53,199 bases of DNA, from NCBI GenBank assembly GCA_021774795.1, contig JAJFIR010000052.1, forward strand, positions 1 through 53,199, read 5' to 3'. Under the pieces are notes generated by a model. It had not been told where the DNA came from and made no database searches. It saw nothing but the letters and a program-made list of their open reading frames with translations. This stretch comes from Emcibacteraceae bacterium (GTDB taxonomy: Bacteria; Pseudomonadota; Alphaproteobacteria; Sphingomonadales; Emcibacteraceae). Positions 1 through 53,199 of the stretch are shown piece by piece; position 1 is the stretch's first letter, and the number at the start of each line of letters is the position of its first letter. A program made the translations under genes and the position numbers.

Positions 1-436
1 CACGCAGCTCATTTTCAAGATCAACACATTTTCTCAGAACCGCCTTTCGACTGGTGAGCAGGGCACGGATAAGATGACTATCAAAGCTTTTAACATGAAC
101 GCGGCTATACCAGCCCGTGCGCAGAATTTGTGCCATACCCCTCGCATCGTTCTTATCGGTTTTATTGCGCATCGCACTAAGCGCGGCGCTGACCTGTCGT
201 GCCTCAAGACAGATGACTTCAAAACCGGACGTCTGAAAACCATAGGTCAGATATTGTGTAAGCGTTCCCGCTTCAAAACCAACGCTATCAATATCCGCAT
301 TGAATGCCGTAATACAATCAATGATATCATCAACTTCAGATAAACATGTGCCTTCAAAACAAATCCTCCCCTTATCATCAATAATACAAATGGAAACAGA
401 ACGTAATGATACATCCAATGCTGTGTAATAATGCAT
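1..436 (-). CDS. IS110-family transposase, N-terminal part (runs off window)
   Basis: Open minus-strand frame of 145 codons with no stop before the window edge. The protein starts MHYYTALDVSLRSV and carries the RuvC-like DEDD catalytic signature of IS110 recombinases: D8 in ALDVS, E55 in GFEAG, and D94/D97 in NKTDKNDARG, followed by the usual RTGWYSRVHVKS stretch. The ATG at 436 is preceded by a strong AAGGAGAGG ribosome binding site. Known members act with a bridge RNA encoded in the element's non-coding end. The C-terminal Tnp_20-type domain with its catalytic serine would lie outside the window, so whether the gene is intact cannot be judged. Confidence 0.9.
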   Translation of the reverse strand, partial: MHYYTALDVSLRSVSICIIDDKGRICFEGTCLSEVDDIIDCITAFNADIDSVGFEAGTLTQYLTYGFQTSGFEVICLEARQVSAALSAMRNKTDKNDARGMAQILRTGWYSRVHVKSFDSHLIRALLTSRKAVLRKCVDLENELR

Positions 437-705
437 GATAACCTCTCCTTATAAATCAAACATAAAGCTTAACATCTTTATAAGCCCGATTACTCATGCT
501 TTGGGTCGATAGCAGTCATTCAGATTCAGATTAATACTCCGGTATAGTGATAAAAGGTCTTCTCATAAGTACTGTTTTAAGCACCGAAAATTCATAGTTT
601 TAAATAAAACAGAATAAATGCTATTAAAATAGTTATTCAATGGATTCAATGTATTATAGGTGATAATGAGCATAGATAAATCATAATAAAGCGGCTGATT
701 TCAAA
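437..705 (-). ncRNA. Non-coding left end of the IS110 element, candidate bridge RNA region
   Basis: This 269-base stretch lies between the broken tRNA and the transposase start and has no coding frame of note. IS110-group elements encode their bridge RNA here, in the same orientation as the transposase. Small inverted repeats are visible, for example CTATT/AATAG near 609-623. I could not fold it or identify the target- and donor-binding loops, so the RNA call rests on position and family knowledge only. Confidence 0.35.
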
Positions 706-744
706 TTAGGAATCTTGCGCTCTATCCACCTGAGCTACGGGACC
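706..744 (-). pseudogene. 5' half of tRNA-Arg(CCU), split in the anticodon loop
   Basis: Reading the minus strand from 744: acceptor 5' strand GGTCCCG, TA, D-arm GCTC/GAGC with loop AGGTGGATA, then anticodon stem CAAGA and loop TTCCTAA with anticodon CCT at 710-708. The 3' side of the anticodon stem should be TCTTG, but the sequence continues TTTGA, and no T-arm or acceptor 3' strand follows. The gene is therefore cut at the 3' side of the anticodon loop. Cause is most simply insertion of the adjacent IS110 element. tRNA-Arg(CCU) reads AGG only, so loss can be tolerated if tRNA-Arg(UCU) covers it. Confidence 0.8.
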
Positions 745-755
745 ATGAGAATGGT

Positions 756-784
756 GTTCTATCACACGGCAGAATAGTCTGCAA
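756..784 (-). promoter_or_regulatory. Candidate sigma-70 promoter of the tRNA-Arg gene
   Basis: On the minus strand TTGCAG (784-779) and TAGAAC (761-756) are separated by exactly 17 bases and lie just upstream of the tRNA 5' end at 744. If active, it would now transcribe the tRNA half, the IS110 non-coding end and the transposase, all on the same strand. Confidence 0.45.
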
Positions 785-1076
785 TAAGGCTTTTGAACAA
801 TGAAATTTTGAGTTTAGCTTATTCTTAAATCGAATGTTTTTAAAACCCGATTGCCCTATTTGATTAAAAAAATTCCTGTCAAAATCGCCGGTCAATTAAA
901 GATGATTGCTTCCAGGCTATACCCATGTTCACATACTGCATAAGTTTTATTCGTTTTTATTTTTGTTCAATTTAATTCAATGTAATTTATTTTTTGCAGT
1001 AAGATGAGGAGCGGTGAAAACTAATTGCTTCATAAACAATAAGTATAGAATAAGATATTGGTAGCGGAACATAACT
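785..1076. other. AT-rich intergenic stretch, no gene seen
   Basis: No convincing coding frame, RNA gene or repeat. It separates the tRNA remnant from the plus-strand oxidoreductase and presumably holds the promoter of the latter. A weak, incomplete resemblance to the 42-bp element described at 9936-9977 can be seen at 901-936, but I do not rely on it. Confidence 0.4.
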
Positions 1077-2099
1077 ATGGATAAATTTAAAATAGGTATA
1101 ATTGGTGCTGGCGGCATTGCAGATGTGATGATGGGTGCCTTTAAATTAGCGACGAATGTTGAAGTATCTGCCGTTACCAGTCGCCGCCTTGAAACAGCAA
1201 CCATGTTTGCAGATAAACATAATATCAGTGAAGTTTATCCTTCATGGCAGGAAATGATATTATCAAAAAATATTGACGCGATTTATGTGGCGACACCATC
1301 AAATATAAAGGAAGAAATCTGCATTGCGGCCGCAGGTTTAGGGAAGCATATTCTAGCGGAAAAACCATTTGTCAGTTTTTCTTCACTTGAAAAAATAACA
1401 AATGCGTGCAGGTCAAATAGTGTTGCCTTTTTAGACGGCACTCATTTCGTTCACAACCCCCGCACAAAACAAATTAAAGATAACATGGCATCGGAAATTG
1501 GGTCGCCAAAAGTCGTAAGGTCGACTTTTTATTATCCGCTCGAAGATACAAGCAACATTCGTTTCGATGTGTTTAAAGAACCTTTAACGTCGGTCGGCGA
1601 TTTAGGTTGGTATAACATACGGGCAATCGTTGAATTTCTTGATCCTGAAACTGAAATATTAAATGTTAAAGCAAGCCGGGAGGTGGACAATGAAACAGGT
1701 GCCATAGTGCGGGCAGGCGGCATTATCACCTATAAAGATGGCAAGACATCCACTTTCGATTTTGGCTTCGATTTGGGAGTTTGTCTGATGGATTTGGACA
1801 TTATTGGTGATCGGGGTCTTATTCGGCTTGATGACTTTGTCCTTGATTGGAAAAGTGGCCTTGGCTTTGATAATAAAGAACATGTTTTGGGATATTCCTT
1901 GCGGCAAGGTATGGAGGAGCCGAAAGATTGGACTTATATGCCGGTGCAAAGCGAAAAACCGCAAGCGGTAATAATGATCGAGAATTTTGCTAAAATGGCA
2001 ACAGACCCGTCGGGGAATGAGGCTATTGCATCAATAAATGCGTCGTTGAAAACACAAAAAATATTGGATGCTGTTTTTGAGGCGTGCGATGAGAATTAA
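1077..2099 (+). CDS. Gfo/Idh/MocA-family NAD(P)-dependent oxidoreductase
   Basis: A 340-residue protein with an N-terminal Rossmann fold starting IGIIGAGGIAD (residues 6-16) and the family's EKP motif at 95-97, in AEKPF, where the lysine contacts cofactor and substrate. A C-terminal alpha/beta substrate domain with GDLGWYNIRA follows, as in the GFO_IDH_MocA_C families. Members oxidise or reduce sugars, inositols and 3-keto sugars. The gene is convergent with glcF and the two coding regions overlap by four bases (2096-2099). Its place beside a sugar-oxidising cluster suggests a sugar or keto-sugar substrate, but this is inference. The ribosome binding site is weak (GGTAGCGG, spacing somewhat long). 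Confidence 0.88.
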   Translation: MDKFKIGIIGAGGIADVMMGAFKLATNVEVSAVTSRRLETATMFADKHNISEVYPSWQEMILSKNIDAIYVATPSNIKEEICIAAAGLGKHILAEKPFVSFSSLEKITNACRSNSVAFLDGTHFVHNPRTKQIKDNMASEIGSPKVVRSTFYYPLEDTSNIRFDVFKEPLTSVGDLGWYNIRAIVEFLDPETEILNVKASREVDNETGAIVRAGGIITYKDGKTSTFDFGFDLGVCLMDLDIIGDRGLIRLDDFVLDWKSGLGFDNKEHVLGYSLRQGMEEPKDWTYMPVQSEKPQAVIMIENFAKMATDPSGNEAIASINASLKTQKILDAVFEACDEN

Positions 2100-3373
2100 G
2101 CTTTCAATCCCACCGGTTTTTTACCGCCCGTAGCCCAATTTATCAACTCAATAGTATGAAGAGTAGGTATTTTAGTTCCGGAAGATAGTTGTACGATACA
2201 CCCAAGGTTGCCGGTGGCTATTACCTGTGCATTTGTAGCCTTTATGTTGGATAACTTACGGCTTCTTAGCCTTTTTGCGATATCGGGATGAGTAATATTA
2301 TATGTCCCTGCTGATCCACAACAAATGTGGCTTTCGTTTATGGCGTGTACTTTATATCCGGCCTGCTCGAGTAACTGCATTGGCAGATCAATAATTTTTT
2401 GACCATGCTTTAAAGAACACGCTGGATGGTAAGCGACACTCGGTAAATCTGATGATGTAACGTCGCCGAGCCCAATATCGGCGACGACCTCCGTTATGTC
2501 CTTAGCAAGGTCCGATATGGCATTTGCTCTTTCTGCGTAAATTGGATCGTCTTTAAACAAATAACCGTAGTCTTTTATAGTAGTGCCACATCCAGACGTA
2601 TTTATAACGATAGCATCTAATTTTCCGTTTACCAGTTCATCTGTCCATCCATCGATATAAGCTTTAGCGGTCTTAATTGAAATGTCTTCTTTTCCCATAT
2701 GTTGCGTGAGCGATCCACAACAGCCCATTGAGGGTGGTGCGACAATTTCTACACCGCGCCTCGATAAAAAATCCACGGTCGCCGTGTTGATGTTTTCTCC
2801 TATAACCCGTTGTACACATCCCGCGTGAAGTCCCATTCTATATTTTTTGGCACCGTTTGTTGCTGTAAGTGCTGCTACTTGGTCTATACTTTTTTGCGGC
2901 ATAAGTTCAAGCATTGCTCTAAGCTCTTTTGGCAATAACATTTTGACCGGTTTTGCAATGAACGAGAGCGATATTAGCCACTTGAGAATTCTTGGCCTGA
3001 CTAAAACATAAGCCAGACATTTTCTAAGCATTTTATCTTTGAGCGGACGCTGATATGTTTTTTCAATATGGTTTCTGGCATGATCGATCAGGTGCATATA
3101 GTCCACCCCCGAAGGGCAGGTTGTTACGCAAGAAAGGCAGGATAAGCATTTATCGATATGTTCGACCTCTACTTCGGTTGCGGCACGATCATTTTCCAGC
3201 ATCTCTTTAATAAGATAAATTCGTCCTCGCGGGCTGTCTAATTCATTGCCCAGCAGGATATATGTGGGGCATGTCGCCGTGCAAAAGCCGCAGTGGACGC
3301 AATTTCGAATTATACCTTCTGCATTTGCGGTTTTCGGGTCCCCTAACTGTGCTTTGTTAAACCTGGTTTGCAT
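2096..3373 (-). CDS. glcF: Glycolate oxidase iron-sulfur subunit GlcF
   Basis: A 425-residue protein with two ferredoxin-type 4Fe-4S motifs (C25, C28, C31, C35 and C76, C79, C82, C86) followed by two cysteine-rich CCG domains, visible as GCCGS around residue 218 and HPACSLKHGQ plus CCGSAG in the C-terminal third. This is the GlcF architecture: it takes electrons from the flavin subunits GlcD/GlcE and passes them to the respiratory chain. It is the last gene of the minus-strand operon, two bases after glcE. The length is usual for the family. The substrate of the complex may be glycolate, lactate or another 2-hydroxyacid. Confidence 0.93.
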   Translation of the reverse strand: MQTRFNKAQLGDPKTANAEGIIRNCVHCGFCTATCPTYILLGNELDSPRGRIYLIKEMLENDRAATEVEVEHIDKCLSCLSCVTTCPSGVDYMHLIDHARNHIEKTYQRPLKDKMLRKCLAYVLVRPRILKWLISLSFIAKPVKMLLPKELRAMLELMPQKSIDQVAALTATNGAKKYRMGLHAGCVQRVIGENINTATVDFLSRRGVEIVAPPSMGCCGSLTQHMGKEDISIKTAKAYIDGWTDELVNGKLDAIVINTSGCGTTIKDYGYLFKDDPIYAERANAISDLAKDITEVVADIGLGDVTSSDLPSVAYHPACSLKHGQKIIDLPMQLLEQAGYKVHAINESHICCGSAGTYNITHPDIAKRLRSRKLSNIKATNAQVIATGNLGCIVQLSSGTKIPTLHTIELINWATGGKKPVGLKA

Positions 3374-3375
3374 GT

Positions 3376-4530
3376 TTATCCACCAAGCCTTCTAGGATTT
3401 AGAATGTTTTTGGGGTCGAAAGCTTTTTTGACCTTCGTCATTATCATGTTGGTCGCGGCATCTTTTATATTTGTAAATGGGTAAATTGATGGATCACCTT
3501 CAGGTGTGCGAATAAGCCAGTAGGCCCCGTTTTCAATTTTTGGTATCTCGTCTGATGCCATCCAAATCAATCCGCCGGCCCAATCAAAATAATAGAAATC
3601 CGGCTTATGATGGTTGATTAAGTCAGGTGCATATGTCGCAGGAACACATATTTTCCACAGTGGTTTATCGGCTGGTGGGTGTGTTGGTGCCACATTACAA
3701 ATAACAGACCATATAAATTTGCTTTCTTCGGTTTCACGCAGGCTAAACGAATATTTATTTATTAGTTTCAGGATAGCGTCACTGCGTTCTTTTATGGAGA
3801 CAGAGGCCCCTTCCAGGCGCAGAATGGTCGTCGCACTGCCCTGTGAAATAGTTTTTGCGATATTCATCGGCAAATGCGCAAGACCACTTGTTTCAATTGG
3901 ACTCATCGCAATTCTTGACATTAATTGAATGGCTTGCTTATCATTTAATCCGTGAACTAGAAATGAAATTTCGGCCTCAGGTATAGGTGATAATTTTAAC
4001 GTAAATTCGGTGAGTGCGCCCAGCGTTCCATATGAACCGGCCATTAATTTGCTGATATCATAACCGGTAACATTTTTAACAACTTTACCACCAGATTTGA
4101 AGGTTTTTCCATACCCCGAAACGCCCTCAACACCCAAAATGAAATCTCTTGCGCCACCTCCTAAAAAGCGTTTAGGTCCCGATAAATTACAGCCAATGAT
4201 ACCGCCTATAGAACCCATATCTTTTTGATTTCCAAATAAGGGGCCATAGTCAGGAGGCTCAAACCTTAGTTCTTGATTATATTTCGCGAGCATATTCACA
4301 AGTTCTGATAGTTTCACTCCCGGTCCCAATGTTATGACCAATTCTTCAGGTTCATAGGAAGTAATTTGGTCAAATTTCTTTAACGATAAGATAGAGTCTG
4401 TTGCCATTTTTTGGCCAAGGTTAATGAGGCTGCCATTGGTGCGCACCTCCACTTTTTGACCACTTATAATATTATCACCGATAATTTCGGATACGTCGTT
4501 TGTAGTCTCTGGAAAATAAACGTTTGTCAT
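3376..4530 (-). CDS. glcE: Glycolate oxidase FAD-binding subunit GlcE
   Basis: A 384-residue protein with an N-terminal PCMH-type FAD-binding domain (VRTNGSLINLGQ, later GSIGGIIGCNLSGPKR and GGKVVKNVTGYDISKLMAGSYG). This is the shortened, catalytically supporting flavin subunit of the glycolate oxidase complex; the C-terminal region ends FDPKNILNPRRLGG, typical of the FAD-linked oxidase family. It shares one base with glcD (stop/start overlap at 4530), so the two are translationally coupled, and is followed two bases later by glcF. Confidence 0.92.
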   Translation of the reverse strand: MTNVYFPETTNDVSEIIGDNIISGQKVEVRTNGSLINLGQKMATDSILSLKKFDQITSYEPEELVITLGPGVKLSELVNMLAKYNQELRFEPPDYGPLFGNQKDMGSIGGIIGCNLSGPKRFLGGGARDFILGVEGVSGYGKTFKSGGKVVKNVTGYDISKLMAGSYGTLGALTEFTLKLSPIPEAEISFLVHGLNDKQAIQLMSRIAMSPIETSGLAHLPMNIAKTISQGSATTILRLEGASVSIKERSDAILKLINKYSFSLRETEESKFIWSVICNVAPTHPPADKPLWKICVPATYAPDLINHHKPDFYYFDWAGGLIWMASDEIPKIENGAYWLIRTPEGDPSIYPFTNIKDAATNMIMTKVKKAFDPKNILNPRRLGG

Positions 4531-6017
4531 TAGAAACGCGGTATATCAGGAAACAGGAGTTTACCACCATGCACGTGTATTTTACCCAGTTCCGCGCAGC
4601 GGTGCAGCGCGGGAAACATCTTGCCGGGATTTAAGCGGTGGTTTGGATCAAAGGCGCATTTCAGTCTTTCTTGCTGATTAAGGTCGGCCTCAGTGAACAT
4701 TTCATGCATCAGGTCGCGTTTTTCTACACCGACACCGTGTTCGCCGGTTAAGGCACCGCCCATTTCTACGCAGAGTTTCAAGATTTCCGCTCCAAATTCT
4801 TCCGCGTTTTCAAGCTCGCCCGGCTTATTAGCATCATAAAGTATTAATGGGTGTAAATTGCCATCACCGGCGTGGAACACGTTGGCAACCTTAAGCCCGT
4901 AATGCTCGGATAAGTCATTCATTTTTTGAAGTATTTCGGGAAGTTTTCTTCGGGGGATGGAGCCGTCCATGCAATAATAATCGGGCGATATCCGACCGAC
5001 CGCCGGAAATGCGGCCTTGCGTCCTGCCCAAAACCCGTCCCTTTCTTGCTCTGTATTACTTACTGCGATGGATGTTGCGTTCAGCTCTTTGGCGATATTG
5101 GAAACGCGGTCGATGAAATAGTCAACTTCGCTGGCGACGCCATCAAATTCAGCGATTAAAATCGCTGCCGCGCGCCTCGGATATCCGGGATGGCAGAAAT
5201 CTTCTGCGGCGTTAATAGCAATATTATCCATCATTTCCATTCCGGCAGGAATAATTCCTGCGGCTATCGTTTTCGATACACAAGCGCCCGCATTTTCCAC
5301 ATCGGAAAATCCAATAAGCATGGCTCTTGCTGTTTCCGGCTTTGGTAATATTTGCACAGTGACTTCAGTGATGATGCCTAGTAAACCTTCGGAACCGGTA
5401 AGCAGTCCTAAAAGGTCGTAACCACTTTCTTGTTGATATTTTCCACCAATCTCTAGTATTTCACCAGAAAGTAATACCAGTTTAATACCCAGTATATTAT
5501 TGGTGGTAAGTCCATATTTTAAACAATGTACGCCACCTGAATTTTCTGCGACGTTGCCACCGATTGTGCAGGCAATCTGACTAGAAGGGTCAGGTGCATA
5601 ATAAAACCCTTTTTCGCAAACGGCATCAGTAATGCCCAAATTGGTAACACCACATTCAACAACTGCGCAGCGATTTACATAATCAATTTCCAAAATGCGA
5701 TTTAGCCGAGAAAGTCCGAGCGTTAAACCATCCGCGAGTGGAAGTGCGCCACCGGAAAGTGATGTGCCTGCACCTCTCGCGACAACTTTAATATTGAGTT
5801 CATTACATATTTTTAATATTTCGCTGACTTGGCTTGTGGTGTTGGGTAAGGCAACAATCATCGGACTTTGTCGGTAGGCTGTTAATCCGTCACTTTCAAA
5901 AGCCTTTAGGCCATATTCCGATGTCACTATGCCTTCCTGGCCAAGCAAACTGGTCAACCGCTTGGTAAGTTCCGGCAATTGATCCAAAATACTTTGTTCC
6001 GGTTTTGGCATCTTCAT
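4530..6017 (-). CDS. glcD: Glycolate oxidase catalytic flavoprotein GlcD
   Basis: A 495-residue FAD-linked 2-hydroxyacid dehydrogenase. The PCMH FAD-binding domain contains VVARGAGTSLSGGALPL and the C-terminal domain has HAGDGNLHP and the metal/substrate region GALTGEHGVGVEKRDLM, both diagnostic of GlcD and D-lactate dehydrogenases. It oxidises glycolate or a related 2-hydroxyacid to the 2-oxoacid. It starts 23 bases after the MFS transporter gene and is first of the contiguous glcD-glcE-glcF set, so uptake and oxidation genes share a transcript. The substrate is not determined by sequence alone. Confidence 0.94.
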   Translation of the reverse strand: MKMPKPEQSILDQLPELTKRLTSLLGQEGIVTSEYGLKAFESDGLTAYRQSPMIVALPNTTSQVSEILKICNELNIKVVARGAGTSLSGGALPLADGLTLGLSRLNRILEIDYVNRCAVVECGVTNLGITDAVCEKGFYYAPDPSSQIACTIGGNVAENSGGVHCLKYGLTTNNILGIKLVLLSGEILEIGGKYQQESGYDLLGLLTGSEGLLGIITEVTVQILPKPETARAMLIGFSDVENAGACVSKTIAAGIIPAGMEMMDNIAINAAEDFCHPGYPRRAAAILIAEFDGVASEVDYFIDRVSNIAKELNATSIAVSNTEQERDGFWAGRKAAFPAVGRISPDYYCMDGSIPRRKLPEILQKMNDLSEHYGLKVANVFHAGDGNLHPLILYDANKPGELENAEEFGAEILKLCVEMGGALTGEHGVGVEKRDLMHEMFTEADLNQQERLKCAFDPNHRLNPGKMFPALHRCAELGKIHVHGGKLLFPDIPRF

Positions 6018-6040
6018 AAGATGGTCTCTTTACACATGCT

Positions 6041-7357
6041 TTATTCGCTTAATGCATTTTCCGCTTTTAGCTTAGCAATTCGGCGATCATTATACCAGAC
6101 ACCACCAAATATAACGAGCAAGGCAATGGGGAGTAGAGCAACCGTTTGAAAGGACTTTTCAGCAGCAAATATTAGTGAATTGGTGTGCTCGATGCTGCCT
6201 TCTGCCATCGCTGCAAATGCGTCTGCCCCGCCCGCGGCTTCCAGTTTCGCTTTATCATAAGCAGCACCGAGGATTGGCAAAACAATATATGTGGACATAG
6301 CTCCCGCAGAACCGATTAGACCAATTGTCCAGGCACCACCACGCGGATATCTTTCCGCAGCAGAAGCAAGCATCGTTGGCCACATAAAGCAAACACCTGC
6401 ACCCCATATTGTCGCGGCGATAATGCCGGTAACGGGCGAGTCCGCTACACTTAACATATAAAGCCCGACGCAGGTAAATAACGCAGAGAACCAAAGTAAA
6501 CCGACGGCCGAAATTTTATGAGCAATCGGGCCGGCAAAATGCCGCATTACAAACATTATACCACTTACATACACCAATAGCAGAATACCGCGCATACCAA
6601 CAGTATGGGTTAGCGCAAGGTCAACCCATTGACCGGGTGCAAGTTCTGATGCTGCCGTTAAGAACATGGCACCGAACCAAATGAAGAAACTGGGGCGTCG
6701 GAAAATTTCTTTGATCATATCGCCAAAGCTAACATCGAGATCAGAACTTTCAGTTTTTGGGAATTTCACGCCGATATTTAGTGCGCCAAATGCTATTGCT
6801 GGAATGAATATTAATGAAAGCGCTATTTGCCAGTTAAGGCCAGTGGAATTAACTGCAATCCCTGATAATCCACCGACCACCAAGCCAGCCGGCCACCATG
6901 CGTGCAGAACGTTTAATCGGTGCGTTTTATCCTCCGGGTAGAGTGCTGCTGTCGCAGGATTAATAGCGGATTCAACCAATCCCCATGCAATTCCCTTAAG
7001 CAGCATACCGAACCAAAGTGCCCAATAGATACCCATACCACTGGTGATATCGCCCGCAAAGATGAGTATTGCATTTCCAACAATTATTAGTGTTGCAGCG
7101 GCGGCGAGGGCGCGGCCCATACCAATTACGTCCATAAACGGGCTAACGCAAAAAAGCGTTATAGAAAATCCAAGAAATATAATGCCAAGAATTTGGCCGA
7201 TCATGGTTGCCGAGGTCGTAAAATCTATCGGATCGAGGAAATTTGATTTTAAATCGGCGGCCACCGTTGCGCCAAGCGACATTGAAACAGCTATGGTAAA
7301 AAGGGCAAGGATACATATCAGGAAAATTCTGCCGTTGTCATATTGTTCATTCGTCAT
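6041..7357 (-). CDS. Major facilitator superfamily transporter
   Basis: A 438-residue integral membrane protein with about twelve hydrophobic segments, a central polar loop around residues 200-220 (GVKFPKTESSDLDVSF) and a positively charged C-terminus. An MFS sugar or organic-acid carrier is the natural reading. It has a good ribosome binding site (GGAG eight bases before the ATG) and sits directly upstream of glcDEF in the same operon, so it may import the hydroxyacid that the oxidase consumes, or a precursor of it. Substrate assignment is inference from context. Confidence 0.88.
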   Translation of the reverse strand: MTNEQYDNGRIFLICILALFTIAVSMSLGATVAADLKSNFLDPIDFTTSATMIGQILGIIFLGFSITLFCVSPFMDVIGMGRALAAAATLIIVGNAILIFAGDITSGMGIYWALWFGMLLKGIAWGLVESAINPATAALYPEDKTHRLNVLHAWWPAGLVVGGLSGIAVNSTGLNWQIALSLIFIPAIAFGALNIGVKFPKTESSDLDVSFGDMIKEIFRRPSFFIWFGAMFLTAASELAPGQWVDLALTHTVGMRGILLLVYVSGIMFVMRHFAGPIAHKISAVGLLWFSALFTCVGLYMLSVADSPVTGIIAATIWGAGVCFMWPTMLASAAERYPRGGAWTIGLIGSAGAMSTYIVLPILGAAYDKAKLEAAGGADAFAAMAEGSIEHTNSLIFAAEKSFQTVALLPIALLVIFGGVWYNDRRIAKLKAENALSE

Positions 7358-7373
7358 TCTTTTAGCTCCGATT

Positions 7374-7811
7374 TTATTTTGAAAAACGTTCCTTCAAAGC
7401 GTTGAACCCACCCTGAAAAACATCATTTGCCACCATATTTTCTTTTTCTTCTTCTTCGCCGGGTGCTGTCGTAAATTCAGCCGTCCATTGAATATAAGTA
7501 CGCTCCCCGTCTGTAATGGGCCTTAGTTCAACAGACGCAATATAGTCATATAAACCTAGACCAGTATCAATCATGCTGTATGAGAATGAAAAATCAAGAT
7601 CTGATAAGGCAATTAGTTGTTCACGAACATTTTGCCCGTCTGCGAGATAGAAATTTCTTATGCACCCGACTGTGTCGGGGTGAAGTCCGTCTTCAATTTC
7701 ACTACGGTCAACGGCCGGGTGCCAATTGGGCATAGCGTTGTAGCCACGCACGACCTCCCATACTTTGTCTATGGGGGCGTCAATCACGGTTGTGACAAAT
7801 ACGTTAATCAT
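7374..7811 (-). CDS. SRPBCC-superfamily (polyketide cyclase/START-like) protein
   Basis: A 145-residue protein beginning MINVFVTTVIDAPIDKVWEVV, the typical first strand and helix of the SRPBCC ligand-binding fold, followed by NAMPNWHPAV and alternating beta strands. I chose the ATG at 7811 because GGAGAG lies four bases upstream; a longer frame to 7844 would add eleven residues without a binding site. Members bind hydrophobic ligands or act as cyclases; no catalytic residues can be assigned. It lies between the UPF0261 gene and the MFS gene in one operon, so a role in the same pathway is likely but unknown. Confidence 0.85.
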   Translation of the reverse strand: MINVFVTTVIDAPIDKVWEVVRGYNAMPNWHPAVDRSEIEDGLHPDTVGCIRNFYLADGQNVREQLIALSDLDFSFSYSMIDTGLGLYDYIASVELRPITDGERTYIQWTAEFTTAPGEEEEKENMVANDVFQGGFNALKERFSK

Positions 7812-7873
7812 AATTCTCTCCATATTGTTTACGAGCGAACACAAAAATTTATGTTCAACGGCTTCGTTATTCT

Positions 7874-9076
7874 TTAATTTATCAATTCAATATAATTATC
7901 TGCGATAGCTTTGGCAAAAGCCGGGTCATTTATGTGACAAGGAAGCTTAACAATAACCGTTGCGCTGGATGTTGTAGCTTCTTCTAACGCTTGAATGAAC
8001 GCCTCATTCGCCTCACGGTCATAAAAATTTTGACCTTCTTTATCAAGAGCAGAAAAACCTTCTAGTGGGATCAAGAAACGGCTAGGTGCTTTAAATTTAT
8101 TTAATTTATTGCCAATCCACCTTCCCATTCGGGCGTTCTCCGCTGCGGTGGTTCGCATCAGAGTGATTTGCGGGTTATGCTCATAAAAAAGCCGATCCGC
8201 ATATTTTTCAGGCACAGTGGAATGAGCCCCGAAATTAACCATATCTATGGCACCACAGGAGCCAACATAGGGTGTTTTATTACGAATAAATGAGTCAAGC
8301 CGCCCCTCGCCGGCACTCAATATTCCACCCATAAGATGATCGGCAACTTCCGTGGTTGTTACGTCGATAACACCTGTCAAAAGACCGTTATCAACTAACT
8401 TTTCCAGTGTCTGTCCCCCTGTGCCTGTCGCATGAAAAACCAGACATTGATTATCTGGTTCAAGATGCGATTTTACCTGTTCTACACATGTTGTCGTAAC
8501 CCCGAACATTGTCAAACCAACAACGGGTTTTAATGATTGTTCGGGAATATATCTGTTCGCAATCATTCCACAAAGGGCATGCGCGGCATTAGATAGAACC
8601 TGTTCTAATATCGGATTTAAGCCACTTATATCGGTAATCGAATACATCATACAAATATCGGAAGCACCGACATAAGGTGCAATATTGCCTGACGCAATTG
8701 TTGATACAATTATTTTCGGAACACCAATAGGTAGTTGCTGAAACGCAGGACTTATTAAGGCGGTTCCACCGGACCCACCGAAACCAATTACGCCTTTTAG
8801 GTCATTTTGTTTTACTAAATAATTTTTAAACGCCTCTGCCATTGCGGCTACGGCACTGCCCCGGTCCCCTGTGAAAACGGCATCAATTCCGCCTGGATGA
8901 TTTACCGCGACTTCGGTGGCAGATACATCCGCTTGATCACTTCCCGTTTTTGAAGATGTGCCCAGATCAATAGTGACGGATTTTATACCTTGTTCGGTTA
9001 TAAGGTCGCGTACAAATTTAAGTTCATCAGATTTTGTATCAAATGTCCCAACAATATATGCGGTTTTTTCCGTCAA
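7874..9076 (-). CDS. UPF0261 / Tm-1-like ATP-binding family protein
   Basis: A 400-residue protein matching the Tm-1-like/UPF0261 family: N-terminal YIVGTFDTKSDELKFVRDLI, then GDRGSAVAAMAEAF, GVIGFGGSGGTALISPAFQQLPIGVPKI split into glycine-rich ATP-binding loops, and the C-terminal half typical of the TIM-barrel part. The plant homologue Tm-1 binds ATP and inhibits a viral replicase; the bacterial function is not established. Bacterial copies are often found with sugar or aromatic catabolic genes. Here it is the first gene of the operon that ends in glcDEF, and a conserved 43-bp element lies 57 bases upstream of its start. Confidence 0.88.
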   Translation of the reverse strand: MTEKTAYIVGTFDTKSDELKFVRDLITEQGIKSVTIDLGTSSKTGSDQADVSATEVAVNHPGGIDAVFTGDRGSAVAAMAEAFKNYLVKQNDLKGVIGFGGSGGTALISPAFQQLPIGVPKIIVSTIASGNIAPYVGASDICMMYSITDISGLNPILEQVLSNAAHALCGMIANRYIPEQSLKPVVGLTMFGVTTTCVEQVKSHLEPDNQCLVFHATGTGGQTLEKLVDNGLLTGVIDVTTTEVADHLMGGILSAGEGRLDSFIRNKTPYVGSCGAIDMVNFGAHSTVPEKYADRLFYEHNPQITLMRTTAAENARMGRWIGNKLNKFKAPSRFLIPLEGFSALDKEGQNFYDREANEAFIQALEEATTSSATVIVKLPCHINDPAFAKAIADNYIELIN

Positions 9077-9133
9077 ACTTATTTCCTGCTGATTCCCTAA
9101 CTTATGTAAAATATAAGAAATTTTAAGGAAACC

Positions 9134-9176
9134 GTATTGGTGAATAAAGTTTATTTTTTAGGAAAAAAGCGTCATC
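9134..9176 (-). promoter_or_regulatory. Conserved 43-bp regulatory element, copy B (minus operon)
   Basis: Read on the minus strand it begins GATGACGCTTTTTTCCTAAA and ends TTATTCACCAATAC. It matches copy A (9936-9977, plus strand) at about 36 of 43 aligned positions, far above the surrounding AT-rich background. It lies directly after the stop codon of the AraC gene and 57 bases before the UPF0261 start, pointing into that operon. The likeliest role is a binding site for the PAS-AraC regulator. Confidence 0.7.
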
Positions 9177-9923
9177 CTAGGTGTTAAAAGTTCTTTTAAT
9201 TGAGTGTTGTTTTATATAATTCATCGGCGTAATACCAATTTGTTTCTTGAAATGTGAACTAAACGCGCTTTGGTCATAAAACCCTAGTTTATGCGCTGTT
9301 TCTGATATGCTGTAGTTGCCAGCTATAAGCATATCGCAAGATTTTAGTATCCTTAAGTTTAAAATATATTGATGTGCACTTGTGTTGAACATTTGTTTGA
9401 ACCGTTTCTCAAACTGGCGTACAGATAGCCCTGCCACTTTGGCCATGTCATCATTACAAATTTTTTTCGTATAATTATCTTTTAGGTAAATTAATGCCTT
9501 GGAAATATCATTAAACGGTCTTAAATTTACTGAAGAATCTTCGAGCTTTTGTAACGCACCACAAAGTCCCTGTACTTGCCCTTCTGCGTCGATGATAGGA
9601 ACTTTATTACATATAAACCAACCTACTTCACCCATATGGTTGGGAAATAGTTCAATAATGTTCAGTTTGCTTTTTGCAGTATCAAATACTTCGTTGTCAT
9701 CTTTGCGGTATTGAACCGCTAATTCATGGGTGAACAGATCAAAATCATTTTTTCCCTTTACGAGTTCAACATTTTTAAAACCAAAATGTTCTGCAAATAA
9801 TTGATTGCTGTTCATGAGTGTGCTTTGAGTGTCTTTTACAAAAAGCATAAGATCACTTATTCCGTCAAAAAGATGAGAAAAATGCGGTGAAGTTATATAA
9901 TTCATGGTGTTTGAAATTGACAT
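9177..9923 (-). CDS. AraC-family transcriptional regulator with N-terminal PAS domain
   Basis: A 248-residue protein. Residues about 10-128 look like a PAS sensor (FDGISDLMLFVKDTQSTLM, later EVGWFICNKVPIIDAEGQV), and the last hundred residues form the two helix-turn-helix motifs of the AraC family (MAKVAGLSVRQFEKRFKQMF and SISETAHKLGFYDQSAFSSH). Such PAS-AraC proteins sense a small ligand, usually a sugar metabolite. The gene lies between the two catabolic operons, divergent from the GMC operon and upstream of the UPF0261-glcDEF operon. Matching 42-43 bp elements flank it on both sides and are the probable targets. Confidence 0.9.
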   Translation of the reverse strand: MSISNTMNYITSPHFSHLFDGISDLMLFVKDTQSTLMNSNQLFAEHFGFKNVELVKGKNDFDLFTHELAVQYRKDDNEVFDTAKSKLNIIELFPNHMGEVGWFICNKVPIIDAEGQVQGLCGALQKLEDSSVNLRPFNDISKALIYLKDNYTKKICNDDMAKVAGLSVRQFEKRFKQMFNTSAHQYILNLRILKSCDMLIAGNYSISETAHKLGFYDQSAFSSHFKKQIGITPMNYIKQHSIKRTFNT

Positions 9924-9935
9924 GATACAAGTTCC

Positions 9936-9977
9936 GATGACGCTTTTATCCTAAATAAAGTACCTTATTCACAATAC
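9936..9977 (+). promoter_or_regulatory. Conserved 42-bp regulatory element, copy A (GMC operon)
   Basis: On the plus strand it begins GATGACGCTTTTATCCTAAA and ends TTATTCACAATAC. It lies in the divergent region between the AraC start (9923) and the first GMC gene (10066), oriented toward the GMC operon and 88 bases before its start. It is the partner of copy B at 9134-9176. A possible -35 hexamer TTGCAA begins a few bases after it (9979-9984). Confidence 0.7.
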
Positions 9978-10065
9978 ATTGCAAGGTCATTTTTGTAGTA
10001 ATTAATGATATTTGTGGAATGGCTTGGGAATAGTGAGGACAGGGATAAAGAACCAGGGAGAGAAA

Positions 10066-11793
10066 ATGGCAGACGAAAATGAAGTTATAGTCGTCGGTTC
10101 AGGCGCGGGTGGTGGAATGATGGCCCATACATTAACCGACGCCGGTGTAAATGTACTGCTACTTGAGGCCGGTAGAAGATATGATGCAGAGACCGATGCT
10201 GCCATGTTCCAATTACCAATGGAAGCACCACTTCGCGGTGAAGGAACTCCAGATAAGAATGATGGTTATTTTGATGCCAATATTGGGGGATATGAAATGC
10301 CTGGACAGCCATATACGCTGTCTGGAGGCAAGTTTAGGTGGTGGCGGTCGAGACAACTCGGCGGAAGGACACATCATTTTGGCAGACAAGTGCCGCGCTA
10401 CGGCCCTGAAGATTTTAAAGTTCATACGATGACGGGACGGGAAATTGACTGGCCTTTTTCTTACGATGATATCGAGCCTTATTACGACCGGGTAGAAACC
10501 ATTATAGGATTGTTTGGCCCGGACCCGGATAAGGCAGTCTATAATTCACCGCAATCCCCTAATCATATTCGACAGGAACCACCTGCACCACGGGCAAGCG
10601 AAATGCTTTTTGCAAAGGCTTGTGAAAAAATGGGCATTAAAACTATGGCTCATCCTACGGCGATATTAACATCTCCGCTAAATGGAAGAGAAGCCTGCTT
10701 CTATGCCACTAACTGCATTAGAGGCTGTTCAATTGGTGCTGCGTTTGATAGTGTGACTGCTTATATTAAGCCTGCCGAAGAAACCGGCAAATTGTCTATT
10801 ATCACTGGTGCCGTCGCTTATAAGGTGTTGACCGATGATAGCGGTAAACGTGCGACGGGTATCCGTTATATTGACACTGAAACAGGTGAGCACCGCGAAG
10901 TGTTTGCTAAATTTGTTGTGCTCGCCCCTGGCTCAATGGAAAGCGCGCGTATATTGCTCAACTCTAAATCGGAAAAAGCACCAGATGGTCTTGCAAATTC
11001 ATCCGGTATGGTAGGTAAATATATTTCAGATACGATGTTTACATCGCTATGGATACATATTCCGCAGCTTGATTATGCGCCGCCCCACAATGAAGATGGT
11101 GTCTCGCAACCTCATATTTATGCGCCTTGGTGGTTGCATGGTGAAGAAAAAGAAAAAGACGGCGCAGATTTTTCAGGTGGTTATAAGCTTGAAGTGGACC
11201 CCTATAGAGGAGGTCGGTTTGGGCCGCCATCTATGAAGGCAACATTTGGTATTATGCTGCACGGTAGAAAAGGCCTATACGGGGATAAACTAAAGGATCA
11301 TATGCGCAGATATTATGGTTCTTTATTGGGTATTCGCACGCTCGGTGGAATGTCAGTTAATGAAAACTGTTATTTGACCATAGATCCCGATGTAAAAGAC
11401 AAGTGGGGAATACCCGTGCCGAAGTTTCATTGGCAGTGGTCGGATGAAGATTATAGACGGGGTGTTCATATGAATAAAACGCTTCATGAGCTGGCAAAAA
11501 ATATGGGTGCGACGGTTGTAAGGGATGCGTTTGACGAATCCCGAAAAGCCGGTAAATTTGTGGAAACGGGCGGTGAGACCAACCATGAGATTGGTGGATG
11601 CCGTATGGGAACTTCGCCCAAAAATTCAGTGCTAAATCAATATTCGCAGACATGGGATGTGGATAATTTATATGTCGCAGACGGCGCGCCTTTCGTGACA
11701 CATGTAGAAAAAAACCCTACACTGACGATTATGGCAATGTCTATGCGTGCAGCAGATAATATTATAGAACGACTTAAGGAGAATAACTTATGA
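10066..11793 (+). CDS. GMC-family FAD oxidoreductase, large subunit (copy 1)
   Basis: A 575-residue flavoprotein with the FAD dinucleotide-binding motif GSGAGGG at residues 11-17 and the C-terminal GMC catalytic region: NHEIGGCRMG with the active-site His, and KNPTLTIMAMSMRAADN with the second catalytic residue. The start at 10066 (MADENEV) is chosen because GGGAGAG is three bases upstream; the frame is open 18 codons further. It has no signal peptide of its own and is followed, with a four-base overlap, by a Tat-signal small subunit, so it is probably exported as a complex. Relatives oxidise sugars or glycosides, including at C3; the ThuA-DUF1080 gene downstream favours a glycoside 3-dehydrogenase, but this is inference. 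Confidence 0.9.
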   Translation: MADENEVIVVGSGAGGGMMAHTLTDAGVNVLLLEAGRRYDAETDAAMFQLPMEAPLRGEGTPDKNDGYFDANIGGYEMPGQPYTLSGGKFRWWRSRQLGGRTHHFGRQVPRYGPEDFKVHTMTGREIDWPFSYDDIEPYYDRVETIIGLFGPDPDKAVYNSPQSPNHIRQEPPAPRASEMLFAKACEKMGIKTMAHPTAILTSPLNGREACFYATNCIRGCSIGAAFDSVTAYIKPAEETGKLSIITGAVAYKVLTDDSGKRATGIRYIDTETGEHREVFAKFVVLAPGSMESARILLNSKSEKAPDGLANSSGMVGKYISDTMFTSLWIHIPQLDYAPPHNEDGVSQPHIYAPWWLHGEEKEKDGADFSGGYKLEVDPYRGGRFGPPSMKATFGIMLHGRKGLYGDKLKDHMRRYYGSLLGIRTLGGMSVNENCYLTIDPDVKDKWGIPVPKFHWQWSDEDYRRGVHMNKTLHELAKNMGATVVRDAFDESRKAGKFVETGGETNHEIGGCRMGTSPKNSVLNQYSQTWDVDNLYVADGAPFVTHVEKNPTLTIMAMSMRAADNIIERLKENNL

Positions 11794-12425
11794 GTGAAAA
11801 CCAGGAAAAGTTAAGTCCTAATCGCAGAAGGGTGCTCCAACTTATGGCGGTGGCAGGCGCGTCAGCGGCATACTTAAATAATTATCCTAACTCTGGTGCA
11901 AAAGCGCAAACGAGACAAAAAGGCTATGGCCAGGATGTGGATGTCAATAATCCGGTGGTGACATGGGATAAAACGTTAAATAATAATCAGCTACTGAACC
12001 TTACGGTTATTGGTGATCTGATCATACCGACGGATGATAAATCACCAAGCGCCAGTCATCTTAATATAACCGATTTTGTTGATGAATGGGTGAGCGCTCC
12101 ATATCCGGAACAGGAAAAAGACAGAGAAGCCATTGTTAGCGGACTAGATAGATTAAATATTCAGGCAAATAGGCAGGACGCTCGCTTTTTTCATAACTTA
12201 AACGCCGATCAGCAAGCGGCTATCTTCGATACTCTTGCCAAATCGGTCGAAGCGGGATCAGCAAGTGCAGATGATGACTTCTTCTTTGAGCGGCTAGTTT
12301 ATATTTATGTTGGCGGGTTTTATACGACCGATGAAGGGATGGCAGATATTGGCTATGTGGGCAATGTTCCTATGGAATCGTTTGATGGACCACCGGAAGA
12401 AGTTCGTAAACTTCTTGGTGTTTGA
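11790..12425 (+). CDS. Gluconate 2-dehydrogenase subunit 3-family small subunit, Tat-exported
   Basis: A 211-residue protein whose N-terminus carries a twin-arginine signal (NRRRVLQLMAVAGASAA, residues 11-27). The remainder matches the gluconate 2-dehydrogenase subunit 3 family: a helical partner of GMC flavoproteins, with LTVIGDLIIPTDDKSPSA in the first third. Its role is to carry the cytoplasmically folded flavoprotein through the Tat system and to stabilise it in the periplasm. It overlaps the preceding GMC gene by four bases and lies between the two GMC genes, so it may serve both large subunits. No cytochrome c subunit is encoded nearby; the electron acceptor is unknown. Confidence 0.88.
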   Translation: MSENQEKLSPNRRRVLQLMAVAGASAAYLNNYPNSGAKAQTRQKGYGQDVDVNNPVVTWDKTLNNNQLLNLTVIGDLIIPTDDKSPSASHLNITDFVDEWVSAPYPEQEKDREAIVSGLDRLNIQANRQDARFFHNLNADQQAAIFDTLAKSVEAGSASADDDFFFERLVYIYVGGFYTTDEGMADIGYVGNVPMESFDGPPEEVRKLLGV

Positions 12426-12443
12426 TGCTGGGAGATTATTAAA

Positions 12444-14174
12444 ATGGCCGATGAATTTGATGTAATAATTGTAGGGTCGGGTGCCGGTGGCGGCATGATG
12501 GTGCACACCTTGACCGCAGCGGGTATAAATGTCCTCCTTATGGAAGCAGGACGTCGTTATGATCCTGAAACGGAAGCGGCAATGTTTCAATTGCCAAACG
12601 AAGCACCGTTAAGAGGAGAAGGTACGCCGGATAAGAATGACGGTTATTTTGATGCTACCGTCGATGGCGGCTTTGAAATTCCCGGCCAGCCATATTCTTC
12701 AGAAGGGGATGGTTTTAAGTGGTGGCGTGCACGTCAATTGGGCGGAAGAACACACCATTTTGGCCGGCAGGTGCCGCGGTACGGTCCTGAGGATTTTAAA
12801 GCGCTTACCTATACCGGTAAGCAATATGACTGGCCCGTTTCTTATGAAGATATGGAGCCATATTATGACCGGGTCGAAACCATCATGGGACTTTATGGCC
12901 CGGATGCGGATGATGCTGTCTATAATTCGCCGCAATCGCCTAATCACATCCGGCAAAAACCGCCAGCACCACGGGCGACGGAAATGGTATTTGCCAAAGC
13001 CTGCGAAAAAATGGGTATTAAAACAATGGCGCATCCGACGGCCGTTTTGACATCGCCGCTTAATGGAAGGCAAGCTTGCTTTTATGCGACGAACTGCATC
13101 CGTGGTTGCACAATTGGTGCCGCTTTTGATAGTGTGACAGCATATATCAAACCAGCGGAAGAAACGGGAAATCTTACCATTTTACCTAACTCTATTGCCT
13201 ATCAGGTTCTTACCGATGATAGCGGAAAAAAGGCCACAGGTGTTCGCTATATTGATAAGGAAAGCAAAGAACAAAGGGAAATTACTGCTCGTGTGGTGGT
13301 ACTTGCGCCAAGTGCTATGGAAAGCTCACGTATTTTACTTAATTCAAAAAGTGATAAAGCCCCTAGGGGATTAGCTAATTCTTCTGGTAATGTTGGAAAG
13401 TATCTTTCCGATACAACGGGTTCATTTTTGCTTATTCAAATTCCCGCATTTGAAAATTTGCCACCTCATAACGAAGATGGAGTTTCTCAACCCCATCTTT
13501 ACGCGCCCTGGTGGTTGCACGGTGAAGAAAAGAAAAAGGCCGGTGCTAATTTTGTCGGTGGATATAAACTTGAAGTTGACCCCTATGGCGGTGCCCGTCA
13601 TGGGCCGCCATCAATGAGAGCGACTTTTGCTCAAATGCTAACGGGACAAAAAGGTCTTTACGGTAAAAAATTGAAGGATCACATGAGACAGTTTTACGGT
13701 TCTGTTATGGGAATACGCTGTTTGGGTAGCATGACGGTTACTGAAAACAATTATTTAACTGTCGATGAAGATGTGAAAGATAAATGGGGCGTCCCGGTTC
13801 CAAAATTTCACTGGCATTGGTCGGATGATGACTTTAGACGCGCCCAACATATGAACGAAAGCCTGCATGAACTGGCGAAAAATATGGGTGGTAGAGTATT
13901 AAGGGACGGATTTGACGCGTCACGCAAAGCCCGAAAACTGATTAGCATGGGCGGAACCACCAATCATGAAGTTGGAGGTTGTCGGATGGGAGATGATCCC
14001 AAAACGTCTGTTTTGAATAAACATTGCCAGACTTGGGATGTTGATAATCTTTATGTTGCCGATGGCGCAGGTTTCGTTACCCATTCAGAGAAAAATCCGA
14101 CTTTGACCATCATGGCACTATCCATGCGTGCTGCTGACAATATAATTGAAAGATTGAAAAATAATGAAATTTGA
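12444..14174 (+). CDS. GMC-family FAD oxidoreductase, large subunit (copy 2)
   Basis: A 576-residue paralogue of the gene at 10066; by eye roughly three quarters of residues are identical along the full length, and it starts at the same MADE-type N-terminus with GSGAGGG at residues 11-17. The GMC catalytic region is intact (NHEVGGCRMG and KNPTLTIMALSMRAADN). It starts 18 bases after the small subunit gene. The duplication is old enough for clear divergence in loops such as LISMGG and SSEGDGFKWWRA, so the two enzymes may differ in substrate. No signal peptide; export together with the small subunit is likely. Confidence 0.9.
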   Translation: MADEFDVIIVGSGAGGGMMVHTLTAAGINVLLMEAGRRYDPETEAAMFQLPNEAPLRGEGTPDKNDGYFDATVDGGFEIPGQPYSSEGDGFKWWRARQLGGRTHHFGRQVPRYGPEDFKALTYTGKQYDWPVSYEDMEPYYDRVETIMGLYGPDADDAVYNSPQSPNHIRQKPPAPRATEMVFAKACEKMGIKTMAHPTAVLTSPLNGRQACFYATNCIRGCTIGAAFDSVTAYIKPAEETGNLTILPNSIAYQVLTDDSGKKATGVRYIDKESKEQREITARVVVLAPSAMESSRILLNSKSDKAPRGLANSSGNVGKYLSDTTGSFLLIQIPAFENLPPHNEDGVSQPHLYAPWWLHGEEKKKAGANFVGGYKLEVDPYGGARHGPPSMRATFAQMLTGQKGLYGKKLKDHMRQFYGSVMGIRCLGSMTVTENNYLTVDEDVKDKWGVPVPKFHWHWSDDDFRRAQHMNESLHELAKNMGGRVLRDGFDASRKARKLISMGGTTNHEVGGCRMGDDPKTSVLNKHCQTWDVDNLYVADGAGFVTHSEKNPTLTIMALSMRAADNIIERLKNNEI

Positions 14175-14218
14175 GTGAGGATCATTATTCAAATATCGTT
14201 AACATCCAGGACCATAAT

Positions 14219-15571
14219 ATGAAAAGAATTTTCACGTTACTATCTGTTTTGTTTGTATTTTATGCAAATGCTGCATTTTCAAAAGAAAATATTCAAGTCA
14301 TGGTTTATTCGGATACGGGTCCGGGTGGATGGATACATAAATCTATACCGAAAGGTATTGAAACTGTAAAATCTATTGGAAAAACCCAAGGTTGGGATGT
14401 TGATGTGCATTATAGCGAAACTTCGTTCAATCGGCATACGCTTTCGCAATATGATGTGGTGGTCTTTTTAAATACCACAGCTGACGTTCTTAATGATGAT
14501 CAACAAAAGGCGTTTGAACAATATATTCAAGCGGGTGGTGGTTATGTGGGAACTCATTCTGCTTCCGATACTGAATATGACTGGCCGTGGTATGCGAAGT
14601 TGGTTGGCGGCTATTTTAAAACCCATCCTGAAGGCGTACATCTCGCAAAGGTGAATATGGAAAACACAGATCATCCTGCTCATATTTATGTGGAAGAAAC
14701 AGGTATAGTTATGGACGAATGGTATGATTTTCAAGCCAACCCGCGGGATAGTAAAAATCTAACCATATTGATGACCATTGATGAAAGCACTTATGAAGGC
14801 GGCGGGATGGGCACCGACCATCCCATCGCGTGGGCTCATGAATATGATGGTGGTCGCGCTTTTTACACGGGCTTCGGGCATTTATTTCAATCGGATCATC
14901 CATTTTTGGTGAAGCATTTAACGGGCGGTATTATGTGGGCGGCTGGCGCGCACAAAGATGAAGTGTCGCTATTTGACGGTGAGACCTTATCTGGCTGGAA
15001 CACAGTCGACGATGACATGTGGCGTGTCGAAAACGGTATGATTACTGGCGGGTCGTTAGAAGAAGTTGTGCCGACAAATACCTTTTTAATAACTGATGGA
15101 AATTACCAAAATTTTGAACTTAAATTTAAAGTCCGGTTATTGGGTTATGAAGGCTTCATTAACTCAGGGTTTCAAGTACGTAGTGTTCCGGTTCCAAATA
15201 GTGGAGAGATGAGCGGGTATCAAGTTGATGCTGGTGATTTATGGTGGGGGAAAATATATGACGAGGCCCGCCGAAATAAAGTTGTTGGCTTATCGGAAGA
15301 TATGTATGCGGTCGATACGGCCGTAAAACGTGGTGAGTGGAATGAATATCGGATCATTGCCGAGGGTCGCCGTATTCGGTCGTGGATAAATGGCGTTGCT
15401 GCATTAGATTATCTGGAAGAAGATGAAAGCCTTCCGCAAGACGGGCATATAGGTATCCAGGTACATAGTGGCGGTAAAGCACTGGTCCAAGTGAAGGATA
15501 TTAGGATTACCCCGACAGCAAATACACCCGGCTTACCTATCTGGGCAGAGACTGGCATGCCAGAAGGTTAA
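14219..15571 (+). CDS. Exported ThuA-domain plus DUF1080 (3-keto-glycoside hydrolase-like) protein
   Basis: A 450-residue protein with a signal peptide (MKRIFTLLSVLFVFYANAAF). The start at 14219 is preferred because AGGA lies upstream and the signal peptide begins there; the frame is open 16 codons earlier. Residues about 25-245 form a ThuA (trehalose-utilisation) class-I-glutamine-amidotransferase-like domain with GGYVGTHSASDTEYDWPWY and GRAFYTGFGH. Residues about 260-440 form a DUF1080 domain (SLFDGETLSGWNTVDDDMWR, later NSGFQVRS). DUF1080 proteins are known to cleave 3-keto-glycosides. This fits the two upstream GMC dehydrogenases that could make such products. Confidence 0.87.
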   Translation: MKRIFTLLSVLFVFYANAAFSKENIQVMVYSDTGPGGWIHKSIPKGIETVKSIGKTQGWDVDVHYSETSFNRHTLSQYDVVVFLNTTADVLNDDQQKAFEQYIQAGGGYVGTHSASDTEYDWPWYAKLVGGYFKTHPEGVHLAKVNMENTDHPAHIYVEETGIVMDEWYDFQANPRDSKNLTILMTIDESTYEGGGMGTDHPIAWAHEYDGGRAFYTGFGHLFQSDHPFLVKHLTGGIMWAAGAHKDEVSLFDGETLSGWNTVDDDMWRVENGMITGGSLEEVVPTNTFLITDGNYQNFELKFKVRLLGYEGFINSGFQVRSVPVPNSGEMSGYQVDAGDLWWGKIYDEARRNKVVGLSEDMYAVDTAVKRGEWNEYRIIAEGRRIRSWINGVAALDYLEEDESLPQDGHIGIQVHSGGKALVQVKDIRITPTANTPGLPIWAETGMPEG

Positions 15572-15572
15572 T

Positions 15573-15671
15573 TCGGTTGACGATATCGATGGCGACAACC
15601 TGCTTGATATTGCAGTAGGGTCGCGTGAAGGGGTTCACATATATCTGCAAAAAAATAAACAAGGATATGCC
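15573..15671 (+). pseudogene. Fossil C-terminus of a VCBS/FG-GAP repeat protein
   Basis: The gap between the ThuA-DUF1080 gene and the VCBS gene is not random. In the frame of the downstream ATG it reads SVDDIDGDNLLDIAVGSREG followed by VHIYLQKNKQ with no stop. This is the same layout as the end of the intact VCBS gene (TVTDINNDGMLDVASGTRHG then LHIFLQQRK). It is best explained as the tail of a second, tandem VCBS gene whose body was deleted. It now supplies the upstream region and ribosome binding site (AAGGA) of the intact gene. Confidence 0.75.
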
Positions 15672-17078
15672 ATGGGCAAAGTGATTAAAATAATATTGGC
15701 TGTGTTGGGGGCTTTCTTGCTGGTAGCAGAATTCGCGTCTCCGCTTATTTTAAGTCCTACAGCCGGTATATTTATCAATCCGTCCTCTTCAACCAATGGT
15801 CTTTACATCATTGAAGCCAATGACAACGAATATATAGAGGGGCCGTCGCCAATAAGCTTTAGCCATATTGAACTGGACGATGAATATAATACAGAAGGGG
15901 CTTCAGTCGCTGATATTAATAACGACGGACTACCGGATGTGGTAACGGGTCATTATTGGTATGAAGCACCATCTTGGCAGCGGCATACGATAAGGGTCCC
16001 GCTTCAGGATGCCGTCGGCATTCCTAAACTTTCCGATCATATTAAGATATTTATTGAAAGTGGCGGCGAAAAAGACATTTGGTCAAAAGCGTATCCGCTG
16101 GCTTTTTTTAGTTTCCATGATGATGTCAATAAAGATGGCTGGATCGATGTCATAGCCGTTGATATCACCAGTGCAGGAATCTGGTGGTTTGAAAACCCCA
16201 ACGGTGTAGAAGGAGAGTGGCCGCAACATCACATTATAGACTTTAGCCGCAATGAAAGCCCGATTTTTGCTGATGTTCTAGGTACAGGGAAGCCACAAGT
16301 TATTACAGGGGCCGCGGAGACCGCAGATGCTTCGGGTAAATTATATGCAATTGAATTTCCTGAAACTGGCGGTTTTGAAATTCATACTATTGAAGCTGAA
16401 AATGAAGGACGTAATACCGGAGCAACCCTGCCGACCCACGGTCTTGGATACGGTGATATTAATGGTGACGGCCTAATGGATGTTGTTTTTGGATCCGGTG
16501 AAGGGTTCCTTGATCGCGCAGGCAATCCAGCTGAGCGACAATCATATGATGAAGGCGGATGGTACGAACAACAAATGTCTTCTGATGATGTAAGATCATG
16601 GAAATGGCATGTGATCGATCCTATGGTTTCGCTCTCGCAAATTCAGGTGACCGACGTAAATGGTGACGGTAAAGATGATTTGATCAGTGGCATGGGCCAT
16701 GGCAGGGGGCTATTCTGGTGGGAACAGGCTGAAAATGATCAATGGATTGCCCATTTGATCGATGATACGTACACACAGCTTCACGCTACGGAAATGGCGG
16801 ATATTGATGGTGATGGTGTAGGAGATATAATAACCGGTAAAACACCGCTTGCGCATATGGGATTAAAAGACCCGGATGAATTTGGCACCCCCTATTTATA
16901 TTGGTATAAAATTATCAAGAATTCAGACGGCGAAACCCGTTTTGAACGTCATTTAATTGACGACAATGTGGGTGTCGGACGTCAGATCACAGTGACGGAC
17001 ATCAATAATGATGGAATGTTAGATGTGGCCTCAGGAACCCGTCACGGTTTGCATATATTTTTGCAGCAAAGAAAGTAA
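15672..17078 (+). CDS. Exported VCBS/FG-GAP repeat protein
   Basis: A 468-residue protein with an N-terminal hydrophobic segment (MGKVIKIILAVLGAFLLVAE) acting as signal peptide or membrane anchor. It contains about six FG-GAP/VCBS repeats recognisable by calcium-binding DxNxDGxxD motifs: DINNDGLPD, DVNKDGWID, DINGDGLMD, DVNGDGKDD, DIDGDGVGD and DINNDGMLD. Such proteins form beta-propellers and are often encoded next to DUF1080 and GMC genes. Function is unknown; carbohydrate binding or lectin-like assistance is a guess. The C-terminus abuts the stop of the convergent PhoD gene with no space between them. Confidence 0.87.
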   Translation: MGKVIKIILAVLGAFLLVAEFASPLILSPTAGIFINPSSSTNGLYIIEANDNEYIEGPSPISFSHIELDDEYNTEGASVADINNDGLPDVVTGHYWYEAPSWQRHTIRVPLQDAVGIPKLSDHIKIFIESGGEKDIWSKAYPLAFFSFHDDVNKDGWIDVIAVDITSAGIWWFENPNGVEGEWPQHHIIDFSRNESPIFADVLGTGKPQVITGAAETADASGKLYAIEFPETGGFEIHTIEAENEGRNTGATLPTHGLGYGDINGDGLMDVVFGSGEGFLDRAGNPAERQSYDEGGWYEQQMSSDDVRSWKWHVIDPMVSLSQIQVTDVNGDGKDDLISGMGHGRGLFWWEQAENDQWIAHLIDDTYTQLHATEMADIDGDGVGDIITGKTPLAHMGLKDPDEFGTPYLYWYKIIKNSDGETRFERHLIDDNVGVGRQITVTDINNDGMLDVASGTRHGLHIFLQQRK

Positions 17079-18890
17079 TTAAGAAGTTGTTATGTCTTCC
17101 AACGTAACTTTACCATCAGTGACATCACCGGCTTTATAGCGCAATGACTTTCTATGCGACAAATCAAATTCTTTACTTTCAATTTCCGAAACTACGTACC
17201 AGTCTGCTATTGTTTCCTGTTCTGAAATGGTAATAGTCATATATCCACGCCCACTGGTGCTTGTGTAGGCCATATGATCGTTCATCTTCAGATATTTTTG
17301 TTCAATCTCTTTAAAATGAGGATTGCCGTCACCTGCCCCGGGCGATGTGATACCTTGAACCGCAAATTCAGCACCGTAATGTTTTCCACCCATTTCGTGG
17401 ACGATTGAATGTGCCCATCCGCAATGAGTATCGCCAGCCAAAACAATCGGGTTAACTGCATCTTGCTCAAGCATGTCTAAAACTCTTTTTCTTGCAGGTT
17501 GAAAACCGTCCCACGCATCCGGGTTATATCTAAAACCAAGATCTTCGTGCATTTTCCAGCTTGCTTTTTGTCTTTCTGATGCTGCGGCCTTTTCGGCGTC
17601 AGTATATACAGAAGACGTTGGTGGCCTTCGTTGCATGCTCATGATGACCTGTTGACCAAGTATCTGCCACGGGATGCCATTCTTTTTCGATGTTTTTAAT
17701 GTCTCTTTTAACCATTTTTCCTGCGGCGCGCCCATCATGGATCGTTCTTCAGTCTCTAACCTTTTGTGAAATGCTCTATAATCGCGGCGGTATTGCCACC
17801 CTTCAGGCAGTGTGCGTTCAGTAAGATCACGCAATATTTTTGCATCGGTTACTTCATTTCCGTCAGCGTCATAGGCAATGGGTACGGTGGTTATGCCGCC
17901 CTCTCCATCATCGACCGCAGTCCTAATCCAGTCAGGGTCCTTGTCGTATGTTAGATCGCGTTCCCTTCCGATGATGCGGGTGTCTAACATTGCGAGCGTC
18001 GCTAATTCACCAAAATCAAATGAACGATAGCTTACAAATATCTGTTGCTCTCTAATGGGTAACCATTCGAAATAAGCCTGATTGGCGGCTGCACGACGTT
18101 GATGCCAAGAACCTTCCCCTCCATTATGGTTTTCCGCGCCTTCAAAATATGCATTATTGGCAAATTCATGATCATCCCACGCACACATGAAAGGATATAA
18201 ACGGTGTATTTCCTGTAGATCCGGGTCAGTTCTATATTGCGCGTGCCGACGCCTGTAGTCTGATAGCGTTATGATCTCATGAGGTGGGTCAACGAGACGG
18301 CCCATTTTTTCTGCGTTAGGCGAAGTATATGTACCGACAGGATAATCGTACAGATAATCACCGAGATGCAAAACAGCGTCAAATGGTCCATTATCGCAAA
18401 TTGCCCTATAAGCGTTAAAATAACCAAACGGATAATTAGAGCAGGAAGTAACAGCTAACCGTACCTTTTCTTTTCCTTTATCACGGAGAGTTTGTGTTTC
18501 ACCAATGGGGGAAATTTGATCGTTAACCCTAAAGCGGTAATAATATTTCTGACCGGCTTCTAATCCGGTGGCATCGGCTTTCGCCGTATAATCACTGCCT
18601 TGTCCCGTGTGAATGTGCCCTGATGTAACGACATTCGTGAAATCACGATCGGTTGCTACATCCCAATTAATATGGACAATCCCATTGTGGTTGCTTTCTT
18701 CAGGTGTAACGCGGGTCCAGATTATCACTCTGTCCTGAAGCGGATCACCACTTGCCACACTATGATTATAATTAATTCTTGTTCCTGCATTTTGTGCGTT
18801 TGCAGCACTTGCCACAGTTAGCGTGGCTGCCGCACTTGCTGGTACAGACTTTAAAAACTTTCTTCTGTTAACATTTGTTGGCTTTTTCAT
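17079..18890 (-). CDS. phoD: PhoD-family alkaline phosphatase/phosphodiesterase, Tat-exported
   Basis: A 603-residue protein with a twin-arginine signal peptide (NRRKFLKSVPASAAATLTV) ending near ANAQN. The N-terminal PhoD_N domain (INYNHSVASGDPLQDRVIIW) is followed by the metallophosphatase domain with metal ligands visible in AVTSCSN, HLGDYLYDYP, CAWDDHEFANN and VLAGDTHCGWAH. PhoD enzymes use calcium and iron to hydrolyse phosphate mono- and diesters in the periplasm. The start has a good AAGGGA ribosome binding site. It is transcribed toward the sugar-oxidation operon and is probably regulated separately; no Pho box was identified. Confidence 0.92.
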   Translation of the reverse strand: MKKPTNVNRRKFLKSVPASAAATLTVASAANAQNAGTRINYNHSVASGDPLQDRVIIWTRVTPEESNHNGIVHINWDVATDRDFTNVVTSGHIHTGQGSDYTAKADATGLEAGQKYYYRFRVNDQISPIGETQTLRDKGKEKVRLAVTSCSNYPFGYFNAYRAICDNGPFDAVLHLGDYLYDYPVGTYTSPNAEKMGRLVDPPHEIITLSDYRRRHAQYRTDPDLQEIHRLYPFMCAWDDHEFANNAYFEGAENHNGGEGSWHQRRAAANQAYFEWLPIREQQIFVSYRSFDFGELATLAMLDTRIIGRERDLTYDKDPDWIRTAVDDGEGGITTVPIAYDADGNEVTDAKILRDLTERTLPEGWQYRRDYRAFHKRLETEERSMMGAPQEKWLKETLKTSKKNGIPWQILGQQVIMSMQRRPPTSSVYTDAEKAAASERQKASWKMHEDLGFRYNPDAWDGFQPARKRVLDMLEQDAVNPIVLAGDTHCGWAHSIVHEMGGKHYGAEFAVQGITSPGAGDGNPHFKEIEQKYLKMNDHMAYTSTSGRGYMTITISEQETIADWYVVSEIESKEFDLSHRKSLRYKAGDVTDGKVTLEDITTS

Positions 18891-19007
18891 GTTTCATTCC
18901 CTTTATGATATTGATGATACCTATTTCCAACTCTTGCATGCAAGTAATCATTGAGAAAACATGATGGATTTGCTGAAATTTCATCTAAATGTCATAATTT
19001 GATATTT

Positions 19008-19034
19008 TTAGACAGTTGGTCTAAGATTTATAAT
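19008..19034 (+). promoter_or_regulatory. Palindrome overlapping a candidate promoter of the M14 peptidase gene
   Basis: TTAGAC (19008-19013) and GTCTAA (19019-19024) form a perfect 6-bp inverted repeat around AGTTG, followed by TATAAT at 19029-19034. The palindrome would lie in the -35/-10 spacer, a common position for a repressor operator. No -35 of quality is seen, and no regulator is identified. Confidence 0.4.
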
Positions 19035-19071
19035 AATTAGGCGATTACGAAATGTTATTAGGAGTATTTAT

Positions 19072-20280
19072 ATGAGTAAATGTATTAAAAATTTCGGATT
19101 GGAAAAGTTTTATCCAATTATGAAACTTGTAATTGGTTATTTCGTATATATTGCAACATCAAGCGGCGTGATTGCCGCCCCAAATGATGGTAAAAAATGC
19201 GAAAGCGTTAATGCCATTATTAGTGCTGAATTTGAAGCTGGTGGTATGTCCAGTTGTAGCTCATTTGTGCCAAGTATTTTCCGCGTCTTGATTGAACCGG
19301 AAGACGAAGATTCCATTGGAAGAAGTGCCTGGTATGCGTTCAAGATAACTAATAAAGTATCAACACCAATTGTAGTTGAACTTGTATATAGAGGTGGTGA
19401 ACATCGTTTTTGGCCGAAGATAAGCAGGGATGGACGAACCTGGAGCAGACTGGATAGTAGTATGTTCAAGGAAGTCAGTGAACAAAGAATACAATTATTT
19501 CTACAGCCGCAGGATAATCCTTACTATATTGCTGCACAGGAAATTTACGGTAATGACGTTTCCTTGAATTGGATGAATAAGATGGTAGCCAATAATGCTG
19601 TCTCGAGAAGCACAATTGGTGCTTCCGAATTGGGTCGTCCAATCCATAAAATTGAAAGCAACAGCGGCAATAATACGAAAGAATATATTTTCATGATCGG
19701 TCGCCAACATCCGGCGGAAGTGCCCGGTGCGTGGGCAATGACCTCATTTATTGAAACTTTATATGCCAATACGGATCTAGCGCGTCGTTTCCGCGATAGA
19801 TTTGGTATCATTTCTGTTCCTGTGGTCAATCCGGATGGCGTAGCACTTGGGTATTGGCGTAACAGTACGGGCGGCAGGGACCTTAACTATACCTGGGGTC
19901 CCTTTGTCCACAAGGAGACATTGTCGGTCAAAAATGAGTTAGACCGATTTAAAGGTGGTGACAAGCTTAAATTATTTATCGATTTTCATTCTACACATGG
20001 GAATCTTTTTTATACTCAGCGGAGCCCAGGAGGTGAGTGGCCAAGCGATATGACCCGTCGATGGTTTAGTGGAGCAATGCCGCGCCTTAATAACTACGAA
20101 TTTGAACATATTGCCCTGACAACAGATTCTGGAATGAAAAACTCTAATAATTATGCCTATCATACCTTTAATGTACCAACGATTATTGTTGAAGCCGGGG
20201 AGGAAACGGAGCGCTTGACAATACAAAATGCGATGGTTGTATTTGCGGAAGAATTGATGCGTGTAATGCTTGGTTCCTAA
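19072..20280 (+). CDS. Exported M14-family zinc carboxypeptidase (cytosolic-carboxypeptidase-like)
   Basis: A 402-residue protein with a hydrophobic N-terminal segment (residues 17-36, ending VIAAP) that looks like a signal peptide. Residues about 45-180 resemble the beta-sandwich domain that precedes the peptidase in the CCP/AGBL branch of family M14. The zinc site is visible: HPAE with H213 and E216, and a later His in DFHSTHGN; the substrate-binding NPDG...WRNSTGGRDLNY and the catalytic Glu in IIVEAGEE are present. It should remove C-terminal residues from peptides. The start at 19072 has AGGAG seven bases upstream. It stands alone and ends in a strong hairpin shared with a convergent gene. 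Confidence 0.87.
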   Translation: MSKCIKNFGLEKFYPIMKLVIGYFVYIATSSGVIAAPNDGKKCESVNAIISAEFEAGGMSSCSSFVPSIFRVLIEPEDEDSIGRSAWYAFKITNKVSTPIVVELVYRGGEHRFWPKISRDGRTWSRLDSSMFKEVSEQRIQLFLQPQDNPYYIAAQEIYGNDVSLNWMNKMVANNAVSRSTIGASELGRPIHKIESNSGNNTKEYIFMIGRQHPAEVPGAWAMTSFIETLYANTDLARRFRDRFGIISVPVVNPDGVALGYWRNSTGGRDLNYTWGPFVHKETLSVKNELDRFKGGDKLKLFIDFHSTHGNLFYTQRSPGGEWPSDMTRRWFSGAMPRLNNYEFEHIALTTDSGMKNSNNYAYHTFNVPTIIVEAGEETERLTIQNAMVVFAEELMRVMLGS

Positions 20281-20316
20281 ATTGAAGCCATATCAATTTT
20301 GATACAGCTTCAATTT
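20279..20316. terminator. Bidirectional hairpin between convergent genes
   Basis: AAATTGAAGC at 20279-20288 pairs with GCTTCAATTT at 20307-20316, and the loop contains a second perfect pairing (TATCAA/TTGATA). The hairpin begins at the stop codon of the M14 gene and lies before the stop of the convergent sterol-desaturase-family gene. Flanking A/T runs give a short U tract in both directions. Confidence 0.65.
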
Positions 20317-20328
20317 AATCTTAGTAAT

Positions 20329-21108
20329 TCAGGTCTTAAATTCGTTGTCCGTTAAATCGGGCTCGCCATTAGTATCCTGGAATGTGAGCATTTCAAAAAC
20401 TTTCGATGAAGCACCTTGATAAAACCCCGTTTCATATTCGTAACCTTTAGGATTTAAAAAAGTACCGAATAAAATATCAAAAATGGCGATGTCAGAATAA
20501 TTGTGTTCATGTATGCCTTTTGCATGATGATATGTGTGGCTTTCTGGGCGCTGCACGATGTAACCCAGCCAATGAGGAGTATTAACATTGGCATGCTGGA
20601 ATATGTTAAAAAAGGTGGTAATAAGCAAAAATGCAGTTACAGCTTGTGGTGTAACACCGATAGTTAGTACAAGACAGATACTACCTAGCAAAGTAAATCC
20701 GATCATGTCGAGCGGACTAAAATAGAAAGCACCGTATGTATCAATACGCTCTGCGCTATGATGCATTTGATGAAAAGTACGCCATAGAAAATCTGATTTA
20801 TGCATTGCTCGATGCCATATATACAATCCGAACTCGTATAGAAATAAAGCAAAAAGGGTACCCCAAATCACGCCAAATTCTGTGAGATCAAATAATCTGT
20901 ATTCTTCCAAAAAAGGATCGGTAAGCAGTGGTAAATATGATGACAAATAAAAGAAAACGGTGAACGCAGTAATTCCCTTTAGTTTCCAGTATTTGACTTT
21001 CGGTAATGAGCGTGCAGGAAAGAGAGCTTCCCATATCATTAACATCGCATATATAGCTAATATGATTAAAGATATTGGATCCAATAGTAGTTCAAGTGGT
21101 GTAGGCAT
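20329..21108 (-). CDS. Sterol desaturase/fatty acid hydroxylase-family membrane protein
   Basis: A 259-residue protein with several membrane segments and the histidine clusters of the di-iron fatty-acid-hydroxylase superfamily: HRAMH, HQMHH and HHAKGIHEHNYSD. These bind two iron atoms that activate oxygen to hydroxylate or desaturate lipids. The substrate is not identifiable; bacterial members act on sterols, carotenoids, ornithine lipids or alkylglycerols. The ATG has AGAGGA upstream. It is downstream of the TolB/TPR gene on the same strand, separated by 101 bases that hold a strong hairpin. Confidence 0.87.
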   Translation of the reverse strand: MPTPLELLLDPISLIILAIYAMLMIWEALFPARSLPKVKYWKLKGITAFTVFFYLSSYLPLLTDPFLEEYRLFDLTEFGVIWGTLFALFLYEFGLYIWHRAMHKSDFLWRTFHQMHHSAERIDTYGAFYFSPLDMIGFTLLGSICLVLTIGVTPQAVTAFLLITTFFNIFQHANVNTPHWLGYIVQRPESHTYHHAKGIHEHNYSDIAIFDILFGTFLNPKGYEYETGFYQGASSKVFEMLTFQDTNGEPDLTDNEFKT

Positions 21109-21163
21109 AATAATTTGTCCTCTATAATAAAATGGTTTATGATTTTACTTATTGAGGCGTAAG

Positions 21164-21190
21164 TTTATTCCTTACGATGTAAGGAATAAA
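21164..21190. terminator. Perfect 12-bp hairpin downstream of the TolB/TPR gene
   Basis: TTTATTCCTTAC (21164-21175) and GTAAGGAATAAA (21179-21190) form a perfect inverted repeat with a three-base centre. It lies between two minus-strand genes. On the minus strand it is preceded, not followed, by a T run, so it is not a textbook terminator; it could be a transcript-end hairpin or an operator for the hydroxylase gene. Confidence 0.4.
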
Positions 21191-21209
21191 AAAATAGACT
21201 GTAAGTTTA

Positions 21210-23015
21210 TTATAACTGCCAGTCGATATTAACTTCTGGTTGATAACAACAGAAAGTTCCTGTCTTGATCGATTTAGATAAATGTTTTGCCAATGCAGGG
21301 TGAGATTTCTCAATTTTCTTTAATGCGCTTCTGATCCTCCAAGTAATAGCGGACCTTGCCTTTTCCGCTGTGGAGCCTATCTCTCGTGATTTTCCATTAA
21401 GGCCAAGCGATGTTGAAAGGTGATCCAAAATAGCGTCATATTCTTCTCTTAATATAGAAACACGAGTAATATCATTCATTTCTTCCGCTTCACTAATGTT
21501 AGATTGCAATTCTCGAATTCTATTGTGATATTCTGATTTGGCTTGGCTATCCAACGTTGCAGTTTTTGTGCCGCTATCAATCACTGAACCCATTAATTCC
21601 ATTGAATGATATTCGATATTTGGATCGGCCAGCAATTTATGGATGTCGTGCAGCCCTTTTGCATCTTTTATCAACACGGTTTGTTCTTGGAAACTAATAT
21701 GCCAGACATCTGCCAGAAAAGAAAATTTTGCGGTTTCGGCTTGTCGTCTATCATTTGAACGTTGGTCGAAATTAATTCTTTTATTGTCTTTAATATAATT
21801 CCAAAAAGGAGTGAGATTGCAATCATTTTTATAAGGGTTAACATTAATCTGCCAGCTAAGAGCTTCTTCTTCCAATGATTTCTTCGATGTTTCTTTTTCT
21901 ACAGAATATATATTTTCTTCAAATGTTTTAAGATAAATACCCCAGTATTCCCACATTTTATCATAATCGGAGAGATGAAAATATGCCGCGGCGACATAAG
22001 CAGGTAAATCTGTCCAAAAATTCGATACGTCAGTTTTTACAGCGAGCTCAATGCTTCGTTCGAAATCTCCGATCTCAAAATAGCATTGTGATCCGTATGC
22101 CAAATATGAGTCGTCAGTACGAAAAGGATCTAATTCAACAGCTTTAAGATATTGTTCTAATGCTTCTTGCGGATAACCCAAATACATCATGCAAAAGGCA
22201 ATTTGAATTAAATTATCCGCATCATTAGGGTTCATACGCAGCGATTTTCTGATGCAATGTTCCGCTTTTTCGAATTCACCCATATATATATAAGTTTTAC
22301 CTAAAATAGCGAGGGCACGGTAATCATTTTTGTCAAGATCAACCGCCTTCAAAGCGTATTTATGGGCGCCGTTCATATTAATTTCCCATTTTCCCCATAC
22401 CTGGCAACTCCATTCGTTGAAATATGATAGGGATAGGCCAGTATAAGCAGGTGCATAGTGCGGGTCTATTTTAAGAGCAGCGTCAAAAAAATCTCTTGCG
22501 GACGCATCGCTTTCTGACGTTCCTTTTTTTAAACAATCCATACCTAAAAGCCAGTTCTCATATGCGGCAAGTTCGACTTCTTCTTTTTTGTAGGAATCAG
22601 AAAGTAAATTAAAATCTATTTCTTTTTGAAGGGCGCTGACTATTTGTTGAACCATTGCGTCGCGTGTATCAAAAATTTCGCCGACGGATTTATCAAGCTG
22701 GTCTGAGAATTCTACGCTTCGATCGTTTGCATTGATAAGCTGGATTGTTATTCGCAACATATCAACTACGGTTCTCACGCTGCCCACTACCAAAAAGTCA
22801 GCAGACAACTTATCTATTTCACCATAATCTGAAATATCGGTAATTTGTTCAGTAGACAGCTGAGAAATAACAGAAATTCCGACAAACTTCGATAAGTTCG
22901 TAATCAAATCTTCGGTAAGACCATGAATTAAAGTTCTTAATCGCTCATTCTTGTTAATCACTTTAAATGGCAATACCGCAATAGAAATATTTTTACTTTT
23001 GTTCAATCTGCTCAT
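21210..23015 (-). CDS. TolB-like/TPR protein with conserved C-terminal domain
   Basis: A 601-residue cytoplasmic protein. Residues about 9-135 match the TolB-like N-terminal domain found in adenylate-cyclase-type and CadC-type proteins (SIAVLPFKVINKNERLRTLI, then DFLVVGSVR). Residues about 150-370 are tetratricopeptide repeats (YAPAYTGLSLSYFNEW, later FEKAEHCIRKSLRMNPNDAD). The last 160 residues carry a domain I recognise from many multidomain bacterial regulators, with KDAKGLHDIHKLLADP and, near the end, EKARSAITWRIRSALKKI and TGTFCCYQP. The usual cyclase or ATPase partner domain is absent. A regulatory or scaffold role is likely. It is divergent from the AcuI gene; the start has no obvious ribosome binding site. 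Confidence 0.75.
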   Translation of the reverse strand: MSRLNKSKNISIAVLPFKVINKNERLRTLIHGLTEDLITNLSKFVGISVISQLSTEQITDISDYGEIDKLSADFLVVGSVRTVVDMLRITIQLINANDRSVEFSDQLDKSVGEIFDTRDAMVQQIVSALQKEIDFNLLSDSYKKEEVELAAYENWLLGMDCLKKGTSESDASARDFFDAALKIDPHYAPAYTGLSLSYFNEWSCQVWGKWEINMNGAHKYALKAVDLDKNDYRALAILGKTYIYMGEFEKAEHCIRKSLRMNPNDADNLIQIAFCMMYLGYPQEALEQYLKAVELDPFRTDDSYLAYGSQCYFEIGDFERSIELAVKTDVSNFWTDLPAYVAAAYFHLSDYDKMWEYWGIYLKTFEENIYSVEKETSKKSLEEEALSWQINVNPYKNDCNLTPFWNYIKDNKRINFDQRSNDRRQAETAKFSFLADVWHISFQEQTVLIKDAKGLHDIHKLLADPNIEYHSMELMGSVIDSGTKTATLDSQAKSEYHNRIRELQSNISEAEEMNDITRVSILREEYDAILDHLSTSLGLNGKSREIGSTAEKARSAITWRIRSALKKIEKSHPALAKHLSKSIKTGTFCCYQPEVNIDWQL

Positions 23016-23181
23016 AATTGTGCTTAAACCATTAATACGTGCATAGTTTACTCTTTTTGGCGAAAATAAGCAAAAAGGAATTCCATGGTAACAGCTGGAA
23101 ATAAATGCATAGATATATGAATAAAGATACTATAGTTTTTAAAACTAATTAGTTGGCTGGCACAACGAACAGGAAGTAAAA

Positions 23182-24174
23182 ATGACAAAAAGCTTTAAAG
23201 CATTAATGGCGATCGCTGTGGGAGAGCGTGATTATAACGTATCTTTTACGGATATTACCGAAAATGATTTACCTGATCTTCCGGTTCTCGTGGAAATAGA
23301 TTATTCTACGATAAACTATAAAGATGCATTGGCGGTCGCAAAAAAGGGAAAGATAATCCGATCTTTTCCGATGATTTGTGGTGTTGATCTTGCGGGGAGA
23401 ATTATCTCAAGTCCTGATGAAAAATGGAAAGCTGGAGATAATATTATTATTAATGGTTTTGGTTTGTCTGAGACGCAGCAGGGTGCTTATACCCGACGCC
23501 AGCGAGTATCCGCTGACTGGCTGGTAAAATTACCTGAGGGTATGACTTCGCGTCAATCGATGGCGATCGGAACGGCAGGTTACACAGCGATGCTTTGTGT
23601 CCAAGAGCTTGAAAATAACGGTGTTGAACCAGGCGCAGGTGAAATATTGGTGACAGGAGCAACTGGTGGTGTTGGTTCGATAGCTGTCATGATATTGAAT
23701 AAACTCGGGTATCAGGTTGTGGCAAGTACTGGTCGCAAAGAACATGCGGAATATTTAAAATTGTTGGGTGCCGAACTTGTGATTGAAAGAGACGAGCTGG
23801 ACCGGGACGCCAGGCCGTTAGAGAAAGAACGCTGGGCAGGAGTCGTCGATTGTGTTGGTGGAAAAATCCTTGCTACAGCTATCGCGCAAACCCAATACGG
23901 CGGAACGGTTACAGCTTGCGGGTTAGCGGGTGGATACGGATTAAGTGTCACCGTAATGCCGTTTATTTTACGCGGTGTAAAATTAATTGGTGTGGATAGT
24001 GTAATGGCATCTATTCCTGTGAGAGTAGAAGCGTGGAGGCGCCTTAATCAGGATATTGATTTTAAGCTGTTAGAAAGTAATACGGCAGATATAAAGTTTA
24101 AAGACCTTCCATCTGCCTGTGTCGATTTGCTGGAAGGCCAGTCAAAGGGCAGAATGGTGGTCGAAATTATATAG
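23182..24174 (+). CDS. acuI: AcuI/YhdH-type quinone oxidoreductase (acrylyl-CoA reductase family)
   Basis: A 330-residue zinc-free medium-chain dehydrogenase/reductase. It has the family's STINYKDALAV, GVDLAGRI, the NADPH-binding loop VTGATGGVGSIAVMILNKLG and the C-terminal VDLLEGQSKGRMVVEI. YhdH/AcuI proteins reduce acrylyl-CoA to propionyl-CoA with NADPH, detoxifying acrylate from DMSP or 3-hydroxypropionate metabolism. Whether this copy has that exact substrate cannot be told from sequence. It has an AGGAAG ribosome binding site and a 15-bp palindrome (TAGTTTTTAAAACTA at 23133-23147) upstream that might be an operator. No DMSP lyase gene is nearby. Confidence 0.85.
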   Translation: MTKSFKALMAIAVGERDYNVSFTDITENDLPDLPVLVEIDYSTINYKDALAVAKKGKIIRSFPMICGVDLAGRIISSPDEKWKAGDNIIINGFGLSETQQGAYTRRQRVSADWLVKLPEGMTSRQSMAIGTAGYTAMLCVQELENNGVEPGAGEILVTGATGGVGSIAVMILNKLGYQVVASTGRKEHAEYLKLLGAELVIERDELDRDARPLEKERWAGVVDCVGGKILATAIAQTQYGGTVTACGLAGGYGLSVTVMPFILRGVKLIGVDSVMASIPVRVEAWRRLNQDIDFKLLESNTADIKFKDLPSACVDLLEGQSKGRMVVEII

Positions 24175-24228
24175 GATCAAATTGGCTTAAATCGAAAGTC
24201 GGAAAAATGAATTAACCGGAGTTACACT

Positions 24229-24858
24229 ATGAATAATGCCCACTTGATAGATCATCCCCTTATCAATCATAAATTATCGATTATGCGGAAAAAAGAAACT
24301 CCTCCTCCACACTTTCGCGCTCTTCTGCGGGAAATAAGTATGTTGATGGGATATGAAGTTACCCGCGATTTACAGTTAAAACCTATTGAAATTGAAACGC
24401 CGGTAGCAAAGGCTACAGCATCAGAACTGGATGGTCGCAAGATGTGTATTTTTTCGATATTGCGCGCGGGAGAAGGGCTTTCTCAAGGATTACTTGATTT
24501 AATCCCGACCGCCAAAGTTGGGCACGTGGGGCTTTACCGTGACCCTAACGACCTTCATGCGGTGGAATATTATTTTAAATCTCCTCCGCATCTGGACGAA
24601 AGATTTAATCTTGTTGTTGATCCGATGTTGGCTACCGGTAATTCGGCAATAACTGCATTGGATAGAATAAAGCGGGCAGGGGCTAAGAATATTACCTTTC
24701 TTTGCTTGCTTGCAGCACCGGAAGGGATTAAAGCGTTAAACGAGGCGCATCCCGATGTGCAAATTTATACCGCAGCTATTGACGAGAAGTTAAACGAGAA
24801 AAGTTATATCGTACCGGGTCTTGGTGACGCTGGTGACCGGATATTTGGGACATTATAG
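24229..24858 (+). CDS. upp: Uracil phosphoribosyltransferase
   Basis: A 209-residue type I phosphoribosyltransferase of usual length. It converts uracil and PRPP to UMP in pyrimidine salvage. The PRPP-binding loop is [12 protein letters not shown], the flexible loop region contains [19 protein letters not shown], and the uracil-binding C-terminus is [16 protein letters not shown], all diagnostic of Upp. A GGAG site precedes the ATG. It follows acuI after 54 bases and may be transcribed with it, although no functional link is obvious. Confidence 0.96.
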
Positions 24859-24941
24859 TTGATTGCAGATTATATAAGCATTTGACCTCTGAAAATCTAT
24901 TTTTATTGCGTTTTAATTTAAAATAATATATTCATCACTTT

Positions 24942-25116
24942 TGATGGTTCCTTAAGTTTATGCTTAAGGTGAAAAGGGAAAACGGTGCGAATAAAATTAT
25001 ATTCTATTCCGTTGCTATGCCCGTAACTGTAAGCGAAAAGCTGGATCAATATGCCACTGGGAAACCGGGAAGGATGATTTCAGCACTAGATTCGCAAGTC
25101 AGGAGACCTGCCATCA
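24942..25116 (+). promoter_or_regulatory. Cobalamin riboswitch (full type) upstream of btuB
   Basis: The conserved blocks of the cobalamin riboswitch occur in order: GGTTCC with a CTTAAG/CTTAAG stem, AAAAGGGAAAACGGTGCGAA, GCTATGCCCGTAACTGTAAG, ATGCCACTGGGAAACCGGGA and the B12 box AGTCAGGAGACCTGCC at 25097-25112. It sits in the 397-base gap between upp and btuB. By analogy, bound cobalamin shuts off expression of the uptake genes. The following 140 bases form the expression platform; I did not resolve its alternative stems. Confidence 0.95.
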
Positions 25117-25255
25117 AATCGCCCATCTGGTGGTCGGGACAACCAAGCAGAGCGGAACATCCGTGTTGGCGATAACGTCGCTTACGCGGGGGTTGTCAGC
25201 TAAAAATTCAGACAAACTCCAAGTAATTTATTAAATGCCTTGACTTAGGGCAAAA

Positions 25256-27127
25256 ATGGATTTTGTTATGAAAAAATTATCTATACCGATTACAGCAACT
25301 CTGGCTATTTCAGCGGGAATTATTTCAACACCGACTATTTCTTTATCACAAGAAAAAAGGATCAATGATGTTATCATCGTGACCGCAAACAGACGCCCGC
25401 AACCTTTATCGCAAGTTGGCAGCAGCGTTTCCGTTATTACGGGTGATGACCTTGAAAGAAACCAACAATCTTTCGTTCTTGATGCTCTTGAAACTGTGCC
25501 GGGGGTATCAATTTCACAAAATGGTGCCTTTGGCGGGACGGCATCGGTTTCAATTCGCGGCGCAGGAACCAATAACACAGTATTAATGGTTGACGGTATC
25601 CAACTTAATGACGCTTCTGCGCCGGGGGGTGCTTTTAACTTTTCGTCGCTTGATACGTATAATATTGAAAGAATTGAAATACTCCGCGGGCCACAATCAG
25701 TACTTTATGGGTCAGATGCCACTGGAGGGGTCATTAATATTATCACTAAAACGGGGGGTGAAGGCCTTGGGGGCAAGATTTTTGTTGAGGGCGGCTCTTT
25801 TAATACTCAGCGTGCCGGGGCAAATATCTACGGTGGTGATGACCGGTACGGATTTAATGTTTCTGCCAGTGGTATCAATACAGACGGTATTTCGGCGGCG
25901 GATGAAAATGACGGTAATACTGAAAGAGACGGTCTTAGAAATTATACATTCTCAGGAAAGTTTACCGGGAAATTATCGGAAAATTTTAGCATAGAGGCAC
26001 TTTCCTCTTATTCAGATAGTCATAGTTTATTTGATAGCTTCGGACCAGTTGACGGGACCATGGTACATACCGTAGATACTGATCAATATTTTGGTGCGGT
26101 TCGAGGCACACTGAATTTTCTTGATGATAGATTTGTAAACACATTTTCAGCCGAGTATGCAGCGATTGACAGGTTTTTCATCAGTGATTTTGACCCTTTT
26201 CTTGCGGAAGGAAGAAGAACAAATTTGGATTATCTCGGTGTATATACCATTAATTCTGATTGGACGGTTACTGCTGGATTGCAACATGAAAAAGTAAAGT
26301 CAATAGGGGCGTCAGATGCCAGCTTTGATATCAATAGTGTTTTTGGTGAAGCCGGTTTTACGGGCGTTGAGGGTCTTACTTTGACCGCAGGTGGTCGATA
26401 TGATGATCATGAAACTTTTGGCGGCGAAGCGACTTTCCGTGTAACGGGGTCTTATGAATTTGAAGGAATCGGGACGCGGCTTATCGCAAATGCCGGTGAG
26501 GGATTTAAAGCGCCTAGTATTTCGCAGCTTACGTTTCTATGTTTAACATGTGATGGGCTAGACGAAGATTTAAAACCAGAGCGGTCATTCGGTTATGAAT
26601 TTGGCATAGAACAATCTATAATGGACGATCGGTTAGTTTTGAGTGCTACTTATTTCTACATAAAAATAGAAGACAAGATCACATTTATTTCTTTTGCGGA
26701 CGGATATGACAATATTGAAAGTACGGATTCAAAAGGCGTGGAATTGAGTATTGATGCAAATATTACAAATACATTAAGTGTGACAGGTAGTTATACTTAT
26801 ACGAGCGCAAGAAATCGCATGACAGGAGACCGTCTGCGGCGCGAGCCAAGAAGTGTACTCTCCGCATCGTTGAACTGGATGCCGACGGACAAGTTATCTA
26901 CGTCCATAAATGTTGTTCACAACGGTGAAGAATTAATCAATGATGGTGATCTGACGAACCCTTTGAAATCATGGACCCGCATCGATATTCGTGCATCTTA
27001 TGAGCTTTTGGACGGTTTAAGTTTATATGGCCGAGTGGATAATCTTTTTAATGAAGAATATCAGCACGTACTAGGTTATGGTACGCCCGACCGTTCGTAC
27101 TTCGCAGGATTAAGGAAAACATTCTAG
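25256..27127 (+). CDS. btuB: TonB-dependent outer membrane cobalamin receptor (BtuB)
   Basis: A 623-residue outer-membrane protein with a signal peptide (MKKLSIPITATLAISAGIIS), a TonB box around DVIIVTANR, a plug domain (IRGAGTNNTVLMVDGIQLND, RIEILRGPQSVLYGSDATGG) and a barrel that ends in the terminal phenylalanine required by the assembly machinery. Two starts are possible: 25256 with AGGG upstream, or 25268, which gives the MKKL signal peptide directly. Identity as the vitamin B12 receptor follows from the cobalamin riboswitch upstream and the btuFCD genes downstream. It shares its last stop-codon base with the GTG of btuF. Confidence 0.93.
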   Translation: MDFVMKKLSIPITATLAISAGIISTPTISLSQEKRINDVIIVTANRRPQPLSQVGSSVSVITGDDLERNQQSFVLDALETVPGVSISQNGAFGGTASVSIRGAGTNNTVLMVDGIQLNDASAPGGAFNFSSLDTYNIERIEILRGPQSVLYGSDATGGVINIITKTGGEGLGGKIFVEGGSFNTQRAGANIYGGDDRYGFNVSASGINTDGISAADENDGNTERDGLRNYTFSGKFTGKLSENFSIEALSSYSDSHSLFDSFGPVDGTMVHTVDTDQYFGAVRGTLNFLDDRFVNTFSAEYAAIDRFFISDFDPFLAEGRRTNLDYLGVYTINSDWTVTAGLQHEKVKSIGASDASFDINSVFGEAGFTGVEGLTLTAGGRYDDHETFGGEATFRVTGSYEFEGIGTRLIANAGEGFKAPSISQLTFLCLTCDGLDEDLKPERSFGYEFGIEQSIMDDRLVLSATYFYIKIEDKITFISFADGYDNIESTDSKGVELSIDANITNTLSVTGSYTYTSARNRMTGDRLRREPRSVLSASLNWMPTDKLSTSINVVHNGEELINDGDLTNPLKSWTRIDIRASYELLDGLSLYGRVDNLFNEEYQHVLGYGTPDRSYFAGLRKTF

Positions 27128-28011
27128 TGATTAAAAGGAGCTGCAAATTACTTAAATTATTAGGTGTGGCCAGCCTGGGAATGGCGATTATGTCATTCCC
27201 AACTTATTCGGCGGATGAAAGATTTCCGAATATCGTTTCACTCGATTATTGTGCTGATCAATTTGTACTGCTTCTTTCAAATAGGCAACAGATTACCGCT
27301 GTTTCAAAAGCAGCAGAGGATGTTTATTCATTTTACCGTGAACGGGCCAAGGGCCTTGCTAAAACCAACAGTACAATTGAAGAAGTCATTCAGTTGAAAC
27401 CGGACGTTGCAATCCAGACATATACTTCGGCCGCACACATGGCTGACATGATGGAACGCTCAAATGTGTCACTTGTTGCTACATTGTTTGGTTCCGATCC
27501 TGAAACAGTTTATAAAAATATCACATTGGTTGGTGATGCCATAAATCAAAGTGTCCGTGCGAATGAATTTAATGAAAATTACAAAAAGAGATTGGAAGTG
27601 CTGAAAGGTAAAAAAACCAGTAAATTCAAACTGGCTTATATCACGCCAAGTGGTGTAACCGCAGGAGCGGGTACTTCTGTTGATGATATCATCACTCTTT
27701 CCGGGTTTAAAAATTACACAGCGGCTATAGGTCACAAGGGATGGGTTAGTTTACCTTTGGAAAATCTGATATTGGACCCACCCGATGCGTTTATAACCAG
27801 TTTTTTCGAAAGAAATGCCACAACCCAATCAAGGTGGAGCCTTAGCAGGCATGATTTTCTCTTTAATATGATGGAAAGGATCCCAACCATTAATCTACCT
27901 AGTACGCACATGTCTTGTAACGGACTTTTTCGTGTTGATGCCGCTGAACTCATTAGAAAAGAGGCTCTTGCAGCTAACCTTTTGAGTAAATCAAATGAGG
28001 TGGTAGATTGA
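27127..28011 (+). CDS. btuF: Periplasmic cobalamin-binding protein (BtuF-like)
   Basis: A 294-residue protein with a signal peptide (GVASLGMAIMSFPTYSA) and the two-lobed fold of metal-chelate-type binding proteins: NIVSLDYCADQFVLLL at the first lobe, EEVIQLKPDVAIQTYTS, a long inter-lobe helix, then DDIITLSGFKN. The start is GTG at 27127, overlapping the stop of btuB; an in-frame ATG at 27181 would remove the signal peptide. It delivers cobalamin from the receptor to BtuCD. Its length and position match BtuF. Confidence 0.88.
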   Translation: MIKRSCKLLKLLGVASLGMAIMSFPTYSADERFPNIVSLDYCADQFVLLLSNRQQITAVSKAAEDVYSFYRERAKGLAKTNSTIEEVIQLKPDVAIQTYTSAAHMADMMERSNVSLVATLFGSDPETVYKNITLVGDAINQSVRANEFNENYKKRLEVLKGKKTSKFKLAYITPSGVTAGAGTSVDDIITLSGFKNYTAAIGHKGWVSLPLENLILDPPDAFITSFFERNATTQSRWSLSRHDFLFNMMERIPTINLPSTHMSCNGLFRVDAAELIRKEALAANLLSKSNEVVD

Positions 28012-29000
28012 GTAGTTATATAAACAGAAATATATTGCTTCTTGTGGCACTTATTATTGTTTCGATTGCTTCTCTTTTGATCGGGCGTACGGACATCGAT
28101 GTGATGAGTGCAGTCAAGGCTTTATTTGGTGCTGCGGATCAACCTATTAACATTATTATCACGGAACTGAGGTTGCCACGCGTGCTGCTAGGTGTATTCA
28201 TTGGTGCCGCGTTAGGTATATCAGGGGCGGCACTACAAGGGGTGCTAAGAAACCCACTCGCTGATCCCGGTGTAATTGGCGTTACAGCCAGCGCAGCTTT
28301 AGGGGCGGTAATTGCAATTCATCTTGGATTACAATTAATCTGGCCATTATTTATTCCCGTATTCGCTATGAGCGGAGCATTGATTGCTGCATTTGTTCTG
28401 CTTATTGTTTCACTGCGGGAAAGCAGTGTTTTGACACTTATCCTTGTTGGGATTGGGATTAGTTCGCTTGCAATGGCCGGTGTTTCACTGGTGATGAATA
28501 TTGCAGAATCCCCGATGAGTATCCGCGATATGATAATGTGGATGCTTGGGTCTCTTGAAAACAGAACGATGACCGATTTAATGCTGGCGGTACCTTTTAT
28601 TTTATTTGGATGGCTCATGATGATAAATGTCGGCCAAGGGCTAAATGCCCTTAGTGTGGGCGAAGATACAGCGCAGACAATGGGTATAAATACGTCGCTA
28701 CTAAAACTTCGCATCGTAGTTGGTTCTGCCATCAGTGTTGGTGGTGCTGTGGCGGCATGCGGAAGTATCGGGTTTGTCGGGTTGGTTGTTCCGCATATGG
28801 TGCGCGGCCTGATCAGTAATGAACCGGGGGCTATATTGCTACCAAGTGCTTTAATGGGTGGATTGTTACTCACGCTTGCAGATTTGGCGACACGTATTCC
28901 AACACCCGGTGCAACATTGCAGCTGGGTGTCGTGACATCGCTTATTGGTGCTCCGGCGTTTCTGTTTATTGTTTATCGTACCAAAAAGAGCATGCGATGA
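28008..29000 (+). CDS. btuC: FecCD-type permease for cobalamin (BtuC)
   Basis: A 330-residue integral membrane protein of the FecCD family with about ten hydrophobic helices. Family motifs include LRLPRVLLGVFIGAALGISG, LQGVLRNPLADPGVIGV and CGSIGFVGLVVPHMVRGLIS. It starts with TTG at 28008, overlapping the stop of btuF by four bases with GAGGTGG upstream. It forms the channel of the cobalamin ABC importer. Confidence 0.92.
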   Translation: MSSYINRNILLLVALIIVSIASLLIGRTDIDVMSAVKALFGAADQPINIIITELRLPRVLLGVFIGAALGISGAALQGVLRNPLADPGVIGVTASAALGAVIAIHLGLQLIWPLFIPVFAMSGALIAAFVLLIVSLRESSVLTLILVGIGISSLAMAGVSLVMNIAESPMSIRDMIMWMLGSLENRTMTDLMLAVPFILFGWLMMINVGQGLNALSVGEDTAQTMGINTSLLKLRIVVGSAISVGGAVAACGSIGFVGLVVPHMVRGLISNEPGAILLPSALMGGLLLTLADLATRIPTPGATLQLGVVTSLIGAPAFLFIVYRTKKSMR

Positions 29001-29779
29001 ACGAACTAAAAATTGATAACATAAGCTTGGACCTTGGTGGCGCAGTAATTTTGAAAGACATTTTGGCTACCGTTAAAAGAGGCGAAATTGTCGGCTTGAT
29101 TGGCCCAAATGGTGCCGGTAAAAGCAGCTTACTGCGAAGTATTTTAGGGTTAGTTACGATAAAAAAGGGTTCGGTCATTATCGATGGTGATAATGTTGAA
29201 GAGCTTAGCTTAAAAGAACGAGCGCGAAAAATGGCATATGCTGCGCAAGGATCGCCTGTTCACTGGCCGCTTCAGGTAGAACATATTGTTGAATTAGGGC
29301 GTATACCACATTTAAATCCGTGGCAAAAATTGACCAAAGATGATCATGAAGTAATAACCCAGGCGATGGAAAGAACCGATTGCACCCACCTGATAGGCCG
29401 GTCGATTACGACGTTATCTGGCGGGGAACGTGCGCGCGTTCTTCTGGCGCGCGTTTTAGCAACCAATGCGCCATATATTATGGCTGATGAACCCGTAGCG
29501 TCACTTGATCCCGCACATCAATTACAGGTGATGGAGATACTTAAAGCCTTAACTTCGTCCAATTGTGGTGTGATGGTTGTGATGCACGACTTAAGCCTGG
29601 CACTACGTTATTGTGACCGATTAATATTGTTGGATAAAGGCATTATGATCGGTCAGGACACGCCTGATAAAATTTTAGAGGATGAAAACCTGACAGAAGT
29701 ATTTGGCATTAGCGCGACAAGATGGTCTGATAATGGTGAAAAATTCTTAATCCCGCATCATATTAATCAAAGGACATAA
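28997..29779 (+). CDS. btuD: ABC transporter ATPase for cobalamin (BtuD)
   Basis: A 260-residue ATPase with Walker A GPNGAGKSS, the ABC signature LSGGERARV, Walker B YIMADEPVASLD and the switch histidine in VVMHDLSL. It overlaps btuC by four bases and completes the importer btuFCD. The extra C-terminal stretch after VFGIS is typical of heme and B12 transporter ATPases. Confidence 0.93.
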   Translation: MNELKIDNISLDLGGAVILKDILATVKRGEIVGLIGPNGAGKSSLLRSILGLVTIKKGSVIIDGDNVEELSLKERARKMAYAAQGSPVHWPLQVEHIVELGRIPHLNPWQKLTKDDHEVITQAMERTDCTHLIGRSITTLSGGERARVLLARVLATNAPYIMADEPVASLDPAHQLQVMEILKALTSSNCGVMVVMHDLSLALRYCDRLILLDKGIMIGQDTPDKILEDENLTEVFGISATRWSDNGEKFLIPHHINQRT

Positions 29780-29781
29780 AT

Positions 29782-31245
29782 ATGACAAGGGCAATTATGC
29801 TTCAGGGAACAGGTTCGGATGTTGGGAAATCTGTTCTTGTTGCGGGTCTCTGTCGTGCACTTGTTAATCGTGGGTACCGTGTAAAACCGTTTAAGCCACA
29901 AAATATGTCAAACAATGCTGCAGTAACAACGGATGGCGGCGAAATTGGCCGCGCTCAGGAATTGCAGGCTATTGCGTGTGGTGTTGAACCAACGGTCCAT
30001 ATGAATCCCGTTCTTTTAAAGCCGGAAAGTGATAAAGGCGCACAAATTATTGTTCAAGGTAAGCGAATAGGAAGCGGGGATTCTACTTACTTTAAAAAAA
30101 ATAAATCCGAACTGCTAAAGAAAATAGTTGAAAGTTTTGAAATTGTTAAAAAAGACGTTGATTTTGTAATTGTAGAAGGTGCAGGAAGTCCGGCAGAAGT
30201 TAATCTGAGGAAAAACGATATAGCAAATATGGGCTTTGCAGTAGCGGTGAATATTCCGGTCATTCTAGTAGGCGATATAGATCGGGGTGGGGTGATCGCA
30301 TCGGTGGTCGGGACCCATGAATTATTGTCCTATGAAGACTGTCGTCTTATAAAAGGTTATATCATCAATAAATTTCGTGGTGACGTTAGTTTATTTGAAG
30401 ATGCGCTCATCACGATGACCGGGCGCACAGGCTGGAAAGATTTTGGCGTTTTGCCGTTTATACCCGCCGTAAAAAAACTTCCCGCTGAAGATGCAGTTGT
30501 GTTGGATCATTTAAAAGTGGGCGAGGATAAAAAAATCGTAATTGTGGTACCGATGCTACCGCGCATTGCCAATTTTGATGACTTGGATCCGCTGATTGCC
30601 GAGCCGGATATTGATGTGATATTCGTTCCACCTGGCGATGTATTACCCGTCGAAGCAGATTTAATAATTATTCCCGGCACAAAGTCCACCCTTGCTGATC
30701 TTAAATTTTTTAAAACACAAGGATGGGATGTTGACCTCGGCGGCCATGTTCGCCGCGGTGGGGCCGTGCTCGGTATTTGTGGTGGTTATCAGATGCTGGG
30801 TAAATGTATATCCGATCCCGACGGTGTCGAGGGTGAGCCGGAAAAGATGAGCGGTTTGGATTATCTGGACGTGGAAACCATGATGCAAACAGAAAAAGTA
30901 GTATGCCAAACAACCGCATATGCAGATCATCTTGAATGTGAAACTAGCGGTTATGAAATTCATATGGGCGAAACCATTGGCAGTGATAGTAGAAGACCAT
31001 TTTTAAAAACTAAAGATAAATCACTTGGTGCCATGACGTCAGATTTGAAAATCGGGGGAGTTTATGTACACGGGATGTTCAATGATGATCACTTTCGGAT
31101 GAAATATTTATCACAGTTTCGAAACGGTATTCAGACCAAGACGGCTTTTCGTGACGGGGTTGAATTGGCACTTAACACGCTGGCCAACGAAATGGAACGG
31201 CATCTTGACATTAATGATATTTTATCAATCGCCGGTCATGAGTAA
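29782..31245 (+). CDS. cobQ: Cobyric acid synthase CobQ
   Basis: A 487-residue glutamine-dependent amidotransferase. The N-terminal ATP-binding domain has MLQGTGSDVGKSVLVAGLCR and KPFKPQNMSNNA; the C-terminal class-I-like glutaminase domain has the nucleophile region GICGGYQMLG and a late YVHGMF histidine. It amidates adenosylcobyrinic acid a,c-diamide at four positions to give adenosylcobyrate, an intermediate on the de novo route. It follows btuD by two bases. No other de novo corrin genes are visible in the window, and the gene right after it is reduced to a scar. Confidence 0.95.
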   Translation: MTRAIMLQGTGSDVGKSVLVAGLCRALVNRGYRVKPFKPQNMSNNAAVTTDGGEIGRAQELQAIACGVEPTVHMNPVLLKPESDKGAQIIVQGKRIGSGDSTYFKKNKSELLKKIVESFEIVKKDVDFVIVEGAGSPAEVNLRKNDIANMGFAVAVNIPVILVGDIDRGGVIASVVGTHELLSYEDCRLIKGYIINKFRGDVSLFEDALITMTGRTGWKDFGVLPFIPAVKKLPAEDAVVLDHLKVGEDKKIVIVVPMLPRIANFDDLDPLIAEPDIDVIFVPPGDVLPVEADLIIIPGTKSTLADLKFFKTQGWDVDLGGHVRRGGAVLGICGGYQMLGKCISDPDGVEGEPEKMSGLDYLDVETMMQTEKVVCQTTAYADHLECETSGYEIHMGETIGSDSRRPFLKTKDKSLGAMTSDLKIGGVYVHGMFNDDHFRMKYLSQFRNGIQTKTAFRDGVELALNTLANEMERHLDINDILSIAGHE

Positions 31246-31304
31246 TGATCTTTATTTTATCCGTAGCGATGATATCGGACGCAATAATAGATGAACTTAA
31301 ATGA
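31245..31304 (+). pseudogene. Remnant of the start of a CbiB (cobinamide-phosphate synthase) gene
   Basis: An ATG that overlaps the cobQ stop (TAATG) opens a frame reading MIFILSVAMISDAIIDE and stops after 19 codons. This is the hydrophobic start and the small-residue-Asp pattern with which CbiB (CobD of the aerobic nomenclature) proteins begin. CbiB joins aminopropanol to cobyric acid, the step following CobQ. The remaining protein of about 300 residues is missing. The call depends on a short hydrophobic stretch and on position. Confidence 0.5.
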
Positions 31305-31371
31305 ATATATCCGCTTTGGCTTACCCAAAAGTGACATACAAATGCAACGTTTAAAGGAGACATTATCGTGA
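31291..31371 (+). pseudogene. Remnant of the end of a threonine-phosphate decarboxylase gene
   Basis: The frame from 31291 reads YIRFGLPKSDIQMQRLKETL and ends at a stop that overlaps the GTG of cobO. It matches the conserved C-terminus of PLP-dependent L-threonine-O-3-phosphate decarboxylase (CobC in the aerobic nomenclature, CobD in Salmonella), which typically ends with RFGLP followed by a short helix with RL. That enzyme makes the aminopropanol phosphate used by CbiB. Together with the preceding remnant it looks like one large deletion joining the two genes. Confidence 0.6.
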
Positions 31372-31973
31372 CCGATAGCAACGAAGAGCATAAAGAAAAA
31401 ATGGTTGATATGAAGGCAAAGCATCGTGCGAATATAAAGACGAAGAAACGTTCGGGGCGAGGGCTTTTAATGGTGAATACTGGTGATGGTAAAGGAAAAT
31501 CAACGGCTGCCTACGGAACATTGGTTCGTGCCCTTGGCTGGGGACACGATGTTGCCGTGTTGCAATATGTTAAGGGGACATGGAAAACGGGTGAGAAAGA
31601 ATTCTTTAAACGGTTTTCAGATCTTATCAGGCTTGAAGTCATGGGGGAGGGCTTTACGTGGGAAACACAAGATAGAACACGTGATATAGAGGCCGCAGAG
31701 AAAGCCTGGCAAGTCAGTATGGAAATGCTCACCAGTGGTGATTACGATTTAGTTATTCTGGATGAGCTGAACATCGTGCTTCGCAATGATTATCTGGATA
31801 AGGAAGTGGTAAAAGATGGGCTTCTTGCGCGCCATCCACGGACCACAGTGATCGTAACAGGCCGTAATGCACCCGATAATATTATTGCAGCGGCGGACCT
31901 TGTGACGAACATGGAAATGATTAAACATCCCTTCGAAGCGGGTATCAAAGCCGCGCGTGGTATCGACTTCTGA
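31368..31973 (+). CDS. cobO: Cob(I)alamin / cob(I)yrinate adenosyltransferase CobO (BtuR)
   Basis: A 201-residue P-loop protein with NTGDGKGKSTAAYGTLVRAL (residues about 37-56), DLVILDELNIVL and RHPRTTVIVTGRNAPD, all diagnostic of CobA/CobO/BtuR. It transfers the adenosyl group of ATP to cob(I)alamin or corrinoid precursors and serves both biosynthesis and salvage. The start is GTG at 31368 with AAGGAGA upstream, in the remnant of a lost gene. It is the last gene of the btuB operon and converges with the Fe-S protein gene at 31984. Confidence 0.95.
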   Translation: MTDSNEEHKEKMVDMKAKHRANIKTKKRSGRGLLMVNTGDGKGKSTAAYGTLVRALGWGHDVAVLQYVKGTWKTGEKEFFKRFSDLIRLEVMGEGFTWETQDRTRDIEAAEKAWQVSMEMLTSGDYDLVILDELNIVLRNDYLDKEVVKDGLLARHPRTTVIVTGRNAPDNIIAAADLVTNMEMIKHPFEAGIKAARGIDF

Positions 31974-31983
31974 TCGTTCTAAT

Positions 31984-32673
31984 TTATGACATGGATTTTA
32001 ATGATCGACCGTAATGATACTTAATCTGGTCGAGTGGGTATCGTGCTTCCTGCGCAACTGGGCAACTGATGCGTGCCAAGCACCTATCCTTACATTTTGA
32101 ATTCGGCTCAAGACGATAATTAAAACACTTCTGGAATTCGAAGTCGTTTCCTTGTACCGCTCCTGCCGGGCAGGCCGAGATACATTCGGTGGTCGTGCAG
32201 GACACGCAAGGCGATGCGCCGTCCATAGGCACTGAAGCTTCATAATTCGATGCGGCCAAAACAACCGCACGGTAAGCGAACCACGATCCCCATTTTTTAT
32301 TTATACCAATGCGAAATAGCGAAGGATGATGCCACCCTGCGAGTGTTCCCAGGGATTGCAAAGGTATGATTGTTTCCCCGGGATATAGGAATTTGAATTG
32401 TTTTCCAGGTAGATTTCTTTCAAAAAATGTGGACATGGTTTTAACTGAAAAATCGTCAATGGGGTTTGAACTGTCAGATGATTCTGAAGTGATTGAATTC
32501 CAGAGTGCACTGCCGCCGTGACCTATTAAAATCAATTGATTATAGTTTGGTAAATCAGCAGTGGATTTTTCAAGTGCGTCTATCATATCAATGGGTAGGG
32601 CGCCAATATCGAATATGGCTTGTAAATTTAAACCTTTTTCATTCAACAAATTGGGATTAAATTTATCTCTCAT
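31984..32673 (-). CDS. Small QueG/CblC-like protein with two 4Fe-4S clusters
   Basis: A 229-residue protein, shorter than QueG (about 350-380). The C-terminal third has two cluster motifs: C156, C159, C164, C168 and C183, C194, C198, C204. Just before them GSWFAYRAVVL resembles both the GSWFFLGE region of epoxyqueuosine reductase QueG and the GGWFAIRGVVL region of human CblC (MMACHC), which removes the upper ligand of cobalamin; QueG's catalytic domain is related to CblC. It is the last gene of the riboswitch-controlled cobU operon, overlapping the phosphatase gene by four bases. I infer a corrinoid-handling reductase, perhaps supplying cob(I)alamin to CobO; it is not a full QueG. Confidence 0.7.
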   Translation of the reverse strand: MRDKFNPNLLNEKGLNLQAIFDIGALPIDMIDALEKSTADLPNYNQLILIGHGGSALWNSITSESSDSSNPIDDFSVKTMSTFFERNLPGKQFKFLYPGETIIPLQSLGTLAGWHHPSLFRIGINKKWGSWFAYRAVVLAASNYEASVPMDGASPCVSCTTTECISACPAGAVQGNDFEFQKCFNYRLEPNSKCKDRCLARISCPVAQEARYPLDQIKYHYGRSLKSMS

Positions 32674-33335
32674 TGGCTGGGTATTCCATTTTGATGGTCA
32701 TTATGTATTTCTGCGTCAACCTTTTGATTTAAAAACTGTACCTGCCACTGTCCGCCCAGGCCATTTCCTGTTTGGTGTAAAATCTTGCTGACAGAAAAAG
32801 GATCAATTTTGAATGACAGCGCCTGATCAGAATTTAAACCAAGTGCGAGGCCCAAAAAGGCCCGGATGATACCTGCATGTGTAACGATCACACGTGGTCT
32901 GGACGGTTCAGTTTCTATCGTATGTTTTAAGAATAACGTCACGCGTTTTTGAACATCGTTAAAGCTTTCTCCCTCAGGTGGTCGTGTATCAGCCGCAAGA
33001 TAAGACCAATTGTGTGCTTTTTTCCCCTCAATTTCCTTCCATAGGTTTTCAAATGATAACCCCTGCCATTTTCCAAAATTTTGCTCAACCAATAACTCTT
33101 CGAAGTTTATTTCTGATATATCATTTCGTAGCACCTCGGCGGTCGCTTTTGTTCTGGAAAGTGGACTAGCGAACCAAAGGGCATTTTTCGGTAATTGTTC
33201 TGACATTCTTTTTAAAGCTTCCGGGTTAGGAAGTACTGCTTCTACGTCGTGAATTGGGTATAGCCCCTTATTGCTCTTGTCCGCTGGCGCGTGCCTTATA
33301 AAATACCATTCCGTTAACTGAATGTCGCTTGTCAC
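32670..33335 (-). CDS. cobC: Alpha-ribazole phosphatase-like histidine phosphatase
   Basis: A 221-residue histidine-phosphatase-family protein with the RHA catalytic motif in YFIRHAPAD, the second His in VIVTHAGIIRAF and the arginine in ASPLSRTKATA. It removes phosphate from alpha-ribazole-5'-phosphate or adenosylcobalamin-5'-phosphate at the end of nucleotide-loop assembly. I chose the GTG at 33335, two bases after the cobS stop, because GGAG lies nine bases upstream; a longer form from 33356 would overlap cobS. The name here is that of the E. coli/Salmonella phosphatase, distinct from the decarboxylase also called CobC. Confidence 0.87.
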   Translation of the reverse strand: MTSDIQLTEWYFIRHAPADKSNKGLYPIHDVEAVLPNPEALKRMSEQLPKNALWFASPLSRTKATAEVLRNDISEINFEELLVEQNFGKWQGLSFENLWKEIEGKKAHNWSYLAADTRPPEGESFNDVQKRVTLFLKHTIETEPSRPRVIVTHAGIIRAFLGLALGLNSDQALSFKIDPFSVSKILHQTGNGLGGQWQVQFLNQKVDAEIHNDHQNGIPSQ

Positions 33336-33336
33336 T

Positions 33337-34125
33337 CTAAATGCTCCATATCGCACAAAGGGTTAGGTAAATTGAGATTTCAGAAATCTGTTGTGTACTC
33401 CCTAAAATGTCACCGGAATATCCGCCCACTTGCTTATAGGAGAGGCGACAAAACATCGCGGTTGAAACTATTGCGGCTGATAGTACGTAAATTATGGTTA
33501 TAATGTCCTGGAGGGTGAGACAAACTAAAATGGTTATTGTGGATGCGACAATTACTGATTTTGTCGAAGGTTTGCCCGCTTCCACGGATAAGCTTTTTTT
33601 TCGGGCGGGCGGGAGCATCATTAACGTGAAAATGATCATAAGACGCGAAACTGTTGCGCCTACTAAAAGCGCCGACACCACGTTGCCGGCTGAAAGCGCG
33701 GAAAGGCCAGTTACTTTTAGACCTATAGAAATAATGAGAGCCAATCCACCGTAAGTACCAATGCGACTATCGCGCATAATTTCCAGTTTTTTTTCTGGAC
33801 TGGCGCCGCCGCCAAAGCCGTCCATAGTATCGGCAAGACCATCTTCGTGAAACGCTCCAGTGGTTATGATCATCGCGGAAAGACTAAGCAGTATAGATGT
33901 CATTTGCGGAATATCTAATGCCTGAGTGCCAAGATAAATTATTGCGCCGATGAGTGAAACGACCACACCAACAACTGGGTAAACCCATAAACACCGATTT
34001 AAATTGGGCGGTGTATTGGGTGATATTTTTTGCCAGTTAACCGGAATTCGTGTGAGCAACATAAATGCAGCATAAATATCTTCGATTACTATTTGGATGC
34101 GTGACCGGGAATTATTCATTGGCAC
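33337..34125 (-). CDS. cobS: Adenosylcobinamide-GDP ribazoletransferase (cobalamin synthase) CobS
   Basis: A 262-residue membrane protein with several hydrophobic segments and the conserved GAFHEDGLADTMDGFGGG motif, whose acidic residues bind magnesium, followed by SRIGTYGGLAL and GGYSGDILGSTQQISE. It joins alpha-ribazole to adenosylcobinamide-GDP, the last assembly step of cobalamin. The frame starts at GTG 34125; an ATG at 34119 is also possible. The start overlaps the cobT stop. Confidence 0.94.
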   Translation of the reverse strand: MPMNNSRSRIQIVIEDIYAAFMLLTRIPVNWQKISPNTPPNLNRCLWVYPVVGVVVSLIGAIIYLGTQALDIPQMTSILLSLSAMIITTGAFHEDGLADTMDGFGGGASPEKKLEIMRDSRIGTYGGLALIISIGLKVTGLSALSAGNVVSALLVGATVSRLMIIFTLMMLPPARKKSLSVEAGKPSTKSVIVASTITILVCLTLQDIITIIYVLSAAIVSTAMFCRLSYKQVGGYSGDILGSTQQISEISIYLTLCAIWSI

Positions 34126-35134
34126 TCACACCAGCCTCATCGAAAGTCGCCATCCCGTTATGAGCCGCGACAGCAGCTTTAATGATCATCAATGCTACTG
34201 CGGCACCGCTGGCTTCGCCAAGTCTCATGCCCAAGTTTAAGATGGCTTTCTTGTTAACCACATCTATTAATTTTTTATGGCCAGGCTCCGCTGATAGATG
34301 TGAAACCAAAGTGTGTTCTAACGCAGCTGGGTTGTCTTTGAGTAATACCGCCGCCGCGGCCGTGGATATAAATCCGTCCAATATTATAGGTATGGAAAGG
34401 TGACGGGCTTCGAGCACCGCTCCGGCTATCGCGGCCAATTCTCTGCCGCCAACTGTTCTTAAAATATCAAATGAGGAATTTTGGTTTTGAGTGTGTAGAT
34501 CAACGGCATTGGCGACGATTTGTTGCTTTAATTTCAAACCTTTCTCATCAATACCGGACCCGTAGCCAACCCATTGCTGCACGGTACCACCAAATGTTGA
34601 TAATGCAACAGCGGCAGCCGAAGTTGTATTTGCAATACCCATTTCGCCAAGCAACAATATATTCGTATCTTTATCAACGGCTTTCGCGCCTGCGCGCAGT
34701 GCTGATAAACACTCTTCTTCACTCATCGCGGCAGTCACCGTGAAGTCATTCGTCGGTTTATCGAGTGCGAGAGCAACGACATTCAAGGTTGCGCCGGCCG
34801 CATCGGTTAATTGGTTTATGGCGGCCCCCCCTTTTTTAAAGTTCTCAACCATTTGCGTTGTCACTTCGGGAGGGAACGCAGAGACACCTTGCGCGGCAAC
34901 CCCGTGGTTGCCAGCAAAAACAATGCATTGACAGTTGTCGGTGCTTGGCTTTACCTGACGTTGCCAACCTGCCATCCAAATGGCAATTTCTTCCAAACGA
35001 CCTAATGAACCTTGAGGTTTAGTAAGAATATCCTGATGCGCAGCCGCCTGGTCACTGAAGCCTTTGTTGCTACCAGGTAGTGTTTTTAAGTGGTTTTCAA
35101 ATTCAGCAATAGAATTCATATTTGCGATTGTCAT
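34112..35134 (-). CDS. cobT: Nicotinate-nucleotide-dimethylbenzimidazole phosphoribosyltransferase CobT
   Basis: A 340-residue enzyme that makes alpha-ribazole phosphate from 5,6-dimethylbenzimidazole and nicotinate mononucleotide. Family motifs include KPQGSLGRLEEIA, FAGNHGVAAQGVSAFPPEVT, LLGEMGIANTTSAAA, a late HLSAEPGHKK and the C-terminal GMRLGEASGAA with the catalytic glutamate. Length is as usual. It overlaps cobU by four bases (ATGA) and is followed by cobS. Confidence 0.96.
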   Translation of the reverse strand: MTIANMNSIAEFENHLKTLPGSNKGFSDQAAAHQDILTKPQGSLGRLEEIAIWMAGWQRQVKPSTDNCQCIVFAGNHGVAAQGVSAFPPEVTTQMVENFKKGGAAINQLTDAAGATLNVVALALDKPTNDFTVTAAMSEEECLSALRAGAKAVDKDTNILLLGEMGIANTTSAAAVALSTFGGTVQQWVGYGSGIDEKGLKLKQQIVANAVDLHTQNQNSSFDILRTVGGRELAAIAGAVLEARHLSIPIILDGFISTAAAAVLLKDNPAALEHTLVSHLSAEPGHKKLIDVVNKKAILNLGMRLGEASGAAVALMIIKAAVAAHNGMATFDEAGVSANE

Positions 35135-35682
35135 TTATCAAATGCTTTCGTCATTAGTTTGTTGTTTTCTTTTAAAGGTAGCGGCAGTCCGGCCATGACG
35201 AAATACACATTGCTTACACATGCGGCTATTTTTTGATTGAGGCGACCCGTTTCGTCTCTGAATTCTCTGGCGAGTTTATTTATCGGCACAATGCCTTGGC
35301 CAACCTCATTGGATACTAAAATGAGGGGGCATCGCGCTGATTTTATTGCATTTATTAGAATATTGGTTTCTTCTTCTATATTCCTGTTGCGTTCAATGAT
35401 ATTGCTCAACCACAAGGTAAGGCAATCGATAAGCAATAGAGTTTTATTGTCACTGATAAGGCCAATTTCGGCAGCAATTTTAAGGGGTTCTTCGATGGTG
35501 TTCCAACGCGTCCCACGGCGGTTTTTATGATGATCAATACGGTTTTGCATTTCATTGTCGCGCGCTTCACCGGTGGCAATATAAATTAGATCAAATTCAG
35601 ATTTTAAAGCCAGTTTTTCCGCATATTTACTTTTGCCGGACCGGGCGCCGCCCATTATCAATGTAGTGTCATTATTTTCCAT
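35131..35682 (-). CDS. cobU: Adenosylcobinamide kinase / adenosylcobinamide-phosphate guanylyltransferase CobU
   Basis: A 183-residue bifunctional enzyme with the P-loop GGARSGKSKYAEKLA, the EARDNEMQNRIDHHKNRRG region containing the catalytic His, LIDCLTLWLSN and LVSNEVGQGIVP. It phosphorylates adenosylcobinamide and attaches GMP, which lets the cell use imported cobinamide. It is the first gene of the minus-strand cobalamin operon; a variant cobalamin riboswitch is upstream. The ribosome binding site is weak (GAAAGAA), which suits translation control by the leader. Confidence 0.95.
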   Translation of the reverse strand: MENNDTTLIMGGARSGKSKYAEKLALKSEFDLIYIATGEARDNEMQNRIDHHKNRRGTRWNTIEEPLKIAAEIGLISDNKTLLLIDCLTLWLSNIIERNRNIEEETNILINAIKSARCPLILVSNEVGQGIVPINKLAREFRDETGRLNQKIAACVSNVYFVMAGLPLPLKENNKLMTKAFDK

Positions 35683-35703
35683 CGTGTTCTTTCGGGACTA
35701 AAG

Positions 35704-35777
35704 ACGATGGGATGCTACTTAAAATCTAACCTATGGATTATTAAAAATAATGCATCGCCCCGCCAAGCACCCATCGT
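35704..35777 (-). promoter_or_regulatory. Long stem in the cobU leader, candidate expression platform
   Basis: ACGATGGGATGCT at 35704-35716 and its complement AGCACCCATCGT at 35766-35777 (plus-strand coordinates) pair along 12 bases with one bulge, enclosing a second perfect hairpin (ATTATT/AATAAT, loop TTT). It lies between the riboswitch and the cobU start, 22 bases before the start codon. No U tract follows, so translation or anti-termination control is likelier than a simple terminator. Confidence 0.55.
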
Positions 35778-35784
35778 ACTCTAT

Positions 35785-35890
35785 TCAAGGTTCAAGTAAA
35801 ATGTACGGATCCGGGCTTGTTCCTTTAAAACTTACCGTTGCGTGGGCAGCGCAGAATTTTCATCCGCTTTCCCGTCAAAATCACCATTTA
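35785..35890 (-). promoter_or_regulatory. Short, variant-type cobalamin riboswitch upstream of cobU
   Basis: On the minus strand the blocks GACGGGAAAGCGGATGAAAA, GCGCTGCCCACGCAACGGTA and AAGCCCGGATCCGTAC (35818-35803) occur in the right order for the cobalamin core and B12 box. The segment between the CAACGGTAAG block and the B12 box is only about a dozen bases, so the GCCACTG...GGGAAGG arm of the full type is missing. This resembles the compact AdoCbl-variant classes. It presumably represses cobUTS when adenosylcobalamin is plentiful. Confidence 0.8.
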
Positions 35891-36118
35891 GTGAAACATT
35901 TTAATTATCTTATACTCTATAAGCGAATGGACATTTTTGCAAGAACAGCAATTGCTAATAATTTCTAATTTTTTAGAGCCCTCTTTTAATGCAATAAATT
36001 GACAATATTATAATGATCGTGTAGCGTTATTTTATAAAATATAATTTATCTTAATAAGAAATATTATTACTTTTTCGATAAAATAAAGTACTAAATAAAA
36101 GGGTATAAGGTCAAAAGA
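35891..36118. other. AT-rich divergent intergenic region, no gene
   Basis: Lies between the start of the cobU leader and dctP. It should hold both promoters. A TATAAG/TATAGA-like -10 near 35912-35922 on the minus strand could serve the riboswitch transcript, but no convincing -35 is seen. No RNA gene or repeat was recognised. Confidence 0.4.
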
Positions 36119-37288
36119 ATGAGTAGAAAGCCATTGCAGATTAAGCATATCGTTACGTATGGTGTATCGCTCTTTCTATTGCTATCTGCGCATCTTTGGG
36201 CGCAGGAACGCCCGTTAATTTACAGTAATACTAATCCTCCTGATAATGCCGCAAATGTATATGGCATAATTCCGATGATCGAAGAACTTAAAGATATTAT
36301 TCCGATTAAACTGGTGCCCGGTTCTCAATTATTTGATTCTCGCACGGCATTGGCGTCAATAGGTGGCGGCATATCAGATTCAGGTGAGGTTATTTCATCT
36401 TATAGCCGGAGCGATTTAAAGCATGCAGTAATCTTGAATGATTTAATGTATCTCGGTCGAAATGAAATGGTTGTGAATGCTGCTGCTACCGAAACTTTAC
36501 TATTAGATTGTCCAAACTGCATGATGGACTTTGCCAAAAGTAATACCTTGTTCTTGTCTGGTGCGGCGGCCGGGTCATATGGAATGCTTTGTAAAAGTGA
36601 AGTCACAACCGTTGCTCAAATGAAAGGTAAAAAATTCAGAGCCGTAAGTGCAAGCCGTCGTTGGGTGAGGGCTCTTGGCGGGATACCGGTGAGCCTTTCT
36701 ATAAATGATATGGTAGAAGGGCTTTCCCGCGGATTGGTTGACTGTATTGTTGGTCCGGTGGCTTGGCTTAAATCATTTCCAATCGCTGATGATGTAAAAT
36801 ATATCTATGCTTATAATGTGGGTGCGTTTAGCTTCGCGACCATGATCATCAATCGGGGCATTTGGGATGACTTAAGATCGGACCAAAAGAAAGCATTATG
36901 GGATGCACAGTCAGGTGTATCTGCGCGCACAGTGGTCAGGTTATATGTCGCTGACGCTATTCGCGCACGGATGCTTGCTAAAGAAAAAGGAATTCCTATT
37001 ACGACGGCGGGACAAGATATAGAAAATTTTTGGCAAGAATTCAAGAAAGACGAGACATCTACGGTAAATGAAATTGCGGGTGGATTAGGGGCGCAAAACC
37101 CGAAGGAAATATCAGATAATTTTGTCAGGAATATCGAAAAATGGGAAAAAATAATTGCAGCTTCGGGGCTTGCAAATTTGCTGGACCTAGAAGAAATTGA
37201 CGAGGGGATATTACATAATGCCGAAGTGGAATATACAGAGCTGTTGCAGAAAAATATTTATGATAAAATAAATCCCGATGATCTTTAA
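36119..37288 (+). CDS. dctP: TRAP transporter solute-binding protein DctP
   Basis: A 389-residue periplasmic protein with a signal peptide (VSLFLLLSAHLWAQ). It shows the DctP family course: VPGSQLFDSRTALASIGGG, KGKKFRAVSASRRWVRALGG with the substrate-binding arginine region, MVEGLSRGLVDCIVGPVAWL, and a helical C-terminus. It captures a carboxylate-containing substrate for the DctQM permease. The neighbouring decarboxylase, aldehyde dehydrogenase and aminotransferase suggest an amino acid or related carboxylate as ligand. An AAGG site precedes the ATG. The last codons are included in a 20-bp tandem duplication. Confidence 0.9.
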   Translation: MSRKPLQIKHIVTYGVSLFLLLSAHLWAQERPLIYSNTNPPDNAANVYGIIPMIEELKDIIPIKLVPGSQLFDSRTALASIGGGISDSGEVISSYSRSDLKHAVILNDLMYLGRNEMVVNAAATETLLLDCPNCMMDFAKSNTLFLSGAAAGSYGMLCKSEVTTVAQMKGKKFRAVSASRRWVRALGGIPVSLSINDMVEGLSRGLVDCIVGPVAWLKSFPIADDVKYIYAYNVGAFSFATMIINRGIWDDLRSDQKKALWDAQSGVSARTVVRLYVADAIRARMLAKEKGIPITTAGQDIENFWQEFKKDETSTVNEIAGGLGAQNPKEISDNFVRNIEKWEKIIAASGLANLLDLEEIDEGILHNAEVEYTELLQKNIYDKINPDDL

Positions 37289-37313
37289 GAAAACCCAATG
37301 ATCTTTAAGAAAA
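37274..37313 (+). repeat. Tandem duplication of 20 bp at the end of dctP
   Basis: The unit CCCGATGATCTTTAAGAAA (plus one A) at 37274-37293, which includes the dctP stop codon, is followed directly by a copy at 37294-37313 differing at one base. It probably arose by replication slippage and only lengthens the dctP-dctQ spacer. Confidence 0.85.
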
Positions 37314-37334
37314 AGAGCGTGAAAATAAAATAAT

Positions 37335-37868
37335 ATGAGCGAAGACTTTTATAAGAAATTGGACAAGATTGACCATAGTATCGCATTGGTTTTATGTTTT
37401 CTCGCCGCTTTAGCGGTTGTTGGCATGATGCTTCATATTGTGGCCGGTATATACTCCCGCCATTTTATAGGTCGACCCCTTGGCGGCGTCACTGAAATTG
37501 TGTCTGCTTATGATATGGTGGCGGTCTCCTTTTTGTCGCTGGCTTATGTAACCCACCAAAAAGCACATATTTCTGTTGAATTATTTACACAAAAACTGTC
37601 TGAACGTACAAAACAAACAATCGAATTAATGGCGACATTATTTGTGACGATTTTATCTTTATGGATAACCTATGAAACTGCGATCGCGGCAATTCATAGC
37701 TATTCGATCAATGAAGTGTGGGAGTCCGGTGATGGATTTCTTACTGTATGGCCGAGCCGGTTTTTTCTGCCTTTTGGAATTGGAGCAATGGCCTTTTCAT
37801 ACGGCTTGGATGTGATCAAACGTCTTGATCGATTACTAAACCCGACTGATCAGGATATTGGGCTTTAA
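37335..37868 (+). CDS. dctQ: TRAP transporter small permease DctQ
   Basis: A 177-residue protein with four hydrophobic segments and the DctQ-typical IYSRHFIGRPLGGVTEIVSA followed by VAVSFLSLAYVTHQKAHISV. It is the small membrane subunit of the sodium-driven TRAP importer. Its stop codon is directly followed by the ATG of dctM, so the two are co-translated. Confidence 0.93.
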   Translation: MSEDFYKKLDKIDHSIALVLCFLAALAVVGMMLHIVAGIYSRHFIGRPLGGVTEIVSAYDMVAVSFLSLAYVTHQKAHISVELFTQKLSERTKQTIELMATLFVTILSLWITYETAIAAIHSYSINEVWESGDGFLTVWPSRFFLPFGIGAMAFSYGLDVIKRLDRLLNPTDQDIGL

Positions 37869-39176
37869 ATGGCTGATATTGAAATTGGTTTTGCGGGTAT
37901 AGGGCTGCTTTTACTGTTATTAGCGTTAAGAATTCCTATTGGATTTGCTTTGTTCGGTGTTGCGGTTATTGGCTTAAGCCTTGCAAAAGGTTCGGAAGTA
38001 GCAATCAGTTTAGTGCAAATCGAGCCTTTTCATTTCGCGGCCCACTGGTCATTTTCGGCTATTCCCATGTTTATTCTAATGGGCTGTATCGCACAGCATA
38101 CCCGATTGGCAAGTGAACTATTTCATGCGGCCAGACTTTGGTTGATCAGTGTCCCCGGCGGGCTGGCGGTCGCGGCAAATTTTTCTTGCGCGGGGTTTGC
38201 GGCGGCGTCTGGCTCCAGCTTGGCAACCGCTGCCACAATGGGCCGAATTACCATTCCGGAAATGTTAAATGCAAAATATGAAAAAGGACTTGCTTCGGGC
38301 GTCGTTGCCAGTGCGGGAACAGTGGGGAATATGATACCCCCATCCATTACATTTATCATTTATGGCATTTTTGCCGAGGTTTCCGTTACCAAACTATTTA
38401 TGGCGGGAATATTACCCGGTTTATTAACGGTTGCTGTCTATACCTTTATGATCATTACACGTTGTTGGCTTAATCCCGGCCTTGCACCCAGAATTGATAT
38501 GGATGTTACGTGGAACATGCGCTTCAAATCACTTATGCCGATTTGGCCAATATTTATTCTAATCGCTAGTTTGCTTGCTGGTTTCGCCTTCGGAATGATC
38601 ACAGCCACAGAAGGTGGCGCATTTGGTGCAATGGTTATTTTTCTGATTACGTTATTGCAAGGGCGTATGTCTGTAACGGTGTTCAAGAAAAGTTTGCAAG
38701 ATACATTGGTCAGTACCACAAGCCTTCTTTGGATTGCTGTTGGTGCGATAATGTTCACGCGCTTCCTTGCAATAACGGGTACGACAGAAGCCATTAGCGA
38801 TCTAGCGACCATTTGGGTTGGTGGTCAGTTATCAGCTGTTATATTTGCGATGGTGATCTTTTTAATTCTTGGAATGTTTTTGGATCCACTTGGCATATTG
38901 TTGCTTACATTGCCGATTATGTTGCCGATTTTTCGGGGCCTTGAAATGAATTTAATCTGGATTGGCGTTCTTGTTGTTAAATTTATTGAAATTGGACTTC
39001 TAACGCCGCCCGTAGGGATGAATGTTTATGCCATCAAGAATGTCGTAGGTGACAAGATAAAACTTGGCACTATTTTCAAAGGGACAGTCTGGTTCCTTGG
39101 TTGCGAGGTCGTCGTCGTGGCCTTGCTGATTTTTATTCCGGTGATATCATTGTTCATTCCAAGCTTATACGGTTAA
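37869..39176 (+). CDS. dctM: TRAP transporter large permease DctM
   Basis: A 435-residue membrane protein with about twelve hydrophobic segments. The family signatures are seen: HWSFSAIPMFILMGCIAQHT, SGSSLATAATMGRITIPEM, GTVGNMIPPSITFIIYGI and LGMFLDPLGILLLTLPIMLP. It forms the transport pathway. The gene starts directly at the dctQ stop; the decarboxylase gene follows after 11 bases, which ties transport to metabolism. Confidence 0.94.
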   Translation: MADIEIGFAGIGLLLLLLALRIPIGFALFGVAVIGLSLAKGSEVAISLVQIEPFHFAAHWSFSAIPMFILMGCIAQHTRLASELFHAARLWLISVPGGLAVAANFSCAGFAAASGSSLATAATMGRITIPEMLNAKYEKGLASGVVASAGTVGNMIPPSITFIIYGIFAEVSVTKLFMAGILPGLLTVAVYTFMIITRCWLNPGLAPRIDMDVTWNMRFKSLMPIWPIFILIASLLAGFAFGMITATEGGAFGAMVIFLITLLQGRMSVTVFKKSLQDTLVSTTSLLWIAVGAIMFTRFLAITGTTEAISDLATIWVGGQLSAVIFAMVIFLILGMFLDPLGILLLTLPIMLPIFRGLEMNLIWIGVLVVKFIEIGLLTPPVGMNVYAIKNVVGDKIKLGTIFKGTVWFLGCEVVVVALLIFIPVISLFIPSLYG

Positions 39177-39187
39177 GAGAAGATACA

Positions 39188-40666
39188 ATGAAAAATATTG
39201 AAAATCCCAAGGTGCCGCTTGATATGGGCGCAGAAGAATTCCGTGAACAAGGTCACATGCTTGTTGATAAAATAGCAGATTTTCTTGAAGACTTAGGAGA
39301 AAGGAATGTGCATACACCTGAAGCAGCGAAAACAGCGCATGAGGCATTAGGAACAGGATGCTTGCCAAGCGGAGGGACCAAAGCTTCTGAAGTTATTGCT
39401 GAAATTTCTGATCTTCTTATGGAACAATCCTTATTTAACGGTCATCCGCGGTTTTGGGGATATGTGAACGGTTCTGCAAGTCCGATTGGGGCGTTGGGCG
39501 ATTTATTAGGGTCCTCCATCAATGCCAACGTTTGCACATGGACGGTGGCCCCGGTTGCGTCTGAAATTGAAAGGCAAGCGGTGGATTGGATTGGAGACTT
39601 ACTTAATTTTCCAAATGACCCTTCATGCAATTCCGGCGGGATATTGGTTAGTGGCGGTACGATGGCAAACATCACGGGGCTTCTTGCCGCACGGCGCGCC
39701 CGTTTTGGTCCGGAAGTCCGCACCAAAGGCCTATGCCAAGGCGACGCTTCTAAAGCCAAATTTTACGCAACTTCCGAAACCCATGCCTGGCTGGAAAAGG
39801 CGCTGGATATAATGGGGTTTGGGGAAGATGCAATTCACCGCGTTGCCAGCAATGATGACTTTCAAATGGATATAGGGGATTTAAAACGGTGTATTGATGG
39901 TGATCTTAAACAAGGTTATTTGCCGTTCGCGGTGATCGCGTCGGCTGGTACTGTGAGCACAGGTGCAATCGACCCGCTAAATGATATTTCACGGATTTGC
40001 AAACAAAATAATATGTGGTTTCATATTGATGGTGCTTACGGTGCGGTTGCGGCCTGTGTTCCTGAAATGTTGGGTGAATTGTCGGGAATTGGACTTGCTG
40101 ATTCTGTTGCGATGGATGCGCACAAATGGCTTTACGTGCCTTTTGAAGCAGGCTGCGTGCTTCTACGTAACCGCGAACATCTTACCGACGCTTTTGCCCA
40201 CGAAACAACTTATTACCCACCGACGGGTGGTGAAAACTCATTACCGATCGCTTACAGGGATCAGGGTATTCAAACATCGCGTGGTTTTCGGGCTCTTAAG
40301 GTTTGGATGTGTTTAAAAACTGCAGGCAAAGATGGCTATGCGTCGATGATCGGTAATAATATTCGGTTGGCTGAGCGTCTATACGCAAATATTAAGAAAA
40401 TGCCTGAACTTGAAGCGATCAGTCAAGGATTAAGCATCGTAACATTTCGCTATAACCCTGGGGATATAAAAGACGATAGTCAACTTAACCAATTAAACAA
40501 AGAAATTCTCATTATGCTCCAAGCCGAAGGGTGGGCGTATCCTTCCCACGCAAATGTTGATGGAAAATACTTAATTCGGGTTTGCATCACCAACTTCCGC
40601 ACCACTGACCAAGACGTGGATGGTCTTCCACAAAAAGTTATAACCATCGGCAATAATTTATCATAA
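39188..40666 (+). CDS. PLP-dependent group II amino acid decarboxylase
   Basis: A 492-residue enzyme of the aromatic-L-amino-acid/glutamate decarboxylase family. Seen are the HPRFWGYVNGSASPIGALGD region, the PLP-phosphate site SGGTMANITGL, FHIDGAYGA with the cofactor-binding Asp, and the Schiff-base lysine K313 in DAHKWLYVPFEAG. The start at 39188 (MKNIENPKVPL) has an AGAGAAG site; the frame is open 29 codons upstream inside dctM. Substrate cannot be read from sequence. With the aldehyde dehydrogenase and aminotransferase that follow, it could begin an amino-acid to amine to aldehyde to acid route. Confidence 0.9.
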   Translation: MKNIENPKVPLDMGAEEFREQGHMLVDKIADFLEDLGERNVHTPEAAKTAHEALGTGCLPSGGTKASEVIAEISDLLMEQSLFNGHPRFWGYVNGSASPIGALGDLLGSSINANVCTWTVAPVASEIERQAVDWIGDLLNFPNDPSCNSGGILVSGGTMANITGLLAARRARFGPEVRTKGLCQGDASKAKFYATSETHAWLEKALDIMGFGEDAIHRVASNDDFQMDIGDLKRCIDGDLKQGYLPFAVIASAGTVSTGAIDPLNDISRICKQNNMWFHIDGAYGAVAACVPEMLGELSGIGLADSVAMDAHKWLYVPFEAGCVLLRNREHLTDAFAHETTYYPPTGGENSLPIAYRDQGIQTSRGFRALKVWMCLKTAGKDGYASMIGNNIRLAERLYANIKKMPELEAISQGLSIVTFRYNPGDIKDDSQLNQLNKEILIMLQAEGWAYPSHANVDGKYLIRVCITNFRTTDQDVDGLPQKVITIGNNLS

Positions 40667-40745
40667 TAAAACATATTATTTTTCTTTACAGAATATTATA
40701 ATAGGTACTATAAAAATGTAACAATTTAAGTAAACAGGACTATAA

Positions 40746-42245
40746 ATGAATAAGAATACTAACAACAATCCGCTCGTGGCTAAAAATCAGGAATTTTTGG
40801 CTGAAGATCATAAATTGATGATTAATAATGAATGGGTTACGCCCTCCTCGGGTGACTATATTGATGTTTTTGACCCATCGGCAGGTTCCGCAGTGACTAG
40901 AATATCATCTGGCAATGCCGACGATGTTGACAATGCGGTAAATGCAGCGAGTGAAGCATTTAAGTCATGGTCAAAAACGACGCCATTGACACGGCAATCA
41001 TTATTATTGCGTCTTGCTGATTTGATAGAGGAAAATGCAGAACGGCTTTCTGAAATAGAAAGTATCGATAATGGTAAATCACTTATTATTGCCCGAAATG
41101 GTGATGTCGGCAGCAGTGTTAATTTTATGCGCTACATGGCGGGATGGGCGACAAAAATCACGGGTTCCACACTTGATATTTCAGCACCTCATATGCCGGG
41201 CGCAGAATTTCACGCTTATGTAAAAAAACAACCTGTTGGCGTCGTTGGTGCTATTGTTCCGTGGAATTTCCCGTTATCCATGTCCATTTGGAAAATCGCC
41301 CCGGCACTTGCGACGGGCTGTACGGTAGTATTAAAGCCCGCAGAACAAACATCCTTGAGTGCGTTAATTCTTGGTGAACTTATCATCGAAGCGGGTTTTC
41401 CTGCTGGTGTTGTTAATATTATTACGGGGTATGGGCAAAATGCCGGTAGTCCGCTTGTTGCGCATCCAAAAGTGAACAAAGTTACATTTACCGGTTCCGT
41501 TGAAACAGGAAAGATAGTCGGTAGGCAAGCGGTTGGTCAAATGAAACGCTTTACATTGGAGCTTGGCGGAAAATCACCGATCATTATCCGCGAAGATGCC
41601 AATGTTGAAGCATCAATTTTAGGGGCTTCAATGGCAATATTTTTTAATCAGGGACAGACATGCACAGCGGGTTCAAGACTTTATGTACATAAATCTATAT
41701 TTGATGGTGTTGTGGCCGGGGTTGCCGAATTTGCCAATAATATTAACGTCCAACCTGGCTACGATGCCGCATGTGGAATGGGTCCATTGGTATCGAAAGA
41801 ACAAAGTAAACGGGTCTGCGATTTCATTGCGTCCGGTATTGAAGAAGGCGCGGAAGTTATGGCGGGTGGTGCAAAACTGGATAGAGACGGGTATTTCGTT
41901 GCGCCAACGGTTTTAAAAAGCACGCAAGATATGCGCATTGTACAGGAAGAAATTTTTGGCCCCGTTGTTTGTGCGATGCCGTTTGATGATGATGAAGAAG
42001 TACTAGAATTAGCCAATGAAACCCGATACGGCCTTGCAGCCAGCGTATGGACACAAAATTTAAGATCGGCACATGATTTAGCAGCAAAAATTCAGGCAGG
42101 AACGGTTTGGGTGAATTGTCATAATGTTTTTGATCCTAATTTACCATTTGGCGGGGTTAAACAATCGGGCATCGGTCGCGAGCTTGGAAAAGCTTCCATC
42201 GATGGATATTTGGAAGACAAAACAGTGTTGATGAAGCTTAACTGA
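40746..42245 (+). CDS. NAD(P)-dependent aldehyde dehydrogenase
   Basis: A 499-residue enzyme with the standard motifs: VPWNFPLSMSIWKIAPALAT, the cofactor loop FTGSVETGKIVGR, the catalytic glutamate in LELGGKSP and the nucleophilic cysteine near residue 306 in NQGQTCTAGSRLY; the C-terminus PFGGVKQSGIGRE is typical of betaine-aldehyde and arylacetaldehyde-type enzymes. It oxidises an aldehyde to the acid. It lies between the decarboxylase and the aminotransferase, which would make amine and aldehyde respectively. Confidence 0.93.
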   Translation: MNKNTNNNPLVAKNQEFLAEDHKLMINNEWVTPSSGDYIDVFDPSAGSAVTRISSGNADDVDNAVNAASEAFKSWSKTTPLTRQSLLLRLADLIEENAERLSEIESIDNGKSLIIARNGDVGSSVNFMRYMAGWATKITGSTLDISAPHMPGAEFHAYVKKQPVGVVGAIVPWNFPLSMSIWKIAPALATGCTVVLKPAEQTSLSALILGELIIEAGFPAGVVNIITGYGQNAGSPLVAHPKVNKVTFTGSVETGKIVGRQAVGQMKRFTLELGGKSPIIIREDANVEASILGASMAIFFNQGQTCTAGSRLYVHKSIFDGVVAGVAEFANNINVQPGYDAACGMGPLVSKEQSKRVCDFIASGIEEGAEVMAGGAKLDRDGYFVAPTVLKSTQDMRIVQEEIFGPVVCAMPFDDDEEVLELANETRYGLAASVWTQNLRSAHDLAAKIQAGTVWVNCHNVFDPNLPFGGVKQSGIGRELGKASIDGYLEDKTVLMKLN

Positions 42246-42265
42246 CACAAATGTGAGTAACGACA

Positions 42266-43630
42266 ATGAATATGAATGTAGAACTCGATATTAAATCTTA
42301 TATCCATCCGCAATCGGATTTAACGGCGCAGGAAAAATCAGGCCCGATGATTATGACGCACGGTGAAGGGGTCTATGTATTTGATGATAAGGGTTATAAG
42401 TATCTGGATAGTGTAGCGGGTCTTTGGTGTGTGACATTGGGTTATGATAATCAAGCCTTAAAAGACGCGGCCACAAATCAAATGAACCAGCTTCCCTATT
42501 TTCAGACATTTGCTAATAAATCCAATAACCCCACTATTGAATTAGCGGCTAAACTTCTTGAAGTGGCGCCCGGTCCGATGTCAAAAGTGATCTTTCAAAA
42601 TTCTGGATCAGAAGCAATTGATACGGCGATCAAGTTGGTCTGGTATTATCAAAATGCCCGCGGTAAAACGGCGAAAAAGAAAATCATCGGGCGTCATGGC
42701 TCATATCACGGTACGACTGTCGCAGCGGCCAGCTTAACCGGACTTCCGACGATGCATAGCCAGTTCGATCTACCAATAGAAGGTATAATTCACACAGATA
42801 ATCCTAACTATTATCGATTTGCAAATGTCGGCGAAACTGAAGCGGATTTTTCAAGCCGCTGTATAGAGAATTTGGAAAATCAGATATTGAACGAAGGTCC
42901 GCAAACCATTGCTGCGTTTTTTGCGGAACCCGTAATGGGGACAGGCGGTGTAATTGTGCCGCCGAAAACCTATTTTGAAAAATTGCAATCTGTACTTAAA
43001 AAGTACGATATCTTGCTTGTGGTTGATGAAGTAATTTGCGGATTTGGCCGAACTGGAAATTATTGGGGCAGTCAGACATATAATATCAAGCCCGATATGA
43101 TTACATGTGCGAAGGGTTTGTCATCTGCTTATTTGCCTATTTCGGCGTTGCTCGTATCCGATGATATATATCAGGCAATGAAAGAAGGCAGTGATAAAGT
43201 TGGCATATTTGGACACGGATACACTTACAGCGGGCACCCCGCTTGCGCCGCGGTTGCGCTTGAGACGCTTAAACAATATGAGAAACTAAACACCCTTGAT
43301 AATATTAAGGCGGTTGCGCCAGGATTTCAAAATGGTCTGAGACAATATCTGAACCATCCTCTCGTTGGCGATGTACGTGGTGTGGGGCTGATGGGATCAA
43401 TAGAGCTGGTGAAAGACAAAAAAACGAAGGAAGGGTTTGATCCTTCGTTAATGATTGGCCGTAAAGTAGAAGAATTTGCCTTAAGATATGGGTTAATTTT
43501 AAGGGCACTGGGCAATATTCTTGTATTCGCGCCGCCCTTTATTATCAAAGATCATGAAATAGATAAAATAATCGAAATTATCGGACTTGCGCTTGACGAA
43601 ACTTTGGCTTGGCACGATAACCTCGCTTAA
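42266..43630 (+). CDS. Class III (omega) aminotransferase
   Basis: A 454-residue PLP enzyme with FQNSGSEAIDTAIKLVWYY, RHGSYHGTTVAAASLTG, FFAEPVMGTGGVIVPP, LLVVDEVICGFGRTG and the Schiff-base lysine K283 in CAKGLSSAYLPI. Such omega-transaminases take terminal amines to aldehydes using pyruvate or 2-oxoglutarate. It follows the aldehyde dehydrogenase by 20 bases. Its end overlaps the convergent IclR gene by four bases. The ribosome binding site is weak. Confidence 0.92.
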   Translation: MNMNVELDIKSYIHPQSDLTAQEKSGPMIMTHGEGVYVFDDKGYKYLDSVAGLWCVTLGYDNQALKDAATNQMNQLPYFQTFANKSNNPTIELAAKLLEVAPGPMSKVIFQNSGSEAIDTAIKLVWYYQNARGKTAKKKIIGRHGSYHGTTVAAASLTGLPTMHSQFDLPIEGIIHTDNPNYYRFANVGETEADFSSRCIENLENQILNEGPQTIAAFFAEPVMGTGGVIVPPKTYFEKLQSVLKKYDILLVVDEVICGFGRTGNYWGSQTYNIKPDMITCAKGLSSAYLPISALLVSDDIYQAMKEGSDKVGIFGHGYTYSGHPACAAVALETLKQYEKLNTLDNIKAVAPGFQNGLRQYLNHPLVGDVRGVGLMGSIELVKDKKTKEGFDPSLMIGRKVEEFALRYGLILRALGNILVFAPPFIIKDHEIDKIIEIIGLALDETLAWHDNLA

Positions 43631-44430
43631 GAAGTTTCACTTTTATACCCAAGGCGGTTTGATATTTTTAACGCCGCATTTTTTACGGCATTTATTTGTT
43701 CTATTGTCGGTTTTGTCGCAAGTTCATGAATGGAAGATAAAATACTGACAATTCCAATTAATTGACTTTGATGGTCCAAAATTGGCGCGGCGAGTGCGTT
43801 AATGCCGAGCGTGATTTCTTCCGGTGCAACTGCCCATCCCTGAGATTTTATTAACTTAATTTCTTTTTCGAGTGTTTTGCTGTCTATAATAGTTTTCGAT
43901 GTAAATTTTTTAAGGGACTTTTTTGAGATAATTTTCAGCCAATCTTTTGGCCCAAAAGCGAGCGCTATTTTCCCTTGCGCCGTCGCATGCAGGGGGAAGG
44001 TTGACCCTGGTCTGGTACTAATGTCAATTTGTGAATCGCCACGGACGATATCCAATACACAAATATTCTGCTCGTTCACTGTTGAAAGAGTGATCGCCGT
44101 TCCAACGGATGCTTTAAGTTCTTGCATCGCCGGGCGGGCGACACTAATTAAGTCCATTTTCCGCTCTATATCTTTTCCTAACCAAAGAAACTTCATGCTC
44201 AGGCTATATTTATCGGTACTCGGGTCTTGGTCAATATATCCGATACCGGACAGAGTACGCAGATGTCTATACACCCGTGGTCTTTCCAGATTTAAGGCAT
44301 TAGCGATCTCAGTAACGCCAAGCGGACTGTCACATTTAGCCAAAAATTCGATAATTGTAAAAGTCAGAACGACTGACTTTATCTCTTCCGGTGTTTCTTT
44401 GTTTCTCGGTCGTCCAGCCGGCAAATTCAC
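43627..44430 (-). CDS. IclR-family transcriptional regulator
   Basis: A 267-residue protein with an N-terminal winged helix (GVTEIANALNLERPRVYRHL, residues about 38-57) and the C-terminal IclR effector domain (LHATAQGKIALAF, GWAVAPEEITLGINALAAPI). It is probably the local regulator of the amine-catabolic operon. The frame opens at GTG 44430, but AGGAG is only two bases before it; a TTG at 44424 has better spacing and may be the true start. Ligand is unknown. Confidence 0.9.
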   Translation of the reverse strand: MNLPAGRPRNKETPEEIKSVVLTFTIIEFLAKCDSPLGVTEIANALNLERPRVYRHLRTLSGIGYIDQDPSTDKYSLSMKFLWLGKDIERKMDLISVARPAMQELKASVGTAITLSTVNEQNICVLDIVRGDSQIDISTRPGSTFPLHATAQGKIALAFGPKDWLKIISKKSLKKFTSKTIIDSKTLEKEIKLIKSQGWAVAPEEITLGINALAAPILDHQSQLIGIVSILSSIHELATKPTIEQINAVKNAALKISNRLGYKSETS

Positions 44431-44747
44431 TCTCCTATGAGCCTAAAACATTTTATTGAAGCCAGAAATTAACTTATATTACAATTCTTTGCTACAAGAA
44501 TTGTTCGAAAATAAAAATAGCTTGCAAATATATCAATGGATAACCTGGATTAAATCAAATATCGTTCCTTATAAATTTATTTAATCGCTTTGAGTGAGGT
44601 TCCCAGTAGCCAGATTGAAATTCCTAAAAGTGATATCGTAATGTTCGCTGTGATAATCAGTAACTCTATCGCAGCATGAGTGGCAGGGCAGGAAACTAAC
44701 ATAGTTGAGGCACTTACGCGAGGGTATGTACCCTCGCGTTTGCGAAA
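44431..44747. other. Intergenic region with a 22-bp palindrome and competing hairpins
   Basis: No gene is supported here. A perfect palindrome CGCGAGGGTA-TG-TACCCTCGCG occupies 44717-44738, just downstream of the MAPEG gene on the minus strand. A third copy of the arm, CGAGGG, at 44752-44757 could pair with the middle CCCTCG instead, giving mutually exclusive hairpins. It may terminate the MAPEG transcript, though no clear U tract follows. Confidence 0.5.
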
Positions 44748-45164
44748 TCAGACGAGGGAAGTGAAGCCAATCATTAAAATTGATGCCCATGATACCAAGT
44801 ATACAGGCGTTCTCAGGTACGGAGTGCCAGCAATATAAACAATAGCGTGAATAACGCGTGCGAAGAAAAATACCTGCGCCCATATTGCAACTATTTTGGT
44901 GGCTACAGTATCATCGCCGATTAATAAACTTGCGGCAACGATAACAGCTATAAATGCCGGCATGGTTTCCACCATGTTTAAATGAGCCCGTTGAGCCCGT
45001 GCGGCCCACAGAGGTTGCTCCGGTTGTGTGAGCGGAAATCCCTTTGTGTAATTGTTTAGAAACGTGGGCAATCCCCATGAAAATAAACGAGCTAATATAT
45101 ACGGCGTCCAAAGTAAAATCGTTAATACACCGCTAAGTCCTAAATAGTAAAATGTCGTTTCCAT
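44748..45164 (-). CDS. MAPEG-family membrane protein
   Basis: A 138-residue integral membrane protein with four hydrophobic segments. The family hallmark is seen as WAARAQRAHLNMVETMPAFIA around residues 53-73, where the arginine/asparagine/glutamate residues bind glutathione in characterised MAPEG enzymes. Bacterial members are glutathione transferase-like or of unknown role. It is divergent from an AraC-type regulator, with a 164-base region between them that contains an imperfect GTTAAT/ATTAAC repeat (45198-45226). Confidence 0.88.
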   Translation of the reverse strand: METTFYYLGLSGVLTILLWTPYILARLFSWGLPTFLNNYTKGFPLTQPEQPLWAARAQRAHLNMVETMPAFIAVIVAASLLIGDDTVATKIVAIWAQVFFFARVIHAIVYIAGTPYLRTPVYLVSWASILMIGFTSLV

Positions 45165-45328
45165 ATCTTTTCCTTTCTATAATAATATTTCAACGATGTT
45201 AATTTATCGATTAATCTGATATTAACAATGTGCATTAATCCGTTAAATATGATTATTCGTATTGCCATGTTGATTTATGGAGTATTTTGTGTATTTTGTT
45301 TATATCAATGTTATAGCAGGATCAAATA

Positions 45329-46264
45329 ATGGATGTTTTAAGCGATATATTGGATACTTTGAAATTCAAGGGATCATTTTACTTTTCAACCGATTTAACG
45401 GCTCCCTGGGGTATTGAGGTGCCAAATTATAAAAATGTCGCGCGATTCCACCTGGCGGTTGGCGGAGACTTTTGGGTGCGAGTTGAAAATGTGGATGAAC
45501 ATATTCGATTATCATCAGGTGATATGATAATTATTCCGCATGGTGCTTCGCATTCTATATCTGATAAACCGGATAGTGCTATCGAGCAACTTGATGAAGT
45601 GCTTTATAAAAGTGGCTACAACGGCGAAGGGCATCTCGTATATGGTGGTGAAAATAGAGAAGGCTGTACGAAACTGGTCTGTGGTCATTTTGACTTTGAC
45701 GAAATATTCACTCACCCACTTATATCTGATTTGCCGGAATATATTTTAATTACTGGCAAGCAGGCACTGGATTTTTCATGGTTTGATGACGCTATGAAAT
45801 TTATGTCATACGAATCTCAAAAAACAAACATGGGCGGTGAAGCAATTGTAAAACGGCTTTCTGAAATTTTATTCATACATTCTGTCCGTGTCTGGAACGA
45901 TCAGATAAGCAACAAAAAAGGAATTATACGTGCTATCGCCGACAAAAAAATTGGAAGAAGTTTGAGGGCGTTTCATTCAAATCCGCAAAACCCCTGGACG
46001 TTAGAAAGCCTGGCTCATGAGGCGGGAGTATCAAGATCCATTTTTGCAAATCAGTTTAAAGACTTAATGGAGATGACCCCGCTGCGTTATATTACCTTTT
46101 GGCGGATGCAGAAAGCGTGTCAACATTTGATAGAAAGCGATATGTCAACTGATTTGATCGCTGAACAAGTCGGCTATCAGTCACTTGCGGCGTTTAGTAA
46201 AGTGTTTAAAAAGAATATTGGTGTCGGGCCGGGGGGCTTCAGGCGCGAAAATGCAAATTTGTAG
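45329..46264 (+). CDS. AraC-family regulator with cupin-type sensor domain
   Basis: A 311-residue protein. The first 180 residues are an AraC-binding/cupin_6-type sensor (VARFHLAVGGDFWVRVEN, SSGDMIIIPHGASHSI). The last hundred carry two helix-turn-helix motifs (TLESLAHEAGVSRSIFANQF and TDLIAEQVGYQSLAAFSKVF). Regulators of this type often control the neighbouring divergent gene, here the MAPEG protein. An AGGA site precedes the start. Confidence 0.9.
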   Translation: MDVLSDILDTLKFKGSFYFSTDLTAPWGIEVPNYKNVARFHLAVGGDFWVRVENVDEHIRLSSGDMIIIPHGASHSISDKPDSAIEQLDEVLYKSGYNGEGHLVYGGENREGCTKLVCGHFDFDEIFTHPLISDLPEYILITGKQALDFSWFDDAMKFMSYESQKTNMGGEAIVKRLSEILFIHSVRVWNDQISNKKGIIRAIADKKIGRSLRAFHSNPQNPWTLESLAHEAGVSRSIFANQFKDLMEMTPLRYITFWRMQKACQHLIESDMSTDLIAEQVGYQSLAAFSKVFKKNIGVGPGGFRRENANL

Positions 46265-46314
46265 CGGTGGATTATTTTGGGCTCCGATGGCCAAATTTCA
46301 AAGCCGAGATCGGA

Positions 46315-46686
46315 TTAAGATTTTTGGGACTTCAGGATTAGCTTTGCTTTCATATTTGGATGAAACCGGCAATAATAGTTTAGTGAAAACTCTTCGGTTA
46401 CGGTAATTGTTTTTGAAATTCCTCTGTTCAGCTTCCCCGTATCCCATGACTTATCATTCGCAGTGGCCGTATGTGGCGCGATGTCATGATTGGTCCAAGT
46501 TATAGTATCGCCGATACTGATCTCAACTTTGGAAGGTGAAAACTTTAAATTTTTGATGCCAATTTGATGGTTCCTAGCGAAACCTAGATCGGATTTGGCG
46601 ACGGACTTCGCTATTTTCATCGAATTCGTGACAACAAATGTTGCCACGAATCCTTTTATCAATTTACGTCTACTCACACGGAACAT
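46315..46686 (-). CDS. Tat-exported cupredoxin (pseudoazurin/amicyanin-like)
   Basis: A 123-residue protein with a twin-arginine-type leader (SRRKLIKGFVATFVVTNS). The mature part has the blue-copper ligand set: H72 in IAPHTA, C106 in YYCRFHP, H109 and M112. It should carry single electrons in the periplasm or store copper. Its ATG overlaps the stop of the DUF4142 gene by one base, so the two are coupled. The N-terminal ligand environment NHDIAPHT is typical of amicyanin-like proteins. Confidence 0.87.
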   Translation of the reverse strand: MFRVSRRKLIKGFVATFVVTNSMKIAKSVAKSDLGFARNHQIGIKNLKFSPSKVEISIGDTITWTNHDIAPHTATANDKSWDTGKLNRGISKTITVTEEFSLNYYCRFHPNMKAKLILKSQKS

Positions 46687-47213
46687 TATTTCACCTTACG
46701 AACCATCATTTCTGCATGGCCTTCATGGACTTTGAAAATCTCCAGTCCGGCCTTAAATAATTCCTTGACCTCGTTATTCTCAATGTTTGGGATAAATGAG
46801 TTCTCGACCAGATCATTAACGGCCTTATGATAAGCAAGTTCGTTTTCTGCATAAAACTTGTCAAAGTTTTTGCCTCGTAGTTTACTCATTTCATCGATTA
46901 ATTTTGATGCGTTTTTTTGGAGGTCCTGACTTAAAAAATTATCTTGTGGTTGAGCATTTAGTTTTGCCAACAAGGACAGCGCTTGTTCGTTAACTGCCGT
47001 ATGATCACGGATCATTGTATTGGCAAATTCATGTATTTCCGGGTTTTGCGAAATAGCAAGAGCGAGATGGGCATAGCGAATATCGATGTTATCCGCAATA
47101 TAAGCAACGTGGGCGATTTGCAAATCGTTTAATTCTGCGGGCATTTGTGCATTTGCGATATTGTTTGACAGAAGCACTGTGGCTACAGCGATAAGCGTGG
47201 TTTTAATTTTCAT
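46686..47213 (-). CDS. DUF4142 domain-containing exported protein
   Basis: A 175-residue protein with a signal peptide (MKIKTTLIAVATVLLSNNIANA). The mature part is a helical bundle of the DUF4142 (ferritin-like) type: AHVAYIADNIDIRYAHLALA, HEFANTMIRDHTAVNEQAL and a late HEGHAEMMVRK. The repeated His/Glu/Asp pairs in these helices may bind metal. Coupling to the cupredoxin gene suggests a joint periplasmic redox or metal role; this is inference. Confidence 0.87.
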   Translation of the reverse strand: MKIKTTLIAVATVLLSNNIANAQMPAELNDLQIAHVAYIADNIDIRYAHLALAISQNPEIHEFANTMIRDHTAVNEQALSLLAKLNAQPQDNFLSQDLQKNASKLIDEMSKLRGKNFDKFYAENELAYHKAVNDLVENSFIPNIENNEVKELFKAGLEIFKVHEGHAEMMVRKVK

Positions 47214-47500
47214 TTTTTTTCCTCATAAAATATTTCGCGTATAAACATTCTTACGCGATGGTCACACCAAACAACATATTTTGGTATATTTATATGTCTA
47301 TTAGTGTGGAATTTTTGTTTATTGATATTAAACTGGAGAAAATTTAACCAGATCAAATGTACATGCATTCAGAAACAGATTATTTTCCTTTTGCTTTTAT
47401 AAATAATATGATTGTAGCAATATCAATGCTGGAATAATTCGTCTATAGTTATTGAAAATAACCGCGAGAAATACCGAATTAACTAAATTAGGGGGCTTAT

Positions 47501-49918
47501 ATGCCAGTAATTTATCTAATCATTTCACTCTCTCTTCTTTTGGGCGCATTTTATCTGCGACAATCAAAATTGATATTTGTTTTTGCCAGCTTTTTTATTT
47601 GGTCGTTACTGGATGTTATGGGGACAAGCGGTGATGTTGCGTTCTATATTGCTTTATTGATTTCAGGTTTTGGGCTTGTATTGCAATTTAATCCAACCCT
47701 GCGAAAATCGATGATAACAGACCGGTTGTTTGACATAGCGGCTAAAGTCTTACCAAAAATGAGTGAAACGGAAAAAACAGCTCTTGATGCCGGAACCGTC
47801 TGGTTTGACGGTGATATTTTTTCCGGAAACCCTGACTGGGATAAACTTAATCGCTCGTCTGCTTTTGCGCTAACAAATGATGAACAAGCTTTCGTTGACG
47901 GTCCGGTAGAAAAGTTATGTGAAATGCTGGACGACTGGCAAATTCAGCAGGATAGAGACCTGCCGGTCGAGGTCTGGTCTTTTATGAAAGATGAGAAGTT
48001 TTTCGGCCTTGTTATTCCAAAAGAATATGGAGGACTGGATTTTTCTGCTTCCGGGCATTCGGCTGTGGTAACTAAGATTGCAACGCGCAGTATCGCAGCG
48101 GCGGTAACGGTCATGGTGCCTAATTCTCTGGGGCCAGGGGAGTTACTTCTGCATTACGGTACGGACGTGCAAAAAAAGAAATATTTACCGAAATTGGCTA
48201 AGGGGACGGACATACCCTGTTTTGCTTTAACCGGCCCGGAAGCGGGTAGTGACGCGGGTGCAATGCAGAGTTTTGGCACTGTGGTAAAGAGAAAAGTAAA
48301 GGGCAAAAATGTGCTTGGAATTTCTCTGGATTTCAATAAGCGCTATATCACGCTCGCCCCTGTTGCAACACTTATCGGGCTTGCTTTCAAACTGAGAGAC
48401 CCGGACCACCTGCTGGGCACGGAAGAAGATAGGGGGATAACCTGCGCTTTGCTACCTCGCAATATTGAGGGGCTTACAATCGGTAAACGGCACGATCCGA
48501 TGGGGGTGCCATTTGCGAACGGCCCAATTCAGGGAAAGGACGTTTTTATTCCAGTATCATCAATTATCGGCGCGGAAAGTGGTATCGGAAATGGCTGGCG
48601 TATGTTGGTTGAATCGCTTGCTGCGGGGCGGTCCATTTCGCTTCCTTCCATGTCAGTTGGTGCCGCGCAGTTATCGACTCGTGTATGCGGCGCATACGCC
48701 ACGATTAGAGAACAGTTTGATACGCCCATTGGTCGCTTTGAGGGGGTTGAGGAGTTACTAGCGCGTATTGCAGGTTACACCTATATGATGGATGCTACGC
48801 GTCAGATGACCTGCGCAGCAATTGACGGTGGGGAAAAACCGTCGGTGCTATCCGGAACCGTCAAAGCATATCTGACGGAAGGCATGCGCCAAACCCTTAA
48901 TGATGCTATGGATTTAAGGGCGGGCGCCGCAATTATCAGGGGCCCTCAAAATATACTTGCCAGAGCCTATTCTGCGATACCCATTGGCATAACTGTCGAA
49001 GGGTCAAACGTTTTGACGAGATCGATGATCATATACGGTCAGGGTGCAATCAGAAGTCATCCTTATCTTTTGAAAGAAATGACCGCCTTGCAGTCAGATG
49101 ACAAAGATGGTTTCGATAAATATTTCTGGAAACATATTTTTCATGTTTTTAGCAATTTAGCCAGAAGCCTGTTGCTCGGTTTAACAATAAGAACCGAGGT
49201 TTTAAAAATCAAAAACCCTACTGTTGTAACGCTCGCCCAATCCAAATTGAATTATTTATGTTCTGTTTTTGCCTTTGTCTCTGATATTGCGCTCGCTACT
49301 TACGGTGGATCGCTAAAACGCAAGGAAACAGTGAGCGGCAGATTTGCTGATGCATTTTCATGGATTTACTTGGCTTCTGCATCACTTAAAAGGCATCATG
49401 ACGCAAACGAGCCAGATATAGAACCAATACTTGATTGGTGTGTTCAAACGGCATGTCATAACGCCCACGAAGCATTGCTGGATAATATCAACAATTTACC
49501 TAATCCAATTATACGCTTTATAATCAAAATGCTCGCGTCGCCTTTGGGTCTTCGTTTTCGTATGCCGCACGATCGGTTAATGAGCGCTGTAGCAAGCAGT
49601 ATTTTGGATGGAGATAAGCGCCGCGAGATGTTATCGAAAGATGTTTATATACCGGGTAAGGATGATCCTGCGTTGGGACGACTTGAACATGCCCTGGCTA
49701 TGGCTGGCGTAGTTCTTCCCATTAGAAAGCGGCTAAGAGTTGCGCGCCGCGAAGGAAAAATCACCGCTCGCTACGGTGCGGAAATGGTTCGCGAAGGGCT
49801 TGAAGCAGATATCATAACGCCAGAGGAGGCCGCCGAAATCAGAAAGTATGATAAACTGCTTTCAGACGTGGTTGATGTTGATGACTTTGCGCCTAAAATA
49901 TACAAGACACTAAAGTAA
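47501..49918 (+). CDS. fadE: Acyl-CoA dehydrogenase FadE
   Basis: An 805-residue protein co-linear with E. coli FadE: two N-terminal membrane segments, the linker MSETEKTALDAGTVWFDGDIF, the acyl-CoA dehydrogenase core with VPNSLGPGELLLHYGTD and CFALTGPEAGSDAGAM, the FAD region NGWRMLVESLAAGRSISLPS, and the C-terminal DUF1974 extension. It does the first step of fatty acid beta-oxidation at the membrane. The start has an AGGGGG site. A 287-base AT-rich gap without a recognisable gene precedes it. Confidence 0.94.
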   Translation: MPVIYLIISLSLLLGAFYLRQSKLIFVFASFFIWSLLDVMGTSGDVAFYIALLISGFGLVLQFNPTLRKSMITDRLFDIAAKVLPKMSETEKTALDAGTVWFDGDIFSGNPDWDKLNRSSAFALTNDEQAFVDGPVEKLCEMLDDWQIQQDRDLPVEVWSFMKDEKFFGLVIPKEYGGLDFSASGHSAVVTKIATRSIAAAVTVMVPNSLGPGELLLHYGTDVQKKKYLPKLAKGTDIPCFALTGPEAGSDAGAMQSFGTVVKRKVKGKNVLGISLDFNKRYITLAPVATLIGLAFKLRDPDHLLGTEEDRGITCALLPRNIEGLTIGKRHDPMGVPFANGPIQGKDVFIPVSSIIGAESGIGNGWRMLVESLAAGRSISLPSMSVGAAQLSTRVCGAYATIREQFDTPIGRFEGVEELLARIAGYTYMMDATRQMTCAAIDGGEKPSVLSGTVKAYLTEGMRQTLNDAMDLRAGAAIIRGPQNILARAYSAIPIGITVEGSNVLTRSMIIYGQGAIRSHPYLLKEMTALQSDDKDGFDKYFWKHIFHVFSNLARSLLLGLTIRTEVLKIKNPTVVTLAQSKLNYLCSVFAFVSDIALATYGGSLKRKETVSGRFADAFSWIYLASASLKRHHDANEPDIEPILDWCVQTACHNAHEALLDNINNLPNPIIRFIIKMLASPLGLRFRMPHDRLMSAVASSILDGDKRREMLSKDVYIPGKDDPALGRLEHALAMAGVVLPIRKRLRVARREGKITARYGAEMVREGLEADIITPEEAAEIRKYDKLLSDVVDVDDFAPKIYKTLK

Positions 49919-49936
49919 CATGTTTGGTAAAGTTTC

Positions 49937-51322
49937 TTATTTGCCGAGCATTTTTTCCGGTTTCACCCATTCATCAAATTGTTTTTCAGTCACCAAGCCG
50001 AGTGCCGTGGCCGCTTCTTTTAAGGTAAGATTTTCTTCGTAAGCTTTTTTAGCGATTTTTGCCGCATTGTCATATCCGATGTGCGGGTTTAAAGCGGTCA
50101 CCAACATAAGCGATTGTTCCATGAGCCGGGCTATTTTATCTTCATTTGGTTTAATACCAATCAGGCAATTATCGCAAAAGCTTTTTACAGCATCAGATAG
50201 CAACCTGATTGATTGAAGTAAATTATATATGATCACTGGCTTAAACGCATTTAGCTCAAAATGTCCGTTTGAGCCCGCAATGGTTATGGTGACGTGGTTT
50301 CCCATAACTTGGGCGCATACTTGTGTAAGTGCTTCGCATTGTGTCGGGTTAACCTTGCCCGGCATAATTGACGAACCAGGTTCATTGGCAGGTAGTGTTA
50401 ATTCCCCTAGCCCGCTGCGTGGACCGCTGCCAAGAAAACGAATATCGTTAGCTATTTTCATGATGCTGACGGCAATTACATTAAGTACTCCTGATGCTTC
50501 GACGAGTGCATCATGAGCGGCTATGGCTTCAAATTTATTTTCGGCACTGGTAAAATTAAGCCCCGTCATTTCATTTAACGCAGCTATAAAATGGGGCGAA
50601 AATTCAGGATCAGAATTTAAGCCGGTACCCACGGCTGTTCCGCCCTGTGCGAGTTCCATTAACCTTGGCAAGCATGACCGGACTCTTTCAATCGCGAGCT
50701 CAATCTGCCTTTTATATCCTGAAAATTCCTGACCTAATGTGATTGGCGTCGCGTCCTGCGTATGGGTTCTGCCAATTTTTATGATGTGGTCAAACTCGTT
50801 AACTTTTTTTGCTAATAAATTATGAAAATGCCCGAGAGACGGTAACAAGTTATGGTGAATTTGCTCCGCGGTGGCAATAGACATCGCAGTTGGGAAGCTG
50901 TCGTTTGAACTCTGGCCAAGATTAACATGGTCATTTGGGTGGACCGGTGTTTTACTACCCAGTTCACCGCCAAGAATTTCGATTGCGCGATTTGCGATTA
51001 CTTCATTAGCATTCATGTTGCTTTGTGTACCCGAGCCCGTTTGCCAAATGACCAGTGGAAATTGATCGGCTAGTGTTCCGTCGATCACTTCATTAGCGGC
51101 TTGAATAATGGCTTCGGTAATATGTTCTTCAATTAATTCCAGTTTGAGGTTAGCAATCACCGACGCTTTTTTCTGAACACCAAGCGCACGTACGAGAGGA
51201 CGCGGTAACCGTTCGTTGCCAATTCTGAAGTTTTCAAGGGACCTTTGTGTCTGGGCACCCCAATACGCATCCTGAGCAACTTTTATCGGTCCCATGGTGT
51301 CCTTTTCAGTGCGCGTTTTCAT
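49937..51322 (-). CDS. fumC: Class II fumarate hydratase FumC
   Basis: A 461-residue enzyme with [21 protein letters not shown] split over its start region, [31 protein letters not shown] and the signature [15 protein letters not shown]. It interconverts fumarate and malate in the TCA cycle and is the oxygen-stable, iron-free type. I chose the ATG at 51322, which gives the usual MKTRTEKD start; a TTG three codons upstream is possible. It converges with fadE. Confidence 0.96.
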
Positions 51323-51636
51323 AATTTTCAATATCCCATTTTAGTTCGAAATTCATATTATTTGCATTAATATTATTATGGTATCTGCACGCATTGAAAT
51401 CAATGTAATTAGCTTTTCAGTATATTTCATGGTGTAAAGTAAAACATTAATAAACAAGTTCAGATAAAACCTTTTCGTCGACGCGTCTGAGGTAAATCTA
51501 GTAAGAATGAACAACTCGAAACAGACAAATTTCAATGACTGCTTGAGATCCCCGCCCGAGTCAGCCGTTCTCGACTAGCGTTTTGACCTGTCTATTCAGT
51601 AAAGGAAAGTTCTTAAAAATTCATTGGGAGAATACA
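51323..51636. other. Intergenic region between fumC and the small membrane protein
   Basis: AT-rich in its first half; the second half contains a GC-richer patch (about 51535-51580) with partial inverted repeats such as CGAG/CTCG. I see no coding frame or complete RNA gene. It should contain the fumC promoter and that of the plus-strand gene. Confidence 0.4.
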
Positions 51637-52386
51637 ATGATACTTCGTCGATTTATGAAGCATGCGAAAGAGCAGAACTGGTTCGCCGTTGGACTGGATG
51701 TGATTGTGGTGATTGTCGGTATATTTTTGGGTTTACAGGTTCAGGTTTGGAACGAGGGACGTAAGGAGCGCGTAGACGAGAAAATATACCTAAATCGGTT
51801 ACATTCGGAAGTTTTAAAGTCAATTGAAATTGTTGAACCTGCCTTAAAGTTTAAGCAAGAAAAGCAGGCTTCCCTTTATGAAGTGCTAGATATTTTTCTC
51901 GGTAAAAAAGAGGCAGAAGCCTTAACTCCGATGCAATGCTTTTCTATTATTACATCGGGTGTTTATTCAGATCAGGTCATTTCATTGCCAACTATTGTTG
52001 AATTAATGACCAGTGGGCAATTATCGATCATTCAGAATGATGATATTAAAGCGGACATCATTGATTACAATATTACTCAGGATGAATGGCGAGAAATGAT
52101 TAGCGATATTCGTGATAGTCGTGTCAATTTCGTCAGAAAATATCCAGAAATCAATGGATATGACTTGCGCATGAAGACGATGTCCAGAAGCATGGAAGGA
52201 ATTAATGCTTTAAACCACTATTGTGATTTAGATAAGATGAAGGACAGTGTCCCATTTAAAAATGATGTTTTAAGTGCCACAAATAAAATTGCCGCTATAA
52301 ATAATGCTTTTTTAACGGATGAATTAAACCGGTTTAAAAACCTCCATCAGAAAATTGATAAAGAATTAGGACTTAGCCACCCTTAA
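51637..52386 (+). CDS. Membrane-anchored protein of unknown function (DUF6090-like)
   Basis: A 249-residue protein starting MILRRFMKHAKEQNWFAVGL with one membrane helix (VIVVIVGIFLGLQVQV) and a mostly helical remainder with no motif I can name. The N-terminal pattern RR-x-KEQNWFAVxLD followed by VVGIFLGLQV is a known conserved family in alphaproteobacteria of unknown role. The start is at 51637 because GGGAGA lies five bases upstream; the frame opens 18 codons earlier. It stands alone next to the IS element. Confidence 0.75.
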   Translation: MILRRFMKHAKEQNWFAVGLDVIVVIVGIFLGLQVQVWNEGRKERVDEKIYLNRLHSEVLKSIEIVEPALKFKQEKQASLYEVLDIFLGKKEAEALTPMQCFSIITSGVYSDQVISLPTIVELMTSGQLSIIQNDDIKADIIDYNITQDEWREMISDIRDSRVNFVRKYPEINGYDLRMKTMSRSMEGINALNHYCDLDKMKDSVPFKNDVLSATNKIAAINNAFLTDELNRFKNLHQKIDKELGLSHP

Positions 52387-52526
52387 ATAATGGCGTAAGT
52401 TTTACTTTTGTTGCTCCGGCGATGGTCCGGACATAAATGAAAAATTTTTTAAACTTAAAAATTCTTCTAACTATTTGATATATAGTGCAAAGAAGTGGTG
52501 TTTCGATAACACCTGATAATTACAAT

Positions 52527-53199
52527 AAGGGTTTGTCCTAGATAACTAGGAAAGGTTATCATCATGGACATGCGAACGAGTCGTTTAAGTCAGTACAAAC
52601 AAGATCGCTTGATCGAACATTTTGTGTCCGGGTCAACGGCTCGCACGGCAGCAAAATTAGTTAACGTGAACAAGACAACGGCTGCTTATTATTTCCATCG
52701 TTTGCGCGAAATCATTGCACTTGAAACCAAGAATGAAGTTCTGCTTTCAGGAGAATTTGAAGTTGATGAAAGCTATTTTGGAGGCACGCGCAAAGGCAAG
52801 CGCGGACGCGGTGTCCTGGGTAAGGTTCCGGTATTTGGAATCCTTAAGCGTGGTGGCAAGGTCTACACACAGGTCATTCCGGATGGCGCCAGCCGAACGT
52901 TGATGCCGATCATTCGTGAGAAAACCCAACCCGATTCAATCGTCTATTCTGATTGCTGGCGTGGTTATAATGTGTTGGACGTTTCAGAATTTAAACATTA
53001 TCGGATCAACCACTCAAAATTATTTGTTAACAAGCGGAACCACATCAATGGCATTGAGAATTTTTGGAACCAAGCCAAGCGGCACATGCGGAAATTTAAC
53101 GGTATTCCTGTCGAGCATTTTTCGCTATTCTTGAAGGAGTGCGAATGGCGATTTAACAACAGTGACCCGATAAACCAGTTAGCACAATTAAAACAATGA
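52527..53199 (+). mobile_element. IS1595-family insertion sequence, right end outside window
   Basis: The element comprises a short left end with a CCTAG-ATAA-CTAGG palindrome (52536-52549) and a complete transposase gene. The left boundary at about 52527 is a guess from the start of the GGGTTTGTCC-type end sequence. The right inverted repeat and any target duplication lie beyond the window edge. Confidence 0.6.
52564..53199 (+). CDS. IS1595-family (ISXO2-like) transposase
   Basis: A 211-residue transposase, complete to its stop at the last base of the window. It has an N-terminal helix-turn-helix (RTAAKLVNVNKTTAAYYFHR) and the ISXO2-like DDE core: DESYFGGTRKGKRGRG with the first Asp, YSDCWRGY with the second and HINGIENFWNQAKRHMRKFN with the third acidic/Asn site. 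An AGGAAAGG site precedes the ATG. No frameshift or internal stop is seen, so it may be active. Confidence 0.93.
   Translation: MDMRTSRLSQYKQDRLIEHFVSGSTARTAAKLVNVNKTTAAYYFHRLREIIALETKNEVLLSGEFEVDESYFGGTRKGKRGRGVLGKVPVFGILKRGGKVYTQVIPDGASRTLMPIIREKTQPDSIVYSDCWRGYNVLDVSEFKHYRINHSKLFVNKRNHINGIENFWNQAKRHMRKFNGIPVEHFSLFLKECEWRFNNSDPINQLAQLKQ

Follow-up and report, generated by a model that had tools for sequence, protein, structure and literature searches.

The window analysed here is a stretch of 53,199 nucleotides from an Emcibacteraceae bacterium (contig JAJFIR010000052.1 of assembly GCA_021774795.1), in which a regulator gene stands between two rows of metabolic genes. The regulator gene (9177–9923, minus strand) encodes 248 amino acids with a PAS_4 domain and an AraC-type helix-turn-helix region (Pfam PF08448, PF12833 and PF00165), and its product is the proposed binding protein of two short DNA elements at the edges of the gene. 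Spacing and strand suggest that each gene row forms one transcript, and the rows are referred to below as operon A and operon B.

Operon A (plus strand) comprises a GMC oxidoreductase (10066–11793; PF05199, PF00732), a gluconate 2-dehydrogenase subunit 3 type protein (11790–12425; PF13618), a second GMC oxidoreductase (12444–14174; PF05199, PF00732), a fusion of ThuA with a 3-keto-disaccharide hydrolase (DUF1080) domain (14171–15571; PF06283, PF06439) and an FG-GAP/VCBS repeat protein (15672–17078; PF13517). The first gene probably starts at the ATG at 10066, since relatives align from residues 16–21 of the longer frame that opens with TTG. The predicted DUF1080 domain matches PF06439 at 5.2e-36 and its gene lies beside the two GMC genes and the PF13618 gene. 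Operon B (minus strand) begins with a UPF0261 (Tm-1-like) protein (7874–9076; PF06792, PF23189), a family that Pfam labels as uncharacterised, followed by an SRPBCC (Polyketide_cyc2) protein (7374–7844; PF10604), an MFS transporter (6041–7357; PF07690), a GlcD-type FAD subunit (4530–6017; PF01565, PF02913), a GlcE-type FAD subunit (3376–4530; PF01565) and a GlcF-type iron-sulfur subunit (2096–3373). Against the curated NCBIfam cut-offs, the GlcF-type protein scored above its threshold (NF008434; 440 bits versus 333), and the GlcD-type (672.9 versus 897 and 527.9 versus 567.9) and GlcE-type (218.7 versus 284) proteins scored below theirs. Judged by these scores the three subunits would not together qualify as glycolate oxidase GlcDEF, and because GlcD and GlcE fall short glycolate is not to be assumed as the substrate.

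Two similar elements at the edges of the regulator gene

Copy A of the element (9936–9977, plus strand) faces the GMC/DUF1080/FG-GAP operon and lies immediately 5' of the regulator gene, 12 nt upstream of its start codon. Copy B (9134–9176, minus strand) faces the UPF0261-SRPBCC-MFS-glcDEF operon and starts directly after the regulator stop codon, so that the two proposed operators form an inverted repeat around the regulator gene. The near-identity that the sequence-only reading had claimed for these positions and strands was confirmed by direct reading: 36 of 43 bases agree, with the first 37 aligning without a gap (31/37, 84%) and one gap thereafter. When the intergenic regions were aligned locally with one another, the score was 29, compared with a mean of 10.4 and a maximum of 20 among 2000 dinucleotide-preserving shuffled pairs of both regions, none of which reached 29. 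Besides the self match, a BLAST search of the 901-bp region against the whole genome of origin returned only the matches between A and B (84%, E 2.5e-4). The 17-base core, TGACGCTTTTNTCCTAA, occurs free of mismatches only at copies A and B in this 3.93-Mb genome; allowing up to three mismatches it was found at 47 places, both exact ones included, versus 57 for a reversed control pattern, so that the weaker core matches are at chance level. The similarity of A and B is beyond chance.

Conservation in related genomes

The regulator was searched for in 99 genomes taken as relatives, the genome of origin included, and was matched at E 1e-25 or better in eight, namely six of the genus (the genome of origin, G003, G004, G005, G007 and G009) and two of other families with 27–28% identity. 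The five other genus proteins are 86–90% identical to that of the window, the value for G004 covering 136 residues only; the contig of G004 ends inside the regulator. A further search of a named genome collection gave six loci, four from Kordiimonadaceae, one from Alphaproteobacteria and one from Bacillus; the last (L040), a weak match of 24% identity over the DNA-binding part, was dropped. The more distant NORP235 (L038; Kordiimonadaceae) has a regulator 70–72% identical to that of the window. Contigs break inside the cluster in G006 and G010, so that the regulator's absence there may be an assembly gap, and both genomes may actually carry the cluster.

Both elements occur with unchanged positions and orientation in the genome of origin, G003, G005, G007 and G009, and copy B is also present in G004. 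Counting only genus genomes in which the relevant junction is assembled, the genome of origin included, copy A was thus found in 5/5 and copy B in 6/6; NORP235 additionally has both at the expected places with two mismatches each in the core. The earlier reading would have been contradicted by loss of the motif from relatives that keep both operons, and wherever the junctions are assembled its positions and orientations were found to be kept. Invariant columns make up 36 of 44 in copy A (five genomes) and 28 of 44 in copy B (six genomes), versus 10 of 56 in the next 56 columns in each case, and the element is better conserved than the DNA just downstream. Pairwise identity between genomes averages 92.5% for A with A (10 pairs) and 86.7% for B with B (15 pairs), and A compared with B gives 79.0% within one genome (5 pairs) and 76.7% across genomes (25 pairs).

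The two copies make an inverted repeat (37 bp, 84%) with a single gene inside, and so resemble the ends of a DNA-inversion switch or of a mobile cassette carrying the regulator. Their orientation, however, is the same in six of the six genomes with both copies, NORP235 included, each copy is closer to its counterpart in other genomes than to its partner in the same genome, and the Pfam scan of 20 window proteins named no recombinase. The switch or cassette was rejected on the grounds of fixed orientation and separate drift, and we hold it to be next to impossible. Such drift and orientation are as expected of two separately kept operators of one protein and not of recombining repeats. The finding itself is real: one regulator is flanked by a local, conserved pair of operator-like elements that face two operons.

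Specificity of the element

The sequences of the 11 genus sites, and nothing else, were used to build a profile, with which 13 genus genomes were searched and the best 150 candidates per genome scored. The 11 sites scored 37.9–51.4 bits and all other candidates 17.4 bits or less, with nothing above 16.5 bits in the seven genus genomes that lack a regulator match (G006 and G010 among them). The two NORP235 sites, left out of the profile, scored 22.6 and 17.0 bits. When applied to eight stretches of DNA, the profile recovered the 11 sites, both NORP235 sites and one extra match of 9.2 bits, which lies within copy A of G003 but on the other strand. No further full-length site was found among the best 150 candidates of each of the 13 genomes, a scan that degenerate extra sites may escape, and on this basis a wider regulon was rejected.

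Within the genus, genomes have or lack the element, the regulator and operon B jointly, to the extent that the assemblies reveal it. This co-occurrence cannot tell the regulator from another factor, and is also compatible with the elements being operators of a different protein, encoded elsewhere and controlling both operons, while the adjacent regulator has some other role. The restriction of the element to both edges of the regulator gene in the scanned candidates nevertheless suits a local regulator, and the rough 21–22 bp repeat described below suits an AraC-type protein; we regard control by a distant factor as quite unlikely.

Promoter anatomy

A putative −10 hexamer for operon B, TATATT, lies at 9110–9115 on the minus strand, 18 nt after the end of copy B. 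A TATATT-like hexamer was found at this distance from the CAATAC end of copy B in 7/7 genomes, with four to five of six matches to TATAAT (mean 4.86, the next best spacing giving 3.43). For operon A a hexamer, TAGTAA, can tentatively be placed 18 nt after copy A (9996–10001, plus strand), and is weak with 3/6 matches; no spacing stands out at copy A, where 18 nt scores 3.0 and 16 nt scores 3.33. A consensus promoter scan of 8950–10150 gave three promoter-like pairs versus 4.6 expected by chance, and no consensus sigma-70 −35/−10 pair at either element, which fits an activator-dependent promoter. One of the promoter-like pairs (9873–9901, plus strand) is located upstream of copy A and could serve operon A. 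As no terminator was found in 8950–10150, transcription of the regulator could continue into operon B.

Comparison of the left and right halves of each element gave a best shift of 22 for copy B (56% match; 28 of 5000 shuffles reach this value at lags 20–22) and of 21 for copy A (48% match; 467 of 5000). Over all lags of 15–25 the corresponding counts were 77 of 5000 for copy B and 1331 of 5000 for copy A. An AraC-type direct half-site repeat in the element is suggestive only, a hint, and a literature search for 21 bp half-sites returned nothing.

In the regulator's own transcript the coding sequence would have one copy on either side, and A and B might base-pair with one another; the element might then act as RNA, whether as a riboswitch, a leader or a long-range hairpin in the regulator mRNA. 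Copy B lies, however, upstream of the conserved −10 hexamer and hence outside an operon-B mRNA started there, no Rfam match at gathering scores was obtained in 8900–10200, and the sequences of A and B are diverging. Given the position of copy B and the Rfam result this explanation was rejected, and we consider it very improbable.

The PAS-AraC regulator

The C-terminal half of the regulator matches AraC-type helix-turn-helix models above their cut-offs (PF12833, 5e-21; PF00165, 2.6e-14), and by its sequence the protein has the C-terminal domain with two helix-turn-helix motifs that marks the AraC/XylS family. A structure model of moderate confidence (mean pLDDT 80.8, pTM 0.56, alignment of 8) places this half on the DNA-binding domain of AdpA (3w6v) with a TM-score of 0.85, normalised by 3w6v, at 2.3 Å, and the sequences match at E 1.5e-9. 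The regulator therefore resembles AdpA and other AraC-type domains in the fold of its C-terminal half, and differs from AdpA in its sensory half and its targets. For the PAS half the nearest solved structures by sequence are those of VqmA (6ugl, Vibrio cholerae VqmA, phmmer E 6.9e-6; 7dwm, E 5.7e-4), and VqmA structures are also the top Foldseek hits to the model. Whole-chain superposition on VqmA is poor (TM-scores 0.42–0.50, rmsd about 10–15), so the comparison is limited to domains.

By sequence and fold the PAS domain is of the VqmA type, resembling the PAS sensor of the DPO receptor VqmA of V. cholerae and of its phage homolog. VqmA, in contrast, has a LuxR-type DNA-binding half (entry title of 6ide), and in place of the LuxR-type helix-turn-helix of VqmA-type receptors the present regulator has one of AraC type. 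Regulator residue K107 aligns with K101 of VqmA, which we take to touch DPO. As none of the four residue names for DPO-binding residues appears in the accessible portions of PMC8284805, no ligand is claimed for the regulator.

The regulator start codon varies, being ATG in the window and G003, ATA in G009, ATT in G007 and G005, and TTG in NORP235 (window 9921–9923; L022:3710-3712, L023:16218-16220, L025:352-354, L026:16080-16082 and L038:9992-9994). Among the five genus genomes that were compared, codons 2–6 (SISNT) show synonymous changes only; in G009, G007, G005 and NORP235 the start is preceded by purine-rich, Shine-Dalgarno-like stretches. Taken together, these features make weak initiation of the regulator likely. 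In another family (G060, L140:14692-15138) part of the regulator has a relative of 31% identity, about 4 kb from the MFS relative and GMC pieces.

Proposed control of both operons

Based on these observations we propose that the PAS-AraC regulator probably binds both elements and activates both operons, and that it likely limits its own gene as well. Each 42–43 bp element would be an operator of the regulator encoded between the copies, occupied by two regulator subunits on two degenerate direct half-sites some 21–22 bp apart. The promoter-proximal half-site would end at the expected −35 position, 18 nt before the operon-B −10 hexamer. Activators that touch RNA polymerase at −35 have such a layout. 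The PAS domain would sense a small molecule, perhaps a pathway intermediate, whereupon both operons would be switched on together, and the regulator bound at copy A would probably also restrain its own gene, since that copy lies just upstream of the regulator start. Co-regulation of the two operons by the regulator between them, as put forward in the earlier reading, accordingly gains from the kept position and orientation of the element and from its confinement to this locus within the genus, with binding, activation, autoregulation and the ligand still matters of interpretation.

Sequence does not reveal whether control is positive or negative, and copy A overlaps the regulator gene's own upstream region, where repressors often act. 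The same regulator and operators might thus repress both operons until a ligand releases them, or repress one operon and activate the other. Copy B nevertheless has the layout of an activator site, being at and upstream of the expected −35 position, 18 nt from a −10 hexamer in 7/7 genomes and free of a consensus pair, and we think repression of either operon unlikely.

The activator proposed here has a counterpart, as described in the available part of PMC3900636, in SphR of Pseudomonas aeruginosa, an AraC-family regulator that acts at three promoters with direct repeats of a 15-letter half-site 6–8 bp apart (period 21–23 bp). The likeness, drawn from that description, lies in the AraC family, the small regulon and operators of two direct half-sites; unlike SphR, which was shown to bind and to respond to sphingosine, the present regulator has weaker repeats, sites recognised from sequence and a PAS sensor. 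As a regulatory device the arrangement is ordinary. Its interest lies in the conserved operator pair, which joins two operons otherwise annotated apart and gives UPF0261 a testable metabolic setting.

Constant and variable parts of operon B

UPF0261 was found in seven of the 13 genus genomes: all six in which the regulator was matched, plus G006, where the contig begins within UPF0261. A PEP_hydrolase gene (L023:13332-14165, L025:2401-3228, L027:9705-10535 and L142:879-1709) stands between UPF0261 and SRPBCC in G004, G006, G007 and G009, and is absent from that place in the window (7844–7874), G003 and G005. Downstream of the MFS gene, glcD follows in 4/6 genus genomes (the window, G003, G005 and G007), an LldD-like gene in G004, whose best NCBIfam matches are FMN-dependent lactate dehydrogenases scoring below cut-offs, and a class-V aminotransferase in G009. 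No glcD match at E 1e-60 was found elsewhere in the genomes of G004 and G009; a G004 contig with operon-A genes carries a 31% GlcD-like piece (L133). The constant core of operon B is UPF0261-SRPBCC-MFS and not glcDEF.

The LldD-like gene of G004 (L027:6763-7905) occupies the place of glcDEF and is a possible non-homologous replacement. Relatives of LldD type at E 1e-40 are present in 12/13 genus genomes, and for this reason the swap suggests, and does not prove, equal function. An 86% relative of the G004 gene was noted in G001 (L146:4684-5826) on a contig with no other gene of the cluster.

Neighbourhoods outside the genus

UPF0261 was matched in 36 of 385 alphaproteobacterial genomes, the genome of origin included, and of the remaining 35 genomes 20 were examined (L080–L099), chiefly those with the highest scores. 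PEP_hydrolase lies nearby in 20/20 of these regions (one cut by a contig end), SRPBCC in 17, with at least two SRPBCC genes in 12, and no match to GMC, MFS, GlcDEF or the regulator was obtained at E 1e-6. A link between UPF0261 and GMC is consequently not seen outside the present group.

The MFS transporter of operon B presents a different picture, with a GMC gene within 3.2 kb of its relative in seven of eight cases outside the genus; the eighth, on a 12-kb contig, showed no GMC gene. The seven genomes carry three to five GMC genes each, which by our own arithmetic corresponds to an expectation of about 2% per 20 kb. These GMC proteins are mostly 29–35% identical to those of the window, with one of 46% beside a subunit-3 gene (L136), and in view of such low identity they may be different enzymes. 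The MFS transporter and GMC enzymes go together independently of the element, and the place of UPF0261 and GlcDEF in the link is suggested solely by their operon and the common element.

The earlier proposal that glycolate-oxidase-type genes form part of one sugar-oxidation pathway was too specific, glcD following MFS in 4/6 genomes only, and stands in a looser form given the MFS-GMC neighbourhoods in other families. A possible counterpart of operon A is the lacABC/DUF1080 3-keto-glycoside route of Caulobacter, another alphaproteobacterial case of sugar-oxidation genes beside a DUF1080 gene, with which the comparison is by description (PMC9007349, in the part available). Operon A departs from that route in pairing two GMC proteins with one of the gluconate-dehydrogenase-subunit-3 type, and in its fusion of ThuA and DUF1080. 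For UPF0261, the accessible part of PMC5028733 describes a plant Tm-1-like protein in which it is joined to a TIM-barrel domain. Operon B of G004, G006, G007 and G009 resembles this module of UPF0261 and a PEP_hydrolase TIM barrel, and differs from it in the window, G003 and G005, which have no PEP_hydrolase at this place.

It is possible, though doubtful, that through the regulator a GMC/DUF1080 3-keto-sugar route is linked both to UPF0261, together with PEP_hydrolase and SRPBCC as its partners, and to a 2-hydroxy-acid dehydrogenase that can be exchanged (GlcDEF or LldD type); UPF0261 would handle a product of the route and the VqmA-like PAS domain would sense one of its small molecules. Literature searches returned nothing that joins UPF0261 to 3-keto or Tm-1-like to glycolate oxidase, and nothing on DUF1080/ThuA/glucoside 3-dehydrogenase.

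Several minor observations concern individual loci. The GMC gene of NORP235 (L038:8102-9854) was recovered as three tblastn pieces in three frames, indicating a broken gene or sequence errors. Among the other alphaproteobacterial UPF0261 regions, a MocA-type match was noted in L084 and a MocA-family gene in L095. The UPF0261 region of G436 (L086) additionally carries genes of ABC transporter and flotillin type, and a single frame of 765 amino acids there combines UPF0261 with an ABC ATPase domain.
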